64,000 nt of DNA. Source: a virus. The stretch covers positions 17,822-81,821 of IMG/VR virus record IMGVR_UViG_3300025118_004802; one strand, 5' to 3'. Below the pieces are notes generated by a model. The model did no database searches, was not told the origin of the DNA, and saw only the letters and a list, made by a program, of their open reading frames with translations. How positions within the stretch are numbered: the stretch's first letter is position 1; each line of letters opens with the position of its first letter. Both the position numbers and the translations under genes were made by a program. This document shows, in pieces, positions 1-64,000 of this stretch.

Positions 1-3000
1 TAGTGCAGTACACTGACAAAATGCCACTCACCATCGACTATAGAATTTGTCGATACTGCCGCTGGGGATGCGGGGATATCACCTTCCTCCTCATAAATAG
101 CAATTTTTCCATCACTCTTTCGAACACACAACAAGAGTTCCAGGCCGGTGCCCCCCTCATCATAAATCGCCCAGACAGTACCGTAATCCTCAGAGGGGGT
201 TTCCGCCTTTATCCAACAACCAATCGTAAAATCGATGTTGTAGCCGATGCTCGGCCCCTGGATGATATCATACAGATTCGCTTTATACATGCCGCTTGTA
301 CCATCAAAATAAGTACCCATACCCCCCTTGACAGCCTCCCACTTGCCCGGGCTTGGGATTATTGAACCAAGAGGGGCGTCAACGAATAACTGGGGATTGT
401 TGTTTGCATCCGGATGTGGGAGCGCCGGCGATTCGAAGCGTGAACTATCCCGCAGCATGTATGGTTCCGCATTAATTCCATAGTCCATATAAGGAGCATT
501 GCCCATTTGGTACCAAGCGACCAGCGTCCCAGAACATGGATGTTGGTTGAGGTCACAGGGGCCTGCTTGGTTGGCACCAAACTTATAAAGTTGTGTGATA
601 TCACTTCCTGTAAGTTCGGAATTCCAAAATGCAATATCGGTTATTGAGCCCTTAAATTCCGACGTCATGCCGGTATCTTCAGCGCCGATCCCAATTTTGG
701 ACGTGCCAGCATAGGAGGCCGATACGGCGCCATTAGCTACTGCCTTTCCATTCACATAAAGAGTAGAATAGGTAATGCCACCATCTCCGTTATAGCGACC
801 GGTCACGCCTACGTGCATCCATTCACCCGCCTGAGCACTATAAGTGCTAGAGTTAATAGCAGACGCGCCATTTTGTGCCTCCACAAAAAATCGGCCAAGG
901 GTGCCGCCGGATTCCTCAGCCCGGAGATGTATGGTGTCGAGGCCGCCGCCGGCGGGTCCTATGAAAAAAACCACTCCATCTTGCGAAAGTGAAGTAGGCA
1001 CCTTTATCCAAGCAAAAGTAGAAAAAGAAGAGTTTTGAAGTCCTAATTCAGATATAGCCAACCCAGACAAGTAGAGGTCATTTGTTCCATCAAAATAAAT
1101 CGAATAATTGCTATACCACCGAGCATCATTCTCATACCTTCTGGCAACGTTTTGGTTAACTTTATGATATGAGGCAGATATTAAGTGCTGAACATTATCT
1201 AATTGGGCCGAGCTTGAAAGCGTATTTGCTTTCATCCCATACTTAGCGGCGTGTTGTGCAAAAAGAGAGTTTAATGGTTGGCGAACCGTGAGGTTACGCC
1301 ACGGAAGCGCGTTGTATGGAGAGTACTCTTCTGAAGTGTAGTCTCGTGTTCCTCTCGCCATCACCTCTGATGAACCTGGGGCGCTGAATCTCTCGACAAA
1401 AACGCTCTTATTTGTAGTGCGGGTGGGAAGAGTATAATCAATAACTCCAGTGACATAGGATGAGCCACTACTTGCAATCGTGAGGTTCTCTATCGAAAGG
1501 TTGTTAATCCTCCTTCCGCTTGTTTGCACCACTTGGTAATTCTGATCAAAGTTGCCAATCTTTGTGACACCAGAGCTTGTAACTTGTTGAATGTTTGCAA
1601 TGTTAACCGGGCGCTTGGCATAGGTTTCCCTTGTTCTGTTGGCGAAACCAGCGTTCGCATCGGCGGCAGAGCCTGTGAAATCAATAGCACCGCCAGCAAC
1701 AGTTATAGTGCCGGGGGAGGAGCCGACCTCATCGCCCATTATTATGCGGAAACCTTCAGGACGGTCGTACCTCGTGTTAAGATCGCGTTCCGAGGATGAA
1801 TAATTCACGTCTACGTGGCGATATTGGTAGCCTCCAACGTATTTCTCGGTGAAGGGACCCTGAAGTGGTATCTCATAATCAGGACCGTATGAATCATTGT
1901 GAAGATTGGTTAGTGCGGTTCCTTCAAAGCCCGCAACATCCTGAATCTCCTTAACGTACCCTGTGGACACGGAAGAAGAATAAAACGTAAATGGAGCGCT
2001 GTCTTTGGCAACCTCTGTCGGGGATCCATCATTAGCTGAGCCAGTGTGAGTATAATACGATATCCTCTTTTTGGCAGCCGGATTGCCCGACGCGTCTGTG
2101 AATACTGGCTTTAAGACGTCATCGCAGTCTTCAATTTGTTCGAGATCGGAACCTGAGATATATACGTAATCATGGTAAAGTTGTGTAGAATCTTCATCCT
2201 TAACGTTGTCGAACGTTGATAGTACTGATTTTTCTTTTGCGTTTGTTGGGGCGTTAGAACCCCCCTTTATATTTCGTACCTCAACAGCGCTGAATTTGTA
2301 GGGCGAGTCAAGCCGTCGATTTAAAACTTGCAATGAAGCAGACAGATACTCAGTCCTGTTCTCGTTGACTGCGGGATTCCCAGAAGCGCTGATTGCCCCA
2401 ATCGTGCGCTCGGCGCGCTCCTTCCACCAGAAACAATTAACGTCTTGTTGATTTCCAATACCACCAGTCAATTTTGCTGGAGAAGAACCGTTGGCTCCAG
2501 CAGCAACCATCTGCCCCACGACATCCGTAAACACAATTTCATTACCTGCAGATCCGATCCTGGTCGCACTTACAGTTATCGTTGGGTTGGTTCCGAGCGT
2601 GGCGGAAATGCCTGCGACACCATTAGTCGCGTCACCGGCCCCTGTTCCATACGCGACAGAATTAGAAGGTGACGGAGTGCCTCCAGTTATAGCGATAACG
2701 AGTCGAGCAAGAATTGCGGCGGCGGTGCCAGCCGTGCTAACTTCTACCTGATTCGCGGTTCCGGAAGATGGGGTTCCAGACACCATTTTGACAGTTATAT
2801 CGGTACCAGATACGCCGGTGTCTGTCGCAACATTAACTGTAAACTTATCATTGTCGCTGAAACCGGTTAATGTTAACAGATCAGCAAATGAGGCGCCCTT
2901 CGATGGGGCTGCGTGTCCAAATTTCCAGTTATATAGTAATTCGTTAATACCGCGAGCGGCGTCTTCAGGATCTGAGAACTTGCTCTCAAGTGTTGGGAAC

Positions 3001-6000
3001 TTATTCCAATACTTATTCCTTTCGAGTACGTGGCTCTCCACCATGGTGCGGACACCTTCAGAGAATTTTGCCGACGCTGGAATCATTTGAACCAACATCA
3101 GAGTCAGAGAACTGTCAATCCATTTGTAATACTCTAGATATTTTTCAAAATCTATAGTACTATTGGACACCCCTTCAAAGAATAGCTGACGAAGCTTTCC
3201 TAAGATCTTATATTCTTGACGATAGCGATTAACGGGGTCTCCAATCAAATTATTGAAGTCTTTAATAGTGGCAAAGAAATCAATCATCTGGCGCGAGACT
3301 GCCTCGTACATGCTCTTTTCAATCGAGAAGTAATAATTAGTTGGCCTGGAATCGAGAGTGAAATTGACGTCGTCCTGCGAAAGGATGTTTACCATCTCTG
3401 AACTATCAACGTACTCGGGTAATGTTTGTTTTGAGGCATACAAAAATTGTGTGTCCACGACAGTTGTCTGGTTGGCTAAGTAGTCCTCACCACGACCTGT
3501 GTGTTGGGATCTGAGCATTGGACCGAGCCACCCATAAGTGTTTGTACCACCTGGGATGGCTGTAACGGAACCCGAGGATACATCAGGTACCGCAAACCCT
3601 GCTGTGTATCCTGTTCCTCCGTCGCCGGCATCAGAGCCGGTCACGGTTGCAAAATCCCAATCCAACAGAAGGGTCTCTATTGAAGGAAGATAAGAGCCAG
3701 TGCAGTCTTGGAAAACATACGCATTTCTATAAGGGTGTGCAGCACCAAAACTAGTAGGATCCTTTGCGTGAGCCAGAATGGTTGTGTTGTCCAGTACGTC
3801 CAGCCATGCACGTGCAGAGGAAATCTTGGCATCTGACTTTTGTAGGGCCCCCCCCAGGAAGTTCGTCTTGTTTGCTCCAACGAAAACACGCTTCGAGGAC
3901 GTCATGAATTGCTTCGCGTAGTCCCCATCCATGCTGGCAGTTAAGTAAAACTCGTTCTCAATCTGATTATAGTTCAGATTAACACCGTAAAATTCAACTT
4001 TGTATGGTTGGTTGTCTCTTGTTGGTAAGGTTCCCGATACCTCCGAAGATAGTGGATATGAAGACGGGCCGATCTTGACGGCGAAGTTCCAACGTTGGTT
4101 TTCATAAACGCCGGGGATCGCCGAAGACGTGAGAGCCGGATGGAAGAACCCACCCGCAGAACCAGTCAAGATGAATCGCGCGGCGCCGGCCGAAATATCT
4201 TCGGCGCCCGGGGTATAGTCTTTGGCAGCTAATACTTGGAAGTTGGCCACGTCTGGTGAGTTCCAAGCAACCTCTGCGCCCGTTTCAGACTCAGACGTCT
4301 GTTTAACCGTGTGTATACCAAAAATAGACGCCGTTGCAAAATCATTGATAAAGTAGTTTGTCTCGCTGACCTTTTTAGGGGCCGGGAAAATAGCTTCAGC
4401 CTCAAACGTCATACCCCAGCCGCCTGTAAGATGACCAGACCCTGTAATAAAAGGTACTGAATTAGCATTCGCGCTGGCAGTTTGCTGGTATACTACCGCA
4501 TTAAACCGATCGGGGTGATAAAAGTCAGCATACTTCTTTCTTGTTGCGCCGGCGCTTCGGTTATCTCGAATTTTATATGTAACATCACTTCCATATACTT
4601 TTAAATCTATAACTTCTCGGTCAATGCCGTAACAGCGTATTAAGTTGCGGAAGGATTTCTCTGTTCCTTTGGACTTATAGATATAAACTAAGTTATTGTA
4701 AATGTTTTCGTAAATTCTATTTTTAACATTGTAAATATCGTCTGCGAAGATCTTCTCATCGTTGCGAGCAGCCAACTTTTCTATAATGTCTGCGTCGACA
4801 AACATCTCAGGTGCAATTAATCCGACCGATTCAAGCAGTTCTTTCCCGAACGGAAGGGGTTTGGCGCTGGCACTAGTGTACAAGACGTTCTCGCGTATTG
4901 CTGGCAATGCCTCCATCTGGAGATGCATGCTATCAAAGAAGCTAGAGATAACCTGAGTCAGGTTTTTGATTGCTCCAGAATCTTCTTCGATAATCCAGGC
5001 CGGAATCGTATTATATAGAGATGCCGGGTTTGAGTAGTCATAAACTGACCCAGTGGCCAAGAGCTTGGTGCGCAAACTGACCACGCTGGGGTGATCACCG
5101 TAGATAATTGGATCCTCGAATTCTATAGCAGAGGCACTTGACTCGATCATAGCTGACCCAGTATTCCTGGAGTACAAAGCCTCATAACCAGCAAACGTAC
5201 CGTTAGTAATCCTGCCAGAGAAGTCGAGAGCCACTGAGTCTAAGCTTGAATCCCCGGTGATCCCCTCGTTAAACTTATAATAAACACCTAATTGTGTGTT
5301 AGCTGTGTCGCTGTTGGTGCCGCCGCCAACTTGGGAAAACCAATGGCGGCCGACTTGTCGTGCATCACGCTTAGTCTTCCAGTATCTAAATTCGTCTACG
5401 GAACCTGAGGTCTTATACCAACCAATAGAACCAGTTGTGACACCAGGAGTAGTATAGGCGGCGCTGTTCAGGGCGCCGACAGTAGCTACCAGGGCACCAG
5501 TGATCTCATTGATAGCTTGGCCAGTCTCGGTAACTGTATTGACGATGGTTCCGTTTTCATAAACCTGATATGCTAAATCAGATCCGTCATTAACGACAGT
5601 GATAGCATAATGATTCCAAGACCCGGTGCTTGTCAGAGTCAAACCATCGGAGATGGAATACAACATCGTAGAAGTTGCAACGCTTCCAGATTGCAGGCTG
5701 GCCTTGAGCCCACTAGTTGCGGCCGCACCATTGTTATAATAATAAACGTAGAAGCGCCCATACGGTGAGGAGGCGTCGGACCCAGAAAGTTGGGAGTTAG
5801 AAAGGTCGAAGAGTACCTGAGTTTGAGTGGTGACGTCCGGATCTAAATCTCCAAACTTTACCCAGAACTCCATCGTGGCGCCTGAAGAGAGATCGAATTT
5901 TAAGTTAGATTCTTGATTTTCAGTCGGTGACCAGACATTGGAACCACTGAAAGTTTTGTAAAGAGGTGTCGTAGTCATCCCGCTGGATGCGGTATGAGGA

Positions 6001-6428
6001 CCTCCGTAAAAAATAATATACTCTTTACTGGTCGGATTGCCGGGCTGGGCCGAATCAATTGCGTATCCAGTAGAAGGGTTACCACCAAAAGTAACATACC
6101 CGTTCGTGCGAGGATACTCATTATTAAAGATGTATAAATCAACACCGGAAGAACTATTCTCCCACTCTAATTTTTCTTGGTGTGAACCATCATAAGGATA
6201 GTTTTTTAAAATACGATTAATCGAATCGTCATAATACTTCTCGGCTGAACCGTATTTAACAAAATTTGACGCTGATGAGAAATCTACGTGTGGGAGGAAC
6301 CGATTCTTCTTCTTAAGATAATCTTTTATATAGCCTACCGACTCTACTTCGGTGGCCACGGCCTCAAGGCTTTTATCCTCCAGGGTCGTGTTACTATGTT
6401 TCTTAAACAGATCTTTTATGCTGCTCAT
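1..6428 (-). CDS. Giant virion structural protein with LamG-like domains (3' end outside window)
   Basis: The minus-strand frame starts at an ATG whose A is 6428, overlapping the stop of the upstream gene as ATGA. I translated both ends and several stretches and found no stop; the frame runs off the left edge, giving at least 2,140 residues. Three regions look like LamG/concanavalin-type sandwich domains: near residues 95-320 (with MEFWVKFGDLDPD), near 1790-1945 (DIAFWNSELTGSDITQLY), and at the window edge (FTIGCWIKA ... DGEWHFVSV). A Ser/Thr/Gly-rich segment around 2500-2850 resembles one in the next gene upstream. Such proteins usually form tail fibres or baseplate-attached adhesins that bind surface glycans. 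Its place at the end of a T4-like baseplate block fits that role. The exact virion position is unknown. Confidence 0.8.
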   Translation of the reverse strand, partial: MSSIKDLFKKHSNTTLEDKSLEAVATEVESVGYIKDYLKKKNRFLPHVDFSSASNFVKYGSAEKYYDDSINRILKNYPYDGSHQEKLEWENSSSGVDLYIFNNEYPRTNGYVTFGGNPSTGYAIDSAQPGNPTSKEYIIFYGGPHTASSGMTTTPLYKTFSGSNVWSPTENQESNLKFDLSSGATMEFWVKFGDLDPDVTTQTQVLFDLSNSQLSGSDASSPYGRFYVYYYNNGAAATSGLKASLQSGSVATSTMLYSISDGLTLTSTGSWNHYAITVVNDGSDLAYQVYENGTIVNTVTETGQAINEITGALVATVGALNSAAYTTPGVTTGSIGWYKTSGSVDEFRYWKTKRDARQVGRHWFSQVGGGTNSDTANTQLGVYYKFNEGITGDSSLDSVALDFSGRITNGTFAGYEALYSRNTGSAMIESSASAIEFEDPIIYGDHPSVVSLRTKLLATGSVYDYSNPASLYNTIPAWIIEEDSGAIKNLTQVISSFFDSMHLQMEALPAIRENVLYTSASAKPLPFGKELLESVGLIAPEMFVDADIIEKLAARNDEKIFADDIYNVKNRIYENIYNNLVYIYKSKGTEKSFRNLIRCYGIDREVIDLKVYGSDVTYKIRDNRSAGATRKKYADFYHPDRFNAVVYQQTASANANSVPFITGSGHLTGGWGMTFEAEAIFPAPKKVSETNYFINDFATASIFGIHTVKQTSESETGAEVAWNSPDVANFQVLAAKDYTPGAEDISAGAARFILTGSAGGFFHPALTSSAIPGVYENQRWNFAVKIGPSSYPLSSEVSGTLPTRDNQPYKVEFYGVNLNYNQIENEFYLTASMDGDYAKQFMTSSKRVFVGANKTNFLGGALQKSDAKISSARAWLDVLDNTTILAHAKDPTSFGAAHPYRNAYVFQDCTGSYLPSIETLLLDWDFATVTGSDAGDGGTGYTAGFAVPDVSSGSVTAIPGGTNTYGWLGPMLRSQHTGRGEDYLANQTTVVDTQFLYASKQTLPEYVDSSEMVNILSQDDVNFTLDSRPTNYYFSIEKSMYEAVSRQMIDFFATIKDFNNLIGDPVNRYRQEYKILGKLRQLFFEGVSNSTIDFEKYLEYYKWIDSSLTLMLVQMIPASAKFSEGVRTMVESHVLERNKYWNKFPTLESKFSDPEDAARGINELLYNWKFGHAAPSKGASFADLLTLTGFSDNDKFTVNVATDTGVSGTDITVKMVSGTPSSGTANQVEVSTAGTAAAILARLVIAITGGTPSPSNSVAYGTGAGDATNGVAGISATLGTNPTITVSATRIGSAGNEIVFTDVVGQMVAAGANGSSPAKLTGGIGNQQDVNCFWWKERAERTIGAISASGNPAVNENRTEYLSASLQVLNRRLDSPYKFSAVEVRNIKGGSNAPTNAKEKSVLSTFDNVKDEDSTQLYHDYVYISGSDLEQIEDCDDVLKPVFTDASGNPAAKKRISYYTHTGSANDGSPTEVAKDSAPFTFYSSSVSTGYVKEIQDVAGFEGTALTNLHNDSYGPDYEIPLQGPFTEKYVGGYQYRHVDVNYSSSERDLNTRYDRPEGFRIIMGDEVGSSPGTITVAGGAIDFTGSAADANAGFANRTRETYAKRPVNIANIQQVTSSGVTKIGNFDQNYQVVQTSGRRINNLSIENLTIASSGSSYVTGVIDYTLPTRTTNKSVFVERFSAPGSSEVMARGTRDYTSEEYSPYNALPWRNLTVRQPLNSLFAQHAAKYGMKANTLSSSAQLDNVQHLISASYHKVNQNVARRYENDARWYSNYSIYFDGTNDLYLSGLAISELGLQNSSFSTFAWIKVPTSLSQDGVVFFIGPAGGGLDTIHLRAEESGGTLGRFFVEAQNGASAINSSTYSAQAGEWMHVGVTGRYNGDGGITYSTLYVNGKAVANGAVSASYAGTSKIGIGAEDTGMTSEFKGSITDIAFWNSELTGSDITQLYKFGANQAGPCDLNQHPCSGTLVAWYQMGNAPYMDYGINAEPYMLRDSSRFESPALPHPDANNNPQLFVDAPLGSIIPSPGKWEAVKGGMGTYFDGTSGMYKANLYDIIQGPSIGYNIDFTIGCWIKAETPSEDYGTVWAIYDEGGTGLELLLCVRKSDGKIAIYEEEGDIPASPAAVSTNSIVDGEWHFVSVLH

Positions 6429-8344
6429 TCTTCTACTCTAAACTTGTAACTCTCTTTGCTCTCAATATATTTTCCGCTAAGGTAATAGAGGTATCGGACT
6501 GTATAGGAGTAGCCAGCTTCTAAAATACTGACATCGAAATCAAAGTAGCTCCCCGTAACATCATAAGATAACTTGGTATAATTATCGCTTCCTGTACCAA
6601 ATGCTACAACTTCAAACTCGTCTATAGTGCGAGAAATATTATAATAGACGCTCTCAATGGTATAATTCGCGATCTCTTGTGTTACTTTTGTATATACATT
6701 AGGAGTCCAGTCTTTTTGCCTGGTGAATAATCGGAATCTTGTATTCTTTTCTTCTTTATTATAAGACGGCTTCAAATTGGTCATACTACTAACGATATCT
6801 GGGCTAGGATTATAATTCGAGGCTTGAAAAACTTTAGGGTCAGAGGAGCCAGTATGGAACTCCGTGGTATCGTTATGCCACATATCGAAAACTCGTGTCA
6901 AAGCAGTTGTACCAGTCACAGCAATGCTGGCTGAATAGATGCCTGTGGAAACGATGCCCCCTGTGGCATTCAAGTCTGCTGCGGCCGCGACGTCTCCGCC
7001 AACGCTCAATTCTAACTTGTTTGTACCGGGAGTTGTATTAGTATCAGAACCCGAATACAAGCTTACAAAGATAGCCTTGTTAGTGAGGTTCGGGATTTCC
7101 TGCAACTGGCCGCGGACATAGTTATATAAATACAGCGTATTAAGGTTGTCGGCTGCTGTCGCGATACTACTGCTAAAATAAAAGTCGCCGCGATTGTCGG
7201 ATACCGAAGAGTCCCATCGAGCTTCGATAATAGGGCGTTTGAAGAAGTACTGCGACCCCCGAGCAAAAAACTTTTTAGTGTACTGCGAGACGCTACTACT
7301 CTCCAGACTAGAGGTCAGCTTCACACACAGTCCATGGTTACTAAGGCCAGCGGTGGCTCCGCCTTTGATCCAATCTTCAACGAGGGGGGTGATATCTAGT
7401 TCTATATCTTCAGTGCCATTTGGCATTGCCACATCAAACCACGTTCTTGTGGAGGCATTCTTTATCTCATTGAAAGAACCGCCGTCTGTTGCGATCCCCT
7501 CAGTGTCAAACCAGGGTGTCCATTGGGAACCTGAGTAAAACCCTTGTACCGACCCCGTATTCATCGACGCGCTAGCGTACGTCGTGCCGTCAACTAAGGT
7601 ACCATTAATGTGCGTGTTACCTATTTGACCGGCTTCTGTTTGATACAGTGTAACAATCGCACTTGAACCATCCCAGGACGCGCTGATCGGAACAGAGCCT
7701 GCAGCTAGGGCGCCCGTGAGTGTGTTATAGACCGCATTGGCTAAGTTGGCCGCAGAACTCATATCCGAAAGACCCACCGAAGTTGCCGTTGAGGCGGCGC
7801 GGGCCAAAGAAGTATCACAAGTGGCTGTATAAGATGTGCCATCAGTGCCGCTGAGGATTAGCGTTTTTCCGTTCATCCCAGTATTTGCTGTGGCTATCGC
7901 CGTCACGGAACCGGTAGCGGCGACCAAAAGATCGCTAGCTTGCAGCCAGTTTGAACCAGTAGAGCCATACGTTAAATTAGAGTAAGCCTCCATGTCCATC
8001 CCATAACCTTCTTGCCAGGATTGAGATAAAGCAATTACGGTATATGTTGCATCCCTGGGAATTGATGAACCATGGGGCGCGTTAAACATGCGTAGGTAAA
8101 AAGTCACGCTGCCGCTAGCTGGGATGTCTTCGTTTGTTCGATCGGTAGAAATTGTGCTTATTGGAAATTCAATGATAGCTCGGGACAATTCTTGTGATGT
8201 GGAAGATTCCTGACCGAAAATATGGAAAATCTCCAAGATGTCGGCGCGGCCCATATTAGATCCAGTGGCGCGAGTGCTTAGGTTGCTCTCAAAAGCATTT
8301 GTAATCGTGTTGTCGGCGCCAGCCGTATACCTTTTAATCGCCAT
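6425..8344 (-). CDS. Putative tail/baseplate-associated structural protein (639 aa)
   Basis: Encodes 639 residues rich in Ser, Thr, Gly and Asn with little charge, typical of beta-rich tail proteins. The N-terminal third contains IIEFPIS, FYLRMFNA and SWQEGYGMDME, a pattern like DNRLRE-type beta domains that link fibre modules. Residues near 140-260 form an alternating Ala/Thr/Gly block (KTLILSGTDGTSYTAT and following) resembling a segment in the downstream LamG protein. The C-terminal part is beta-rich and ends YLSGKYIESKESYKFRVEE. It sits between the gp6-like gene (one-base TAATG overlap) and the LamG giant (ATGA overlap), so co-translation and assembly with the baseplate or fibres are likely. 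No enzymatic motif is visible. The family assignment is tentative. Confidence 0.7.
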   Translation of the reverse strand: MAIKRYTAGADNTITNAFESNLSTRATGSNMGRADILEIFHIFGQESSTSQELSRAIIEFPISTISTDRTNEDIPASGSVTFYLRMFNAPHGSSIPRDATYTVIALSQSWQEGYGMDMEAYSNLTYGSTGSNWLQASDLLVAATGSVTAIATANTGMNGKTLILSGTDGTSYTATCDTSLARAASTATSVGLSDMSSAANLANAVYNTLTGALAAGSVPISASWDGSSAIVTLYQTEAGQIGNTHINGTLVDGTTYASASMNTGSVQGFYSGSQWTPWFDTEGIATDGGSFNEIKNASTRTWFDVAMPNGTEDIELDITPLVEDWIKGGATAGLSNHGLCVKLTSSLESSSVSQYTKKFFARGSQYFFKRPIIEARWDSSVSDNRGDFYFSSSIATAADNLNTLYLYNYVRGQLQEIPNLTNKAIFVSLYSGSDTNTTPGTNKLELSVGGDVAAAADLNATGGIVSTGIYSASIAVTGTTALTRVFDMWHNDTTEFHTGSSDPKVFQASNYNPSPDIVSSMTNLKPSYNKEEKNTRFRLFTRQKDWTPNVYTKVTQEIANYTIESVYYNISRTIDEFEVVAFGTGSDNYTKLSYDVTGSYFDFDVSILEAGYSYTVRYLYYLSGKYIESKESYKFRVEE

Positions 8345-10143
8345 TACTTGAGTGTCCCTTTAATATCGCTATCAGGATACTTAATCTCCCAGATAAAGTT
8401 TTCTGGAAATGCGATGTACCTTCCATCGGCGCTTTGGTAGTCCTCGATCACGAAAGAGACGGTTGAGTAGTTACTCCCTTCCTTTTTAGTAATATCAACT
8501 GTTACCACATCAACAATCCCTCCTACATCATTAATTACATTATAGATATCTGAGATATAGAACGGCTGCGCAATATTGGGCAATATTTCGAAATGTTCAG
8601 CCAAGGCGTCCTGAACATCTTTCAACACATCAAATCGGTTTGCTTCCACGTCTGCAATCGCCACAAATTCAATACCCAGATTAACCAGACGTGCGTCTAG
8701 TATATCTATAGTATCATTGACCATCTTAACACTAGCTAACCAATTTTTTAAATTTTGTTTGATAGTTGAGTTAGTTTCAACAAGTTTCTCAGAAGAGTCT
8801 TCCGAAATAACATACAAATTTAGATTCCTCTTGAATGAATCTTTGTCTTGCACTATATTACAACGCTTGATAGCCCCCAAATCAGACGGCATATTGTATA
8901 TCATGCTTATATAGTCCTGCTTCGTCACCGCTCGATTCTGGGTTGCAAAGTGAGAAAAAGCACGATGCTTCAACTCCTCTGAGGTAGGGTATGAAATACT
9001 ACCCACAATTGAATCTTCGTTCGAAACCTCTAGCGAATTCATGACCGCCGTTGCGGCGTTTGCCGAAAGGCTTGCAAAGTTGGGAAAACGAAACGAGGGA
9101 TTAGCAACAGTGTCTAGTGCTGTCGGGGCAACGTTCATGTTTGAACTGTTGTTTACTCTATAGACAACTGTCAGCGTAGTGTTGGAGGGACCCACTCCGA
9201 GCTTGTCTGTTGCAATCAGGTTGTTTGGGTCTAGAGTCTTGTCAGAGAAATAGTCCTTTCCGTGCACATCCAGCACAACGTTGCTCGGATCTGCCACAGA
9301 CTTTGTAGTTAATTCTGAATCGGATCCGAAACCAAACTGAAGATATACCTGAGTACGCTGGCGCTCCACTGTAAAGCGTCGAGGGACGGGTACTGCGGTC
9401 AACAACGATTGTACAGAATCTGCATTCGTACCCCTATTTTTTAATGATTTATAGACTACGTCCTGAGAAAGATAATCAACTTCATGATATTCATTACCGT
9501 CCGAATCGGTCACAGAGATAATTTCGGTGATGTTGTTGCCCGAGATCCTAACTCTCTTGAATTTCTCAAATGTTCCCACTTGTGCGGTTTCGCGTACAAG
9601 TTGACCTGACATTACCTGTCCGTACGCTTTGATGGCGAAATAGGTTGTATTGCCAGTATCAGGATCTTGGCGCGCCGAGACTTTTCCAGCTACAAACCGC
9701 GTATTGGCAAAATTGACGTCCTCATTAAGAATAAAGCCGCGGCCGTCGGCGGTCATAAATTCACTACCTTTCTCTAAAACTGGCAGATAGCTTGTATCTG
9801 GGCCGGTGCCGATAGTGTTGGCTGGCACAATAATATAGAAAGAGGCCACGCCCACGGACGAAGGCGCCAAATCCAACTTGAAGCCCAGCTGTTTGCTAAG
9901 CTTGATAATGTTGTCGTACTCTAATGCGGTTGATAAAAACGACTCGTTTGCCTGATAATCAACATAGAAGGAGAGCATGTCTCCCACATAGGCCACTGTG
10001 TCTAGGAGTAATGAACCAAAGCCGGCTTCATTGAAGTCTCTAAAGGTGTCAGGATAGTATCTCTTCGCGTATTGTACTAATTCATTTTTTATTGATACAA
10101 AATCTCTACTAGTATAACTGACAGCGACTTTCTTCTTTGGCAT
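8344..10143 (-). CDS. Baseplate wedge protein, T4 gp6-like (J-like)
   Basis: The 599-residue protein begins with SYTSRDFVSIKNELVQYAKR, then FNEAGFGSLLLDTVAYVGDM and FYVDYQANESFL. This is the characteristic opening of gp6/baseplate-J proteins of T4-like phages. In T4, gp6 dimers form the continuous ring of the baseplate wedges and control sheath contraction. The length is close to T4 gp6 (660 residues). The C-terminal half has the J-like features KQDYISMIYNMPSDLGAIKR and an alternating beta region with ISDIYNVINDVGGIVDVV. It lies directly downstream of the gp25-like gene, as in many T4-like genomes. A purine-rich GGAGAGG stretch precedes the ATG. Confidence 0.93.
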   Translation of the reverse strand: MPKKKVAVSYTSRDFVSIKNELVQYAKRYYPDTFRDFNEAGFGSLLLDTVAYVGDMLSFYVDYQANESFLSTALEYDNIIKLSKQLGFKLDLAPSSVGVASFYIIVPANTIGTGPDTSYLPVLEKGSEFMTADGRGFILNEDVNFANTRFVAGKVSARQDPDTGNTTYFAIKAYGQVMSGQLVRETAQVGTFEKFKRVRISGNNITEIISVTDSDGNEYHEVDYLSQDVVYKSLKNRGTNADSVQSLLTAVPVPRRFTVERQRTQVYLQFGFGSDSELTTKSVADPSNVVLDVHGKDYFSDKTLDPNNLIATDKLGVGPSNTTLTVVYRVNNSSNMNVAPTALDTVANPSFRFPNFASLSANAATAVMNSLEVSNEDSIVGSISYPTSEELKHRAFSHFATQNRAVTKQDYISMIYNMPSDLGAIKRCNIVQDKDSFKRNLNLYVISEDSSEKLVETNSTIKQNLKNWLASVKMVNDTIDILDARLVNLGIEFVAIADVEANRFDVLKDVQDALAEHFEILPNIAQPFYISDIYNVINDVGGIVDVVTVDITKKEGSNYSTVSFVIEDYQSADGRYIAFPENFIWEIKYPDSDIKGTLK

Positions 10144-10161
10144 TAACTTTTCCTCTCCACC

Positions 10162-10560
10162 CTAAATAGTTTGAAATCCGGTATTTCTTACAGTTGAATT
10201 GGTCACCTCAAACCTGTCTTTTATGTTTATTCCAGGTATATGGTACTCGATAGAGATCGACAACAACTGAGTTGTGTCATCGAAGCCGATATTGACCGCG
10301 CTTAACTTAATAAAGGGCATATACTTGCGGACCTGCTGGTTGATACGAGACCTTAAATTTTCCTCAAGCGCATATGAGTTTTGAGAAAACAGGTAGTTTC
10401 GGAGTCCTACGCCAAAGGTTGGGTCCATCATCCGTTCACCAGGGGCGGTGAGAATTAGATTTTTTAAATTTTGTTTAAATACTTGCGTCAAAGTTGTGTT
10501 CATCACATAACCGTCTTCGGTGTCCCTCTCAAACGGCAGTGCTGGTGATATAAAAGCCAT
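10162..10560 (-). CDS. Baseplate wedge protein, T4 gp25-like
   Basis: A complete gp25-like (GPW_gp25 family) protein of 132 residues, almost exactly the T4 length. Diagnostic stretches are TTLTQVFKQNLKNLILTAPG, the turn GERMMDPTFGVGLRNYLF, and a C-terminal beta region (LLSISIEYHIPG). Proteins of this family are lysozyme-like folds without activity; they sit in the inner baseplate and nucleate the sheath. An AGAGGAC stretch lies a few bases upstream of the ATG, and the 52-base gap upstream is AT-rich. It is followed 18 bases later by the gp6-like gene. Confidence 0.95.
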   Translation of the reverse strand: MAFISPALPFERDTEDGYVMNTTLTQVFKQNLKNLILTAPGERMMDPTFGVGLRNYLFSQNSYALEENLRSRINQQVRKYMPFIKLSAVNIGFDDTTQLLSISIEYHIPGINIKDRFEVTNSTVRNTGFQTI

Positions 10561-10612
10561 ATTAATGTCCTCTTGATGTTAGTAAATATTTCAACTAAAA
10601 TATTATTCCCTA

Positions 10613-13600
10613 TTATTCGACCGAGAAATAGTCAGGTACTTCTACTTTACATTCCTCATCAATTTCCTTGTTCGATGTGGGGTCGCATGAGTTATCGTCA
10701 AACTCTGGCCATGGCGGAAGTGATGGGAAGTCCGGACAATCCCACTCCTTCTTGATGCGGTTCCCTAGACCGCCAAAAGTTCCGTCTGTAGGTATCACCG
10801 GGCACAAGATGAGTTTCATCAGCCCAAATGGGTCCAACATTGAGCCAGCCAACTGCAGGATGGCCAACACCGCTGCCAAAATTGTATCGAAAACGACGTC
10901 TATGGCACTGAAGCCCATATCGTCCAGTAGACTCTCCCAATCAATACCGGTTAAGCTGATGCCCCAATCTGAATCGCAGCGGCCGGACTTGTTCCCAAAG
11001 GGACTCTCGTCAATCATCAACAAATACAACAATCTCAATGCCGCCTTCAACCCCTTGAATGCTTTGTCTGTTTTGTAATACTTATTAGAAACAAAGGATT
11101 CAGCAAATATAAAAGATGTACCAAATACTCGGTCTGCTGCCATTATGTATTCCATCAGTCGTTTGTAGTCTTCGCCGTCGATCACTTGTTGCTGGAGAGT
11201 TTCCCACAAGGTGTCTCCGTTGGGCAACTGGTGTCGATATCTCTCAACATCCCTCACTTCGTGTGTCCATTCAAAATCTAACGGGATCTCCATCTCTTGT
11301 GAAGCTAATGGAATCACAATACGTCGGAAGGTAGACGATGCCAAACGGTTTTGTCCTTCTTGGCCACGAGAGAGACGTTCGAGATCTGGGTCTCCCACCT
11401 CTGTCACCAAAAAAGCCTTTTCTCGTATGGCCGACCTGGTGCCAGCATTGGTTAACTGACCATGCTCCGTTGGCTGTAGATCCGGGAATAGGCTCTGAAT
11501 GGTGCTTAGATCCTCGTCATCCCGGGCCACGTATACAAGACGTACACCATAGGCCAACTTATTGAAGTAACCACCTACCGTGGTACCTTGGGGGCCGCCA
11601 TGCAGAGCGAGGCCTTGGCCCCCCATAAAATCTTGCCAGGCATTGTAGTTAACCACATCTTGCAAGTCAGCATTTCCAACAAAATCAAAAAATTGATTAC
11701 GAGTCGCATTACCAAAATGACCCTCCGAGGCGCCCGGTGGTACTATTCTACCGCTATTTCGACGACTGTCGGCTCCGCCGCGGCGCACTTTCAATGCTGT
11801 ACCCCACAAACCTTCAGAATTCTCGTTATCCACGACTCTCATGTACCTTTCAAAATAAAAGGTACCAACTGCCGGTTCATAGGTATCATCAAACCGGGCG
11901 GGCCTATAAAAATAAGAAGGGGGCACATCGTGTATAGAGGTGCCGGCCTGCGTGAAATCAACAATCGACTCAGCTATACTTTTATGGTGCACCCCCTCCC
12001 ACTCTGGGGGTATTACACCAGCGTGAGCCCGTTGGCGCGCCTTTTTGTGAGAGTCGATAATATAATTGTACTCTCTTTCAAGTTCCAAAACCTGATTTTT
12101 TAATAAGAAAACTAACTTTTCCTCAAAAGCCGCGGCGTCGGAAAGATCAATCTCAACATCCATCACCGGGTCCCTAAAGCTCTCCCCACTCTTTCCCATA
12201 TCACCAATAATTTTATCAACGCCTTTTTTAAACTCACAGTAATAGACGTCATCTTGACTGATATCACTCTTGAGGTTTTGGACAATGTACAATGGCACCA
12301 CATTTGATTTGAACATGTCGCTAATTCTAAAATTAACCAAAACAGGGGCTATCTTCAACAGAAACTCTAAAGTATAAACACGTAAGATTAAGTAAACAAC
12401 GCCGGCCATAGCTGCGGTTTCAAGTTGAGAGAGATCTTTGTTGGCAAAGGGATCATCCGGGTCTTCGCAAAAGGGACTGGAGAGAAAGTCGTTTTTAACC
12501 TTCTCTTTAATCGTATCGAGCGAAAGAAGATCACCACGTGGGGCCGAGGCGCCTATGTCAGGCCCATCATAACCAGGGAGTGCTGCAATTTCGTTCGCCT
12601 CTTTAGAGCCCATCTTCACAAAAACGCGTGAAACACTGTTGTCGGGCGCCTGGACTTCGACAGGTACAACTCCGCGGGCTCGCTGCACTCTCTGGTTTGA
12701 AGATGGAATAACCTCCAAACTAGACAACTCTGCTGGACTTGCGAAAAACGGGTTTGGGGCCCCGTTTGTTGAAAAAATCATGTTCTGGAAAACATTCCCC
12801 ATCATTCCCGACACAGCCCGAGTGTACAACGCTCCTACTTCCTCACCATGGCCCGCCTGAGCGGTGGCCACAGGATCAACCTCAGTAGGAATATGTCTTT
12901 TTATAGCATCGCCCAAAAAGTCTATAAATAGAAGGGTCTTGCTTAGAGATGAGGCTCTCGGATCTTTATAGTAATCCTGATAAACTGTTTCATATTTTTC
13001 AACCGCTGTGAGACTGCCTGGAACACCGAAGGCCTGTCTCTGTCCGTCTACTCTATGCTGTTCTGCAGTCACGGTGCGCTCATATTTCAGCTGAAATGCG
13101 TCATACTCATTAGCGTCGTCAACCAAATCCAGGACCGAAACATGGGGGGACGAATTTATGCGCAAGCCCGAGATGGTTGGGTTAATTAGACCTGCATTCG
13201 GCCGGAAGCCGTCTTTTGCTTTGTTTGATAGAGTGTTAACAAAGTCTTTAGCCGGATACTTAAAATCAAGAGTGCTTGCGAGCGTTGTCCTATTTGTTTG
13301 AAGTTCGCTGCTGTAGGGGATGCCCTCCCCCACACCATAACCCACAGCTTCGTACAAAGAGAACCGGGCGTTTCCGGCTGCGAGATTGCGAAATTTATCT
13401 ATGGGCACCAGTCCCTCGGCCCGGGGAGAAGTGACGGTATAAATTATTGTTTGTCCTTCTAGCCGACTGCCGTAATCTAAGTGACTAGGGAACTCTATGA
13501 TGCTACCATCTAGGCCTGGCACAAGCGACAAAAAGGTCGAAGCTAAATCTAAAATAGTGTATGGGCCAGCGTTTCCTGGACGAGTTTGTATGGTTCGAAC

Positions 13601-16600
13601 TGGTGGTGCTACTATCCCCGGGGGGAAATTCTCCCTAACCTTCTCAATCATCGTCGACCACCCGACAAGAGACATCAAGGCGGAAAGACCACCGTTGGCC
13701 ATGCTTGGTGGTAGCTGACCGGGTAAACCCATTTGAACAAAGGTATCACCGGCCGAGTTGCGCACTTCGTCCATCTTCGACCACGCCAGCCACTTACGGA
13801 TGTGCTCAGTAATCAGTTCCTGGTCGACTCCGGCTGCGGCGAGGGCGTTCCGGTCGGCGTCGGTGGGTGTGAGGCGGTCTGCAGGAGTTGCGGAGGCGTT
13901 GTCGTTTGTGACTGTAGTGTGACCTGCAGGCATAATAGGTGGCCACCAAGGGCCGCCAAAGCGGACGAACTCATTTGCCTTTTCTTCGATCCCATCTCGG
14001 TATAATTGAAACATCTGTTCAACCCAGGCATCATCCTCGTGTGTGAACATATAAACACGCTGAACATGGTTAGTCCAGGTTATTGGTACCCCGTCCTCCA
14101 CCGGGCCATTAGGATCGTAATTAACAACAAGTTCTGGACTCGTTAAAGCTTTCAACAGCTGCGGGGCGCCGTGAGACCAGCGTGCATTAACATCGTGATA
14201 AAACGTATCGATGGCAACATTGTTGGCGTTTTCTATTACTGGTACTCTCTTCCAATCGACAACCGGTGGGGGTGCTCCGGGGGCTGCAGGTTCGCCCGGG
14301 GCAGGAGGGGGAGGGGTGCATTCGTCAATAAGGGGTGCAACTGCATCGTTATGGTTGCCGTCATTTGCTAACTGCTTAGCCAACTCGTCCATCAAGTCTT
14401 TAAGTTCGTCTCTTAACTGGTCGGCCGAGGTACCTCCGGAGCCAGGGCCTCCTGCTGCAGAGTTTTGCTGCTGCCACGCGTCGAAGAGTGTCCCGGGAGG
14501 AAGATCGCACAGGTCTTCAATCATTGCATCATCAATGTTCAATAGTGCATCACAAAAATCTGGGCTCACAAGTTGGCCGGCTGCCTTAAAGAACTGCGCT
14601 ATCCTGTCGGTGTCCGTGAACGTATTTTTAAGAACCGGGACCTCATCAAAGGCTGCCTTGACTTTTCTTAATAACTCTATCCCCGCAGTTCCTCCAATCA
14701 ATTGGCACAACTCTGCACTACTAATTTGGCTGGTAATCTGGTCTAAAATATTCTCTAGTGCGGTAACAAGATCCGTTTCTCCGTCGAAGGCTCCCAACAA
14801 TTCGTTTAGCGGCCCCATTAACGAAGCGGGTGTTTCTGTGTCGCCAAACAAATCATTCAGCAAGTTTCTTAAATCGTCTTTGGACAGAGGGATGGAAGGG
14901 TTATCAGAGGGAATAAAGTCTTCATCAAACGGCCACCCAACATTAACTGTCAACTTCAAATCATTACAAATTTTCGATATCAAGCCGAGTATTTTCAAAG
15001 TGGCTTTCACCGCTATTTGCTCAAGCGCTGTCCACACAGCCTCTTCGGCTACGCGAGCAATCGCCTCAAACAAATTTATTGTGGGGAACTTCTCAGGTAA
15101 GTCTAAGGTGGGAACAAGTCTTGGAAACTTGAAATCCGACAATGTAAATTCAGGATTAGTTAAAAACTCTATAATAGCATCAAGTAATTCGCGCAGCACC
15201 TCGCATAATTCGTCAATCGTGAAGACATCGCTAAGTCGCTCAAAGTATTGTGCCGAATCTACGAAGGCGCCGGCGTGGTTCCGATAATCCTTTTGAGTAT
15301 CTCTTAGACCTTGGATCTCTTGTGCAAGTTCTTTATTTGCCAATAGCAAGAGCCGACGGTCTTCTGGTGTCTGTTCAGGTGGTGGATTCTCAAGTAAATA
15401 AAGATTAAAATAGTAATCCTCTTCTTTGAAGCGAGCAAGCTGGTTAATCGTCTGGCCCACGCCAGTGTAGGTATTCATGTAGGAACTTACGACCTGGCCC
15501 CCAACACTAGACGCCCACTGTGTATATGGTACCAGGACTTTAGCACGGAACTCTTCAACGCCCAAGTGTTCTAAGACCATCTGCAGTCTCGTCTCACATG
15601 TGAAGCCCAAGCCTACGATATTCATCAAACATTCGAGGATCTGCTTTGCAACCCATTCAAGACCGTAACGATTTAAAAATACGTCGTAAGCGCCGCCAAT
15701 CGAAGTTATGTGCTCAACAGTGCGATCCAAAAAAGTAAAAGTAGGATCACCTGGATTGTATTTGCGTTTCTTGGCACGTTCATATACTTGTGAACGTATG
15801 ATCGGATCCTGGAGCATCTTATCTTCTCTCTGGAGTTCCTGAAAGCTTTTTATCCCTGGAGACTCCTCAGCTTCCATAAATTCAATGAACTTCGGTCGAG
15901 GCACAATATATTGTTTGGCTATGGATACAAACCCTTTTTTATTACGCTGAGCATCTACGATACTCGACATGTTTGCCAAATAAGAAACGTTCTTTGCTGA
16001 AGAAGCTGGGAGGTTGGCAAACCGTTCAAACCCTACAAATAGAGGCATCTCGCTGAAATCTTTATTGACTGCTGTAAGGCCCTTTAATAAGTATTTATCG
16101 TCATAGACTATTTTAAGTTGGATGGGAGGGGCAGAACCCACCTCATTCTCACGCATATAATTGCCAACGGCGCCGCCCAGTTTTGTATCGGATTTCTGGT
16201 TGACCTTTATAAATGCCTCAAAATTATCATATTCTTGAGAAAAGGAAAAGTCCTCTGGTTCGGTTATGTTCCCTTGAGCCTTCCAGCCCCGCAACTCCGC
16301 ATCCAGTTCAGTCATGGTTTGTTTAAAGTTGGCCAAATTTTTCTGGAATATTGTTAACCATATATCTTGTTCCCAGAAATAGTTGTAATAAGAGCCGTGC
16401 CCAAACAACGTTTCATATGCAAACTTGTCACGGATGTTCTTATCAATCATGTCTATATAAACACGGTGAATGGTAACCTTAAAGACCGCGCCACGAGGAC
16501 CTGGCGCATAATCAGACACAACCGCTTTATTAGCTAGCGCATCAACAACGTCGAAATTCCCAATGCCTTGTTTGTCAAAATATTGTAGTAATTTGTCAAC

Positions 16601-17557
16601 CGCTGCCATCTTAATAAAATCAACGGGCGGCATCTGGGGAGGGTCGAGCCTCAGCTCCTCGTTGATGCCCTTAAATAATAGTTCCTCATATGTTTCTGGG
16701 GTTACGTTTGGGCCCGGCTTGATGTCTACTGTGCCTCGTAAGTATGCATCAATGTTAATTGTGGCGGCTGCGGTAGCCAAACCCACCGAATCACTGAAAT
16801 ATGGTAAGGTCTGTTTGCCATCGGCGGTAATAGCTATGTTATAAGTATTGTAATCTGTATCTACCCACGGTTCGTAAACGGGCGTGTTCCACCACTCAAA
16901 GGGTTTCTCGCTTAGCCGGGGTGTCCATTCTTTCTCTTTATATTGGGCTAGGCTTGTGCCCTGCACTGCCGCAATAGCGGCCGCAATCTGGCTACCTGAT
17001 GCCGCAAGAATGGCGGTGGGTGTTGGGAACATAAACGCAGGTAATGCAGGGAGCGGATTACCACCAATAGATTCTGCTACATCGATCTCACCATTCGCCA
17101 AGCGGGTATACACCTGCCCCTCAAAAGAACTTTCTGCTATAGCATACGTGTTTTCTAAAAAATTGATTGAGGCTTCTGGGTCGATAAGCAGTTTCTCTTC
17201 GATAAAGCCTCCTGAGCCGGTGATGGGCCCGTTTTGCTCCTGAAACCGGGTTTTCGCGGCGTTGAGCGTGTTCGTTGATACAAATTTGTAATACGTATGA
17301 TTGCGCTCACCTGGCTTAAATCCTTGCTCCAGCAGAGCAGCGATGTTACCGCCTTTGTCAGCCGATCTAAGGGCGAGGGCGAGATCGGCGGCGGCGAAGT
17401 CTTCTTCAGTGGTGGCACTAGCATGGAGCCACTCGGCGTATGCATACGTGTCGGGCGCAGGAGAACCCGCTGCTTCCCAAGAAGCTTGTTCACTCCTAGT
17501 CCAGGTTTCGCCAGGGGCGCCTGGTTTTGGTAATAAATCGCCTAACTTTGTTGTCAT
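10613..17557 (-). CDS. Giant baseplate/tail structural protein (2314 aa)
   Basis: A single open frame of 2,314 residues between the gp25-like gene and a baseplate gene. No domain is recognisable by eye. The N-terminal 1,050 residues are mixed alpha/beta with many charged helices. A Pro-rich hinge follows near residues 1078-1100 (CTPPPPAPGEPAAPGAPPP), separating it from a second half with long helical stretches and an acidic, Pro/Cys-rich C-terminus ending VEVPDYFSVE. Position and size suggest a baseplate wedge or peripheral protein; T4 has gp7 (1,032 residues) and gp10 here, but no alignable similarity is visible. Opposite-strand open frames over this gene lack ribosome-binding sites and are shadows. 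The virion location is inferred from neighbours only. Confidence 0.8.
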   Translation of the reverse strand: MTTKLGDLLPKPGAPGETWTRSEQASWEAAGSPAPDTYAYAEWLHASATTEEDFAAADLALALRSADKGGNIAALLEQGFKPGERNHTYYKFVSTNTLNAAKTRFQEQNGPITGSGGFIEEKLLIDPEASINFLENTYAIAESSFEGQVYTRLANGEIDVAESIGGNPLPALPAFMFPTPTAILAASGSQIAAAIAAVQGTSLAQYKEKEWTPRLSEKPFEWWNTPVYEPWVDTDYNTYNIAITADGKQTLPYFSDSVGLATAAATINIDAYLRGTVDIKPGPNVTPETYEELLFKGINEELRLDPPQMPPVDFIKMAAVDKLLQYFDKQGIGNFDVVDALANKAVVSDYAPGPRGAVFKVTIHRVYIDMIDKNIRDKFAYETLFGHGSYYNYFWEQDIWLTIFQKNLANFKQTMTELDAELRGWKAQGNITEPEDFSFSQEYDNFEAFIKVNQKSDTKLGGAVGNYMRENEVGSAPPIQLKIVYDDKYLLKGLTAVNKDFSEMPLFVGFERFANLPASSAKNVSYLANMSSIVDAQRNKKGFVSIAKQYIVPRPKFIEFMEAEESPGIKSFQELQREDKMLQDPIIRSQVYERAKKRKYNPGDPTFTFLDRTVEHITSIGGAYDVFLNRYGLEWVAKQILECLMNIVGLGFTCETRLQMVLEHLGVEEFRAKVLVPYTQWASSVGGQVVSSYMNTYTGVGQTINQLARFKEEDYYFNLYLLENPPPEQTPEDRRLLLLANKELAQEIQGLRDTQKDYRNHAGAFVDSAQYFERLSDVFTIDELCEVLRELLDAIIEFLTNPEFTLSDFKFPRLVPTLDLPEKFPTINLFEAIARVAEEAVWTALEQIAVKATLKILGLISKICNDLKLTVNVGWPFDEDFIPSDNPSIPLSKDDLRNLLNDLFGDTETPASLMGPLNELLGAFDGETDLVTALENILDQITSQISSAELCQLIGGTAGIELLRKVKAAFDEVPVLKNTFTDTDRIAQFFKAAGQLVSPDFCDALLNIDDAMIEDLCDLPPGTLFDAWQQQNSAAGGPGSGGTSADQLRDELKDLMDELAKQLANDGNHNDAVAPLIDECTPPPPAPGEPAAPGAPPPVVDWKRVPVIENANNVAIDTFYHDVNARWSHGAPQLLKALTSPELVVNYDPNGPVEDGVPITWTNHVQRVYMFTHEDDAWVEQMFQLYRDGIEEKANEFVRFGGPWWPPIMPAGHTTVTNDNASATPADRLTPTDADRNALAAAGVDQELITEHIRKWLAWSKMDEVRNSAGDTFVQMGLPGQLPPSMANGGLSALMSLVGWSTMIEKVRENFPPGIVAPPVRTIQTRPGNAGPYTILDLASTFLSLVPGLDGSIIEFPSHLDYGSRLEGQTIIYTVTSPRAEGLVPIDKFRNLAAGNARFSLYEAVGYGVGEGIPYSSELQTNRTTLASTLDFKYPAKDFVNTLSNKAKDGFRPNAGLINPTISGLRINSSPHVSVLDLVDDANEYDAFQLKYERTVTAEQHRVDGQRQAFGVPGSLTAVEKYETVYQDYYKDPRASSLSKTLLFIDFLGDAIKRHIPTEVDPVATAQAGHGEEVGALYTRAVSGMMGNVFQNMIFSTNGAPNPFFASPAELSSLEVIPSSNQRVQRARGVVPVEVQAPDNSVSRVFVKMGSKEANEIAALPGYDGPDIGASAPRGDLLSLDTIKEKVKNDFLSSPFCEDPDDPFANKDLSQLETAAMAGVVYLILRVYTLEFLLKIAPVLVNFRISDMFKSNVVPLYIVQNLKSDISQDDVYYCEFKKGVDKIIGDMGKSGESFRDPVMDVEIDLSDAAAFEEKLVFLLKNQVLELEREYNYIIDSHKKARQRAHAGVIPPEWEGVHHKSIAESIVDFTQAGTSIHDVPPSYFYRPARFDDTYEPAVGTFYFERYMRVVDNENSEGLWGTALKVRRGGADSRRNSGRIVPPGASEGHFGNATRNQFFDFVGNADLQDVVNYNAWQDFMGGQGLALHGGPQGTTVGGYFNKLAYGVRLVYVARDDEDLSTIQSLFPDLQPTEHGQLTNAGTRSAIREKAFLVTEVGDPDLERLSRGQEGQNRLASSTFRRIVIPLASQEMEIPLDFEWTHEVRDVERYRHQLPNGDTLWETLQQQVIDGEDYKRLMEYIMAADRVFGTSFIFAESFVSNKYYKTDKAFKGLKAALRLLYLLMIDESPFGNKSGRCDSDWGISLTGIDWESLLDDMGFSAIDVVFDTILAAVLAILQLAGSMLDPFGLMKLILCPVIPTDGTFGGLGNRIKKEWDCPDFPSLPPWPEFDDNSCDPTSNKEIDEECKVEVPDYFSVE

Positions 17558-17558
17558 C

Positions 17559-18512
17559 TTAGTTTGTCTTGTTCATAGGGCTTAGAATGTACTTGGTACC
17601 AGAAGGGCTTAAGTAATTAGTTTTTACACTTTTAAACATGAGCTTATTTTTAACCAAATCTGGGATAGACTTTCCTACCTGATGCTTCATTTGGAGAATG
17701 CCCGCTACCGTTGTCATCGGCGTTGCTATCGATGGAGCGGCAAAGTAAGGACTAATATGTATGTGGTTTGCCACCGTCGCGTTAAACTCAACTTGAGAGC
17801 TTAAAAAGTGGCCCACCAACTCTCCCAACGAATCGATATCGGCCACGATCTTGTTCAGGGCTGCAACTAGATTATCACCTTTGACGAGTGGTTGCAGGAG
17901 TGGGACCCCATTTTTGTCCAAGCCATCTTCATACATTGAAATTAGTTCGATACCATGCCGGGCGCATTCGCCCGTTTGTGAATTTCTTTCTTCGGCTGTG
18001 GCTACTCCGGTTACCAACTTTATGCCTTCTCTGCCGATCACCCTGATTCCGTCGGCCTTAATGAGAACTGCTGAGCGTGTTTTTGCATTCCCGATTCCCC
18101 CATTCGGAAGCCTAAAGTATTCATCAATATCCGATTTTTCAGAGATGTATATACGGGCTGCGTCATCCATCGGAAGCGGATCGACCGCTTTGTCGTTACC
18201 AACATTTTTGCACGCACCTCTTCCCACAACCAAATCAATGGCAGCACAATTGGTGTCGCCTTTGCCCCCGTATCCATGTTTTCTCGGACCCATATTATCT
18301 TTGGTTAAACAGATGTAAGATCCGTAATTATTCTTGAGGGGAGGCTTGTTTTCGCAATCTCTCTCAACATAAGTGGGGCTCGGACCGGCGGGGCCTGCTC
18401 CGCAAAACACATTTCTTTTATACCCCTCATCACCACACTCGGTTTGTTGTTTATTATGCTCCTTGATTGCGGCGTTTTTAGGGGGCTTGACAGCCTTTTC
18501 TTGGGTGCTCAT
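17559..18512 (-). CDS. Putative baseplate/spike-associated protein (317 aa)
   Basis: Encodes 317 residues starting MSTQEKAVKPPKNAAIKEHN. The start overlaps the stop of the upstream amidase-hub gene by four bases (ATGA). The N-terminal third is Gly/Lys/Cys-rich and suggests a metal-bound or disulphide-stabilised loop. The middle contains AARIYISEKSDIDEYF followed by RSAVLIKADGIRVIGREGIK, a short alternating repeat like the beta-helix or needle segments of phage spikes and gp5-type proteins. The C-terminal part (KYILSPMNKT) is beta-rich. It lies between a peptidoglycan-cleaving hub candidate and the giant structural protein, so a role in the central spike or hub is reasonable. I do not recognise a specific family. 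Confidence 0.6.
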   Translation of the reverse strand: MSTQEKAVKPPKNAAIKEHNKQQTECGDEGYKRNVFCGAGPAGPSPTYVERDCENKPPLKNNYGSYICLTKDNMGPRKHGYGGKGDTNCAAIDLVVGRGACKNVGNDKAVDPLPMDDAARIYISEKSDIDEYFRLPNGGIGNAKTRSAVLIKADGIRVIGREGIKLVTGVATAEERNSQTGECARHGIELISMYEDGLDKNGVPLLQPLVKGDNLVAALNKIVADIDSLGELVGHFLSSQVEFNATVANHIHISPYFAAPSIATPMTTVAGILQMKHQVGKSIPDLVKNKLMFKSVKTNYLSPSGTKYILSPMNKTN

Positions 18513-19936
18513 AATATCTTACCTCCGGCGCCTTGTGGGCGAGGTGCAGCTGCATGCTTGCGCGCGTCTTGGTTACCGGCAGTACAAGCATCCTCAGGGG
18601 GGACTGTTTCATCGGCCACGGCGACGGCGCTTACTTCAGCAGCCGTAGGCACCATTAAATGAATAGGAAAGTCAAGAGGGCACGGCCTTGAAGTACAATT
18701 GGCGTGGCGCAACAGAGTGTAGCCTTCTTTTATCAACTGGGGGACTTTTTTCTTGCTTTTTTCACAGTCCCCTTCTTGGCTAAATCCACTTGGCCACCCT
18801 TGACGTGTAGTAGGGGGCCCGCAGCGAGGCGGCGCAACACTAGGCGCAATTGAAAATCTCTTGCAAAGATATGCCGTTAGCATTTTTGCAGACTTAATTT
18901 GTTTTTCGGGCCAACTATTCTCACGAACCCGGGGATTGTGACTCATATCTATTCCGATAGAAAGAGTATTATTGCCGCGGCCTGCATGGTAAGCTATAAA
19001 CTCACTAGGATCTAGATATTCATACACAATCCCTTTGCGATCAATTTCATAGTGTGTTGAGACTTTTCTCTCATTCAATACCCTCACCGTTCCTTGCCAA
19101 TTCGCGGGGGCGCCGGTCATGTGATAAACGATTGATTGTGGCAACGGGCGCTTTCGACGCTCAAGAAACTTATCCAACAACCCGTATTTCTTGACGATAA
19201 TGAGGTCGCCATGAGCCTCGACGCCAGGGGGTAACGGCGTATCTGTGGGAGGATGAGGGTTATCCCCAGTTGCGTCTTTCCCGGCACCTGAAGGCGTAGA
19301 ACATTCAGTAACTTGCAGGGCTCTCGCGGAGCGTGATACAAGTGGGTTCATGATCACTTCACCATTCTTGTTTTTCACTACGTCAAGTACGGTTCCGCCG
19401 CGAGAAGGAAACTTCTTATCGTAAAGGCTCACTTGTACAAAATTACCAGGACGGATAGTTTCAGAAAAACTATTGGGAATCTCAAATACAGGAGCTACAT
19501 TACACAACTTCTCGGCGGCTGCAAGGTTCTGATTGCATAAATCAGAGATTGTGGGTTGTGTTGTGGCTTGCACTGTTCGATTCGGAAGCGGCAGCCCAAT
19601 ACACAGTTCTGGTATTATAGCATTAACAGTGTTAGGGGGCAGTTCCGGTGGGCCTTCCTCTGTACTTGATATAATTCCTTTACCTCCCACAGGACCACAC
19701 GTATTGCCAGCTGTGTCCATAGTCGAATCGTTATAGCGCACAACATAAGCACTAAACGAATTGCCGGCTTTATCAATCAGGTTGGGATTAATCTCTTTTT
19801 GAACTAATTCTCGTAAATATGTGATTTCAGTGATGTTATCAGTATCAATGAGAACTAAATCAGGTGCCAGGTTAGGATTAGTCTGATAAAAGGGAAGATT
19901 ATCCTTACCGGTTGAATTCCTGTTTCTCTGTCCCAT
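18509..19936 (-). CDS. Baseplate hub protein with N-acetylmuramoyl-L-alanine amidase domain
   Basis: The 475-residue protein has two visible parts. Residues about 150-215 contain RPGNFVQVSLYDKKFPSRGG, an OB-fold-like segment such as precedes lytic domains in hub/spike proteins. Residues about 265-430 form an Amidase_2/PGRP-type domain. A first zinc-ligand His lies in SIVYHMTGAP, then STHYEIDRKGIVYEYL, a second His in FIAYHAGRGNNTLSIGID, and a Cys/Asp-containing CPLDF segment at the position of the last ligand. Such enzymes cut the amide bond between MurNAc and the stem peptide. Its place next to baseplate genes indicates local cell-wall digestion during tail penetration, in the way T4 gp5 lysozyme works, rather than a lysis endolysin. 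The Pro-rich linker near 220-240 separates the two parts. Confidence 0.8.
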   Translation of the reverse strand: MGQRNRNSTGKDNLPFYQTNPNLAPDLVLIDTDNITEITYLRELVQKEINPNLIDKAGNSFSAYVVRYNDSTMDTAGNTCGPVGGKGIISSTEEGPPELPPNTVNAIIPELCIGLPLPNRTVQATTQPTISDLCNQNLAAAEKLCNVAPVFEIPNSFSETIRPGNFVQVSLYDKKFPSRGGTVLDVVKNKNGEVIMNPLVSRSARALQVTECSTPSGAGKDATGDNPHPPTDTPLPPGVEAHGDLIIVKKYGLLDKFLERRKRPLPQSIVYHMTGAPANWQGTVRVLNERKVSTHYEIDRKGIVYEYLDPSEFIAYHAGRGNNTLSIGIDMSHNPRVRENSWPEKQIKSAKMLTAYLCKRFSIAPSVAPPRCGPPTTRQGWPSGFSQEGDCEKSKKKVPQLIKEGYTLLRHANCTSRPCPLDFPIHLMVPTAAEVSAVAVADETVPPEDACTAGNQDARKHAAAPRPQGAGGKIL

Positions 19937-20253
19937 CAGTCGCCCTCAGGCGAATCTTCATCTTCCCTAATAAGATCAAAGAGCGCATCCTTGTCTAAAT
20001 CAGTAAAGCCTTGAACAACGCTATCTTTCTTATAAAGAAGGTTCGTAATCTTAACTAACTGTTCATTGGATCGTTGGAGGGTTTCAACATATTTAGATGC
20101 AATCATGCCGCAGTCTTTGTGAGCAGATGTATCCTTTTTCATATACATAATCAAATCAGCCAAAAGTGAATTGACGACATTCCTGTCCCTTCTCACATTA
20201 TCCACGGCCTCTTCTAGCCTGTCTTCTAGATCTAGATCTTTCCTGCGTCCCAT
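19936..20253 (-). CDS. Small helical protein with acidic C-terminus
   Basis: Encodes 105 residues, nearly all predicted helix (LEDRLEEAVDNVRRDRNVVN), ending with a hydrophobic-acidic tail (DALFDLIREDEDSPEGD). It begins inside the last bases of the sigma-factor gene and touches the hub gene with a one-base overlap, so it is translationally coupled to both. I do not recognise the family. The tail loosely recalls sliding-clamp-binding tails of T4 late-transcription proteins; this is only a suggestion. Confidence 0.65.
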   Translation of the reverse strand: MGRRKDLDLEDRLEEAVDNVRRDRNVVNSLLADLIMYMKKDTSAHKDCGMIASKYVETLQRSNEQLVKITNLLYKKDSVVQGFTDLDKDALFDLIREDEDSPEGD

Positions 20254-20918
20254 TTCTTCTTGAATACTCGGTATTTTTCTCGCATCTTATTGAGATTGTT
20301 AACGACCTGTTTTGTGTTCAGGCCCGTCAATTCTCTCATATACAAGTAAATAGCCTTTTTATTAAAAATTTCAATATCATCGGAGTTAGAAAGCAGTATT
20401 TTTACAGCCTCAAAAACCTTTCGTTCGTTTATTTTCATATTGGGACCGACATCCCAACCTTGAATCTCTTCCCACAGATGTTCCCAAAATTCGTCTCTCT
20501 CGCGGTCAGCGGGGTACTCAATCGCGGCAGACAGATGAGTATGCTCTAGATTCTTTGATATGTCCTCGAAGTAAACTTCGCGCTTGTTTTGTTGTGCGGT
20601 CTTCTTTACCTTATGAATAAACCAATTTTTTGTAATAACACTAAAGTAAGAGAACGCCTTGGAGCCACGGTTTGGGTCGTACTTGTCCAGAATTGTTGTT
20701 AGCCATATTTTACACTCGTCACTTAGGCTTTCGATATTTGGTAAACTTGTAAATTTATAAGTATAAATAATCTTGTCCACCATCTCACTAAAGGCGGGTT
20801 CGATATAGTGTATATAGAGCTCTGTGCGCACCTCTAAACTTTCTGTCGAGGCGTACCGAACAACTGCCTTTTCATGCTCCTCTGTAAAGTAGTACCTTTT
20901 AGTTCTCTTCTTCGGCAT
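20232..20918 (-). CDS. T4 gp55-like late sigma factor
   Basis: The start is the ATG at 20918 because GAGGAGG lies six bases upstream. An in-frame ATG further upstream is inside the previous gene and has no such site. The resulting 228-residue protein begins MPKKRTKRYYFTEEHEKAV and contains YDPNRGSKAFSYFSVITKNW, equivalent to the sigma region 2 segment of T4 gp55 and cyanophage homologues that binds RNA polymerase and the -10-like late promoter. The remaining helices are basic and end KKWDAGKI. In T4, gp55 with gp33 and the sliding clamp directs late, structural-gene transcription. Its place just upstream of the baseplate block fits this. No convincing TATAAATA late promoter on the coding strand was seen nearby. 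Confidence 0.8.
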   Translation of the reverse strand: MPKKRTKRYYFTEEHEKAVVRYASTESLEVRTELYIHYIEPAFSEMVDKIIYTYKFTSLPNIESLSDECKIWLTTILDKYDPNRGSKAFSYFSVITKNWFIHKVKKTAQQNKREVYFEDISKNLEHTHLSAAIEYPADRERDEFWEHLWEEIQGWDVGPNMKINERKVFEAVKILLSNSDDIEIFNKKAIYLYMRELTGLNTKQVVNNLNKMREKYRVFKKKWDAGKI

Positions 20919-21255
20919 CGGAGCCCTCCTCTTGATCGGTCCCATATTGATACCACTCCCACTCCGCAAACTCCTCCTCATCTTCTATGTTAAAGACTCT
21001 GCAGAAATCTTCAATGTTCTCCTTAATTTCACGGCTATGTATTAGGAGTCTCTCTAGCGTAGGCTCACCGTAAAATGTTTCTGATTCGTATATCTTTTTA
21101 AGATGAGAGCCGTATGCAATAATATTATATCTTAAATTACCGATATTGGTATTTAAAAAACCATACTTTGTTAGCATCTGGTATAGATACCATAGCAAAA
21201 ACGCGTTGGCTGTTGCACTCAAGGCTATAGCTATATATAAATAAATTTCATTCAT
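20899..21255 (-). CDS. Small single-pass membrane protein
   Basis: I chose the ATG at 21255, overlapping the FmdB-type gene's end as ATGAATGA; an alternative in-frame ATG lies 15 bases upstream. The 118-residue protein begins with a hydrophobic helix (IYLYIAIALSATANAFLLWY) followed by a cytoplasmic-type charged region with FYGEPTLERLLIHSREIKEN and an acidic tail. I recall similar proteins next to gp55-like genes in marine T4-like phages, but their function is unknown. The tail overlaps the start of the sigma-factor gene by 20 bases. Confidence 0.7.
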   Translation of the reverse strand: MNEIYLYIAIALSATANAFLLWYLYQMLTKYGFLNTNIGNLRYNIIAYGSHLKKIYESETFYGEPTLERLLIHSREIKENIEDFCRVFNIEDEEEFAEWEWYQYGTDQEEGSDAEEEN

Positions 21256-21523
21256 TGGGTTCAACCACATATTCCTGCGAGGTCATATCTCTCTTTTGTT
21301 CTTTCAGTTCGTCACGTGAGTCTTCAATGAAGCGCCTGACCCGAGTACCAGAGGTATCGTTTGTTTCTGGGCGGAAAATCTTCGGGACGCTAAATATTTT
21401 AGTGATCGAGCCCTTTTCGGAGCACTTACTTATCTCACTGCACAACTGTGGCTTTTCACCAATTGGTAAGATTGCTTCGAGTATTTTCTCGCACTTAGTA
21501 CACCTATAGTCGTACCGAGGCAT
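21248..21523 (-). CDS. FmdB-family zinc-ribbon protein
   Basis: A 91-residue protein whose first residues (MPRYDYRCTKCEKILEAIL) match the FmdB/CxxC regulatory-protein zinc ribbon. The first Cys pair is Cys8-x2-Cys11. The second pair is irregular, Cys-x5-Cys in LCSEISKCSE rather than the usual CxxC. The C-terminal half is charged with no recognisable domain. FmdB-like ribbons occur in many T4-like phages, with unknown role; protein or nucleic-acid contact is likely. It is coupled to neighbours by overlaps on both sides. Confidence 0.8.
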   Translation of the reverse strand: MPRYDYRCTKCEKILEAILPIGEKPQLCSEISKCSEKGSITKIFSVPKIFRPETNDTSGTRVRRFIEDSRDELKEQKRDMTSQEYVVEPNE

Positions 21524-21735
21524 TAATCCTCAATCGGTTCATCCGTAGCAGCTTCGTGTAAAGCGTCGTCGAATTCGTCATCGAACTTTACCAAAGGCGG
21601 ATTCGTGACAACAAGTCCTTCCTCAGAATTTGTGAAATCAAAGTCCTTCAGTGTAGGTACGATATCACTTTGCTCCATTAAAGACTTTTGCAACGCCATC
21701 ATTACGGCGCCCATTGCTTGGTTAGATAGTTTCAT
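21523..21735 (-). CDS. Conserved small phage protein (70 aa)
   Basis: Encodes 70 residues with an amphipathic N-terminal helix (MKLSNQAMGAVMMALQKSLM) followed by an acidic C-terminal half (VKFDDEFDDALHEAATDEPIED). It starts a run of four overlapping genes leading to the late sigma factor. No function is recognisable. An ATG preceded by AAAAAGGAAAAA gives a good ribosome-binding site. Confidence 0.7.
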   Translation of the reverse strand: MKLSNQAMGAVMMALQKSLMEQSDIVPTLKDFDFTNSEEGLVVTNPPLVKFDDEFDDALHEAATDEPIED

Positions 21736-21747
21736 TATTTTTCCTTT

Positions 21748-22713
21748 TTACCATGTAAATGTTTTTTTATAGAACTTGACAATCTGTTCTATTTGCTTGT
21801 CAAAATTGATCTCTGGCTTCCAGCCCAACTTGCGAAGCTTATCATCATTCAAGGCATACCGGACGTCTTGTCCTTTTCTAGAATACGAGAAGTCCACACA
21901 GTCCTCCCACATTAAAGGTTGAGATGGTTCATCTCTGTAGTAAGCCATAATGATCTTTTGAACTGTTTCAAGGTTGGTTTGTTCGAAGCCGCCGGCCACG
22001 TTGTAAATCTGATCGCTCTTGCCAGAATCAATTATAGCCAAAACAGCGCTAGCTGTGTCTCTAGCGTGTAACCAATTCCGGATCGGCTCACCGCTGTTGT
22101 GTAGTCTAATCTTCTTTGAGCGTCGCAAAAGTTTAACGGACAAAGGAATCAGCTTCTCTGGATATTGTCTTATACCGTAATTGTTAGTGGGTCTCAGGAT
22201 AACGTACTTTATACCGTAGGTCCGGGCCCAAGCCTTTATAAGTAGATCGGCCGACGCTTTTGACGCAGAATAGGGATTGCTAGGGTTTAACAAATCCTCC
22301 TCAACGTGTTCCCCTTCGGTGATATCACCATACACTTCATCAGTACTAAAATGGAAAAAGATGGGTGGTTGCTGGACGTTATTGGGCTTAACCTTTATTA
22401 AGTCTAACAAATTCTTAACGCCGTCTATATTGGATCTGATAAAATTTGTGCTATCTACGATACTGTTGCCAACATGAGTCTCAGCAGCAATATTGATGAC
22501 ATAATCACAATCAGGGATATGTTTGAGATCACATATATCTTTCTCTTTGAAAAAGAAATTGTCATACTTCTTCTTCATCTTGTCTATGAATTGGCGGCTG
22601 CCAGCATATGTAAAATTATCTACTCCATATACTTGCCAGCCACGCTTTAAGCATGCTTTCGTCACGTACGAGCCAATAAAGCCCGCACACCCTGTTATTA
22701 CTACTAGCTTCAT
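21748..22713 (-). CDS. rfbB: dTDP-glucose 4,6-dehydratase-like SDR (RfbB family)
   Basis: An extended short-chain dehydrogenase of 321 residues, normal length for RfbB. It has the Rossmann motif TGCAGFIG (residues 7-14), AAETHV, the catalytic triad region STDEVYG (123-129) with Tyr148-x3-Lys152 in YSASK, RPTNNYGIRQYPEKLIPL, and RNWLHARD near the substrate lobe. The enzyme converts dTDP-glucose to dTDP-4-keto-6-deoxyglucose, precursor of rhamnose and of many amino-deoxysugars. No RmlA/RmlC/RmlD partner is seen in the window, so substrate dTDP-glucose would come from the host. It is the last gene of the glycan island. The close relatives that use UDP- or GDP-sugars cannot be wholly excluded. 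Confidence 0.9.
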   Translation of the reverse strand: MKLVVITGCAGFIGSYVTKACLKRGWQVYGVDNFTYAGSRQFIDKMKKKYDNFFFKEKDICDLKHIPDCDYVINIAAETHVGNSIVDSTNFIRSNIDGVKNLLDLIKVKPNNVQQPPIFFHFSTDEVYGDITEGEHVEEDLLNPSNPYSASKASADLLIKAWARTYGIKYVILRPTNNYGIRQYPEKLIPLSVKLLRRSKKIRLHNSGEPIRNWLHARDTASAVLAIIDSGKSDQIYNVAGGFEQTNLETVQKIIMAYYRDEPSQPLMWEDCVDFSYSRKGQDVRYALNDDKLRKLGWKPEINFDKQIEQIVKFYKKTFTW

Positions 22714-22719
22714 CTCTCT

Positions 22720-22747
22720 ATTATACTGTTTTTTTTAAATTTGTTCA
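22720..22747 (-). promoter_or_regulatory. Possible sigma70-type promoter before the dTDP-glucose dehydratase gene
   Basis: On the minus strand a perfect TATAAT (22720-22725) is preceded after 16 bases by TGAACA (4 of 6 to the -35 consensus), with an A-run spacer. Transcription would begin almost at the ATG at 22713, so the message would be nearly leaderless. Weak evidence. Confidence 0.3.
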
Positions 22748-23716
22748 CTACTTTTCAATCTGGTCGGAAATCCACTTATAGGTTCTTTCCATTCCCACTC
22801 GTAGTGCTTGCGCCTCTATCGGTCCGACTTTGTCAGTGAATAAAGTGTTGTCCGAGTTGCGACCACGGACTCCCTCGGGGCCTGGAATGTTTTTTATCCC
22901 CAAATCCTTGCCGGATATTTCAATGGCCATCCTCGCGAACTCATTGATGGCAATCATCTCCTCAGAACCAATATTCACGGGGCCCACAAAATCAGAGTCC
23001 ATTAGACGGCGCGTCATATCAAGGCATTCATCAATATAAAGAAAGGACCGAGTTTGTTTACCATCCCCCCACACTTCGATCTGTGTGCTATCAGGCGCAA
23101 GGGCGACCTTTCTACAGAAAGCGGCGGGGGCCTTTTCACGGCCGCCGTCCCATGTCCCTTCCGGGCCAAAAATGTTATGATAGCGTGCTATCCGCACTGT
23201 TAAACCGTAGTTCTTAGCAAAAGCCAGATAAAGACGCTCGCTAAAAAGCTTTTCCCACCCATATTCACTATCAGGTGACGCCGGGTAGGCCGAATCCTCA
23301 ACACATTTGGGATTGTCCGGATCCATTTGATTGTATTCGGGATACATACAGGCAGACGAGGAATAAAATACTCTTTTTATACCCTTATCCACGCACTGAC
23401 CCACAATGTTAAGATTAATCAATGCAGAGTTGTGCATTATATTTGCGTCGTTCTCCCCTGTAAAGATAAACCCTGCACCGCCCATGTCTGCGGCAAACTG
23501 ATATACCTCATCAATATCCTCCGAGACCACCTCATCACACAATCGCGGGTCTTTAAGATCTCCAAGGATAAACTCATCCGCAACTTCAGCGCAGTTGAAA
23601 TAATCATGTTCTTTGACATCGACGCCACGAACCCAATGACCTTCTGATTTCAACCGCTTTACCATGGCTCCCCCAATGAAGCCGCCAGCGCCACAAACTA
23701 GTATTCTCTTGCTCAT
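22748..23716 (-). CDS. GDP-mannose 3,5-epimerase (GME)
   Basis: The start at 23716 follows GAGGAG with seven-base spacing and lies one base past the upstream stop; a longer in-frame start has no such site. The 322-residue SDR has GAGGFIG near the N-terminus, Tyr152-x3-Lys156, SSACMYP with Cys123, and GGREKAPAAFCRK with Lys195. The catalytic Cys/Lys pair is 72 residues apart, exactly as Cys145/Lys217 in the Arabidopsis enzyme. NIGSEEM and GPEGVRGRNSDN are further GME hallmarks. The enzyme makes GDP-L-galactose (and GDP-L-gulose) from GDP-D-mannose. The GDP-mannose source must be host or lie outside the window. A GT11 transferase gene three genes further upstream could be the consumer. Confidence 0.92.
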   Translation of the reverse strand: MSKRILVCGAGGFIGGAMVKRLKSEGHWVRGVDVKEHDYFNCAEVADEFILGDLKDPRLCDEVVSEDIDEVYQFAADMGGAGFIFTGENDANIMHNSALINLNIVGQCVDKGIKRVFYSSSACMYPEYNQMDPDNPKCVEDSAYPASPDSEYGWEKLFSERLYLAFAKNYGLTVRIARYHNIFGPEGTWDGGREKAPAAFCRKVALAPDSTQIEVWGDGKQTRSFLYIDECLDMTRRLMDSDFVGPVNIGSEEMIAINEFARMAIEISGKDLGIKNIPGPEGVRGRNSDNTLFTDKVGPIEAQALRVGMERTYKWISDQIEK

Positions 23717-23717
23717 C

Positions 23718-24821
23718 TTATCTCTCCTCATATTCAAACAAGTTGCCATATTTTTCAGAAACACTCTGAATAACTGCTTTTCTTTCTCTAATCTTTACGT
23801 TGAAGCCTCTTCTGGCTACCCCGGCTGCGAAAGCTAGCTGCTGGGACTCGATAATCATTGTCGACTGCGGTTTGTAAGTCACACACTCAAACACTATCTG
23901 TTCATCGTTGTCATTGTTTTTTACGAACTCCTCTATTTGGAAATCTAGATGCCGCTCGTTAACCTCATCTGAAGCTATGCTTATAAGGGCGCTCATATCT
24001 TTGTCTTTTGCACAGAGGGCAAAAGCACGATTGTCTCTTGGAAAACAAGGCCCTCCATACCCATAGCCGTAACCTAGGTATTTAGAACCTATTCTGCTAT
24101 CACCACCAATCGCTTTTAAAACAACTTTCGGATCTCCATCGTAACTCTTAACGATGTCACCGACCATATTAGCATAGGATATCTTGGTTGTTAAGAAGCA
24201 GTTTAGTGCAATCTTGGTTATCTCCGCCTCAGTGCACGACATCCTATTAAACTTTGGTCCACTCTTAGTAACCTTTTCGTAGACCTGTTGTATTGAATCC
24301 CCTGCCTGTTTGGTTCCTTCTCCTATCAGTATTATGTCCGGGTTTAACTGGTCCTTGATAATTGTACCTTGCGCTATAAACTCTGGGTTATAGCTAACTG
24401 TGTAACCATATTGGCTGATCTCTTCAGTAACCCTTTCGCAGTATCCAGGCATCACAGTGCAGCAAACAACAAAATGCTTGTTGCTCACGGTGCCATAAGA
24501 CTTTACCTTCTCAACAACAGAATCTACTTGGGAGTGATCGTATCTACCGTTATCCAAAGAGGGGGTGGCCACGATTACAAAGATTAAATCAGAAAACCGT
24601 AGCGCTTCTTCGACACTCGTTGAAGCTTTAAAATTTTTGCAGCTCCGTAAAAGTTCTTCGACCCCTTCTTCATCACTATTAAGTGTTCTTGAGTTTACTT
24701 TATCGATGTATTCTTGGCTAATATCAACACCTAAGACGTTATAGCCAGCCTTCTCCAGAGTCAAGGAAAAACATATTCCCAATTTTCCAATGCCAATAAC
24801 CGATATATTTTTCATACTCAT
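23718..24821 (-). CDS. Nucleotide-sugar 6-dehydrogenase (UDP-Glc/UDP-ManNAc type)
   Basis: The 367-residue protein has the NAD-binding motif GIGKLG (10-15), VATPS, the mid-domain NPEFIAQG, the dimer-helix segment [12 protein letters not shown], and the catalytic-Cys motif [12 protein letters not shown] with Cys259. These define the UDP-glucose/GDP-mannose dehydrogenase family, which oxidises C6 of a nucleotide sugar to a uronate in two NAD-dependent steps. A UDP-GlcNAc 2-epimerase is encoded in the same cluster, so UDP-ManNAc to UDP-ManNAcA is an attractive reaction, but UDP-glucose cannot be excluded by eye. It is shorter than typical 390-430-residue members, mainly in the C-terminal domain. 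It overlaps the upstream methyltransferase stop as ATGA. Confidence 0.9.
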
Positions 24822-25642
24822 TTCAACCTACATTTCGCTAAAAAATGCCAACCTATCTCTTCGCACATCTCTTTATATTGAAAAGAGGTCATGTTCTTAA
24901 ACTCATCCCTCACCACATATTTTTTATTTATATAATTTGGTATATCAAACTTAAAAACGTGGTCCTTTCTTAGTTCCAAAATTTCAAAATCCGAGAGCAT
25001 CTTTTCCATCCCGGAACGCGTGTATGTTATTGCTCTTGGACAATTTAATTGCGCTTCAGCATAGTACTGTATAACTTCGTTGGACTTGGAAAAATCAACT
25101 GTTTCGCTTTGATACATAAAATCAAACAACTTAAAGCTATACTTAGCATAAACCATTAGCCGAAGTTCTCCACTCTTCTTCAACACTCTGTGGGCGCTGT
25201 CTATTATCTTTTGTGGATACTCAGAGTGGTGTATAACACCAAATGAATAAACAAGGTCAAACTTGTCTTTAATCTTGTTATTCTCTAATAGCTCTGACAA
25301 GTTCTCTGCATTTCCTAGAATAAAGTTCGCCTGTAGCCCGTACACGTCAAATCTCTTCCTGCACAGATCTAGGCTCTCTTGAGATAACTCGATAACTGTT
25401 AAGTTGGCACCATTTCGAGCGAAGTTTATGCTATCGGTACCAATGCCACACCCAATTTCTAAAACATTTTTAGCCGTCCATTTTTCAAACTCTGCAAATT
25501 GGGGGATGTGCGGCTCGACAAAGTATTTTCTTTTTTCAACTTCGTCGAAATATTCTTTGGTGCCGATATTCTTATCCGAATGCTTGATATTGCAAGGCCT
25601 TTTATTCCAATAGTCCTTGATCTCTTCCATCAACATAGGCAT
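24818..25642 (-). CDS. Class I SAM-dependent methyltransferase
   Basis: The 274-residue protein begins with [12 protein letters not shown], an opening seen in sugar-cluster methyltransferases. It has the SAM-binding motif [12 protein letters not shown] at about residues 60-71, the acidic ribose-binding segment LTVIELSQ, and [16 protein letters not shown] (motif IV/post-IV). The rest is a variable substrate lobe ending in HFLAKCRLK. It probably methylates a sugar or small molecule in glycan assembly. Its start overlaps the NadE stop region (TAATG). Two internal Met codons near the start are alternatives. Confidence 0.85.
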
Positions 25643-26400
25643 TATACATTCAACCTGAAAATTGGAATCGGGTTCATCTTATGGGAATTCCTTTTGTTGA
25701 AGTGTCTGTAGACTTCAAGAACCTCTTTCTCCCTTCCCGTCATATCCTCTGGGGCTTTTTCGGTTTCCATAGCCCATTCCAACTCTTCATAAGACGCCCC
25801 AATTTGCTCTTCGTCAGTCCTGTCATCTTCCCACAGGCCATCAGTGGGAGGCGCTGCTATGATCCTTGGGTTCACTTCCAGTTCTTTCGCCAGTCGTCGT
25901 ACCTGAGTTTTTGTAAGGTCTGCTATCGGGCTTACGTCCACACCCCCGTCTCCGTATTTGGTGTAAAAACCAACGCCAAAGTCCTCCACTTTGTTCCCGG
26001 TACCAACCACGATTCCTTTGTTATTTGCCGCGGCGAAGTAAAGTATCATCATTCTCATGCGCGCCTTCGAATTAGCCTCAGCTAACTTGCTCGTACCAAG
26101 GTGGTCCGTGACGCCGGTAAGGAAAGAATCAAACGCGTCGGTAGCATCGATCTTCAAAGAAGACACATTCACATATTTCTCTGTCAACTCCTGGCAGTGT
26201 AGTTCCGACAAGCTAGTATTGACTGGTTTAGAGTTTATTGGCATATTTAAGACAAGTGTCTCTAATCCAGTTTGAGCGCACAGAGTGGAAACAACAGCAG
26301 AATCTACACCTCCTGAAACACCGACCACAAAACAACTTAACCCGCTCTGCTCTAGGTAATCCTGCAACCATTTGGAAATTTCCGTTTTCAGTCCATTCAT
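25642..26400 (-). CDS. nadE: NH3-dependent NAD synthetase (NadE)
   Basis: Start at 26400 gives the common ATGA overlap with the upstream gene. The 252-residue protein is a typical single-domain NadE: the P-loop SGGVDS (29-34) that binds ATP pyrophosphate, [26 protein letters not shown], the segment [20 protein letters not shown], and [17 protein letters not shown]. It amidates nicotinic acid adenine dinucleotide to NAD using ammonia; no glutaminase domain is present. A NAD synthetase inside a glycan cluster is unusual. It may supply NAD to the dehydrogenase and epimerases, or replenish NAD depleted by host defence. A NadD/NMNAT-like domain occurs in the 47.5-50.3 kb gene. Confidence 0.93.
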
Positions 26401-27272
26401 ACTAGTTCCCATCTATCGGGGTAAAACCCGTTTTCTACTCTTCCGTCATCAGGTACAGTATAATTTTTTGGTGCAATCACTTTCTTACCTTCTTTTTCAT
26501 TTAGGAATGCAGCCCAATAACCAAAAGAGGTCATGTGTGTGGTTATATGATGATCACAATTCTTCATAATTGCAAAATCCTGTATATCTGTTTGCTCCTC
26601 ACAAAACAAAAATCTGCCTTCGTCCAAATTCTGCTTGCACCAAGCAATATCTGTTTGGTTATTACTCATTCCTGCGCGGCTGCCTCCTGAAAATACCAAG
26701 AATCTACAATTAATATTATCAAACTGTTCAATGGCTTTAAAGAAATATCTGCCAAAAATGCTCTCTTCAGACAACGTATCTGCAGGCCCATAATAGTTTG
26801 CGTAATCAGGATTGGTGCCGTCTGTTAGATCGCCGCGGCGTATGTGCACGCTCACGATCTTCTCATTCCTGGTCTTGAGGCTTGCTAGGTATTCCTCTGC
26901 ATATTCATCTAACTCTTTTCTCAACCGTAAATCAGCACGAACAGTTTTTTCGTGTTTAGCAAAGTATTGATAATTTTGAAAATACCCCGCAAGATCGGTG
27001 TTATCGCCTATCTGAAATACCTGAGGCCAATACGCAGCGTGGTGAGGTTCTGTAAAACGGAATCTTAGAGAGCGGTAATCTTCGTCAGTCAGGAAATCAC
27101 ACCCAATGTTAAACTCTGTAAGCTGACAACGTTGGTTTTGCCACACAACCTGCTCCGGATCTGGGATCTTCATCTCATATCCGGTTTCTAATGATACACT
27201 CCTCAACGCAGCATATTGAAAAAGCTGGTTGCCCAGCCTACCAAAATTTCCTAATTGCGTATATGTGATCAT
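26397..27272 (-). CDS. Glycosyltransferase family 11 (alpha-1,2-fucosyltransferase-like)
   Basis: Start at 27272 gives an ATGA overlap with the upstream glycosyltransferase. The 291-residue protein has the GT11 N-terminal signature GNFGRLGNQLFQYAALR and the donor-binding motif HIRRGD at residues 143-148, followed by a motif-II-like FLVFSGG and the C-terminal GYWAAFLN region. GT11 enzymes transfer L-fucose from GDP-L-fucose in alpha-1,2 linkage. No GDP-fucose synthesis gene is seen here, but a GDP-mannose 3,5-epimerase is, so GDP-L-galactose, the 6-hydroxy analogue of GDP-L-fucose, is a possible donor. Confidence 0.9.
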   Translation of the reverse strand: MITYTQLGNFGRLGNQLFQYAALRSVSLETGYEMKIPDPEQVVWQNQRCQLTEFNIGCDFLTDEDYRSLRFRFTEPHHAAYWPQVFQIGDNTDLAGYFQNYQYFAKHEKTVRADLRLRKELDEYAEEYLASLKTRNEKIVSVHIRRGDLTDGTNPDYANYYGPADTLSEESIFGRYFFKAIEQFDNINCRFLVFSGGSRAGMSNNQTDIAWCKQNLDEGRFLFCEEQTDIQDFAIMKNCDHHITTHMTSFGYWAAFLNEKEGKKVIAPKNYTVPDDGRVENGFYPDRWELV

Positions 27273-28657
27273 GGGGTACCCAAAACCTCCTCCCACACGC
27301 TGCTTATCCGGGCGTCGTCATTGAATTTGTTGAAGTTTTCTCTGCTTTTAAGCTTAAACTTATTGAGAGATCTAGTATTCAATGTTAAAATTCCATTAAG
27401 TGCTGCGGCGAACGTATCCACGTCGTAAGTTTCCACAATTGCGCCCGATTCATCATCAATAAAATCCCATGCAATACATCGGTCAAATGAGACGGTCGGG
27501 GTACCGTGGGCGGCCGCCTCCGGTATGGTGCGCGGCATCGCATCCTCTAAGGTAGTACACGCGTACACGTCCGCCGCTAACAAAACATCAGTCACCCCTT
27601 GCTGACCAAGGAGCCCTGCTCCAAAAAATTGCAATTTCTTTGGTAAGAATGCCTTGCACTTTTCAAAGTCTTCAAGATTACCTACCAAATAAAACGCAGT
27701 TTCTTGCATCTGCTCTTCGGAAAAATATTTCTTTTCTAAAAGGTGTAACGAATCCATATAGTATTTAAAACCCTTGCGAGGCAACAAAGGATCATAGCCT
27801 GACCACACACAAATATTTTTCAAATCTTGGCCAGTGACGGAACGCAGACCCTTCAATATCTTTTTTTTCTTCTTCCGCTTAAGTTTCAAAAATTCATTAT
27901 TAGGCAAATCACTAGAACCTACGTTCTTCAAGGGAATGATATAATGAGGGAGTTCTTTAAGTAAAAAGCTACTTTGAGATTGACGCTTTGCATATGTTGC
28001 CGGCAAACATATTTTTACGCGATCGCTGTTTTTTACCAAATCCAAACTTAGAAACTTTCTCATCTCCTCAAACTGTATCTCAGGAAAATTTGCACCAATG
28101 GGCCCCGCAGATGGATCGGCTTTTAGTTGATGTACAAATTCGCAATTATAACACCCACTCTCAAATTTATACTTATCGCAACGCGCTTCCTCTGGATAAG
28201 AACACAGCCCCGTATGGGTATTATGAACTAACCCATAAATAATCAATTGTGAATCAAAGTGTTCCATAATTTTAGCGGCCAACCGAAAATCTAAATCACT
28301 CTTGTCTGCCAGAATGATATTTTTGTGCTTAGGAAGTTTAGTAACATCAATCTCATCAATATAGGGTTGCGAGTGGAGCGGATCTGTTTCCTCATGCCCG
28401 TGTAAATGTAGAACTGAATATCTGAATCTAGGATTCACTAGTGGTGCTGGCAGAATCTGGCTCACGTTATACAAACTTTCTCTTTCAAAGATAGCGCCTT
28501 CGGTGCACAAATATGCGCAGTCTCTCTTAAGAGTCTCCTGAAAGTATTTAAAAACCTGAAAGAGGCCATGATTGTCTGAGCCTGCATAGTTATCAGTTCG
28601 ACTTATGAATATCGTGTCAAATTCTTCATTAGACATGTCGTTAATGCTATTTATCAC
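27269..28657 (-). CDS. Glycosyltransferase, GT4-like (GT-B fold)
   Basis: The 462-residue protein begins at a GTG (an ATG seven codons later is an alternative). The N-terminal half is a variable acceptor domain with a Cys-rich insertion (CDKYKFESGCYNCEF) that may bind metal. The C-terminal half has the GT-B donor region: NICVWSGYDPLLPRKGF, FYLVGNLEDFEK, FFGAGLLGQQGVTDVLLAAD, and EDAMPRTIPEAAAHGTPTVS with the E-x7-E type motif. The product is probably an NDP-sugar-dependent retaining transferase in glycan assembly. An A-rich stretch encodes KRKKKKKILK. It overlaps the GT11 gene by four bases. Confidence 0.85.
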   Translation of the reverse strand: MINSINDMSNEEFDTIFISRTDNYAGSDNHGLFQVFKYFQETLKRDCAYLCTEGAIFERESLYNVSQILPAPLVNPRFRYSVLHLHGHEETDPLHSQPYIDEIDVTKLPKHKNIILADKSDLDFRLAAKIMEHFDSQLIIYGLVHNTHTGLCSYPEEARCDKYKFESGCYNCEFVHQLKADPSAGPIGANFPEIQFEEMRKFLSLDLVKNSDRVKICLPATYAKRQSQSSFLLKELPHYIIPLKNVGSSDLPNNEFLKLKRKKKKKILKGLRSVTGQDLKNICVWSGYDPLLPRKGFKYYMDSLHLLEKKYFSEEQMQETAFYLVGNLEDFEKCKAFLPKKLQFFGAGLLGQQGVTDVLLAADVYACTTLEDAMPRTIPEAAAHGTPTVSFDRCIAWDFIDDESGAIVETYDVDTFAAALNGILTLNTRSLNKFKLKSRENFNKFNDDARISSVWEEVLGTP

Positions 28658-28663
28658 CTGTTT

Positions 28664-29281
28664 CTATCTAACCTCTATGTCTTTAAACAATTCAAACTCG
28701 GTCAAATCACGATAGGGAGGATCCTCCGGAATGTCCGGCATGTGTTCTGGGTAATTCTGCATCAGCATAAGGCCGCGGGTAGCTTGCTCGGGGCCCATAT
28801 ACATATTCCACCCCTCCTCTCCAATGTCATCCTCATGGTAGGGCACCGGGCTGCGACCTTCGTAGCGACCCTTCTTAAACCACTCAACTGCCTCTTCATC
28901 ATCAGTTAGAATCATGCCTCCTTTACCAATCTTTAGATGCTTCTTAATATGGAAAGACAGGCACATGTAGGCGCCGGGAATATACATGTTAGAAGTAAAC
29001 CTTTTTGCAGCATCCCAAATAGGAAACGGTTTAAATTGGTATATCCCTTCCCACTCAACGTCTTCGAACACCAAATTGCCGCCGGCCTGCATAATAGACT
29101 GCGGAGGGGACAAATAGGTACGTCTTGGTATTATAACGTCTTGGCCGCTGATGTCGTTATACATGCATGCTAAAAAAAGAGCGTTAGTACAGCTATCAGT
29201 CGATACAGCATAGGGCGCGCCGGTGTAATGGGCAACTTCTTCCTCAAACATTTCAACTATTTTATATGGGTTATGTAACAC
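28664..29281 (-). CDS. Short DegT/DnrJ/EryC1-type aminotransferase
   Basis: Starts at GTG 29281, overlapping the FkbM gene by 11 bases. The 205-residue protein keeps the core of the DegT family: STDSCTNALFLACMY, DVIIPRRTYLSPPQSIMQAG, IWDAAKRF and SFHIKKHLKIGKGGMILTDD with the PLP-binding Lys. Full-length members have 370-400 residues, so the C-terminal small domain is reduced. The ending is a conserved-looking DIPEDPPYRDLTEFELF rather than a broken end, so it may be a compact phage form, not a pseudogene. The expected reaction is transfer of an amino group to a keto-sugar nucleotide, perhaps the RfbB product. Confidence 0.8.
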   Translation of the reverse strand: MLHNPYKIVEMFEEEVAHYTGAPYAVSTDSCTNALFLACMYNDISGQDVIIPRRTYLSPPQSIMQAGGNLVFEDVEWEGIYQFKPFPIWDAAKRFTSNMYIPGAYMCLSFHIKKHLKIGKGGMILTDDEEAVEWFKKGRYEGRSPVPYHEDDIGEEGWNMYMGPEQATRGLMLMQNYPEHMPDIPEDPPYRDLTEFELFKDIEVR

Positions 29282-30107
29282 TCTTTTCCACTTGCTCTGA
29301 AGGCCACCAATTATGTCTTACAAACCATAAATTATGTGCCTTGATAACCTCATCGGGCGGTGAGGCCACCCTAGCTACTTGTTCATCAACTCTCATGTCC
29401 AAACTAGTCCACTTTGATTCTTCTGATGTGGCGGAGGGCGAGCCTAGGCGCCTGCGGCGAAAAGTTTCGAAATCGTTCGAAACAGCTTCAAAATCAATAA
29501 TATGATGTGTTCGATGTATCTCTTCAATCAGTTTTCTTTTGCATTCGAAACCATAAAAGTCATGTAATTCCATGGCGATAAAGTCTATTTTATCATATGA
29601 ATTAAAGTTTTTAAATATCTCATATTCGCTTCCCTCACAGTCAATCTTAAGATAATTTATCCTATCAACCTTAATTAAATCAAATATATCATCTAAAGAC
29701 ACTGTCTCGCAACTTTCATCTAAATTTGAAAAATCTTCACTCTCAAAATCCGCACACGTAATGTTTCCACTGTAATTTTCTTTTTCTGCCCTCAATTGGA
29801 CTTCCACACCGGAGTGGCCAGTTACCGCTTTTTGGAATACTTCCACGTTGTCAATCGACATTAGTTCACAAAAGTTTCTTATGATTTTGCAGTGTCTTTC
29901 GAACGGTTCAAATGCATATATCTTGTGGAATAATGCATTTGCATATATTGAAAATGCACCAATATTTGCACCAATGTCGACCGCGATGGGCCATATCTGG
30001 CCCCGGTCAGGTACCGGGAGCGGGTAGCTGGCCCAACATTCTTTTACAAGCTCCTCCAAACTATCAATAACGTTCTCGTCGGTAAGGTTCGTAAATTGAG
30101 TACTCAT
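29271..30107 (-). CDS. FkbM-family methyltransferase
   Basis: The 278-residue protein has the class I SAM motif AVDIGANIGAFSIYAN, KIYAFEPFERHC, and the FkbM signature LKIDCEGSEYEIFKNF at about residues 151-166. FkbM proteins O-methylate sugars, natural products or glycan termini. A C-terminal tail (SKWTSLDMRVDEQVARV and following) is extra and charged. It overlaps the SDR-like gene (ATGA) and the DegT gene. Terminal methylation could protect or cap the glycan made by the island. Confidence 0.87.
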   Translation of the reverse strand: MSTQFTNLTDENVIDSLEELVKECWASYPLPVPDRGQIWPIAVDIGANIGAFSIYANALFHKIYAFEPFERHCKIIRNFCELMSIDNVEVFQKAVTGHSGVEVQLRAEKENYSGNITCADFESEDFSNLDESCETVSLDDIFDLIKVDRINYLKIDCEGSEYEIFKNFNSYDKIDFIAMELHDFYGFECKRKLIEEIHRTHHIIDFEAVSNDFETFRRRRLGSPSATSEESKWTSLDMRVDEQVARVASPPDEVIKAHNLWFVRHNWWPSEQVEKSVT

Positions 30108-30628
30108 TGAACTGCCCCGGTCTTTCCCAGCAACATCAAATTCTGAACGGTCGTAGCTCTTAAAATCTCACCATTGTACGTGAAAATTTTCACCGCCCCA
30201 CCATAGGAGGTCAACTCCAAAATCTTATCTGCGGCGTCTTTCATACAAATGAGACCCATTTCACCATATGGTTCAACTTCCTCATTTCGTAGCTTTGTTA
30301 AAATCCCTCTCCCTATCAAAATTGGAAACTTCACAACTATTCCGTTTTCACAATTTTGCAACAAGTATGACTCTGCTAAATTCTTATAATGTACATACCA
30401 GCAATCTTTTTCAGAAGTGGTAGAAACAAATATAATTTTAGATTTGTTATGTCGATCGGTGAAAAGCTTAAACTTTTCGTATTCGGTCGATTGAGCAGGT
30501 TTGGAGCGATCTTGAATATTCCATGTATGGTAAATATATGTTGAAATAGGTGATGATGCATCACTTTCTGTTAATCGTTTGTTAAGCACGTGGCCCAACT
30601 GTCCTCTTCCATTAATAAGCTTTATCAC
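30104..30628 (-). CDS. Small NAD(P)-dependent epimerase/SDR-like protein
   Basis: The 174-residue protein begins with a beta strand and GRGQLGHVLNKRL, a variant Rossmann motif. It contains KIIFVSTTSEKD and YVHYKNLAESYLL, resembling the Ser and Tyr-x3-Lys catalytic segment of extended SDRs, then VVKFPILIGRG. It is about half the usual SDR length and lacks a clear substrate lobe, so it may be a minimal reductase or an inactive paralogue. It lies immediately upstream of the FkbM gene. Confidence in the enzymatic role is low. Confidence 0.6.
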   Translation of the reverse strand: MIKLINGRGQLGHVLNKRLTESDASSPISTYIYHTWNIQDRSKPAQSTEYEKFKLFTDRHNKSKIIFVSTTSEKDCWYVHYKNLAESYLLQNCENGIVVKFPILIGRGILTKLRNEEVEPYGEMGLICMKDAADKILELTSYGGAVKIFTYNGEILRATTVQNLMLLGKTGAVQ

Positions 30629-30675
30629 AGTTCAAGAATACCATATAATGCCAAGATCGTTAATGGGCATCAAGA

Positions 30676-31083
30676 TTAGGCCTCTTCTTTATGGGCCTCT
30701 TTTTCCAACAAATAGTATTTCTTAACAAATCCACAACTTTCAAACAGCTTAATGCTTGCTTTGTTTTCAAGCTTAATCTTTGCAACTGCATCTGGATACA
30801 GTTGCATTATTTCATTAACCATAAATTTGCCCACCCCTCTCTTTTGAAAATCTGGATGAGTACATACTCCGATGTCTTCAGCCAGCACCCGAATAAAGCC
30901 GGCTGGTTTATCATCAACTAAACACAGGTGGAAACATTGGCCGTGAGACATCATATAGTCGACATGCTGTTCAGGGCGAATCTCCTCTTGTTGGATAAAC
31001 CCATACTTAACGCGCCCGTCGTTGCGCAGCCCTCTTATAAACTCCCAGTATTTAGGTTCATTTTTGACAAATTCTAACCGCAT
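30676..31083 (-). CDS. GNAT-family N-acetyltransferase
   Basis: A 135-residue single-domain GNAT protein. Motif A is visible as GVCTHPDFQKRGVGKFMVNEI, where QKRGVG forms the acetyl-CoA pyrophosphate loop, followed by KLENKASIKLFESCGF (motif B), typical of sugar and amino-sugar acetyltransferases. In this cluster it could acetylate the amino sugar formed by the DegT-type protein. Its start overlaps the upstream gene by ten bases in another frame. The 47-base gap after it holds no gene. Confidence 0.87.
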   Translation of the reverse strand: MRLEFVKNEPKYWEFIRGLRNDGRVKYGFIQQEEIRPEQHVDYMMSHGQCFHLCLVDDKPAGFIRVLAEDIGVCTHPDFQKRGVGKFMVNEIMQLYPDAVAKIKLENKASIKLFESCGFVKKYYLLEKEAHKEEA

Positions 31084-31856
31084 GATTTATATATATCTCC
31101 CAGTGGGTGCCCCAACCAATAAGCTTTCAAATAATCTCGTTCAAGAGATAAATCCATCCACTTATGAAGGGTGGTACCTACATCAATATACGTGTTTTTC
31201 TCCGCAATGTTAAATAATTCATGAATCAATATTTCGCTAAGGCTGCTGGCGGAGAAAAGAAAGACGTGGTCTTGAATGTCGTTGTTTTGGACCCACTCGC
31301 ACACCTCATCAATCAGGTGATGATCGTTGACAATGCAGTTTCTTCCAACTCGAAAATCCTTTACCACGTCAAAAGGAAGTGTTTGGATGTTCGCGTTTTC
31401 ACTACATACCATAACGACTTTATGGTTGGCAAATTCTGGTACCATGTTGTTGACAAAGAGGGGGTAATTGGCGTTAACGAACAAATTTGTCGTGGTCCAA
31501 TGTTCCTCGCCGTTATTATAGAGATCGCGCATCCACGGTATATACTCATTGATTGCGCACGTGCAATTAGCGCATCCTCCGCCGACAAAATAGTTCTTCT
31601 TTTTAAAGGAAAAGGCTTTTAAGAGCCTTTCTCTCACGATAGCGTCCCTTTCGGGTAAGAATTCTTTATAATCGTCGGGTGAGTATCCGAACCCATACCT
31701 TATGTCACCTACCTCTACATGACTCTCCCCTAAGAGGACCTTCTTATTTTGCATTACAAATACTTCACCATCCGAAAACCGCGTAAACGCAAAGTGTTCC
31801 CCGTTTTTTAGCTTGTTCAGCAAGAAAAAAAAGTCCTCTACATACCCTTGCGACAT
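31074..31856 (-). CDS. Putative GT-D-fold glycosyltransferase (DUF1792-like)
   Basis: The 260-residue protein opens with FAFTRFSDGEVF, matching the R-[FY]-x-D-G-E motif of GT-D (DUF1792) glycosyltransferases that finish serine-rich glycoproteins and O-polysaccharides. Further features are CANCTCAINEYIPWMRDLY, a Cys-rich turn, and DVVKDFRVGRNCIV. A hydrophobic strand pattern (VFLFSASSLSEILIHELF) completes a Rossmann-like end. No other domain is evident. The assignment rests on the short RFSDGE motif and context, so it is moderate. Confidence 0.6.
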   Translation of the reverse strand: MSQGYVEDFFFLLNKLKNGEHFAFTRFSDGEVFVMQNKKVLLGESHVEVGDIRYGFGYSPDDYKEFLPERDAIVRERLLKAFSFKKKNYFVGGGCANCTCAINEYIPWMRDLYNNGEEHWTTTNLFVNANYPLFVNNMVPEFANHKVVMVCSENANIQTLPFDVVKDFRVGRNCIVNDHHLIDEVCEWVQNNDIQDHVFLFSASSLSEILIHELFNIAEKNTYIDVGTTLHKWMDLSLERDYLKAYWLGHPLGDIYKSCG

Positions 31857-32866
31857 TACAAGCCTTCCTGTGTTAAAATTTCAATTATTCGTTCAGATGA
31901 ACGGCCGTCGCCATATGGGCATTCTTCATCCGGGTCCGGAATGGGATTGTTGTTTATTTCCTTAAAGATAGAAGACAGTTGACTGGGTTCACCACACAGC
32001 GTAGCAAAAACACCCATACCCTCACCTCGCTCGGTTGTTTTCCTACAGACAATGCACCGCTTGCGGAAAAAGGAAGATTCTTCTTGTAGGCCGCCACTAT
32101 CAGTGATGACTAAGTGGCTTTCAGATAAAAGCTTAATAAACTCTTCATATTTCATAGCATCGACAGCCTTAACATTTTTAAGTAGGCCCTGGTGTTTGAT
32201 GACATTAGGGTTTGGGTGGATCGGTAACACAAACTCTAGATCCGGATGCTGAGTCGCTAGAGTCTCGAAAGTAGCAAACCATTCTTCTATGTCCGAATGA
32301 TTCTCACGGCGGTGCATAGTCACCACCACTTTGTTTGTACGTTTCGGTACAATCTCTACCAAATTATCTAACACAGTGTTCCCTACCACATGGACGGACC
32401 CTGCCACCTTCTCGCGGTGAAGATTGGCTGCTGCAGTTTCCGTGGGGCACAAATGGACCGTGGCCAGTCTAGACAGGGCTTGTCGGTTAAATTCTTCTGG
32501 ATACGGATTGTCAAGGTCATATGTACGCAACCCTGCCTCTAGGTGTATTACTTTAAGCTTCCTGTGAAAAGCTGCCAAGCCCACTGCAAATGCCGAGGTT
32601 GTGTCTCCCTGAACCAAGACATGAGTGGTGTCTTCGAAGGCCACACAGTTGTTTGGGGTTAGGATGGAGGAGACCAGCGCGTCGAGGCGATTGGTATCGC
32701 CTTTAATCAGCATCCTCTCTAAATTATTGTGGTCCAGGTGCGACAACAGATCTTCATGCTGTCCCGTAAACAACATCTTATATTTAACGTCATGTTTCTG
32801 ACATGCAGCGATGATGGGTTTAATTTTTATGTATTCAGGTCGAGTACCAAAACTAATTAATAACAT
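31856..32866 (-). CDS. wecB: UDP-N-acetylglucosamine 2-epimerase, non-hydrolysing (WecB-like)
   Basis: The 336-residue protein has SFGTRPEYIKIKPII, VLVQGDTTSAF, HLEAGLRTYDLDNPYPEEFN, VVVTMHRRENH and VITDSGGLQEESSF. These are the family hallmarks of the WecB/MnaA GT-B-fold epimerase, including His in MHRRENH and the Glu residues around the active site. It interconverts UDP-GlcNAc and UDP-ManNAc. With the nucleotide-sugar dehydrogenase in the island it could give UDP-ManNAcA. It is slightly shorter than E. coli WecB (376 residues). It overlaps its downstream neighbour by one base. Confidence 0.93.
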   Translation of the reverse strand: MLLISFGTRPEYIKIKPIIAACQKHDVKYKMLFTGQHEDLLSHLDHNNLERMLIKGDTNRLDALVSSILTPNNCVAFEDTTHVLVQGDTTSAFAVGLAAFHRKLKVIHLEAGLRTYDLDNPYPEEFNRQALSRLATVHLCPTETAAANLHREKVAGSVHVVGNTVLDNLVEIVPKRTNKVVVTMHRRENHSDIEEWFATFETLATQHPDLEFVLPIHPNPNVIKHQGLLKNVKAVDAMKYEEFIKLLSESHLVITDSGGLQEESSFFRKRCIVCRKTTERGEGMGVFATLCGEPSQLSSIFKEINNNPIPDPDEECPYGDGRSSERIIEILTQEGL

Positions 32867-34456
32867 TCACTTTCCCTCTCGTACAAGCTGCCACCCTCCC
32901 GCGATAGCTTTTTGCACACAGAAGTCCCTCTCAGAGAAGAACGTCTGATGGCTCACAGCGGAGTTGGTTGAAGTGGCTTTGCTATCAATCCCTAGCTCGT
33001 TACCATAGATTGAACCATGTAGTGCTTTGTTATCTGGCGGATGAGGAGGGCAATAGGTCTTAATTCCTCCATGCTTTTGGGCCATATAAGAAAACTGCAT
33101 GTCCTCACCGTTATCCCACGTGGTAGGCGGCTCGTACCACAAGTATTTAAGCCACGAGCGCTCAAAAAACCACGCGTGGCCCACAAGATCGACCTCTGTA
33201 GTTTTCGTGTTTTCAGCAGGCCAACCGATGCGAGTGTGAGGATTATAAGTATTATTGTGTAAAATTACACCAGCTGAACCTAAAATCCCAGGTGTTTCCT
33301 TCATCGTCTGTATACAGTTTTCAAACCACTGTGAGCCCGGTATTGTGTCGTCGTCGAAAATAGCAACATATTTCGTGTCCGCCAACAATGCAGCAGAAAA
33401 CCGTCCGTAAAATTTCCAATTATGGTCATTCCGGAATACCCTGTCAACATCTAAAACTTCAAAATCAAACCCACTTAGATCTTCGTGGTCATTGACCCAA
33501 ATCCAAATTTGTTTAGGAGGCCGGTTTTGTTCCTTGATCGATTTTATTTGACGCTCCAAGTTGTAAGGACGCCGATATGCATTTAAGATAACTGTAATGT
33601 CTTCATATTCTGCAGGAGCAACGAACGTGTCGACAAAGACGTCTATTACCCTCTCTCGTTGTCCTCTCAAGTATTCGATAAGCTCGGCGCCCTTTAATTT
33701 AAACCAATCCTCGCTTGTGGCACCAATTAAATGATTAGTGTGCACCGTGCACCCCAACATACGAGCTTCAACGATGACACGGCTATAAGTCTCCAAAACG
33801 GTAGGTAAGAATACGAAGCTCTCACACTCGCTCAGTTGTTCAAGAAAGGCGGAGGGTGTGCATGGGCCCAAGAGTTCGTACTCCATCTTATTAGAAACGC
33901 AGTGCTCGATGGCGCCAGAGGTGTTCTTAATAACATTTGCCGAGTTCATGACGCCGGCGCCTCGGCGCTTTGTACTCGTACGCAGCAATTGCTCAATGTG
34001 ATCCAATTCTTGATCAGTCCACGGGTTTGTTGAAGCATTGATAATGTTTTTCAAGCCCAAGTTCTTCTGTAATACTTCTGCATGGATTTTCGTTTGGCAG
34101 ACCACCGCGTGGGCATTTCGATAAAAGTCCTTGTTTACAAGTTGGTCAGCGGGGGCTATGAAATCCTGGAACACGGAGGGGTCCCGCGTTTTCAAATATT
34201 TATGATCATGCTCATAGATGATGTATTTCTCCTGTGCCAGTTTACGCTTACAGGAGTCGCCCAGGTTTAAAAAGTTGCCTACAATAAAGTTGCTGCCGGA
34301 GTATTCTTCGAGTACAAATAAATTTACCTGATGAGAGTGTATGGGTATCACTGTGTGGCCGCGAGACCTCAGAGAAGTAATCAAAACATCGTTTACTATC
34401 TCTCCTCCACCGCAAACATCTGCTTTAAAAAAATCAGCAATAAAGACGTACTGCAC
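32867..34456 (-). CDS. Two-domain glycosyltransferase (GT4-like N-terminus, GT2 C-terminus)
   Basis: A 529-residue fusion. Residues about 1-285 resemble a GT-B protein: ADVCGGGEIVNDVL near the N-terminus, LGPCTPSAFLEQLSECESFV and VLETYSRVIVEARMLGC. Residues about 290-529 form a GT-A/GT2 domain: ITVILNAYRRPYNLERQIKS, KYVAIFDDDTIPG with the DxD motif, and WDNGEDMQFSYMAQK as the acceptor ED motif. Such fusions act processively or add two linkages in sequence. It abuts the WecB gene and lies two bases from the preceding GT4 gene, so all belong to one transcription unit. Confidence 0.88.
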   Translation of the reverse strand: MQYVFIADFFKADVCGGGEIVNDVLITSLRSRGHTVIPIHSHQVNLFVLEEYSGSNFIVGNFLNLGDSCKRKLAQEKYIIYEHDHKYLKTRDPSVFQDFIAPADQLVNKDFYRNAHAVVCQTKIHAEVLQKNLGLKNIINASTNPWTDQELDHIEQLLRTSTKRRGAGVMNSANVIKNTSGAIEHCVSNKMEYELLGPCTPSAFLEQLSECESFVFLPTVLETYSRVIVEARMLGCTVHTNHLIGATSEDWFKLKGAELIEYLRGQRERVIDVFVDTFVAPAEYEDITVILNAYRRPYNLERQIKSIKEQNRPPKQIWIWVNDHEDLSGFDFEVLDVDRVFRNDHNWKFYGRFSAALLADTKYVAIFDDDTIPGSQWFENCIQTMKETPGILGSAGVILHNNTYNPHTRIGWPAENTKTTEVDLVGHAWFFERSWLKYLWYEPPTTWDNGEDMQFSYMAQKHGGIKTYCPPHPPDNKALHGSIYGNELGIDSKATSTNSAVSHQTFFSERDFCVQKAIAGGWQLVREGK

Positions 34457-34458
34457 TA

Positions 34459-35781
34459 CTACTCGTATGTCTGCACCGGTGGGGAAGCGGGGGGCGGCGT
34501 GATACCCGATATAGGTTGCAGCATGGTGCCGACCTCGGGCTCCTTTAGCACATTCAGGATCTCTTCCGCAAACTTAGTACTTTGGTTTTCAAAGGAGTGT
34601 GTTTGTAATATATGCTTTTGCAACTTCTTCGCCAAACCGCGATGTTGGTTATACTTTTTAATCATTTCCTTCATTTTGGTTTTGGCGCTATTTTCCTTTG
34701 GATAGCACCACGCTGCATCGGGCTGGATTACTCCCTCCCAATGAGCATCTTCCTGAACAACATTCAAATCATAATCGACCCGAGAAAAATGGGGCCGCAT
34801 TCGAACCTTTTTTGTCTTTTTCTTGATAACCGGAGCATACAAAAAATCTAATTGACCACCCCACTCTGGTGCCAACACTGGCATGCCATTACAAACAGCC
34901 TCGAAAAGCGGTAATCCATACCCTTCTCCGTGTGACAGGGATAACAAGCAATGAATGTCAGGATGGGTATAAAGACCAGTCATCTCTTCATCGGTCATCT
35001 CTCCGTGCACCAAGTATATCTTACACTGGATCTCTTGATCCTCGAAAGAGTCCATAAGTTGTGTGAACCCTGCGCTTGTAACTTCGCGGTCCATGGTGCT
35101 ATTATTCTGATTGAACACCTTCAAAACGAGACCCACTGTTGGATCATCCTTAAACTGTTCAATGAACCACCTGGTCGTGTTTAGCAAGTTCTTGCGGGGT
35201 CCATTTTGTGCAACGATAAGAAAGTTGAACTTGGTTTTAAACTCAACCCCCAGTTCTGCTGGTTCTAAAGTCTTAGCAGGGAAATTGACGACGGACACCG
35301 GAGTGGTGACACGAAAATCCTCAAACACCTGGCCTGTTTCTTTATGTTCGGCATGGTATGCCGTGTTGTCAAAGCCATATTTAGCGTGATTTGACACAAC
35401 TATGACCTTGTCCATCATATTGGACTTCTCAACCCAAATCGGTGCTATTTTTGTACACTCAATCCCAGCTGTGTATCCTATATTAACGGCTGCTATCCTT
35501 TCCCATTCATTAGGAATAGTGACCTGTAAGGACACATCATAGGTGTGAGGACCCACATCTGGTTGGGCATTTGCTACATTGGTCTTGCCAATGGTATAGT
35601 CAATCCAACGCCTCTCCTCAGAGTCCTCTGCTAACCAACTTGTGTTTCCCCAGCCGGTAGTCATTAGATAAATATCAAACTTATCCTCGTGGGCTCGGAG
35701 AGTACGCAAGGCAAATCTTGTCTGTTCTCCATAGCCGCTGCGCGTCAGGGCTGGCCCTCTTACAATGATCTTTTTTCTCAT
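34459..35781 (-). CDS. Glycosyltransferase family 4 protein
   Basis: The 440-residue GT-B protein starts MRKKIIVRGPALTRSGYGEQ, a typical opening for GT4 enzymes binding an acceptor. It contains KFNFLIVAQNGPRKNLLNT and LSLSHGEGYGLPLFEAVCNG (the donor E-x7-E motif) then MPVLAPEWGGQLDFL. Its ATG overlaps the stop of the upstream GT4 gene (ATGA). The C-terminal tail is Pro-rich (GITPPPASPPVQTYE). Linkage and sugar cannot be inferred. Confidence 0.9.
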   Translation of the reverse strand: MRKKIIVRGPALTRSGYGEQTRFALRTLRAHEDKFDIYLMTTGWGNTSWLAEDSEERRWIDYTIGKTNVANAQPDVGPHTYDVSLQVTIPNEWERIAAVNIGYTAGIECTKIAPIWVEKSNMMDKVIVVSNHAKYGFDNTAYHAEHKETGQVFEDFRVTTPVSVVNFPAKTLEPAELGVEFKTKFNFLIVAQNGPRKNLLNTTRWFIEQFKDDPTVGLVLKVFNQNNSTMDREVTSAGFTQLMDSFEDQEIQCKIYLVHGEMTDEEMTGLYTHPDIHCLLSLSHGEGYGLPLFEAVCNGMPVLAPEWGGQLDFLYAPVIKKKTKKVRMRPHFSRVDYDLNVVQEDAHWEGVIQPDAAWCYPKENSAKTKMKEMIKKYNQHRGLAKKLQKHILQTHSFENQSTKFAEEILNVLKEPEVGTMLQPISGITPPPASPPVQTYE

Positions 35782-37082
35782 GCTGCTTTCTTCCTCTTGG
35801 TAATCTCTTGGAGTGTCCAGGGTTTATAGTTCTTTCTAGTCTCCCATGAGCCACAGTGCTCATGTAGGTCTTGGATCGTGTCATCCCAGGTTTCAATGGC
35901 CTTGTTGAGGCTATAGTTTTTTTCTACATGTTGGCGTCCTAGTTCGCCCAATTTGTCTCGCTCCTTCTGCGAGAAATTGTAAAATCTTTCCAGGGCTTCA
36001 ACCACCACCTCCTCCGAGAGGCGGTCTTCGTAGATCGCTGGAATGTTTTGGGACCCTATGATCGCCTTTGAAGTGGGGTCAAGACCGATCCCAAAATATT
36101 TCTTTCCATCTGTGACTTGCTCTTGAAGACCCCCGGTCTTATTAACCAGAATAGGGGTCCCGCACGCCAAAGACTCTAGGGTTGCTAAGCCAAAGCCCTC
36201 AGCATCAGATATATTAATAGTACAGTCAACCATATTGTAAATTTTAGCTAAAATCGGTTCGGGCAGCTTTTCCTTTGACAGCATGACTTGTCCATCAGTT
36301 ATTCCCAATTCTCTAAGAATGTACTCTAGATCTTGACCATGCTGGTCTGTAGGATCTGTATGCATGATGAGCATCGCTTTATCGTGACCTACTTTGTCCA
36401 AAAACTTTTTGAACCAATAGATCAATGAACCAGATTGTTTTCGCCGGGCGTTTCTGTTGTTCCAGAAAAAAACCATCTTGTCTTCATTCTTCTCACCAAG
36501 TGCTTCTTGACGAAACTGCCTTATCTCTTCCTCTGGAAGCTTAATGTACGCAGGACCAGGGACGTGCCCAATACGCTTAACAGGGACGTCCGGAGACACA
36601 GTCCTCACTATATCATCAGTAACTTTAGAAATTGTCACTACCAAGTCATTGGAATCATAGTATTTCTTATTAAAAGTAGGGTATGGGTAATTATCCCATA
36701 CATGGTAGTAAACCATCGGGATCATCGGACGGATCTCATTGTCCATCTCCCATAGCCAGCCCCAAAACCTCGGATCTGTCATAAACCACAAGACATCAGG
36801 GCGCTCGGAACGAATCAAAGAGCGTATCACGTCTTTGTTACCATACCCGTCTATAGGGACGATTTTCCAACTCTCCCCGTACTCAGGGGTTACAATAGGT
36901 TTGTAATCATGATGCTTCATGGCGCCGGCCAAAGAGAAAAATTCATATTTCCCAGTACGCAGCAGCCCCTCAATAAAGTACTTTGTCTGTGTACCGACCC
37001 CTGAGGGTGATAAGGGGTGATCACTCAAAGTTAAGATTTTTATTTTTTTTGGAGAAGTATCCCCACTAATATTTTCAGACAT
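35778..37082 (-). CDS. Glycosyltransferase family 4 protein
   Basis: A 434-residue GT-B protein with LSDHPLSPSGVGTQTKYFIE, FWNNRNARRKQSGSL, NISDAEGFGLATLESLACG and TPILVNKTGGLQEQV, all standard for GT4. It is the first gene of the glycan island in the reading direction. The preceding nuclease gene ends 15 bases upstream, and AAGGGA before the ATG is the likely ribosome-binding site. A ten-lysine/arginine-containing C-terminal tail (EITKRKKAA) is present. Confidence 0.9.
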   Translation of the reverse strand: MSENISGDTSPKKIKILTLSDHPLSPSGVGTQTKYFIEGLLRTGKYEFFSLAGAMKHHDYKPIVTPEYGESWKIVPIDGYGNKDVIRSLIRSERPDVLWFMTDPRFWGWLWEMDNEIRPMIPMVYYHVWDNYPYPTFNKKYYDSNDLVVTISKVTDDIVRTVSPDVPVKRIGHVPGPAYIKLPEEEIRQFRQEALGEKNEDKMVFFWNNRNARRKQSGSLIYWFKKFLDKVGHDKAMLIMHTDPTDQHGQDLEYILRELGITDGQVMLSKEKLPEPILAKIYNMVDCTINISDAEGFGLATLESLACGTPILVNKTGGLQEQVTDGKKYFGIGLDPTSKAIIGSQNIPAIYEDRLSEEVVVEALERFYNFSQKERDKLGELGRQHVEKNYSLNKAIETWDDTIQDLHEHCGSWETRKNYKPWTLQEITKRKKAA

Positions 37083-37096
37083 GTGTATTTATTCCC

Positions 37097-37888
37097 TTAG
37101 CTACAGTGTTCGGTGTTGTAAAAATCACAAAAACCCCAACGATTTTTGCAAGAAAGCTTGTTCTTAAGTGTAATCTTGCTTGTTATATTATAAATCGCTT
37201 TTTCCAACAAGTTAAGAGCATTATTCATCTTTTTGGCACCACTGGTTACCCGAAACAACTCTACCTTATTATTTTTAGCCGTCCGCTTAAGCAGGGCAAA
37301 ATGTGTTTCGATTAGCTTATGCTCGACTCCATGTTTCTTAGCCCAGTAATTCTTGTAAAGAGTAAGTTGATAGGTAGTCATTCTTTCGTTTTTTCTTTGA
37401 GCATCCCAGCCCCAGGAACAAGTTTTCCAATCGATTATATGGTATTTCCCATCCGAGGTCTGTAAGACAAGGTCGATGAAGCCTTTAAATTTGTAATCCT
37501 GGATGTCGGTGTCTTCATAGAGTCTTTCCTCGGTAGAAATAAGTTCAAACTCTCCGAAATATTCCTCAAGCGCTGGGATTATGTATTCGATAAGAGGAGG
37601 TCCCTGCTGATACATATTCTTTAAAAGCTTCTTGTCTTTGATTTCGATCTGTCTGGACTCATTCAGGAACGCGTTCTTAAAAAAATCCTCAGCGTCAAAC
37701 GTCTTGTCTTCTTTCGGAAGTTTTACAAGCTGTTCGCATGTATCGTGCATTGCTGTACCAAAAGCTGTGTGTTCGTTGCCATCAAACACTTTGATGCCGT
37801 CGACATAAACCAACTTATGATAATAAGGGCACGTGTTCCAGTTTTTTAATTCAGAAAAAGAAATGTGGTTCTTTTTAAGCGTCGCCAC
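37097..37888 (-). CDS. RecB/Cas4-type PD-(D/E)XK nuclease with Fe-S cysteines
   Basis: I prefer the GTG at 37888, which overlaps the upstream gene by only 14 bases; the longest open frame would overlap it by 98. The 263-residue protein has the nuclease His motif AFGTAMHDTCEQL, the GFIDLVLQ Asp, the catalytic DWKT in HIIDWKTCSW, and the Q-motif QLTLYKNYW. One Cys in NTCPYYHKL and three near the C-terminus (CKNRWGFCDFYNTEHC) match the 4Fe-4S arrangement of AddB/Cas4-type nucleases. It probably acts on DNA ends in phage recombination or host DNA breakdown. No Cas genes or repeats are present. Confidence 0.85.
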   Translation of the reverse strand: MATLKKNHISFSELKNWNTCPYYHKLVYVDGIKVFDGNEHTAFGTAMHDTCEQLVKLPKEDKTFDAEDFFKNAFLNESRQIEIKDKKLLKNMYQQGPPLIEYIIPALEEYFGEFELISTEERLYEDTDIQDYKFKGFIDLVLQTSDGKYHIIDWKTCSWGWDAQRKNERMTTYQLTLYKNYWAKKHGVEHKLIETHFALLKRTAKNNKVELFRVTSGAKKMNNALNLLEKAIYNITSKITLKNKLSCKNRWGFCDFYNTEHCS

Positions 37889-38183
37889 TCTTCCTCGCTT
37901 TTGCTCCAGCCTTCTTAGGCTTGGGTGTGCTCGCCTTCTTGGCACGAGGTGCAGAAGGCTTCTTAAAAACACAAACCGCAGTTCGGCGTGTCTCTTTGAT
38001 GTTGCTCATATAAGAAGGCATTTCGGTACATTTCCATTCTTCTTTGATGAGGCCACTGGCTACGACCGCTTCCGTGATCTGCGAACCGTTTAACGCACAT
38101 GTATCTTCGTCTCGAACCCGGGGTGGTAGAGTCAACTCCACCCGGACCTCCTTCTCGGTTTCTAAAATAATCTTACAATTCAT
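37875..38183 (-). CDS. Small protein with Lys/Ala/Pro-rich basic tail
   Basis: A 102-residue protein. Residues 1-70 form a beta-type domain (MNCKIILETEKEVRVELTLP) with three Cys. The last 30 residues are KKPSAPRAKKASTPKPKKAG-like, a histone H1-style tail that should bind nucleic acid or acidic protein. The tail codons overlap the nuclease start. Function unknown; nearness to a nuclease suggests DNA metabolism. Confidence 0.65.
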   Translation of the reverse strand: MNCKIILETEKEVRVELTLPPRVRDEDTCALNGSQITEAVVASGLIKEEWKCTEMPSYMSNIKETRRTAVCVFKKPSAPRAKKASTPKPKKAGAKARKSGDA

Positions 38184-38187
38184 TTAC

Positions 38188-38886
38188 TTAATCTCCCTGA
38201 GATTCACCCAGAACCTCTTCTATTTTACGATAGACTGCAGGACTTATAGTCCTGACATACTCCATATCCTTCAAAAAATATTGCTCAAAAGCAGTCGCAA
38301 AATATTCCCTGAGGGACGTCGCTGAATAGGGCGATACAAAAAGCCCCATGCTTAATGGCACCAACGCTGGGTACCCAATTGTATTGTACAGGAACTCGTC
38401 AAATTTTTCGGAGTACTCTGGATCCAAAAACCCCGACACAACTGGTTTAACGGCATCGTGGCCGTATTCCGCTTGTAATATCTGTAACAACCGCTTACGT
38501 TTCCCTAAAAATTCCACCTCAACAGCACTATCTGCATAAATAGATTCACCGTATAAGTTTTCAACATTATGAGCGACCTCATGAACGATATCGTCAATCA
38601 TATCTTCTTCGCTATCCTGTTCGTTGCTCACATATATAGCACCATTTTCCAGTTTCGCATTTGTATTCTTGTTATCAAAATCTTCAAAAGAACCAACAAA
38701 AATTGTATCAATACCATATAAAAACCGGGAAGGGACACGTTGCTCGATTTCATCCATAGCTGCCTCGACGTCAATGTCTTGATCGATGAACTTGTCTTTA
38801 AAATAGACCGGGATATTATAGAGGTTATAAGACACCATGTGCGCTTCCATCAAAAGAGTACTTAAATTTTGACGCGTCCTAGACAT
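38188..38886 (-). CDS. Putative zinc metallopeptidase (HExxH)
   Basis: The 232-residue protein has the zinc motif HEVAH (His102, Glu103, His106) in DDIVHEVAHNVEN. Near residues 195-215 SPYSATSLREYFATAFEQYF offers a Glu as probable third ligand, an arrangement seen in several phage and toxin metallopeptidases. Substrate and role are unknown. The N-terminus SRTRQNLSTLLMEAHMV is amphipathic and could be processed. It overlaps the upstream gene by eight bases. Confidence 0.75.
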   Translation of the reverse strand: MSRTRQNLSTLLMEAHMVSYNLYNIPVYFKDKFIDQDIDVEAAMDEIEQRVPSRFLYGIDTIFVGSFEDFDNKNTNAKLENGAIYVSNEQDSEEDMIDDIVHEVAHNVENLYGESIYADSAVEVEFLGKRKRLLQILQAEYGHDAVKPVVSGFLDPEYSEKFDEFLYNTIGYPALVPLSMGLFVSPYSATSLREYFATAFEQYFLKDMEYVRTISPAVYRKIEEVLGESQGD

Positions 38887-39154
38887 CTTCTCCGGTATCT
38901 GTCCCCAGATCTAGCAGGCCCGGCTGATCGGCTAGCCCCTGCTCGTAACCGCGAATCCAGTTTTCCTCTGCGAGAGAAAGAACGAACTCAGGGAACTCAT
39001 CAGCAAATACCTCCACCACCATTTCCACTGTAATCAAATTATCTTCTGGTGCTAACTTAGTTCCTACATAGTTCACGACCATGTTTTTAAGATCAGTATC
39101 GGTAATTACCTCTGATAGCAGTTCTTCATTTTTAATATCATCAGCTTTTATCAC
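38879..39154 (-). CDS. Conserved small acidic phage protein (91 aa)
   Basis: Encodes 91 residues, mostly helical, with LAEENWIRGYEQGLAD near the C-terminus, a phrase I recall from T4-like marine phage hypothetical proteins. No catalytic motif is visible. It follows the PhoH gene by 15 bases and overlaps the metallopeptidase gene. Confidence 0.7.
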   Translation of the reverse strand: MIKADDIKNEELLSEVITDTDLKNMVVNYVGTKLAPEDNLITVEMVVEVFADEFPEFVLSLAEENWIRGYEQGLADQPGLLDLGTDTGEDV

Positions 39155-39169
39155 TTTTGTTTCCTTATT

Positions 39170-40483
39170 TTACAGTACCTTCGAAGCCAGGGTTGCAACT
39201 CGGGAGCGCTCTCCTTTTCGTAGAGAGATGTGACCAGCTAACTCACAGTCCTTGAATTTCTCAATAGCGTATGTCAAACCATTCGTTGTCTCGTCTAAAT
39301 AGACATTATCGATTTGTTCAATGTCTCCTGTGAGAACTATTTTCGTATTCTCTCCTACTCTGGTAAGTATAGTCTTTAATTCATGATTTGTTAAGTTTTG
39401 AGCCTCGTCTATCACGATAAAGGCATTCGTAATCGAACGGCCTCGTATGTAAGTCAAAGCCTCAATCTCGATAAGACCCTTATCAGTATACATATCTAGA
39501 GATGCTTTGTCATCGTTCATTAGATGCTTTAGATTATCCTCAATCGGGGCTATCCATGGGGCCATCTTTTCTTCCAATGTACCGGGCAGAAACCCTATAT
39601 CTTTCCCTAGTGGTTGAACCGGGCGGGAAATGACTAGCCGTTTGTATTTTTTAGTTTCGAGCACCTGCTGTAACCCGGCAGCAACAGCTAAAAGAGTCTT
39701 CCCACAGCCTGCTTTGCCTGTGAGAGTAATGATTGGTATCTCTTCGTTCATCAGTAGGTCTATAGCAAATGTCTGTTCCTTGTTGCGAGAATGTACGCCC
39801 CAAATTCCTTGCCTGTATTCAGCGATTGCACTTAAAGGCTTTTTTATTGAAGACAGGCGCGCAAGGGCCGTTTTCTTTGGATTTGAATTCGAAACGAGCA
39901 TCAAAAACTGGTTGTCATATAGTTTGTTAGTCTCGTCGTCCAGTATTACCTCTTCATGGTTATAAAACCGATCAATTACCTGTTCATCGACAAGCTGATT
40001 TGTGAACCCAGCATACACGTCATCCAGGTCCTCAACCACTTGATTATCGACATACCCCTCACATAATATCCCTAAAGCATCGCACTTGACGCGCATATTG
40101 ATATCACGAGAAACCACAATAACCTTCCGGCGAGGTGTCTCCTCTTGTTCGCCTAGTGCCACACCAATAATCTTATTGTCAGCGTTTTCGATGTCGAAAG
40201 AATGAGGCAATATTGTTGAGGCGTTATAAGGGCGGGCGCGCACTATTCCTCTTCCTTTGCCCAGACGTACGCCCTTTCTCAAACACCCTCGGTCGCGGAG
40301 TTCGTCTAACGTTCGTATAATCTTGCGAGCGTTGGCTCCTACACCGTCCTGCCGCTTCTTGTGCTTATCGATCTCCTCAAGCACTTTAAGAGGAATAACG
40401 ATATCATTATTGCCAAAAGCGCTGATTGAGGTTGCATCACTCAAATAAACGTTTGTGTCCAGTACGTAAGTTTTCTTCGCCAC
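39170..40483 (-). CDS. phoH: PIN-PhoH family ATPase (PhoH2-type)
   Basis: The 437-residue protein fuses an N-terminal PIN-like RNase domain (YVLDTNVYLS, with acidic residues through about 160) to a PhoH ATPase with Walker A TGKAGCGKT near residue 255, SRPVQPLGKDIGFLPG and Walker B FIVIDEAQNL. PhoH2 proteins are RNA helicase/RNases; phoH genes are frequent in marine phages and often associated with phosphate stress in hosts, though function in phages is unproven. The start codon is at 40483 and the following protease gene is separate. Confidence 0.93.
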   Translation of the reverse strand: MAKKTYVLDTNVYLSDATSISAFGNNDIVIPLKVLEEIDKHKKRQDGVGANARKIIRTLDELRDRGCLRKGVRLGKGRGIVRARPYNASTILPHSFDIENADNKIIGVALGEQEETPRRKVIVVSRDINMRVKCDALGILCEGYVDNQVVEDLDDVYAGFTNQLVDEQVIDRFYNHEEVILDDETNKLYDNQFLMLVSNSNPKKTALARLSSIKKPLSAIAEYRQGIWGVHSRNKEQTFAIDLLMNEEIPIITLTGKAGCGKTLLAVAAGLQQVLETKKYKRLVISRPVQPLGKDIGFLPGTLEEKMAPWIAPIEDNLKHLMNDDKASLDMYTDKGLIEIEALTYIRGRSITNAFIVIDEAQNLTNHELKTILTRVGENTKIVLTGDIEQIDNVYLDETTNGLTYAIEKFKDCELAGHISLRKGERSRVATLASKVL

Positions 40484-40502
40484 TTTTCGCCCTTTTACTA
40501 TA

Positions 40503-41333
40503 CTAATTAGATTTCGGTCTTGTTAATTCTAACATATTCTTATACCACTTGTCATAGTAGTCCTTTATGTTATCATCGATAAAGTCGTTCAGTACGGCTG
40601 TCCGAGGACTAAAGCTTACGTGATGAAACCCATCCACAACTGAGTGTATCATTCCCACAAGGCGCCCGTTAGAATCTAATACTGGAGACCCTGAGGAGCC
40701 GCCTGCGGCGGGAATAGTGAACAGAGATCGATCTTTGTCTATATCGCCTGAATAGTGCCCACTGAACAGTGGTATGGCGCCGGGTTGGAACACATTGTGT
40801 GGGGCAGCTATATTATAGTAGGTCTCTCCTTTATTCAGGGTGCCATAAAAACGTTTCAGCGGTTTCACTTTAAGATTTGGCGCAAAAGCAATACACGTAT
40901 CGTTCTCTTGATCCGCAGCTATTACCTCCATCCTGGCGATCTCGCCTTCGTGCGTTGTGGCCCTATGGACGACAGTAATTTTAAATCGCTCGGTCGCTGG
41001 ATCGCTTAGGAGCTGTTCTGTCAGGGCGGCCATAAAAGTCATATCATCTCGTGGATCCGCGCAAACATGCTGTGCGCTCAACACAAATACCCCTAACGCG
41101 TTAGCCGCGACGACGCTGCCGGATCCTTGGGCGCCCCAAGTTGCCATAGGAATGTTCCCACATTCTTCAACTGTTTCCTTCTTTTTTTTCTTTTTCTTGC
41201 ATACACTAAATTCTACCATTCTAGAAATTTTTATAAATGAACGTGTATGGGTACGTAAAACTGATTCACTTGTACAGGAGGCCTGTAGCAAAACTAATAT
41301 TAGAATAAGCCAAAGTGTCTTCTTCGTTTTCAT
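40503..41333 (-). CDS. Exported trypsin-like serine protease, probable lipoprotein
   Basis: The 276-residue protein begins with a signal peptide (MKTKKTLWLILILVLLQASC) with Cys20 at a near-lipobox; position -3 is Gln, unusual. The catalytic triad is His89 (VLSAQHVC), Asp145 (ENDTCIAF) and Ser224 (GGSSGSPV). A run of seven lysines after Cys45 follows the signal. Members of this S1/trypsin-2 family cut exported proteins; in a phage this may act in the periplasm on host surface or defence proteins. The gap before it (41334-41377) is AT-rich with no gene. Confidence 0.83.
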   Translation of the reverse strand: MKTKKTLWLILILVLLQASCTSESVLRTHTRSFIKISRMVEFSVCKKKKKKKETVEECGNIPMATWGAQGSGSVVAANALGVFVLSAQHVCADPRDDMTFMAALTEQLLSDPATERFKITVVHRATTHEGEIARMEVIAADQENDTCIAFAPNLKVKPLKRFYGTLNKGETYYNIAAPHNVFQPGAIPLFSGHYSGDIDKDRSLFTIPAAGGSSGSPVLDSNGRLVGMIHSVVDGFHHVSFSPRTAVLNDFIDDNIKDYYDKWYKNMLELTRPKSN

Positions 41334-41377
41334 ACTCCTATTGATAACTAGAGTTTTGAAAATATAAAAACAGAACT

Positions 41378-41767
41378 TTATTCCGTGTTATAGCGTTCCT
41401 TTATATATGGGTTAATTGTTACGGGCTCGCCATCTCCATCAACCCGTACAAAAGTCATCGTTGTGGAGCAAACCAATTTCTCACTACCATTGTAGGGGCT
41501 GCGCCGGCGGGCTTGGATATCGAAAACGGCACTGGTACCACCAAAAGATTTAACAGACCCGTAAATTTTAATTATCTGACCAGTCCGAACGGGCTTGAGA
41601 AATTCTACTTCGCTCATCTTTGCTGTGACCATACGTGGCGTTTCACAAACTTGGCACGCATATGCTACCGCTGCTTCGTCCAACCAGGCCAGCATCTGGC
41701 CACCGAACAGATTTCCGTTAAACCCAACATCCCGGGCCATACATTTTCGGGTTGATATTAGTTCCAT
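41378..41767 (-). CDS. Hotdog-fold acyl-CoA thioesterase
   Basis: A 129-residue single hotdog domain: FNGNLFGGQMLAWLDEAAVA holds the helix and active-site Asp/Glu of YciA-type thioesterases, followed by TAKMSEVEFLKPV and GSVKSFGGTSAVFDI. Family members hydrolyse acyl-CoA. In phages such genes are accessory, perhaps affecting lipid metabolism. A GTGAAAAG site precedes the ATG. The gap 41768-41811 has no gene. Confidence 0.85.
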   Translation of the reverse strand: MELISTRKCMARDVGFNGNLFGGQMLAWLDEAAVAYACQVCETPRMVTAKMSEVEFLKPVRTGQIIKIYGSVKSFGGTSAVFDIQARRRSPYNGSEKLVCSTTMTFVRVDGDGEPVTINPYIKERYNTE

Positions 41768-41811
41768 CTTTTCACCATACGCATTTTTAGTACATCAGCA
41801 ATATATATTTG

Positions 41812-42138
41812 CTACCTTGATGAAGCAGCGGTACCAGTTTTTCCTTCCCAGATACTATTCTTGACCTTTATAGTGACGTGCCAGCGTTTATGTAGCTCTG
41901 AAGCAACCCTCTTTTTAAGAGGGTCGATCATTGTATGTGTCAACCTAGTAGTATAGGGCGATATCTGCTGGACGATTACGAGTTTTACCTCAGCATCGAA
42001 CTTTAGAAACTTATACCTAACCCCCTCTTTTAAGAATAATTTTTCACTTTCTTCTACACAAATAATTTCAGCCAAAGCAACCTTTTCCATGAAGGTTCTT
42101 TTTTTTGCAAGGGCTTTAAGATCCGCTGCTGTCGCCAT
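41812..42138 (-). CDS. Hypothetical protein (108 aa)
   Basis: A 108-residue protein of unknown family. The GAGGGAG ten bases upstream supports the start. The N-terminus is helical and Lys/Ala-rich; a beta-rich core (KLVIVQQISPYTTRLTH) follows; the tail is basic. Nothing around it suggests a role beyond the small accessory genes near the tRNA-type gene. Confidence 0.6.
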   Translation of the reverse strand: MATAADLKALAKKRTFMEKVALAEIICVEESEKLFLKEGVRYKFLKFDAEVKLVIVQQISPYTTRLTHTMIDPLKKRVASELHKRWHVTIKVKNSIWEGKTGTAASSR

Positions 42139-42161
42139 AAGAAATAACTCCCTCTCTATAT

Positions 42162-42416
42162 TTAATTAGATCTCACGAGATTCTTTCTACACCAATGAAG
42201 CGTTCTTTCTCTCTCGTTTCCAGATTTAAGCGTCCTTACAAGCACACGCTCGGCTGCCTCATTGATACTCATAATCATTACCTTGATCGTCGGATTAGAC
42301 CTCATATGGTACTCCCCTTTGTCGAGGTGTATATGCTTATATTTTTCGTATTCTTGTAGATATCTTTGCTGACTGTTCATGGATATTCTCTTAATCGGTG
42401 TAATCGGTATACTCAT
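42162..42416 (-). CDS. Hypothetical protein (84 aa)
   Basis: An 84-residue basic protein (LVRTLKSGNERERTLHWCRK) starting 12 bases after the 3' end of the tRNA-type gene. The ATG at 42380, preceded by AAGAGA, is a credible alternative start. No recognisable domain. Confidence 0.5.
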   Translation of the reverse strand: MSIPITPIKRISMNSQQRYLQEYEKYKHIHLDKGEYHMRSNPTIKVMIMSINEAAERVLVRTLKSGNERERTLHWCRKNLVRSN

Positions 42417-42427
42417 CTTTCAACCAG

Positions 42428-42504
42428 TGGGCGATCTGGGGCTCGAACCCAGATGTGACCAGTTACTCTTTCTACGGCTTATAAGACCGAGGAGATAATC
42501 GCCC
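42428..42504 (-). tRNA. tRNA-like gene, anticodon UAU (tRNA-Ile), with degenerate D-arm
   Basis: On the minus strand GGGCGAT at the 5' end pairs with ATCGCCC at the 3' end, and CTGGG-TTCGAGC-CCCAG is a perfect T-arm. An anticodon stem-loop TCGGT-CTTATAA-GCCGT (four of five pairs) places UAU as anticodon, reading AUA. Only seven bases (TATCTCC) separate the acceptor stem from the anticodon stem, so there is no room for a D-arm, while the region before the T-arm is 21 bases. Total length is normal (77). CCA is not encoded. A consensus promoter lies directly upstream. It may be a D-arm-less tRNA, a tRNA mimic or a decayed gene. Confidence 0.65.
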
Positions 42505-42512
42505 ATGTTCTT

Positions 42513-42541
42513 AATATAACAAACTAAGAACGCTCTGTCAA
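42513..42541 (-). promoter_or_regulatory. Sigma70-type promoter of the tRNA-like gene
   Basis: TTGACA (42536-42541), a 17-base spacer and TATATT (42513-42518) on the minus strand. The predicted start, about seven bases after the -10, is within two or three bases of the tRNA 5' end at 42504, so the transcript would need almost no 5' processing. Confidence 0.75.
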
Positions 42542-42551
42542 GCCTAAAGAC

Positions 42552-42698
42552 CTATCTCTTTCCCTGTCCTCGATACTTCTTCTTATAATGTTTTGACTGA
42601 CCCTGGGGGCCAGCAGACCCCCACTTAGTAAAAGCACTGCACCCCTGGCGAGTTTTCTTCTTTGGGGTGCTGTTTCGCTTGATATTACCACTTGCCAT
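42552..42698 (-). CDS. 48-aa basic protein ending KKYRGQGKR
   Basis: A small gene with ATG at 42698, overlapping the upstream stop as TGATG, encoding 48 residues: MASGNIKRNSTPKKKTRQGC, then a Gly/Ser/Gln segment and KHYKKKYRGQGKR. About a third of residues are Lys or Arg. Similar very basic small proteins with a terminal YRGQG motif occur in T4-like cyanophages as far as I recall; their function is unknown and nucleic-acid binding is likely. Translation appears coupled to the upstream gene. Confidence 0.65.
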   Translation of the reverse strand: MASGNIKRNSTPKKKTRQGCSAFTKWGSAGPQGQSKHYKKKYRGQGKR

Positions 42699-42988
42699 CA
42701 GAGCACCATCTTCTTTACTTGATCATAAGCCTCAATAAGGGCATCCATGTCCTTTTCACCTTTGATCATCCGATAAGCCTTGACAGCGGCCCAGATTTCT
42801 TCCTTGGTCAGGTACCCCTCATCAATATAAGATTTACGGACGTCTCTCTTGTGTTCTTTGAAGGGCTCCATCGCTTCCTCAGTAGCGACGAGATCCTTAA
42901 GATAATTTTTTACGTGTTCCTCCTTTGAAAGAATCACGTTCTCCTCTTCCTCGTTCTGAGGAATTCCAAACTGGACTACATTGCTCAT
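42698..42988 (-). CDS. Helical hypothetical protein (96 aa)
   Basis: A 96-residue acidic-basic helical protein: FKEHKRDVRKSYIDEGYLTK then EEIWAAVKAYRMIKGEKDMD. It resembles small coiled-coil DNA-associated proteins in layout but no family is recognised. It sits between a membrane protein and the 48-aa basic gene with overlapping ends. Confidence 0.65.
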   Translation of the reverse strand: MSNVVQFGIPQNEEEENVILSKEEHVKNYLKDLVATEEAMEPFKEHKRDVRKSYIDEGYLTKEEIWAAVKAYRMIKGEKDMDALIEAYDQVKKMVL

Positions 42989-43183
42989 CTATTCTTCTCC
43001 TTTGCTAATCCACTCATTAAGAAGTACCGCACTGGTTGTATATGCCCCCATTGCAAAGTATAGTACTAATAGCCCTTTAAAGGCCTCTCCTGCGTCGTCA
43101 GTGATACTCCAGAAACATGTAAAGGTAAAGAGTACCCCTAAAAAGAAGGCAACCGCCATCCTCTGTGTTTTCGTCTTAAACAT
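42989..43183 (-). CDS. Small two-helix membrane protein
   Basis: Encodes 64 residues with two hydrophobic helices (AVAFFLGVLFTFTCFW and LLVLYFAMGAYTTSAVLL) separated by a short polar loop. The function is unknown; size and topology match holin-like or superinfection-exclusion proteins but nothing distinguishes these. A GGAGG site precedes the ATG. Confidence 0.65.
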   Translation of the reverse strand: MFKTKTQRMAVAFFLGVLFTFTCFWSITDDAGEAFKGLLVLYFAMGAYTTSAVLLNEWISKGEE

Positions 43184-43207
43184 AATAACCTCCTTCAGTT
43201 AAAAATA

Positions 43208-43291
43208 TGGTAGGGAAGGCGGGATTTGAACCCGCAAGCCGTGAAGCGGGAGATTTTAAGTCTCCTGTGTATGCCATTCCACCACTTCCCC
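43208..43291 (-). tRNA. tRNA-Leu (UAA) with encoded CCA
   Basis: The minus-strand sequence GGGGAAGTGGTGGAATGGCA begins the gene; its acceptor stem pairs with CTTCCCT (first pair G-U), followed by A and an encoded CCA. The anticodon arm GGAGA-CTTAAAA-TCTCC gives anticodon UAA. A class II variable arm (CGCTTCACGGCTTG region) and T-arm GCGGG-TTCAAAT-CCCGC are complete. Fully canonical. It has its own promoter. Confidence 0.96.
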
Positions 43292-43304
43292 AAATCATAT
43301 TATT

Positions 43305-43333
43305 ATGATACATGAGGTTGGAGGGGATGTCAA
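43305..43333 (-). promoter_or_regulatory. Sigma70-type promoter of tRNA-Leu
   Basis: On the minus strand TTGACA (43328-43333) and TATCAT (43305-43310) are 17 bases apart. The TGA stop of the HAD gene lies within the TTGACA. Predicted transcription start is about seven bases before the tRNA 5' end. Confidence 0.8.
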
Positions 43334-43809
43334 GCATTGTTTTTTTTCAAAAGATCGTCATCTTCCAAAGTTTCCAAATAATCAAACTGCATCTTTTGGA
43401 GATTACAGGTGAAAAAAGGATCCACTTCTTCGAACTCTTTGAGATAACGATTACTTACGATAGGTTGGAATGTGGAAATTCCGTGATCCTTGATATAATT
43501 AACATAAAAAGGGTTGTCATCAAAGTATACCTGAATATCGTATTTTTGCAGCAGCTTAAGCTTGTGGCGCGCCATTTTTTTAAAATGACTTAGATCCATT
43601 TGAGTTTTGTCATACTCATAACCGCCCAGAATGGCTTTATAGTGAGTATTCTCCACACCCAATTTAACTAGAGCTTCCTCAACTTCGTATAATTTAGAAG
43701 GAGGCGTCCCTGTAATGATATAAACGTCGCCAGGCCAGCTTTTAATTAAATTTACAAAAAATACAGGATCATATGATATTGTATCGTGGAAATCTAGCCC
43801 TAAATTCAT
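43330..43809 (-). CDS. HAD-superfamily phosphatase/nucleotidase-like protein
   Basis: Start at 43809 is set by an ATGA overlap with the upstream stop. The 159-residue protein has LDFHDT (nucleophile Asp6, Asp9) near the N-terminus, the Thr motif YIITGTP, and VYFDDNPFYV as the terminal acidic motif. It lacks a large cap domain, typical of small HAD phosphatases and 5'(3')-nucleotidase-like proteins in phages. The substrate is unknown. The stop codon sits in the -35 element of the tRNA-Leu promoter. Confidence 0.82.
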   Translation of the reverse strand: MNLGLDFHDTISYDPVFFVNLIKSWPGDVYIITGTPPSKLYEVEEALVKLGVENTHYKAILGGYEYDKTQMDLSHFKKMARHKLKLLQKYDIQVYFDDNPFYVNYIKDHGISTFQPIVSNRYLKEFEEVDPFFTCNLQKMQFDYLETLEDDDLLKKNNA

Positions 43810-44648
43810 CTTGTTAACATAAATAACAACGGCCAAGCAGGGATAATCCTGAGGTCTTGTGGTGTTACCACAGCACAACCCTCTCCCGAGCTGTCGTGGT
43901 CATCAGATGGCGCTGAGAGACTGTCGCTTTTAGTAAAGCTGTTCGGGCTCCACTCAGCGGTGTCCTGAATCCCATTACCGTTGCGGTCGTGATCGCAAGC
44001 ATCTCCAATGCCGTCTCTGTCATGATCCTCCTGATATGTATTTGGTACTGAAACACAGTTGTCAACATGATCATAGTTATAGTCGTTATCCATATCGTTT
44101 GCGCATTTCATATTTCTACGGTAGTCGCGGCGATGTAAAAGTGGGCACTCATCCATAATATCGTCCACACCATCGTTGTCATCGTCAGTATCACAGACAT
44201 CTCCTAGGCCGTCGAGATCTGTGTCGATTTGACTCGGATTAGGAAGACCCGAGCAGTTATCATCAGTGTTATTGACTGAGTCTCCGTCTAAGTCTTCGTC
44301 ACAAGAATCACCCACGCCATCTGCGTCGCGATCATATTGGTTAGGGTTCCAACTAGTCAAACATGTGTCACATGCATCCCCCCATCCATCAGCATCTCGG
44401 TCTGACTGGTCCGGGTTTGAGTCCCATGGGCACGTATCGAAATTATCCTCTATGCCGTCCTCGTCATAATCGTCTGCATATTGATAGCTATCACCTTGAT
44501 CAGTATTTGCGATTAAAACACTACCTCCCCCTCCTCCGCCGCCAGATTCCTCCGGAGTGCCACACAAGCCGCCGGCGCATTCGCCCTCTTCCTCAGCGTA
44601 TACGGGGTTTGCCAGGAGGGCACTAATCATAATTATATTTTTTAACAT
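43806..44648 (-). CDS. Exported thrombospondin type 3 repeat protein
   Basis: The 280-residue protein has a signal peptide (MLKNIIMISALLANPVYAEE, cut near Ala18) and a Gly-rich linker. From residue about 60 there are at least seven Asp/Asn-rich calcium-binding repeats (DEDGIEDNFDTCPWDSNPDQ and so on), the hallmark of thrombospondin type 3 repeats. The C-terminus (SGEGCAVVTPQDLRIIPAWP then LLFMLTR) recalls a Cys-hydrophobic-Arg sorting tail (MYXO-CTERM-like) but is short. It is likely exported or surface-attached, possibly captured from a host. Its role in a phage is unknown. Confidence 0.85.
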   Translation of the reverse strand: MLKNIIMISALLANPVYAEEEGECAGGLCGTPEESGGGGGGGSVLIANTDQGDSYQYADDYDEDGIEDNFDTCPWDSNPDQSDRDADGWGDACDTCLTSWNPNQYDRDADGVGDSCDEDLDGDSVNNTDDNCSGLPNPSQIDTDLDGLGDVCDTDDDNDGVDDIMDECPLLHRRDYRRNMKCANDMDNDYNYDHVDNCVSVPNTYQEDHDRDGIGDACDHDRNGNGIQDTAEWSPNSFTKSDSLSAPSDDHDSSGEGCAVVTPQDLRIIPAWPLLFMLTR

Positions 44649-44663
44649 TCTATTTTCCCTTTT

Positions 44664-45278
44664 TTAAATTATATCGTCGATGAGACCATATTCCAGGCAA
44701 GTCTTTGCATCCCACCATAGATCGCGTTTAAGCATCTCTTTAAGTTTTTTCTTAGGGATCCTGGTATATTGTGTATAAATATCGGTTATCGTGCGCATTA
44801 ACAATTCGTTATTCGTCATCTCATCCTTTAACTCTTCAAACTTCCCCCAACTTATCGAGGATAGTTGATGGATCAACATAAACGAATGCTCTCTCATTAA
44901 GCGTTTCTTGGCAACTACAGACATTAAAGTAGCTGCAGAGGCTGCGCAGCCATCAATAACCGATGTTACTGGAATCTGACTACTTTTTATGTAGTCGACT
45001 GCAGACATCCCCGCGAACACGCTCCCTCCGTAGCTGTTAATATACAGTTGTATACCAGTTGGACAACTTTCTAAGCCAAGTGTGTTAACTTGATTAAGTA
45101 AGCTGATATTTAGGGATGTGATCTTTTTATTCAAAGTTAAAATTTTTGCACGGTTAACTTCCGAATAGAAATATATCCTGTTGTTCATAGTCTCCACACG
45201 ATCTTTAGACTCATTTTCATCCGTGCTGGGATCAGAGTCCGAGCCTAGTCGCTGAGTGTTCTGAGTCCAAGTTAACAT
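44664..45278 (-). CDS. clpP: ClpP-family serine protease
   Basis: The 204-residue protein carries the complete ClpP triad: Ser114 in GCAASAATLMS, His137 in FMLIHQLS and Asp186 in KRDLWWDA; the His-Asp distance of 49 equals that in E. coli ClpP (His122, Asp171). The substrate-strand motif INSYGGSVFAGM is present. ClpP is the proteolytic barrel used with ClpX/ClpA, which degrades tmRNA-tagged proteins. A short basic/acidic N-terminal extension precedes the first core helix. The tmRNA lies 0.5 kb upstream with two small genes between. A prohead-protease role is an alternative. Confidence 0.92.
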   Translation of the reverse strand: MLTWTQNTQRLGSDSDPSTDENESKDRVETMNNRIYFYSEVNRAKILTLNKKITSLNISLLNQVNTLGLESCPTGIQLYINSYGGSVFAGMSAVDYIKSSQIPVTSVIDGCAASAATLMSVVAKKRLMREHSFMLIHQLSSISWGKFEELKDEMTNNELLMRTITDIYTQYTRIPKKKLKEMLKRDLWWDAKTCLEYGLIDDII

Positions 45279-45282
45279 TCGT

Positions 45283-45546
45283 TCACAGCTTCTTTCGCTT
45301 CTTTCGCCTCTTTTTGTTCCGAGGCTTCGGGCGTGTATCAGAGGGGATGTCTTCTGGAGGCTTCTCCCTAGTCTTAATTACAAACTGCCCCTTCACTTTG
45401 TGAATTTTTACATTCAAGTGATCAGAGTTAATCTCAATTGTCTCTTTGAGAGCCACCGCGCCTTCGTAAGTTTCTTGGCGGCCACTAATATCCCATCGAG
45501 GGCCCTCCTCGTCCGAGGGCGCTTTTTCTCTATTTTTATATGTCAA
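45283..45546 (-). CDS. Small hypothetical with very basic C-terminus
   Basis: Encodes 87 residues: an acidic first half (EKAPSDEEGPRWDISG), a short beta segment (IHKVKGQFVIKTREKP) and a tail PRNKKRRKKRKKL. It starts one base after the coiled-coil gene and ends just before clpP. No domain recognised. Confidence 0.6.
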   Translation of the reverse strand: MTYKNREKAPSDEEGPRWDISGRQETYEGAVALKETIEINSDHLNVKIHKVKGQFVIKTREKPPEDIPSDTRPKPRNKKRRKKRKKL

Positions 45547-45735
45547 CTAGAGGATTCTCCTCTTCTCCATCTCTTTCACTAAAACCTCCATATCCTGTCG
45601 GATCATGCTGCGCGTCGTGTTAAGTTCACCGCGCAGGGTCGCCAATTCATCGCGAAGTTCGCTCACGCTGGTGCGCAGGTTCCGTGAATCCTTTTGAACT
45701 ACCGTGAGTTCCTTTTTGAGTTCCGTATTAGTCAT
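45547..45735 (-). CDS. Small coiled-coil protein
   Basis: Encodes 62 residues with a heptad pattern (ELRDELATLRGELNTTRSMI) over nearly its whole length, ending KEMEKRRIL. A GGAAC stretch precedes the start. It lies directly downstream of the tmRNA 3' end. Function unknown. Confidence 0.6.
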   Translation of the reverse strand: MTNTELKKELTVVQKDSRNLRTSVSELRDELATLRGELNTTRSMIRQDMEVLVKEMEKRRIL

Positions 45736-45766
45736 TTAAGTTCCTTTTGTTATTATCCGCTTCAGG

Positions 45767-46096
45767 TGGAGACGCCGGGAGTCGAACCCGGGTCCAAAAT
45801 ATTTCGAACATTACGTCGTTCACAAGATTAGTTTACCTTTTTTACGCAGAAAAGTTAAACAAAAACTGCTTTAGTCTCCGCTACCAGAGCTTCTTTTTTA
45901 CCTCAGAAAGAAGAAACTGCTTTTTGCTAGCGTTTGGTTAAAAGGTTGCTAGCGACCCCTGCTTAAGCAGCTAGTGCTACAGCGTTTTCAACGTCAATAT
46001 TGGCGTTTAAGTTTTTAAGCGTTTTTACAGAGACCAACGCTTCCCTCTGTCTTGCATGTAATGTTTTTGATACCTTGTCGAATCCTTTTCGTCCCC
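45767..46096 (-). ncRNA. ssrA: tmRNA (ssrA) with tag ANIDVENAVALAA
   Basis: On the minus strand the 330-base RNA starts GGGGACGAAAAGGATTCGAC, the conserved tmRNA 5' sequence, and ends with a T-arm CCGGG-TTCGACT-CCCGG and acceptor CGTCTCC plus A. The two ends pair over seven bases with one G-U. CCA is not encoded. A resume codon GCC at 46004-46002 follows the hairpin region and opens ANIDVENAVALAA then TAA (45965-45963). The tag ends with the ALAA recognised by ClpX/ClpA. The resume position was set by alignment with the E. coli gene by eye. tmRNA rescues stalled ribosomes with SmpB, which is not seen here. Confidence 0.95.
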
Positions 46097-46221
46097 TAAA
46101 AAAACATGGGAGGCCCAAACATCCTCACTGTCTGGATCGCCAGCCTATCTTCTATTTGTGTAATTTTTGCCCTCGTTATAGACAATGAGGTTATTTGTTA
46201 ATATTCTTCCGTCCCATGTAT
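46097..46221 (-). other. 125-base leader between promoter and tmRNA
   Basis: This transcribed region, from the predicted start to the tmRNA 5' end, has no gene. It contains CCTCATTG...CGAGG and an inverted repeat CATGGGA...TCCCATG, then a hairpin TGGG-CCT-CCCA with a T-run (TGTTTTTTT) just before the tmRNA. RNase P cleavage at the tmRNA 5' end is expected. The leader could be an independent small RNA or an attenuator. Confidence 0.45.
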
Positions 46222-46227
46222 ACTATA

Positions 46228-46255
46228 AGTATATACTATTTCTATCATTTGTCAA
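46228..46255 (-). promoter_or_regulatory. Sigma70-type promoter of tmRNA
   Basis: On the minus strand TTGACA (46250-46255), a 16-base spacer and TATACT (46228-46233). The stop TGA of the upstream 121-aa gene lies in the same stretch: GACAAATGA, starting within the TTGACA. Confidence 0.8.
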
Positions 46256-46610
46256 GCTGTTCGCTAAAATAATCGATTAAATTGTACTTTTTTACTAATT
46301 TTTCGAATTCTACCTTGTTAAGACCTAGGAATCGCGCGGCTTCTCTTTTCGATGCAGCTGCTGAGAGCGCATAGTATAAAGAAGCTTCTTGTGCAATAGA
46401 CGTCATTGCACGGACTACCGGAAGACCATAAAGTTTACCTCCGATACTACGGCTAGCTAATTCTAACTTAAGACCAATAATCTCTTCTAACTTAAGCTGG
46501 TTAAGCATCACCTCAAATTCTACTGTAGTCTTCTTCTTGCTTCTCAGCAGTTTACTTAAAGACACCCGTTGGTATTTTGAGCGGCTCTTTTTTCTCGGTA
46601 TCCACAACAC
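46245..46610 (-). CDS. Putative Fis-type HTH DNA-binding protein
   Basis: The 121-residue protein begins at GTG, overlapping the upstream stop by one base (TAGTG). The N-terminal half is very basic (PRKKSRSKYQRVSLSKLLRS). The C-terminal SAAASKREAARFLGLNKVEF is a Fis-like HTH_8 motif. It probably binds DNA. The last codons contain the -35 of the tmRNA promoter. A GC-rich hairpin occupies the ribosome-binding region. Confidence 0.7.
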   Translation of the reverse strand: MLWIPRKKSRSKYQRVSLSKLLRSKKKTTVEFEVMLNQLKLEEIIGLKLELASRSIGGKLYGLPVVRAMTSIAQEASLYYALSAAASKREAARFLGLNKVEFEKLVKKYNLIDYFSEQLDK

Positions 46611-47449
46611 TAAACGCCCGGGGGGGTACCCCCGGTGGCGTCCTGAGTGTCTTGTTGGATATCAGACATGTTATCAGCATACTCCGGGGAATCTAAATTT
46701 GCAGTCATCTCAGTCTCAAACCGTTCAAAATATTTAGTAACATTATCAAGTAAATATTCATAAAAATCCTGACGATCACTAACGTCCGCTAAATTTTTAT
46801 AAGCCTTAACAATCGTTGGCTCAATGCGTCTGAATGTCTCGGAACTAAAGTTTCTACCGGTCCGCTCAGAACCTTCGATCTCTGGATAGCTATCTGCTTC
46901 GGGCTTCTCTTCAGGGGCATCCTCTTCAGGATCCTTGATATCATCGCCCAATAGTTCTTGATCAATTTTTACGCCGAACTGAGCCTCGGCTAACGCAGAC
47001 CCCAGTGCATCGTCTGCCAACTCTTCTGGTATACCGTACGGCATCACGGTACCTAGGGTATCCTCGATCGCTGCCAGGATGTGGTCTCTGAAGGAGTCTC
47101 GTTGTTCTGTACTGGTAGTAAGACTTGTATAACCAACTTTGAGATCAGCAACTAATTTTTTCATAATATCTGCTAGTGCATTAATACCAGTGCTTCGGCG
47201 CTGCCGGGCGTCATCGTCGAGTGATTCAGCTTCCGTGAGTAATAACGTACGGATTAGTCCACGTATCTTGTTTTCTTCTTTCAAAATATGTGCTGCAGCT
47301 GTGGTCTCTTCTAAAATTAAAGGTCGAATAAGTTGTCGAAGAGTGATCTCTTCTTGTAATAACAACTCTTTAGCTATAGCCTTTCTTTCAAATACCAATT
47401 TGATAGCTCTCTGAACATGCTCTCTTAATACCTTTTCATCATTAGTCAT
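46610..47449 (-). CDS. Helical structural/core-type protein (279 aa)
   Basis: The 279-residue protein starts with highly charged helices (VLREHVQRAIKLVFERKAIA; LLLQEEITLRQLIRPLIL) rich in L/I-x-E, the recognition pattern of T4-type prohead proteases, then an acidic Pro-rich linker (DIKDPEEDAPEEKPEADSYP) and a helical C-terminal domain ending TGGTPPGV. No function is recognised. Scaffold or internal virion component is possible. It follows the 944-aa gene with 32 bases of AT-rich gap. Confidence 0.65.
   Translation of the reverse strand: MTNDEKVLREHVQRAIKLVFERKAIAKELLLQEEITLRQLIRPLILEETTAAAHILKEENKIRGLIRTLLLTEAESLDDDARQRRSTGINALADIMKKLVADLKVGYTSLTTSTEQRDSFRDHILAAIEDTLGTVMPYGIPEELADDALGSALAEAQFGVKIDQELLGDDIKDPEEDAPEEKPEADSYPEIEGSERTGRNFSSETFRRIEPTIVKAYKNLADVSDRQDFYEYLLDNVTKYFERFETEMTANLDSPEYADNMSDIQQDTQDATGGTPPGV
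46617..46635 (-). promoter_or_regulatory. GC-rich palindrome before the HTH gene
   Basis: The perfect 12-base palindrome GGGGGTACCCCC (46622-46633), flanked by further G/C, can form a strong hairpin within the last codons of the upstream gene and seven bases before the GTG start. It leaves no Shine-Dalgarno, so it may control translation or terminate some transcripts. Confidence 0.4.
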
Positions 47450-47481
47450 ATTGACGTTGTCCTCTTTTCTATATTATATAA

Positions 47482-50316
47482 TTAGTATTCAGTTTCTAAT
47501 ATATTAGTTATAGTATCCTCTATATTCTCTAGTTTGTAAATATTAGCTTCTTCTTTTTTCTTTTTCTTCTTTTTGTCTCTCTTGTATACGGGCCCGGCAT
47601 AACCAGCTACGCTGCCACCTCCCATCCCCGAGATCTCAGAAATGACTTCCTCAACCAAAGAAAATAGGTAGTGCATATTGAGTTTTTTTTTAGATTCTGT
47701 GGCCACAATTTCTTCTTCTTCCGGCATTGAACTATTAACATCTGAGAGGGTGTCGACTATACTGTTGATGTTGTCCTCTTTTGGTTCCGGTACAAAGTCT
47801 TTCAATAATTCTCTCACAACTCTCTTGCTATGCGGCCCTATGGCAGGATTCATGTACAATTTCAGAAAATATCTAAAGTCAGATGCATGGAAGTCTTCCG
47901 ACGGATCATTTTCGGACGTCTTATTTGGTACACCATCCCTGATTCTACGGTTACTCTCTCGGTCAAGCAACGACATGTATTTGCCGCTGTGGGTATCATC
48001 TAACTTGCAAGCTCGTTTGGCTAGTTTTAAATCCGGTCTAACTCTACCACTGCTACTGATACTATCGACAGCGTCAAACCTTTTCACATCAGAAATTCCA
48101 GCAGCATCGGCCTTGTCCCCACACCCGAAAACAATTGTAGCCCCGACGGGCGCCCCGAAGCCGCCTTCCGACGGTGGAGGCTCTTCTACATACTTCAGTG
48201 CGCTAAGAAAGGGAGAGTTCTCATCTGACACTTCAACCTCAACTTTACCCTCTGGAAGGTCTAAGTTCGAAATTATTTTTCTCCATATGGTTGCAGCTGC
48301 CTCAGCACCCAATACGACGCCCGGGGTTATTTCACGTATGCTACCTTTCCCTTGGGGATTCGACACTAAGATACGTACTAGGCTGATTGCAGGGTCCATG
48401 GCTAACTGCATTAATGCCGCTACATGGCCACGGTGTGGTGGCTTGAAGGAGCCAGGGAATAGAGCGATAGTTTTGCCGGCTTCTTCGGCGCTGTCTAATT
48501 CCCTTTCCTTAGCCTCTTGGTCCGCCTCAGACGCCGCGGCGCGAACTCCTCCAGGCGCTGCAGCGTTTTTAGCCAATGCCTGGGCAATCGGATCCCCAGT
48601 GGGCAACGCACTACTTATCCCCTTTGCTAGAGAATATAGCCCAGCTGGGAGGATTAATTTGTTGGCCTTCGCCAATGCCGGTACTAAGCCTGGTATCTTT
48701 TTGGCCATTTTAGCCAACTTGGCACTTCCGGCTACTCTTTTTACACCCATCGCGCCCGCCTTCGCGCCTTTGAGCCTGCCACCAACTATGGGAATGGCAA
48801 AAACTATAGAAACCGCCAATGCCGTAGCGTTGGCGGTGCTGTCATCGGCAGAAAAGTCATCATATGCATCTTCCACGGCCGGCCATTGTGATAGCCCGGT
48901 AGGATCAAAAATCATTGCTGCCGTCTGGGCCCAGTCTGGCAAATATCCCATGCCGGCTCGAATTTCATCAACGAGCGAGTCCAGGAGGCCCTCTGCCAAC
49001 ACCGGTTCGGTGGCTTCAGTAACTTTGCCGAACGGAGTGTCCAAACCTTGTGTAATAAACTCACCAGTAATCTTTACATCGAGCGGCATATCAAAAGATT
49101 CTCCACTATTGGGATCCTGTACTGTGGTACTTCCAAATCTTTTGTCACGTACGACAATCCCTTCTTGACTCTCTACGTCTCCAAATGTTTCACTAGTTAG
49201 TGAACTCTTAACGACGTGGCCTAAGTTTTTAATAGCTTCCCAAAAAACTATTCCATCCACAAACGTACGAACCGCAGGAACTTCCCCAACCCCCGGATAA
49301 TGTACTGTCTGTTCTGGGTCGACAAGTAAATCAGATAACTTCTTCTGAGCCTTCCCGTAAAGATAAATGTCTTTGTTGAGTGGGTCGACTGCTGCAGCCT
49401 TGGTTTTTATTTTGATCCCTTTGATACCTTTTGGGTTATGCGCACTTTTGAGCCAATCTTTTAATTTAAAGTCAACCGGACAATCTGTCTCGTCAATACA
49501 AAGGACCAGAGGTGTATTTAATACACGCTCAAATTCTTTATGTACATCCGGGGTTTGGGTGTCTGTTTTATATTTAGTTGGAATCGAAGAATATATATCA
49601 AACCCAAGTTTGGCTGCAATGGGACGCATTTTTCGCACTAACGTTTCTAGCACTTCCTTATTATAGGGGATAGCGATACCTTTGTCAGGTATTAATTTTG
49701 GATTTCCGCGTCGGTCAAGCACCTGATCGCCATTATCGTCGACCATCTCTGGTCGTGGCAGACCGGGGCGGCTTGCAGTAGAAAATCCTGAACGTTCTTG
49801 CTTATCTGGTCGTGGTACCACTCTTTTTTCATAGAACTGAGCCAGTCCGTGGATCGCTATATAGCTTCTGTCATATTCAACTACGTTGGTTCTTTTATCT
49901 TCTTCATCCACCTCAACGAACTCGATATTGAAATAACGCGAAGGGTTGTCCCACATTCCAAGTTGTCGCAATTCGTGCTTAATCCCAGGAAGAGACGCAT
50001 TGAATATGTCTAGTACTTTTCGATAAGAACCGATCATCCCATGCGTCGGATTATCAACCCAGCGTTCAGCAACACGGGCCTTCGTAATCCCGCTCACGTC
50101 TACCTCATAGCTGGATCCTCGATCTCCTGCGAACTGTCGGCCATCGATATCGCCATTTACTACTTTGATTGAAGCGTTAACACCGTCCAGCTTTAGCGCG
50201 GCGGGACTAGATTCAATCGATGTGATGATATCATAAAAAAACTTAACTAGATCTTCACCTGTCCGGACCGCGTCCAGATCAAATGGGTGATTCATGTGTC
50301 CATATGCGCCGCCCAT
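47482..50316 (-). CDS. Multidomain protein: RNA/DNA ligase-like plus NadD/NMNAT-like nucleotidyltransferase
   Basis: A 944-residue fusion. Residues about 1-430 resemble an RNA or DNA ligase: Lys42 in KLDGVNASIK is the K-x-D-G nucleotidyl acceptor and YFNIEFVEVDEED lies further on. A hydrophobic segment near 505-600 (IVFAIPIVGGRLKGAKAG) follows, then at about 616-850 a cytidylyltransferase-type fold with ALFPGSFKPPHRGHVAALM (HxGH-like motif) and DFHASDFRYFL in place of ISSTxxR. The C-terminal region (SLVEEVISEISGMGGGSVAG then a Lys-rich tail) recalls phage head-associated proteins. It could be a packaged repair/NAD-related protein. Domains are inferred from short motifs; substrates are unknown. 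Confidence 0.75.
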   Translation of the reverse strand: MGGAYGHMNHPFDLDAVRTGEDLVKFFYDIITSIESSPAALKLDGVNASIKVVNGDIDGRQFAGDRGSSYEVDVSGITKARVAERWVDNPTHGMIGSYRKVLDIFNASLPGIKHELRQLGMWDNPSRYFNIEFVEVDEEDKRTNVVEYDRSYIAIHGLAQFYEKRVVPRPDKQERSGFSTASRPGLPRPEMVDDNGDQVLDRRGNPKLIPDKGIAIPYNKEVLETLVRKMRPIAAKLGFDIYSSIPTKYKTDTQTPDVHKEFERVLNTPLVLCIDETDCPVDFKLKDWLKSAHNPKGIKGIKIKTKAAAVDPLNKDIYLYGKAQKKLSDLLVDPEQTVHYPGVGEVPAVRTFVDGIVFWEAIKNLGHVVKSSLTSETFGDVESQEGIVVRDKRFGSTTVQDPNSGESFDMPLDVKITGEFITQGLDTPFGKVTEATEPVLAEGLLDSLVDEIRAGMGYLPDWAQTAAMIFDPTGLSQWPAVEDAYDDFSADDSTANATALAVSIVFAIPIVGGRLKGAKAGAMGVKRVAGSAKLAKMAKKIPGLVPALAKANKLILPAGLYSLAKGISSALPTGDPIAQALAKNAAAPGGVRAAASEADQEAKERELDSAEEAGKTIALFPGSFKPPHRGHVAALMQLAMDPAISLVRILVSNPQGKGSIREITPGVVLGAEAAATIWRKIISNLDLPEGKVEVEVSDENSPFLSALKYVEEPPPSEGGFGAPVGATIVFGCGDKADAAGISDVKRFDAVDSISSSGRVRPDLKLAKRACKLDDTHSGKYMSLLDRESNRRIRDGVPNKTSENDPSEDFHASDFRYFLKLYMNPAIGPHSKRVVRELLKDFVPEPKEDNINSIVDTLSDVNSSMPEEEEIVATESKKKLNMHYLFSLVEEVISEISGMGGGSVAGYAGPVYKRDKKKKKKKEEANIYKLENIEDTITNILETEY

Positions 50317-50319
50317 AAT

Positions 50320-50568
50320 TTAACCCCTCTTGCTTTCTTCTAGGATTTCAATTTGTTCTTCTAGAAGATTGACACGCTCCTGGAGCCGTCGCGAAATCTT
50401 GCGGATTTCCACCAAATGTTCTTTGGCAATCTCTAAGCGTCTATAATCGGTTTGAGTACGTGGTTGAAGAGCGCTCAGTGTTTCACGTAAAGCTTGAATA
50501 TAATTCGTAATGTTCTTATCCTTGCCTTCTCCTAAAATAAACCTTCTAGTCATTTTATTCAAATCCAT
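50320..50568 (-). CDS. Small coiled-coil protein with RFILGEGK leader
   Basis: Encodes 82 residues. The N-terminus TRRFILGEGKDK contains L-G-E-G, a textbook T4-type prohead protease site (L/I-x-E followed by small residue). The remainder is a charged helix (RRLQERVNLLEEQIEILEES). It lies between the 69-aa and 944-aa genes. Function unknown. Confidence 0.6.
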   Translation of the reverse strand: MDLNKMTRRFILGEGKDKNITNYIQALRETLSALQPRTQTDYRRLEIAKEHLVEIRKISRRLQERVNLLEEQIEILEESKRG

Positions 50569-50575
50569 AATAATT

Positions 50576-50785
50576 TTATCCTACCGTTATTTTATACGCT
50601 GTGTCTGCAGGTCGTAATCTTAAGTTAATGGGGCCCCGGACTCCTAAACGAAATATAGGAGCCGCGGCCTTACTGGCGGGGTTTGCGCCTGCGACAGTCA
50701 ACGGGACATCATCTGGTGTAGTATGTTGCTCGTTCGAACCTGAAATGTTTTCTATAATGAAATCTTGGGTCAGGTTATTCGACAT
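50576..50785 (-). CDS. Hypothetical protein (69 aa)
   Basis: A 69-residue protein, N-terminal part polar and C-terminal part with alternating beta residues (APIFRLGVRGPINLRLRPAD). It starts four bases after the 366-aa gene ends. No domain recognised; its position fits minor structural proteins. Confidence 0.55.
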   Translation of the reverse strand: MSNNLTQDFIIENISGSNEQHTTPDDVPLTVAGANPASKAAAPIFRLGVRGPINLRLRPADTAYKITVG

Positions 50786-50788
50786 TCC

Positions 50789-51454
50789 TTATTTTACCGC
50801 TTCTCTCCGCAACTTGGAGAACAGTTCTCCTTCATACCACTCCTTATCTGTGTTTTCTTTGATAACCTTCTTAGGTTCCTCAACATCAGGCCTATGGTTG
50901 CGCGCCGGTTCAACTTTCTTTTTCTTCACCTTTGGAGCGGGAGCAGCTTTCTCAGGCGCGGGTGGAGCAGGAGTTGCTTCCTGGCCAGCGCGTTGGGCCT
51001 TTAAAGCTGCAGCACGACGTCGGCGACGACGACGGCCCTCTTTCACCAAGTTAAGGAGTGCTTCGCCAACGACAGCCTCTTCTTCCTCTGCATCTGCATC
51101 GCTAGCGGCCGCAAAATCAGCTTCAGCGTCTTTCTCAGCGGCAGAGACCTTCTTACCTCTGCGCCAATCTCCCTTAAGATAATCTTTTGTAGCAGCAATT
51201 CCTGCGTCGGTCATCCCGGGAGGAGCCGTCTCAATCCCTTGCTCTTCAACAAAACGAGCTACTAGGGAGAGCATCTCCTCGGCCGTTGCGTTCGGGCCTA
51301 GACTATAGCCAGGGGCCTCTTCCTCACTCCCTAGTTCTACTTCTAACTCATCACCGGGGAGCTCATCATCGCGGTTATATGGAGTGTCATTTACATCCAT
51401 ATCTTCGATAATAATTTTTCTAATTGCCTCACGCAATTGCTTTTCATTAACCAT
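50789..51454 (-). CDS. Internal start within the 366-aa frame: 221-aa leader protein
   Basis: In-frame ATG at 51454, preceded by AAAAGGAG ten bases upstream, an excellent Shine-Dalgarno. Product begins MVNEKQLREAIRKIIIEDMD. The same arrangement, with the same spacing, is seen in the 695-aa frame (ATG at 56988). It may be a nested gene or a recent fusion of two genes by stop-codon loss. Confidence 0.6.
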   Translation of the reverse strand: MVNEKQLREAIRKIIIEDMDVNDTPYNRDDELPGDELEVELGSEEEAPGYSLGPNATAEEMLSLVARFVEEQGIETAPPGMTDAGIAATKDYLKGDWRRGKKVSAAEKDAEADFAAASDADAEEEEAVVGEALLNLVKEGRRRRRRRAAALKAQRAGQEATPAPPAPEKAAPAPKVKKKKVEPARNHRPDVEEPKKVIKENTDKEWYEGELFSKLRREAVK

Positions 51455-51889
51455 GTTCTTAGTTCTCCTTTTAGATTCTTCTAAATGTAATTTCTGGTCT
51501 ACAAAATCTCTAACGCACATGTTGCCTCGTAAATTTGCATCTTCTTCCATATTCCTGAGGTGCGGATCAGTCTGTGCATAATCTTCACCTAATGGTCTGC
51601 TGTTATCAAATTCACCATTACAATTTTGTGCGTGATGCACCAATTCGTGTGAAATGGAGCGCAGCATATCCTTTGGATGGCGTCCGTCAATATACACCAC
51701 AACTTTTACTTCCGCCGGATCATAAAATGCAGTTTTTCCCATCATGCTTTGAGCATTTTGAGAATCGCTGATCAGGTCGATTGTAGGAGGTCTGTTGAAG
51801 CCAATCTGCTTTTGTGCAAAAGGCATAAAGCGCTTCACAACTTCGATAAATTCATCGAGATTACTTTCTGTGTGATTAGTAATATTCAT
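50789..51889 (-). CDS. Metallopeptidase-like N-terminus fused to a leader-bearing protein (366 aa)
   Basis: The 366-residue frame has two parts. Residues 1-145 include the zinc motif HELVH (His81, Glu82, His85) and a possible third ligand in MEEDANLRG, so it is peptidase-like. Residue 146 begins MVNEKQLREAIRKIIIE, a leader found at the start of other genes here, followed by acidic segments, an Arg-rich RRRRRRAA block and a Lys/Pro-rich tail. A strong ribosome-binding site lies before codon 146, so a second product is probable. No stop separates the two parts. The metallopeptidase assignment is by motif only. Confidence 0.7.
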   Translation of the reverse strand: MNITNHTESNLDEFIEVVKRFMPFAQKQIGFNRPPTIDLISDSQNAQSMMGKTAFYDPAEVKVVVYIDGRHPKDMLRSISHELVHHAQNCNGEFDNSRPLGEDYAQTDPHLRNMEEDANLRGNMCVRDFVDQKLHLEESKRRTKNMVNEKQLREAIRKIIIEDMDVNDTPYNRDDELPGDELEVELGSEEEAPGYSLGPNATAEEMLSLVARFVEEQGIETAPPGMTDAGIAATKDYLKGDWRRGKKVSAAEKDAEADFAAASDADAEEEEAVVGEALLNLVKEGRRRRRRRAAALKAQRAGQEATPAPPAPEKAAPAPKVKKKKVEPARNHRPDVEEPKKVIKENTDKEWYEGELFSKLRREAVK

Positions 51890-51927
51890 TGCGGTGAGTC
51901 AAAAATATAAACCCTCACCTTAAATAG

Positions 51928-52923
51928 TTAAATTCGCTCCTTATTCCCAGAAAAATTAATATTTTTCACACCTAAATTTTGAGTTCTGGTGGTTAACCAC
52001 TCCCTCATATCATCTGAGGTCTGGAAATCCTTCTTAACATCATTGTCATACACGCTCCATTGGCCCACTTCCTCTAAAACATCAATTTTGTTGATAACAA
52101 GATCCGTTACTCCATTGATTCGAATGGCTTTCTCTAACAACTGCCAGTTCATCCAGTTGCACTGCCGCGCCCGGCCTGTCGTCGCACCAAATTCCTCACC
52201 TTCAGTCCTAATTTTTTCGAATATAGGATCCTTGGGCTCAAATCTTTTAGCACCCACATATGTTTCATACATTTTAGCTATTCCGTAGATATGCCTGATC
52301 GATTGCGGCGGGACACCATTAAGGAGTGCAGAAGCTGTAGTGCAATGAGAGGAAGTAACATAAGGGTAATCGCCCCAGTCAATATCGAGTCCAAAACCTT
52401 GTGCGCCCTCAAAAAGGATCTTAACTTCTGCTTCATTGTTATGCAATTCCTCGTAAATATCAATTATAAAACTCTGTAACGCATCGATTTCTTCTGCTCT
52501 CTTCCCTTTTCGGCTATATTTGTCACGATAGGCAGGCCCGTTTCCGCGTTTCGTGGTACCGATGGTACGATCGACTCCATCTTCGCGCAAATGATCGCGA
52601 GTGATAACATGCGCATTCTTAGCGATATAGACCAAATCTCGCGCCGGAATTCCAATATCTTCCAAAGTCTTGATTTCCTCAAAAAATTGATGGGGATCGA
52701 CAACGCAACCAGGACCAATAATGGACTTAATGCCAAAAAAAACACCGGCAGGAATATGATGAGTAACAACTTTTCTACCATTGTGGTAGATAGTGTGTCC
52801 TGCATTGCATCCTCCGTTGTATCTGATTACATGCGTATAGTTGTTTGTTTTACATAAATAGTGTGTTACTTTGCCTTTTCCGCAGTCCCCATACTGTAAA
52901 TCTACCACTACGTCTGCAATCAT
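51928..52923 (-). CDS. purA: Adenylosuccinate synthetase homologue (PurA/PurZ-like)
   Basis: The 331-residue protein is a PurA-family enzyme shorter than bacterial PurA (about 430). It has DLQYGDCGKGK with Asp13 and Lys16 at the E. coli mature positions, GGCNAGHT with the catalytic His, IGTTKRGNGPAY, FEGAQGFGLDIDWG, YPYVTSSHCT and the arginine loop in ATTGRARQ. PurZ of diaminopurine phages carries a Ser in place of this Asp, so this protein keeps the PurA state while its N-terminus and length resemble phage PurZ. Reaction: IMP or related GMP with aspartate and GTP/ATP. Possible role: dATP supply or DNA base modification. Confidence 0.88.
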   Translation of the reverse strand: MIADVVVDLQYGDCGKGKVTHYLCKTNNYTHVIRYNGGCNAGHTIYHNGRKVVTHHIPAGVFFGIKSIIGPGCVVDPHQFFEEIKTLEDIGIPARDLVYIAKNAHVITRDHLREDGVDRTIGTTKRGNGPAYRDKYSRKGKRAEEIDALQSFIIDIYEELHNNEAEVKILFEGAQGFGLDIDWGDYPYVTSSHCTTASALLNGVPPQSIRHIYGIAKMYETYVGAKRFEPKDPIFEKIRTEGEEFGATTGRARQCNWMNWQLLEKAIRINGVTDLVINKIDVLEEVGQWSVYDNDVKKDFQTSDDMREWLTTRTQNLGVKNINFSGNKERI

Positions 52924-52994
52924 GCCAACTCCTCAGTTTATATCTTATTATGACACAAAATTGAAGCAGATTAAACGTTAAAAAGCGTTTTTAT
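52924..52994. other. Intergenic gap before the purA-like gene
   Basis: AT-rich gap. On the minus strand a short hairpin AAACG-CTTTTTAA-CGTTT follows the nucleotidyltransferase gene and could be a weak terminator. A TGAGGAG site then precedes the purA-like ATG. No gene. Confidence 0.4.
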
Positions 52995-53855
52995 CTACGC
53001 ATCCCAGCCGTCAGGAACATTTCCTGGAATATACTGTGTTGGGACCGTTTTATCGCTCAAACCCATCATTTTATCGTATGACATCGTATAATACTCGTGT
53101 AAAGTGTCTAAATATTGGCTATTTCTCAAATATTTGAATGCAAGGTTCTCTGTGGAGAATATTCCGTTTTTTTCAAGTCCGGAGCGTCTCATATTGCGAA
53201 TTTTGCGTTTTATGCGCCCTGCAAAGTCAAAAGCTTGATTATAAAGGCGATCATTGTATAAATCCTGCACTTTATCGATATGTTCCACTAAACGAGTCAC
53301 TTTTTCTTCAATTGGGCCTAAAGATACGTTTGGTTTGTCCAAAGTCGGCTCAACAAGCCATCGATCACTCAAAATTGAGTAAATTCCGGTTGCAATGTGC
53401 TTTTCATCCTTATCTTGCATGTAAATCTCCACTTCGTGGTCGAAAATCATGATTTCATGGGTCAAATTCCAATTAGTTTGCCTTTGTCGAAGCAAATCCT
53501 TCACCAAACCGATATCATGGTCCAAATCACGCAAATTTATGATCACATGGATATCAATATCCGAATATTTTGTCCAATTATAGTTTGCAATGGAACCCGT
53601 GATGATAATATCGACTATTTCAATGTCCAACTCGACATCTTCCATAAAATCGCCTACAATTCGGAGCAATTTCTCTTTAACCGAGGGGTTGAGGCGTTGA
53701 TTGGGTGACCAAATCTTCGATTCTAGGTGATCGTGGACATCGAAGGTTGTAATGGAGATAGGATCGGGTTCATGAGGGTCAAATATGTTCTTATACTCAA
53801 ATAAAGACTCTTTTTTCAGATGTTCCTTCCATCTTTTATTGAAATTGATACTCAT
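52995..53855 (-). CDS. Polymerase-beta-type nucleotidyltransferase
   Basis: A 286-residue protein with the signature GS (87-88) and the Asp pair Asp99-x-Asp101 in ITGSIANYNWTKYSDIDIHV, defining minimal nucleotidyltransferases. No CCA-adding or kanamycin-type domain is seen; the C-terminal half is helical. The N-terminus (MSINFNKRWKEHLKKESLFE) is an amphipathic leader. Target could be a tRNA, sugar or protein. Stop is followed by 71 bases with a weak hairpin before the purA-like gene. Confidence 0.78.
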   Translation of the reverse strand: MSINFNKRWKEHLKKESLFEYKNIFDPHEPDPISITTFDVHDHLESKIWSPNQRLNPSVKEKLLRIVGDFMEDVELDIEIVDIIITGSIANYNWTKYSDIDIHVIINLRDLDHDIGLVKDLLRQRQTNWNLTHEIMIFDHEVEIYMQDKDEKHIATGIYSILSDRWLVEPTLDKPNVSLGPIEEKVTRLVEHIDKVQDLYNDRLYNQAFDFAGRIKRKIRNMRRSGLEKNGIFSTENLAFKYLRNSQYLDTLHEYYTMSYDKMMGLSDKTVPTQYIPGNVPDGWDA

Positions 53856-53865
53856 TTTAACACCT

Positions 53866-55596
53866 CTAAAGACCTAGGGCCTTTTTTGCCTCCTCAAAAT
53901 CGTAGATGGGAAGAGATTGACCTAGACTAGTCACTAACTGATCCATTGACTCAGCTTCATCCACTGCTGTCATCAGTCTTTCTTTAAATTCATCCTGCGT
54001 TTTATACTCACCGCTTTTTAAACGCGCCCGGTGTCTTGCAATTAGGTCCTTAAGCGGAGGGGCAGGACAATAGACAAACAAAATCGTCTTTTCGAGGTCA
54101 GTAACCACATCATTGAGGTGCTGTAAGCTACTGATATCTGTCAATAACACAGCTTTTTGGCTCTCTTCAATGGTTTCAACCGGTGTTCCATACCAGTTAT
54201 TGTTGTACTGGTTGACATTAACAAGGTTACCGTCCTGAAGTTGTCGTAAAAAATCATCCAGGGACCTAAAGTCATATTCAATATCCTGGTCAGACCCGCC
54301 TCGGCGCCCACGAGTCGTGAATGATTTAATCTCGTCGAAGCCCATATTTTTAAAAGCTTTCTTCATTTGTGACTTGCCACACCCCGAGGGGCCGAATATC
54401 GCTACCAAAACCGAATCACCTACCTTGTCTCCGGAAGCCTCAGCTAGCCCTGGAGGAGCACTGGGTCCTTTGTGCGCGCTTCTTTTTTGTATACCAGTCT
54501 CGCGATGGCGGTTGCCTCCCATGTCCCCGATCTTCAGCGCCTTTGCCCATGTTTGTGCGTATTTCCTTTGAATCTCGCCCTCTCGTGCTGCTTCCTTGAT
54601 ACGCCCCACCCGGAGACCCTGAGGGGTATGCGTTATCTTTTTAAGGATAAATTTAATATCTGGATATTCAGTGTCGTTCAGTTTCTGCACGGCCGCTAAG
54701 TTCAACACGGAATCATCAAAAAATAACACCTCTCTAACGGATGGGTTTGTTCGTAAAATATCCCGGATTTTACTAACCTTTCGTTCCTCGGCTGGCACTA
54801 ATCGCTCTTTCTTCTCCAGATCACTTAGTTGTTCGCCTGGTTCCAAAATCTTATCACCAACTCCCACTATGTCAATATACTTGGAGTCTATACCAATATC
54901 GCTCAAAAACTCCTCAATACCTTCGGCTGCCTCTTGTTGGCGCGCCGTCAAAACCATAATAATCCGCTGAGGATCTTGCTCCTCGGCGCTAACTACGTTT
55001 TTTAAGATGTTTGTAATATCTTCAATTTCTTCTGGGTCGGTTACTGTTGTGAACTCCTCAAAATCTAGGTAGTATTCCCCTTTAACGTCATCAGCCAGTT
55101 TGCTATATTCCTCTAGTTCTGCTTGAGACGTAATAGTTTTAATAATTTCATCAGTGCGTTTATCGCGCACATGTGCGGCTTCTTTGGTGATCGCTAGGGT
55201 ATCATCAAAATCAAATATTCTGAGTTTTGTGACTTTTGGTTCGTCATCTTTATTGACAATCCGCAATTGGACATCGTAATTATAGGTGAAGTCTAGCTCT
55301 TCGGCTTGATTGGAAAAAGCCCATTTTTCGACGTCCTCATTAGATATCCCAGCCACCTCTACCTGAATGTCGATGTCGGGGGCCATATCGGGCATTTCTC
55401 CGTGCTTCGCCAGACTTTGCAATGCATATCCATGATCATCTAAAGCGGATGAACCGATGACTCTCATAAATCGGATATCAGCGTGAGGGAGCACTGTTAA
55501 AATAGCTTTTTTGACAATCTTTTCGTCCATATCAACAGATTTGTTACTTTCGTTTAAAAAAGTCCGCCATCCGGTGAATAGAGCTTTATTGTTCAT
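53866..55596 (-). CDS. Three-domain protein: nucleotidyltransferase-like, HAD phosphatase, guanylate-kinase-like
   Basis: The 576-residue protein has three visible parts. Residues 40-110: GSS (48-50) and DIDIQVE (74-80), the nucleotidyltransferase-like signature. Residues 127-340: HAD domain with IFDFDDT (Asp129, Asp131), IMVLTARQQEA and VLFFDDSVLN. Residues about 395-576: guanylate-kinase-like P-loop GPSGCGKSQMKKAF, FTTRGRR, and VNQYNNNWYGTPVE. Order HAD-then-kinase parallels animal polynucleotide kinase/phosphatase, although the kinase part looks like GMP kinase. It lies next to a nucleotidyltransferase and near a ligase-like protein, so nucleic-acid end processing is a possibility. The N-terminal segment WRTFLNE matches the leader pattern. 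Confidence 0.8.
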   Translation of the reverse strand: MNNKALFTGWRTFLNESNKSVDMDEKIVKKAILTVLPHADIRFMRVIGSSALDDHGYALQSLAKHGEMPDMAPDIDIQVEVAGISNEDVEKWAFSNQAEELDFTYNYDVQLRIVNKDDEPKVTKLRIFDFDDTLAITKEAAHVRDKRTDEIIKTITSQAELEEYSKLADDVKGEYYLDFEEFTTVTDPEEIEDITNILKNVVSAEEQDPQRIIMVLTARQQEAAEGIEEFLSDIGIDSKYIDIVGVGDKILEPGEQLSDLEKKERLVPAEERKVSKIRDILRTNPSVREVLFFDDSVLNLAAVQKLNDTEYPDIKFILKKITHTPQGLRVGRIKEAAREGEIQRKYAQTWAKALKIGDMGGNRHRETGIQKRSAHKGPSAPPGLAEASGDKVGDSVLVAIFGPSGCGKSQMKKAFKNMGFDEIKSFTTRGRRGGSDQDIEYDFRSLDDFLRQLQDGNLVNVNQYNNNWYGTPVETIEESQKAVLLTDISSLQHLNDVVTDLEKTILFVYCPAPPLKDLIARHRARLKSGEYKTQDEFKERLMTAVDEAESMDQLVTSLGQSLPIYDFEEAKKALGL

Positions 55597-55666
55597 GATA
55601 ATAATTAGTTACGAATTACTTAAACTTCTCTTTCTTAGTTTAACACATAAGAAATATGAATTTTAG
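55597..55666. other. AT-rich intergenic gap
   Basis: Seventy bases between the 64-aa membrane gene and the three-domain gene; nothing gene-like or clearly regulatory was seen. Confidence 0.4.
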
Positions 55667-55858
55667 CTACTTGGCCTTCTTGTGGGTGCGAACTTTTCTT
55701 TGGGCGCGCCGTTCAGACGCGTCCTGACGTTCTTCGAGACTATCTACCTGCTCTTCGATATTGTTTAAGCGGAGAGTAGTGGTATATACAAACCCACTAA
55801 GCATAGCTAGGATACCACCTAGAGTAACGAGTGTTTTAAGATCGAGAGTTATCTTCAT
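55667..55858 (-). CDS. Small membrane protein with coiled coil
   Basis: Start at 55858 (AGAGGA seven bases upstream). The 63-residue protein begins MKITLDLKTLVTLGGILAML, a membrane-anchoring helix, then a coiled coil (LRLNNIEEQVDSLEERQDAS) and a basic tail RTHKKAK. It overlaps the preceding small gene. Topology is that of a signal-anchored spanin-like or tail-associated protein. Confidence 0.6.
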   Translation of the reverse strand: MKITLDLKTLVTLGGILAMLSGFVYTTTLRLNNIEEQVDSLEERQDASERRAQRKVRTHKKAK

Positions 55859-56021
55859 CTTTTTTCCTCTTGGACCTCTCTTCAACCATCTTGTCGATGA
55901 TCTTTTGTCTCACCTCTTTTTTGTGTTCCTCTTCTAGGCGCGGTTTCATTTCTTTGAAATTACGCCAAGCGTCTTGGAAAGAAAGGCGTTGTTTATCCAT
56001 TTCAACACAAATGAGGCACAT
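55836..56021 (-). CDS. Small charged helical protein (61 aa)
   Basis: Encodes 61 residues, helical and highly charged (RLEEEHKKEVRQKIIDKMVE). TTAGG upstream supports the start; an ATG seven codons in is possible. Its end overlaps the membrane-protein gene start. Function unknown. Confidence 0.5.
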   Translation of the reverse strand: MCLICVEMDKQRLSFQDAWRNFKEMKPRLEEEHKKEVRQKIIDKMVEERSKRKKDEDNSRS

Positions 56022-56031
56022 AGATTAGAAC

Positions 56032-56988
56032 CTAACGTCGTTTTATCCTATAACGCTTTGCAGGTACTCCGCAAGCTTCCTCTAGAAGATCTTTCCTGAG
56101 ACTCTCAGCTGTCACGCCCGTGGCCCCGGGGCTTCCGGGGAGCTTAGCGACGGCGGGGGCGGCCTTCTTGCGCTTAGCGAACTCTCGTTGCCGGTCGCGC
56201 GCCTGCATCTCTGCACTGAACGCGGCCTTGTCAGCCGCTTTCGCATCATCTTCGGCGTTGAGTGTGGTGGCTAACTGCGCCAGGTCGTCGGCATCTTGGC
56301 TGGCGACGACCTCGTCGGCGCCGACGTCCACCGCCCGGTTGAGCGCTTTAGCAGTATTCGAACCGACAACACCGTCGGCTTTGAGTGGTTTGCCGTTTGG
56401 TTTTTTCTGGGTTTTTTGAAAAGCTATAAGAGCTCTAAGTGTACTCGGTCCGTTTTTGCCATCTACAAACTTCTCCGGGTCGTCGCCACCGAACCCGAGG
56501 CCGAAAAGCAATTCTTGTAATCCCTCGACGCCAAAGACCGACTTCTTAGCTTTTCTGCCGGCGAAGCGCACTCCTCGTGCACGTCGCCTTTTCTTCCGCG
56601 TTTTGGGGGGCTCCACCATTGCATGTGCGATATCGTCCTTCGGTTTAAACGGCACAAACGGGCTGTCGTCGTCGGCCAAGGAGTGTGAGCCTCCACGGAA
56701 TGCTGAGGCTAACTTGTCATGGCTCTTTTTTAAATCAACAGTATCTCCCCCGGTTGGCGAACGGGGGCGGAACTTCTTCTCTTTGGCACGCCCTCCCTTG
56801 TCGACTGCGGCCTCGATCTCGGCACTAGTCTCCTCTTCGTCCTCGTCATCGTCCTCCCAGAAGTACTTAACCTTCTCGTTTATCTTCCCTTGGGCCTTGT
56901 GCTGGGTCTTATACAGTTCCAGAAGATCTAGATCTGCCTCCGCGATAGCCTCTTTAATTAGCTCACGCAATTGCTCTTGATTAACCAT
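56032..56988 (-). CDS. Internal start within the 695-aa frame: 318-aa protein
   Basis: In-frame ATG at 56988 with AAAGGAG ten bases upstream. The product begins MVNQEQLRELIKEAIAEADL and carries one peptidoglycan-binding domain. Parallel to the nested start at 51454. Confidence 0.6.
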   Translation of the reverse strand: MVNQEQLRELIKEAIAEADLDLLELYKTQHKAQGKINEKVKYFWEDDDEDEEETSAEIEAAVDKGGRAKEKKFRPRSPTGGDTVDLKKSHDKLASAFRGGSHSLADDDSPFVPFKPKDDIAHAMVEPPKTRKKRRRARGVRFAGRKAKKSVFGVEGLQELLFGLGFGGDDPEKFVDGKNGPSTLRALIAFQKTQKKPNGKPLKADGVVGSNTAKALNRAVDVGADEVVASQDADDLAQLATTLNAEDDAKAADKAAFSAEMQARDRQREFAKRKKAAPAVAKLPGSPGATGVTAESLRKDLLEEACGVPAKRYRIKRR

Positions 56989-58119
56989 TTTCTTGTTTCT
57001 CCTTTGTAAAGTTCCTTCTGCTATATCCCAGTCCATATCACGATACTTCTTCTCCTTCTCCAATCTCGCGGCGAAGGCGGCCTGCTTCTCAGCCGCCGCA
57101 GCCTCATCGTCCGGTATAAAACGATCATCACCAAGGACTTGCCACGATTTGTACCCTGCGCTTCCCGGCGGGAAAGCCCTGTCCTGCATTCTCTTCTGTA
57201 CCTTAGGATCCACACCACCCACTGGTAGGCGGCCTACTTCAGGATCCGGCTGCCTGGCTAGCCAAGCCTCCCACGTCTTCATCGCCTCGTCCTCGGCGTC
57301 CCAGGGGAGATCGGCGCGTTGCGCCGCTGTGGAAGGGGCGCCCCTAGGCGCCCGGGCCTTAGCCGCCCACTGTGCGATCGCCACGTCGTCGCGCTCATCT
57401 TGCGCCACGGCGCCCCCTTCGGCGGCGTCGAGTAAAGCCGGCGCCGAGTTCTTACCGACGACACCGTCGACTTGAAGCGGCTCGCCATTTGGTTTTTTAT
57501 GGGTTTTTTGGAAAGCTCTAAGGGCTTTAAGTGTGTTAGGACCGTTTATACCATCTACAAACTTCTTCTCATTCTTGCCGCCAAACCCGAGGGCGAAAAG
57601 TAATTGTTGCAAGACCTTAATGCCTCCTCCGCGCAGTGCTTTCGTGCCAGCACCAGTAAATCGTACGCCTGCGCGGCGTCTGCGCCTCTTCACCTTCTTC
57701 TTCTTTTTGGCGGGGCTAACATCACCTCCCGATCCGGGCCCGGAGTCCGACGACCGGGCGGCGGAGAAGGGGATAAACTCTTCGGGATCCCTGGTGGGCC
57801 CAGTGTGTGTGTATAGACCCTTCAGATCCTTGAGCACCTCGTCTGCATCTGCGGGGCCGTAGCGTTGCGCATAATAACGTAATATTCCGTCCTTGACATC
57901 GCCAGAAGGTTCTTGCCAGTCCCCGGTCCACGCACCGGGGTCCATATACTGCTCTTCCACATATTCGGTACTAAAAGAACTCTCTGTACCTTCGGGAGTC
58001 ACCCAGACGAATTTAAAATCGCCTGAGCTTCCTTTGCCTTTGTTTCTATAAAAACCTTCTTTGGCAGCCTCTTGCAGCATATTTTCTCTAAATAGCTTAA
58101 CAGTTTTTTCAGCGCTCAT
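56032..58119 (-). CDS. Duplicated peptidoglycan-binding protein (695 aa)
   Basis: A 695-residue protein with two PG_binding_1-type domains, at about 160-230 (KVLQQLLFALGFGGKN ... FVDGINGPNTLKALRAFQKT) and 520-593 (GLQELLFGLGFGGDDPEKFV). The pair is clearly a duplication, each preceded by Lys/Arg-rich RRRRRAGVRF/RRRARGVRF. The first half starts with a leader MSAEKTVKLFRENMLQEAAK; the second has MVNQEQLRELIKEAIAEADL at 378, with its own ribosome-binding site. The module RFIPDDE near 340 also occurs in the 173-aa and 204-aa proteins. Likely a virion or lysis protein that binds the cell wall. Confidence 0.8.
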   Translation of the reverse strand: MSAEKTVKLFRENMLQEAAKEGFYRNKGKGSSGDFKFVWVTPEGTESSFSTEYVEEQYMDPGAWTGDWQEPSGDVKDGILRYYAQRYGPADADEVLKDLKGLYTHTGPTRDPEEFIPFSAARSSDSGPGSGGDVSPAKKKKKVKRRRRRAGVRFTGAGTKALRGGGIKVLQQLLFALGFGGKNEKKFVDGINGPNTLKALRAFQKTHKKPNGEPLQVDGVVGKNSAPALLDAAEGGAVAQDERDDVAIAQWAAKARAPRGAPSTAAQRADLPWDAEDEAMKTWEAWLARQPDPEVGRLPVGGVDPKVQKRMQDRAFPPGSAGYKSWQVLGDDRFIPDDEAAAAEKQAAFAARLEKEKKYRDMDWDIAEGTLQRRNKKMVNQEQLRELIKEAIAEADLDLLELYKTQHKAQGKINEKVKYFWEDDDEDEEETSAEIEAAVDKGGRAKEKKFRPRSPTGGDTVDLKKSHDKLASAFRGGSHSLADDDSPFVPFKPKDDIAHAMVEPPKTRKKRRRARGVRFAGRKAKKSVFGVEGLQELLFGLGFGGDDPEKFVDGKNGPSTLRALIAFQKTQKKPNGKPLKADGVVGSNTAKALNRAVDVGADEVVASQDADDLAQLATTLNAEDDAKAADKAAFSAEMQARDRQREFAKRKKAAPAVAKLPGSPGATGVTAESLRKDLLEEACGVPAKRYRIKRR

Positions 58120-58202
58120 TTATCTGTTTTCCCCTTCTCGACTTTTATATAACGGCATTAACATAAATAGTATCTAAAATTCTAAAATAGCAAACTATTC
58201 TA
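58120..58202. other. Intergenic gap with CTATTTATG motif
   Basis: Contains ACTATTTATG on the coding strand about 50 bases before the 695-aa ATG. No gene. The same element type recurs at other gaps. Confidence 0.4.
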
Positions 58203-59057
58203 CTACACTGTTTTGTATCGATCGATTATCTTGTTCCACCGTCGTAATCGCTTAGACCAGGGAACACTCCCCGACCACCCACTCATCCAATCCGGGTCAC
58301 CCTTGGCACGCCGCTTCGCAACCGCGGGAACAGCCCAAAAAATTCTCATGGCCTCGTCAGGATTGCCAAACGGGTCCTTACGGTGGCGTTTCCACCCTCT
58401 AGCCAATTCGGCAACAGCCAATTCGATTTGCGATTCAGGGTTAAGAAGCAATTCAATTATTTCTTCATCAGTCAAGCCCAGCTTCATCACTCTGTTAGCA
58501 ACATATCTTCCTCGGTTAAGCTGTATACCCATTGGGTAAAATGTTTGACCATCACGAGAACCGGTGGGTCTTAACGCTTTAACTCCAGACTCAGCTTGAG
58601 CCGTTGCCAGCGCAATATGAGGAGGTAGGTTATGCCGGGCCGCTGCCGCCGCAATCATACCTTTAAGATCTGATTTCGGATAATCTGTGAGTTTGGCTGC
58701 TCGGTCTTCTTTCTCACACGGCGCAGAAAGCTCCAGAGTATTGTCTAGAAGATTGGTCTCTGTTTCTGTTCCTACTATACCGTCACAAAGGTCACAGCCG
58801 CCCTTGCAACTATAGGGGTGAGCCTCCCAATGTGTCTGTTGAAACTTTCTAATGGCGTCCTTAAGTTCGGGCGTACATTTATCCGAGGGCTCTCCATCAA
58901 ATGCATCGATAAGTCCTTTGTCGGCTAAAATTTGATTAAGTTGAGCTACGTCTGTTATTTCCTTGGCTGCTCTTCGTCCAGTGCTGGCTAAACAACGTTC
59001 CAATAACACTATTAGTGTCTCTTGCTCTACAGTTTCAATCGTTAATTTTGTCTTCAT
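58203..59057 (-). CDS. Lytic transglycosylase-like protein with peptidoglycan-binding domain
   Basis: The 284-residue protein has a peptidoglycan-binding-like region (35-110; ELKDAIRKFQQTHW, interrupted by a CKGGCDLCDG Cys cluster) and an SLT/goose-lysozyme-like domain from about 130 with ALATAQAESGVKAL holding the catalytic Glu (about 156), then GIQLNRGRY and VAELARGWKRHRKD. It should cleave the glycan strand of the wall. It is a candidate lysis enzyme or virion muralytic protein. The cysteine pairs are unusual. Confidence 0.8.
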   Translation of the reverse strand: MKTKLTIETVEQETLIVLLERCLASTGRRAAKEITDVAQLNQILADKGLIDAFDGEPSDKCTPELKDAIRKFQQTHWEAHPYSCKGGCDLCDGIVGTETETNLLDNTLELSAPCEKEDRAAKLTDYPKSDLKGMIAAAAARHNLPPHIALATAQAESGVKALRPTGSRDGQTFYPMGIQLNRGRYVANRVMKLGLTDEEIIELLLNPESQIELAVAELARGWKRHRKDPFGNPDEAMRIFWAVPAVAKRRAKGDPDWMSGWSGSVPWSKRLRRWNKIIDRYKTV

Positions 59058-59336
59058 TTAGATTTCCTCACACTTCTCACAATCGTCATAACAACGGCGC
59101 CAACAATCTTTTCGCATTCCCTCTTTCACTTTTTCAGAGGCCTCCTGATGGCATTTTTTGTAGCGCTGAACGTCCCCATTCTTTTTAATGCACCGACATT
59201 TTGCATAAGAACTAAACTTGCTACAATCTTGAACTGTTGTGCAACTCGTGGTACAGGTGGCAATACTGAGTAGGAATATTACAAATACCAGGAACTGTTG
59301 TACGCTAGCGAACATATTGGTGAGAAAAGACATCAC
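59058..59336 (-). CDS. Cys-rich exported/lipoprotein candidate
   Basis: A 92-residue protein with an N-terminal hydrophobic segment (VQQFLVFVIFLLSIATC) and ten cysteines in total, several in C-x3-C patterns (WRRCYDDCEKC). This may be an exported disulphide-rich lipoprotein. It begins one base before the transglycosylase gene start region. No known family; a role in lysis (spanin-type outer-membrane subunit) is imaginable but unproven. Confidence 0.6.
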   Translation of the reverse strand: MMSFLTNMFASVQQFLVFVIFLLSIATCTTSCTTVQDCSKFSSYAKCRCIKKNGDVQRYKKCHQEASEKVKEGMRKDCWRRCYDDCEKCEEI

Positions 59337-59385
59337 TACAATATATAAATAGTGTCTAACTAGACTAAGTGGATCTCACAACACG
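59337..59385. other. Intergenic gap with CTATTTATAT motif
   Basis: Contains CACTATTTATATATTG on the coding strand about 20 bases before the next ATG. No gene. Confidence 0.4.
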
Positions 59386-59763
59386 TTATTTTTGAGGTTT
59401 CTCTAAAATACGATGACTTACTGCTTCACTGTAGACAAACCAAAAACACTGACGGCCTAGTTCTTTAATATGTACGTTCTGCATGGTAATCTCCCACAGA
59501 CCTAAAGCACTAGTACGAGCGCGAATATATAAATCCCCTTTATAGCGGTTAGCGTGCTTCTTTTTTTCGTGTGCAGGTAGATCAAAGCTTGTAACCAGAA
59601 GACCTTCTGTCCTTTTGCCCTGCTGATCATAATTATATAAAATTTGGTGCACGTCTATATCTGTACCCCCCCAGTTTACCAATTCAATATTTTTTTTTGT
59701 TATGTATGTCATGTGGCGAGGATGAGGCACCATTACTCCGAAGTAGTCATACATTGACATCAA
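59386..59763 (-). CDS. Hypothetical protein (125 aa)
   Basis: A 125-residue protein with beta-type core (RYKGDLYIRARTSALGLWEI) and no recognisable motif. It overlaps the upstream gene by four bases. First codons MMSMYDYFGVMVPHPRHMTY. Confidence 0.55.
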   Translation of the reverse strand: MMSMYDYFGVMVPHPRHMTYITKKNIELVNWGGTDIDVHQILYNYDQQGKRTEGLLVTSFDLPAHEKKKHANRYKGDLYIRARTSALGLWEITMQNVHIKELGRQCFWFVYSEAVSHRILEKPQK

Positions 59764-60044
59764 TTTATGTCTTCTTTGTTATCATCGTCGTATAACCCAA
59801 TCAATTTCCAGTTGATATCTAAATAATCAACCCACTCATCGTTGCTCATGGTGTCGGGACGTACGAGATAGTGTATCTGTTTTGATAGCCAATGGTTCTT
59901 TCCGGAGCGCACAAAAGTAGTATACAAAAACTCCAGGGCGACGGCTCTAGATTCGATTTCATAATCGGTATAACCACCCGATCGCATCGATCTGATCAGT
60001 CGCTTTCGTAGCTTATCAACAGGATCGTCATTATCATCAGACAT
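59760..60044 (-). CDS. Hypothetical protein (94 aa)
   Basis: A 94-residue helical protein (DPVDKLRKRLIRSMRSGGYT, LSKQIHYLVRPDTMSNDEWV). Unknown family, coupled by overlap to the gene downstream and by proximity to the sulfotransferase-like gene. Confidence 0.55.
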   Translation of the reverse strand: MSDDNDDPVDKLRKRLIRSMRSGGYTDYEIESRAVALEFLYTTFVRSGKNHWLSKQIHYLVRPDTMSNDEWVDYLDINWKLIGLYDDDNKEDIN

Positions 60045-60045
60045 C

Positions 60046-60771
60046 TTATAATAAGTATCTTAAATATCCGTATCTTTCATAATCTTCACGATAAAAATCA
60101 TAAATAAGCTCAAGAACAGGCTCACTAAACATTATTTCCGAATGTATAGAATGTATAGAATATAAATCAGCTCCGACGCGGGGCCATGTACCCGTGTGAC
60201 CAGCTAGAAGTGCTATTTCCTTATGGTGAGAAATACTCTCAAATTTATACACTTTTAAACTTATCTCTTTTGCAAGCTCCAGATCTGGCAAGAGTTCCGT
60301 TTGGGGTCGTGTGTGGTTATCGAGATGATGCCGATTAACCTTACATTCGTTGATTATGTTTTCAGCTGCTAAGTCTAAAGTGGGGATATGCCGGGTCCGT
60401 ATGTGGCGCATACAAGTTGACCGAAGACGATAATGAGGACTTCGTACGACGGTAAAGACCTCGTCAATATGTAAAGGTTTCGCCTTATCAGGGTGCATCC
60501 CCCGGAGATAGCGGTGCATCCGGCTAGGGAGAAGGGTGTTCGCCCGCCCCCCGCACGACAACAAAATTTTATCATCCTTAAGTGCCAAATGAGAGCCCCA
60601 GCCTTGGTTACCTCCAAACTCCAAATGTACAGGTGTTTGAACTTGATCGAACCGCCCGGGAGGGACGTCCCACCCTGCTGCGCCAAAGGCGTCAATCACA
60701 GATTTGCCACCGGTTTTGGGGATGTGGATAAAAAGTACGTTTTTGCCGTTTTTTGTAAATAAAATGGGCAT
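60046..60771 (-). CDS. Sulfotransferase-like protein
   Basis: The 241-residue protein opens with VLFIHIPKTGGKSVIDAF, where KTGGKS is the 5'-phosphosulfate-binding loop of PAPS sulfotransferases, and has RSPHYRLRSTCMRH further on, resembling the 3'-phosphate-binding motif with Arg/Ser. It would transfer sulfate from PAPS to a sugar or protein hydroxyl. It lies outside the glycan island, far from it, but could act on the same product. Confidence 0.75.
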   Translation of the reverse strand: MPILFTKNGKNVLFIHIPKTGGKSVIDAFGAAGWDVPPGRFDQVQTPVHLEFGGNQGWGSHLALKDDKILLSCGGRANTLLPSRMHRYLRGMHPDKAKPLHIDEVFTVVRSPHYRLRSTCMRHIRTRHIPTLDLAAENIINECKVNRHHLDNHTRPQTELLPDLELAKEISLKVYKFESISHHKEIALLAGHTGTWPRVGADLYSIHSIHSEIMFSEPVLELIYDFYREDYERYGYLRYLL

Positions 60772-60786
60772 CTTATAATAATCAGA

Positions 60787-60954
60787 CTAGTCAGGACTTT
60801 TAAGGTTTAAAGAAAAGCCGACTAGAGAGATGACGCCTGACATATACCAGACGGCTTCAACGAACTCGTTAGTGGCGATGTTGTATTCTTTCCAGGCTCC
60901 TAGAAAGAGGAGCACAAAAACAACAAAAAGAGAAGTACGAAATACTACCGACAT
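60787..60954 (-). CDS. Small two-helix membrane protein (55 aa), possible holin
   Basis: Encodes 55 residues: MSVVFRTSLFVVFVLLFLGA, a polar loop (WKEYNIATNEFVEA) and a second hydrophobic helix (VWYMSGVISLVGFSL). ATG at 60954, TAG at 60789-60787. Two-helix size and place near muralytic genes suit a holin, but nothing proves it. Upstream gap 60955-60996 carries TATAAT within a palindrome CATTATATAATG. Confidence 0.55.
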   Translation of the reverse strand: MSVVFRTSLFVVFVLLFLGAWKEYNIATNEFVEAVWYMSGVISLVGFSLNLKSPD

Positions 60955-60996
60955 GATAGCTTCATTATATAATGTTTCTTTTAGTTAGTTAACTAA

Positions 60997-61260
60997 TCAG
61001 TCTTCAATACCGAGTATTTCACCCAGTTCTATTTTATATTGGTAAGCTAGACGGTCGTCGCTACCGTCCGGGTTCCATCGTTTATAAAGTGCTTCAGCAG
61101 CTTCTCTAAGCGTTATGTCACCATGCTCACGGCCCAGGAGTGTATCGGCCACGTTTTTTTGATGCTGGAGGTTCCCGATAGCGCCAATATTCACATCCCA
61201 GCTTGTCTCAGTCAGAGTTTCCTGGATTAGCTGTCGTAATTGTGCGATTGTTGGTTTCAT
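60997..61260 (-). CDS. Leader-type protein (87 aa)
   Basis: An 87-residue protein beginning MKPTIAQLRQLIQETLTETS, a member of the leader family with L-T-E ready for processing. The rest is soluble and charged (GREHGDITLREAAEALYKRW). Its ATG overlaps the stop of the upstream leader gene by one base. Confidence 0.65.
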   Translation of the reverse strand: MKPTIAQLRQLIQETLTETSWDVNIGAIGNLQHQKNVADTLLGREHGDITLREAAEALYKRWNPDGSDDRLAYQYKIELGEILGIED

Positions 61261-61583
61261 TATCTCTTTCCTCCGTACTTTCTTCTCAAGCGATCAGGTA
61301 TCGAGTCTAGATCAGAATCACTCACAGGGAGAAACATATCTTCATCGTCATGCATATATTTATCACCCAAACCTAGGCTTTTAAGTACTGAATTAGGCAT
61401 CATCACACCTCCTTGGCGCGCCTCTGACACTTCATATTTCGCGTCGCGCCCTTCTTCCCGGGCAGCTTTGGCACGTGCTTTTTCTCGGCAATCGTTATCG
61501 TTTTTGCCGCATTCATCCTCTGTTAGAGCTTCGATCTCTTCTCGAATGATTTGCTTTAGTCGTTGTTTTGTGATCTTCATCAT
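61260..61583 (-). CDS. Leader-family protein (106-107 aa)
   Basis: Starts MKITKQRLKQIIREEIEALT, one of three with near-identical DNA for the leader. Acidic/basic helical region follows (REKARAKAAREEGRDAKYEV), with an Asp-rich loop near 75-90. No catalytic motif. Two adjacent ATG codons (61583 and 61580) are possible starts; the overlap with the previous stop favours either. Confidence 0.7.
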   Translation of the reverse strand: MMKITKQRLKQIIREEIEALTEDECGKNDNDCREKARAKAAREEGRDAKYEVSEARQGGVMMPNSVLKSLGLGDKYMHDDEDMFLPVSDSDLDSIPDRLRRKYGGKR

Positions 61584-62101
61584 TTTGCGCGGGCCAACTT
61601 TCTCTTCGCACCTTGAGGCACTGCGCTGTCAGGCAGATCCGCGTCTGGGATAAAGCGTGATTTGTTGGCACCGGTGAGATTAGCAATTGTGTCAGCGGCC
61701 CTTTCAAGCGGCGCTGACGCCATCTTCGTCGCCATCTTCTCCGCACTCTGCTGTCGCTCCCACGCTCGATCCGTACGGCGGCGTTCGAAATCGCCGTGGG
61801 CGCGGTCGATCATATTATACACCTGATCGTTAAGCTCACCCCACGGCCGCAGGCCTGACTGTCTCTCAAATTTCATTATGGCTTTTCGCGTTGTCGGACC
61901 TAGAACTCCATCTATCGGGACCCCGAGCCATTTCTGGACGTCTTCGACCCTGCGCTTGCGCACCGTCGATTCCTCATCTTCGTCGTAGTCCGGTTGCATC
62001 AACCCGGAAGGGTCTTGGCGTACGTCTTGGCGTTGTTCCTCAAAAACGTTTTCAAGTTCTTCTCGGATGATTTGCTTTAGTCGTTGTTTGGTGATTTTCA
62101 T
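61580..62101 (-). CDS. Leader protein with peptidoglycan-binding domain (173 aa)
   Basis: The ATG at 62101 shares its A with the stop of the upstream gene (TAATG). The 173-residue product begins MKITKQRLKQIIREELENVF. Residues about 45-95 are a PG_binding_1-like domain (VQKWLGVPIDGVLGPTTRKA). The C-terminal KSRFIPDADLPDSAVP is a motif also in the 204-aa and 695-aa proteins. Probably virion-associated. Confidence 0.75.
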   Translation of the reverse strand: MKITKQRLKQIIREELENVFEEQRQDVRQDPSGLMQPDYDEDEESTVRKRRVEDVQKWLGVPIDGVLGPTTRKAIMKFERQSGLRPWGELNDQVYNMIDRAHGDFERRRTDRAWERQQSAEKMATKMASAPLERAADTIANLTGANKSRFIPDADLPDSAVPQGAKRKLARAK

Positions 62102-62715
62102 TATGGCCAGTTCTCGCGGTCGGCCTCCTCCTCCGCGCGGAACGCCGCCATCTCGTCCTCCCTCGCCCACCGCCTCGTCCTCGCCTTGTTGACCGCTTGC
62201 GCCATGTTTGCCTGCATCTTTGCGCGCGCAGCTGCCTTGGCTTTAGCTTTTCTGTCTACAGCAGGATCCACGTATCCCGGGCGGCTGTCCGGGTGCAAAT
62301 CTTCATCTGGAATAAAACCTGTCCCGCCGGCGGCATCGCGCTCACGTTCACGGTGGCGCCGACGAGCGTGCGCTCCCCGATCCGAAGCGCCCGAGGGACC
62401 GGTGTCCATGGCAGCGTCGATGTCTAGGATCGGACGTCGAACACGTGGCGCCGACTTCCTGCCGCGCATCGCGGCGAGAGCTCCTGCAGCTTTACGTGCA
62501 TGACCTTTCCGTGCCCCGGTCTCGGGATCCAAGTCCTCGTCGTCTATAATCCTGGCAATCCGGCCTTCAGGGCCCGTGTCGGAGGGGTAACCATATCCCT
62601 CTTCATCTGGGGCCCACACCTCGCGGTCGCCCATACTCTGGACTCCGTCGCTTAAAAGAACGTTTTCGAGTTCTTCTCGAATGATTTGTTTTAGTCGTTG
62701 TTTTGTTATTTTCAT
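62101..62715 (-). CDS. Leader-family protein (204 aa)
   Basis: Starts MKITKQRLKQIIREELENVL. Low-complexity, highly charged: acidic-Gly linker, Arg-rich RRRHRERERDAAG block and an Ala/Lys tail (DRKAKAKAAARAKMQANMAQ). It contains FIPDEDLHPD, shared with the 173-aa and 695-aa proteins. Such composition is typical of phage internal or core proteins. Confidence 0.7.
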   Translation of the reverse strand: MKITKQRLKQIIREELENVLLSDGVQSMGDREVWAPDEEGYGYPSDTGPEGRIARIIDDEDLDPETGARKGHARKAAGALAAMRGRKSAPRVRRPILDIDAAMDTGPSGASDRGAHARRRHRERERDAAGGTGFIPDEDLHPDSRPGYVDPAVDRKAKAKAAARAKMQANMAQAVNKARTRRWAREDEMAAFRAEEEADRENWP

Positions 62716-62730
62716 CAGTTCACCCCGTGA

Positions 62731-63147
62731 TTATTTTTGTCCTAAAGTATATGTGTCTTCCCTAAGAAGTTCAATTACTTCCATAAGATAATTATGAAGT
62801 TCAGCATCATCTATAATATCATTAATTTTACCTTCTATCATATCTCTTATATCTTCGGCCAAGTCCTCAATAGATAAATCTTCGGCCAAGTCCTCAATAG
62901 ATAAATCTTCTTCCGCTTCCGCTTCTGGTTCTGATTGGCCAGAATCCTGCACTTTGCCGCGGCCTAGGCCCGCTGTTCGTCGGAGTTGATCCATCTTCTT
63001 GTTTAAGCCGGGCGGAGCCAACACATCGCCAAGGTCTGAGTCTTCGACAACTTCGCTTAGGGGCGTCAGTGTATCATCCAAATCATCACGTATAGCTGTT
63101 TCTTCCAAGAAATAGCGGGGGTCAATTCTTTTTCTGTTTTTTTTCAC
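62731..63147 (-). CDS. Acidic leader-type protein with tandem repeat (138 aa)
   Basis: Starts MKKNRKRIDPRYFLEETAIR, a basic leader with L-E-E. A nine-residue unit EDLSIEDLA is present twice in tandem from a 27-base perfect duplication. The rest is acidic and helical (DIRDMIEGKINDIIDDAELH). Confidence 0.65.
   Translation of the reverse strand: MKKNRKRIDPRYFLEETAIRDDLDDTLTPLSEVVEDSDLGDVLAPPGLNKKMDQLRRTAGLGRGKVQDSGQSEPEAEAEEDLSIEDLAEDLSIEDLAEDIRDMIEGKINDIIDDAELHNYLMEVIELLREDTYTLGQK
62853..62906 (-). repeat. Perfect 27-base tandem duplication
   Basis: Two identical copies at 62853-62879 and 62880-62906 keep the reading frame and duplicate nine codons. Confidence 0.9.
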
Positions 63148-63180
63148 TGTGCTGGTTCCTTGTTAAATACCTATGGTCTC

Positions 63181-63603
63181 TTAAGGGATGTCGTCCCCGC
63201 CGGTGATTCCCCAGTTGTGCAAAGCGCTGAAGGCCACGCGCGTGGCTGTGACGTCCTCCGGGGATAAATGATCGAGAAACCAGTCCTCACTCAGCAACAA
63301 ATCCAGCGTGTGGATCGCGTCATCAATGAGGGGCTGTATTTTGGCTTGTACTCGGGCAGAGGCTGATGTCTGAAGGGACGACGCGTGCTCGCCTCGGGGC
63401 CCCACCGATATCTGAGCGCTGCCGTCGGGGTCGCGCTTGATGTAGGAGAGCGGTTCACTTACGTGCGGACCTCCGGATCCGCGCTTCCTTCGTTGTGGGC
63501 CACCGGCGCCGGTCATCTCCGGCCGCGATGTCCCGATCTCCTTAATAAGTGCGCTGGTCTCTTCCTTAATCAGTCGTCGAAGGCTTTGTTTTGTAATTTT
63601 CAT
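63181..63603 (-). CDS. Leader-family protein (140 aa)
   Basis: ATG at 63603 is preceded by AGGAG nine bases upstream. Product begins MKITKQSLRRLIKEETSALI, followed by a Gly/Arg-rich linker and a helical C-terminal half (RVQAKIQPLIDDAIHTLDLL). No catalytic motif. The 5' gap contains CTATTTATAT about 28 bases before the start. Confidence 0.7.
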   Translation of the reverse strand: MKITKQSLRRLIKEETSALIKEIGTSRPEMTGAGGPQRRKRGSGGPHVSEPLSYIKRDPDGSAQISVGPRGEHASSLQTSASARVQAKIQPLIDDAIHTLDLLLSEDWFLDHLSPEDVTATRVAFSALHNWGITGGDDIP

Positions 63604-63688
63604 TATGGGATCTCCTATCCTCATATAAATAGGTCCAAGATGTTGAAATCACCAGAAATTGAACCAGAAATTTTTTTTCCCAGATTTT
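63604..63688. other. Intergenic gap, AT-rich, with CTATTTATAT
   Basis: Also has a partial direct repeat (TTTCTGGTTCAATTTCTGG). No gene. Confidence 0.4.
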
Positions 63689-64000
63689 TTATTCCGACCC
63701 ATTTCCCTTAAGCACATTCTCCTTAGCACTCAACGGTCGCATGTTATCCAAAGACCAGCATTCTTGGCATTGAGGGTCACCCAAGGTGGTATACTCGAAA
63801 TCAGTGCGAGGCCTAATATGATCAATTTGCCAAGTATACCGCTCGGGCTTAAGTTGGCCATGGTTATCCCAGTTCATGTTCTCATCGAATTGAGATTCCA
63901 GATGCTCCGTCAATTCTTTGGCGGTATAAGGCAAGCTATCCCATATGGAGCCTACAGACAAGTCGGTTGCATATGCGTCTCGATGTATTGATATCTCACT
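63689..64000 (-). CDS. HNH endonuclease-like protein (5' end outside window)
   Basis: The frame is open to the window edge, so the start lies beyond 64000. Visible residues contain TWQIDHIRPRTDFEYT and CQECWSLDNMRPLSAKEN, the HNH pattern (His in IDHI, Asn in LDNMRPL) of phage HNH nucleases and homing-type proteins. It lies apart from the leader genes and may be a mobile intronless homing endonuclease. Confidence 0.75.
   Translation of the reverse strand, partial: SEISIHRDAYATDLSVGSIWDSLPYTAKELTEHLESQFDENMNWDNHGQLKPERYTWQIDHIRPRTDFEYTTLGDPQCQECWSLDNMRPLSAKENVLKGNGSE

Follow-up and report, generated by a model that had tools for sequence, protein, structure and literature searches.

Does a phage-encoded tmRNA that lies next to a phage-encoded ClpP-like protease form one machine for rescuing stalled ribosomes and degrading the tagged products, or are the two genes neighbours by location? 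The question is raised by a locus in the window, the whole 64,000-nucleotide stretch of DNA analysed here (positions 17,822 to 81,821 of IMG/VR record IMGVR_UViG_3300025118_004802). The record, an 81,821-base (81.8 kb) fragment, comes from a large marine phage with T4-like relatives. The tmRNA is located upstream of clpP on the same strand, 486 nt away, which agrees with the 0.5 kb given in a preliminary description of this DNA, and two small open reading frames occupy the gap. The relevant features of the window are as follows.

39170..40483, minus strand: PIN-PhoH protein (Pfam profile match), the anchor of our neighbourhood survey
43208..43291, minus strand: tRNA-Leu(UAA) (ARAGORN), in the tRNA-bearing region around clpP
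44664..45278, minus strand: ClpP-fold serine peptidase of 204 aa, named ClpP-A here (PF00574, 102 bits; triad; predicted fold)
45283..45546, minus strand: second small open reading frame in the gap, of 87 aa, assigned to no family
45547..45735, minus strand: small open reading frame of 62 aa between tmRNA and clpP, with Pfam matches below curated cut-offs only
45765..46096, minus strand: one-piece tmRNA of 332 nt (ARAGORN, Rfam RF00023 and acceptor-stem pairing)
45963..46004, minus strand: tag reading frame ANIDVENAVALAA followed by a stop, resume codon GCC (ARAGORN, positions 93-134 of the tmRNA gene)
46228..46255, minus strand: putative sigma-70-like promoter TTGACA-16-TATACT, preceding the tmRNA by about 130 nt (consensus match only, 11/12 positions)
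46245..46610, minus strand: conserved 121-aa protein upstream of the tmRNA, with 43-51% identical homologues at the same place, used as conserved-site marker in the long relatives G002, G003 and G006

Relatives of ClpP-A were found in 343 stretches of IMG/VR, and the best 80 of the 343 were taken for a survey of loci. A tRNA was present within 1.5 kb of clpP in 48 of these 80 related loci, with tRNA-Arg just upstream in 29, and ARAGORN detected a tmRNA in 24; in each of these it lies to the 5′ side of clpP, 0.38-8.9 kb off. Elsewhere in the window, the gene just downstream of clpP (43806-44648) encodes a protein that has four thrombospondin type 3 repeats and an N-terminus resembling a signal sequence. 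A 944-aa protein (47482-50316) displays ligase-like KLDGVN and nucleotidyltransferase-like GSFKPPHRGH motifs by eye, with no match in Pfam, PHROGs or NCBIfam. The suspected coding gap at 1-6425 is most likely a single long gene crossing the window edge.

Judged from its sequence, the tmRNA of the window is intact in architecture, and neither the tmRNA nor the ClpP call is a chance match. The preliminary description had proposed a complete tmRNA to be checked with the Rfam model, and both gene and check held: ARAGORN delimited the 332-nt gene, and RF00023 matched it with 120.9 bits (E 1.1e-46, cut-off 47) over the full model (1-374), the pseudoknot (middle) part being aligned with low confidence. 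The acceptor stem GGGGACG/CGTCTCC is paired at 7/7 positions and includes the alanine-identity pair G3-U70, which is the pair read by alanyl-tRNA synthetase. All 41 tmRNAs examined, from the window and from related phages, share the seven pairs and G3-U70, and the stem sequence varies through compensatory changes. The 3′ end encoded in the window is ACCT, that of most relatives being ACCA, so that CCA completion by a nucleotidyltransferase would be needed after transcription. The tag possesses a stop codon and a hydrophobic degron end. Beside ClpP-A relatives, the tag ends in ALAA in 22 of 24 cases (RLAA and AQAA once each) and the remainder drifts, as would be expected if a ClpX-type unfoldase of the host still has to recognise the tag. 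A tmRNA in another contig (G008; locus L012, 1501-1892) has a long tag, ANLNRLANLDFSFSVNEVEVAVA, with an end other than ALAA.

Comparison of the window tmRNA with annotated phages by blastn gave matches limited to the final 40 bases. A search of bacterial genomes for one tag common in the clade, ANDNVEFDYALAA, as a pointer to the host returned 0 matches. The possibility that the tmRNA is an attachment-site remnant is disfavoured, because the gene is complete and related phages have it again at comparable places.

The full ClpP triad reported in the preliminary description was also confirmed: S114, H137 and D186 are invariant across 29 aligned sequences. The AlphaFold model of ClpP-A has a mean pLDDT of 82.7, and its Foldseek matches are solved ClpP structures. 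ClpP-A is thus like bacterial ClpP (S14, PF00574) in fold and Ser-His-Asp triad, but unlike it in the parts that meet an unfoldase. Its N-terminus is unrelated, with no axial-loop motif in the sequence alignment, and it falls far short of all NCBIfam ClpP equivalog cut-offs (67.9 versus 308.6 bits for TIGR00493, the others being similar). In mature E. coli ClpP, the aromatic residues Y60, Y62 and F82 (Y74, Y76 and F96 of the precursor) stabilise Clp-ATPase binding (PMC9765437). At this docking pocket, alignment of the ClpP-A sequences alone showed Y62 changed to H in 26/29, F82 replaced by a polar residue in 28/29 and M92 changed to D or E in 29/29. Since the docking residues and the axial-loop motif are both missing, a partnership of ClpP-A with host ClpX appears doubtful. 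ClpP-A is best read as a separate accessory phage peptidase, predicted in its function and putative in its substrate, in a tRNA-rich variable region between conserved genes.

The best-scoring named relatives of ClpP-A are the ClpP-like head maturation proteases, which raises another role, that of a head-maturation protease unrelated to the tmRNA. Its best PHROG match is phrog_94 ‘head maturation protease’ (E 6.8e-40), and it scored 105.6 bits against NF045542, the head maturation protease family, whose curated cut-off of 120 bits it does not attain. Its relatives, however, carry a separate head protease of the T4 gp21-type S77 family, found elsewhere in 18/20 clade contigs longer than 100 kb (4/4 among G002, G003, G006 and G028, and 14/16 of the others), so ClpP-A is probably not the capsid protease. 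A search of the 81.8 kb fragment of the window itself for this S77 protease found none. ClpP-A moreover sits near tRNAs and PhoH, and G028 has no ClpP-A at all. We consider the capsid role very improbable.

In the 68 surveyed loci with enough sequence, the tmRNA lay at most 0.6 kb from clpP in 6 only. Among ClpP-A contigs of at least 60 kb, 20/36 had a tmRNA scoring above the cut-off, and here the distance reached 41 kb in G041 and 71 kb in G039. A small set of contigs (n=7) was sampled by the head protease gp21, none with a full-scoring ClpP-A and with the intermediate relative in G104 counted as without; 4/7 of these carried a tmRNA. Contigs sampled by PhoH and devoid of ClpP-A, as checked within 10 kb only, carried one in 8/16. 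With the 36 long ClpP-A contigs extended by G002, G003 and G006 to 39, tmRNA was present in 22/39 contigs with ClpP-A versus 12/23 without (Fisher p = 0.80, for related contigs and counts uncorrected for phylogeny). In the PhoH neighbourhood, the corresponding values were 1/10 loci with ClpP-A versus 12/27 without (p = 0.07), and the sole locus with both genes is a near-identical copy of the window.

Each gene also occurs alone. A tmRNA without ClpP-A was found in G028, G017, G102, G103 and G107, and ClpP-A without a tmRNA in G006, G047, G056, G062, G063 and G073; in G028 the tmRNA is kept at the conserved site. The comparison of related phages that the preliminary description had called for therefore went largely against its linked pair. 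Since ClpP-A and tmRNA occur independently in relatives, the two are most likely neighbours by location in a gene-swapping zone, and not partners in one machine. Three points count against this reading or soften it. The contigs are metagenomic fragments, so absence is weak evidence; they are also mutually related, so the counts are not independent events. In the window, the tmRNA and clpP point the same way at a short distance, and nothing resembling a minus-strand terminator was seen between them, so a shared transcript could exist.

A rival explanation of the adjacency is a rescue-and-degrade module, in which the phage tmRNA tags incomplete proteins and the phage ClpP, with host ClpX and host SmpB, destroys them. 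The common strand and proximity of the two genes and the ClpX degron ALAA at the end of the window's tag suit such a module. Against it stand the lack of association between tmRNA and ClpP-A inside the clade, the distances of up to 71 kb and the missing ClpX/ClpA docking features of ClpP-A. The absence of any encoded unfoldase or SmpB alongside also argues against it. Consistent with the preliminary description, which had seen neither SmpB nor ClpX, searches for SmpB and the Clp-ATPase small domain found none in the whole 81,821-base record, a fragment; unfoldase and SmpB were both absent from the long relatives G002, G003 and G006, and SmpB was absent from the 24 phage contigs searched. Its suggestion that trans-translation may be reprogrammed to suit the phage's own protease finds no support in the nearly equal tmRNA frequencies with and without ClpP-A or in the missing docking features. 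No established pairing of tmRNA with ClpP in phages was found in a literature search.

At least 119 loci outside the clade fitted a tmRNA 5′-end pattern, and ARAGORN recognised a tmRNA in 80 of the 119. A ClpP was in view in 3/119 of these tmRNA-pattern loci versus 1/118 neutral loci (p = 0.62), against the module, but tmRNA-pattern phage contigs longer than 40 kb contained some ClpP in 8/30 cases versus 2/26 neutral contigs (p = 0.09), in its favour. A general association of tmRNA with ClpP in phages may exist, weak and not significant here. A second T4-like lineage has a divergent ClpP that is immediately preceded, at about 0.1-0.3 kb, by a permuted tmRNA (L060, 271-1444; L131, 1178-2434). 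This arrangement might reflect selection for adjacency, which supports the module and counts against our own reading. On balance, we regard the module as improbable for the window.

Other contigs encode more of the parts that such a module would need. On the 62-kb phage contig IMGVR_UViG_3300038300_000076 (L102/L151/L182), a one-piece tmRNA has a ClpA-like ATPase with two domains as a neighbour at about 1.5 kb, and the ClpP encoded by the contig is canonical, with both the axial loop and the triad; a search for SmpB found none in it. As a candidate for a self-contained module, this contig is superior to the window. A second contig of 48 kb, IMGVR_UViG_3300009788_002224 (L136/L150/L183), has a permuted tmRNA and encodes a ClpP of the canonical type as well as a ClpB/ClpA-like AAA protein. 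All three parts, tmRNA, canonical ClpP and ClpA/ClpB-type ATPase, are found in each of these two phage contigs, which offer a better test of the module idea. In L135 and L064, the tmRNA is found about 1.5 and about 5 kb, respectively, from a ClpA/ClpB-like ATPase, on contigs without ClpP. Plastid or host contamination as the source of the contigs with tmRNA and Clp-ATPase was considered and set aside, the open reading frames of L102, L136, L135 and L083 being phage-like by eye.

Two ClpP-like genes are present in G002, G003, G006 and most long relatives, and the second, ClpP-B, opens a further role for ClpP-A. The two could act together, either by forming a mixed peptidase or by spoiling host ClpP, which would be compatible with our reading of the tmRNA. 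ClpP-B has a Ser-His-Asn triad, with Asn at the D171 position in 5/5 aligned sequences. Asn also occupies this position in Listeria ClpP1, which needs to be complexed with ClpP2 for its triad to be aligned (PMC9765437). GroEL is encoded near ClpP-B in three phages (L168, 9354-14080; L169, 9065-12550; L170, 4820-10145). The fragment to which the window belongs, however, has no second ClpP, and ClpP-B is also present without ClpP-A in G028. A joint action of the two proteins is therefore a tentative proposal, which we hold to be unlikely. A more elaborate version, in which both would build a mixed barrel, no longer able to dock ClpX and served by another, phage-specific feeder, with the tmRNA as an optional source of substrates, is less probable still.

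We favour, with a probability of roughly 0.7, a functional phage tmRNA that supplements host trans-translation, beside a separate accessory peptidase, ClpP-A, that is its neighbour only by location. The tmRNA would be transcribed, probably from its own host-type promoter, and host enzymes would then complete its CCA end and load it with alanine. With host SmpB bound to it, it would enter ribosomes that have stalled during infection on broken or non-stop mRNA, and so top up the host pool. Addition of ANIDVENAVALAA to the stalled peptide would release the ribosome, and the tagged peptides would pass to host ClpXP through their terminal ALAA. Since the phage tag keeps ALAA, ribosome rescue with host SmpB at the time of infection is plausible. 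From the interpretation first given to this locus, the genuine phage tmRNA, its ALAA tag and rescue with host SmpB are retained, and the pairing with ClpP is given up. The striking neighbourhood of one genome can dissolve on comparison with relatives.

Both components have precedents, phage tmRNA (PMC4131195, PMC9004378) and phage Clp proteins (PMC11242549) being already known. Less expected are the apparent loss of the docking pocket in ClpP-A and the relatives' predicted second ClpP, with Ser-His-Asn, near GroEL. The comparison brings to light, in the phages of this clade, a divergent ClpP family in which unfoldase docking appears lost.

A tmRNA is carried by 402/18,146 phages, given as 2.3% (PMC9004378). 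Known cases include the mycobacteriophage Bxz1 group and Wildcat, Bacillus phage G, Streptomyces phage Tomas and Methylophilales phage Melnitz (PMC4131195, PMC7474061, PMC9004378). To these is added a large marine T4-like clade, with a tmRNA in about half of the sampled contigs. The Sinorhizobium jumbo phage AP-J-162 resembles the window in having tmRNA and Clp proteins in one genome, but clpX is also present there, and the available part of its report describes no adjacency or link of the Clp proteins to the tmRNA (PMC11242549). The phage tmRNA of Wildcat is highly expressed in lytic growth (PMC7474061), and that of Melnitz was proposed to help the hijacked machinery or to tag host proteins (PMC9004378). 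Like the window, Tomas carries a phage tmRNA, in its case placed inside a tRNA array, and ALAA is again the end of the tag. Whereas the tmRNA of Melnitz is a two-piece one accompanied by a riboswitch, the window and its marine T4-like clade are represented by a one-piece tmRNA.
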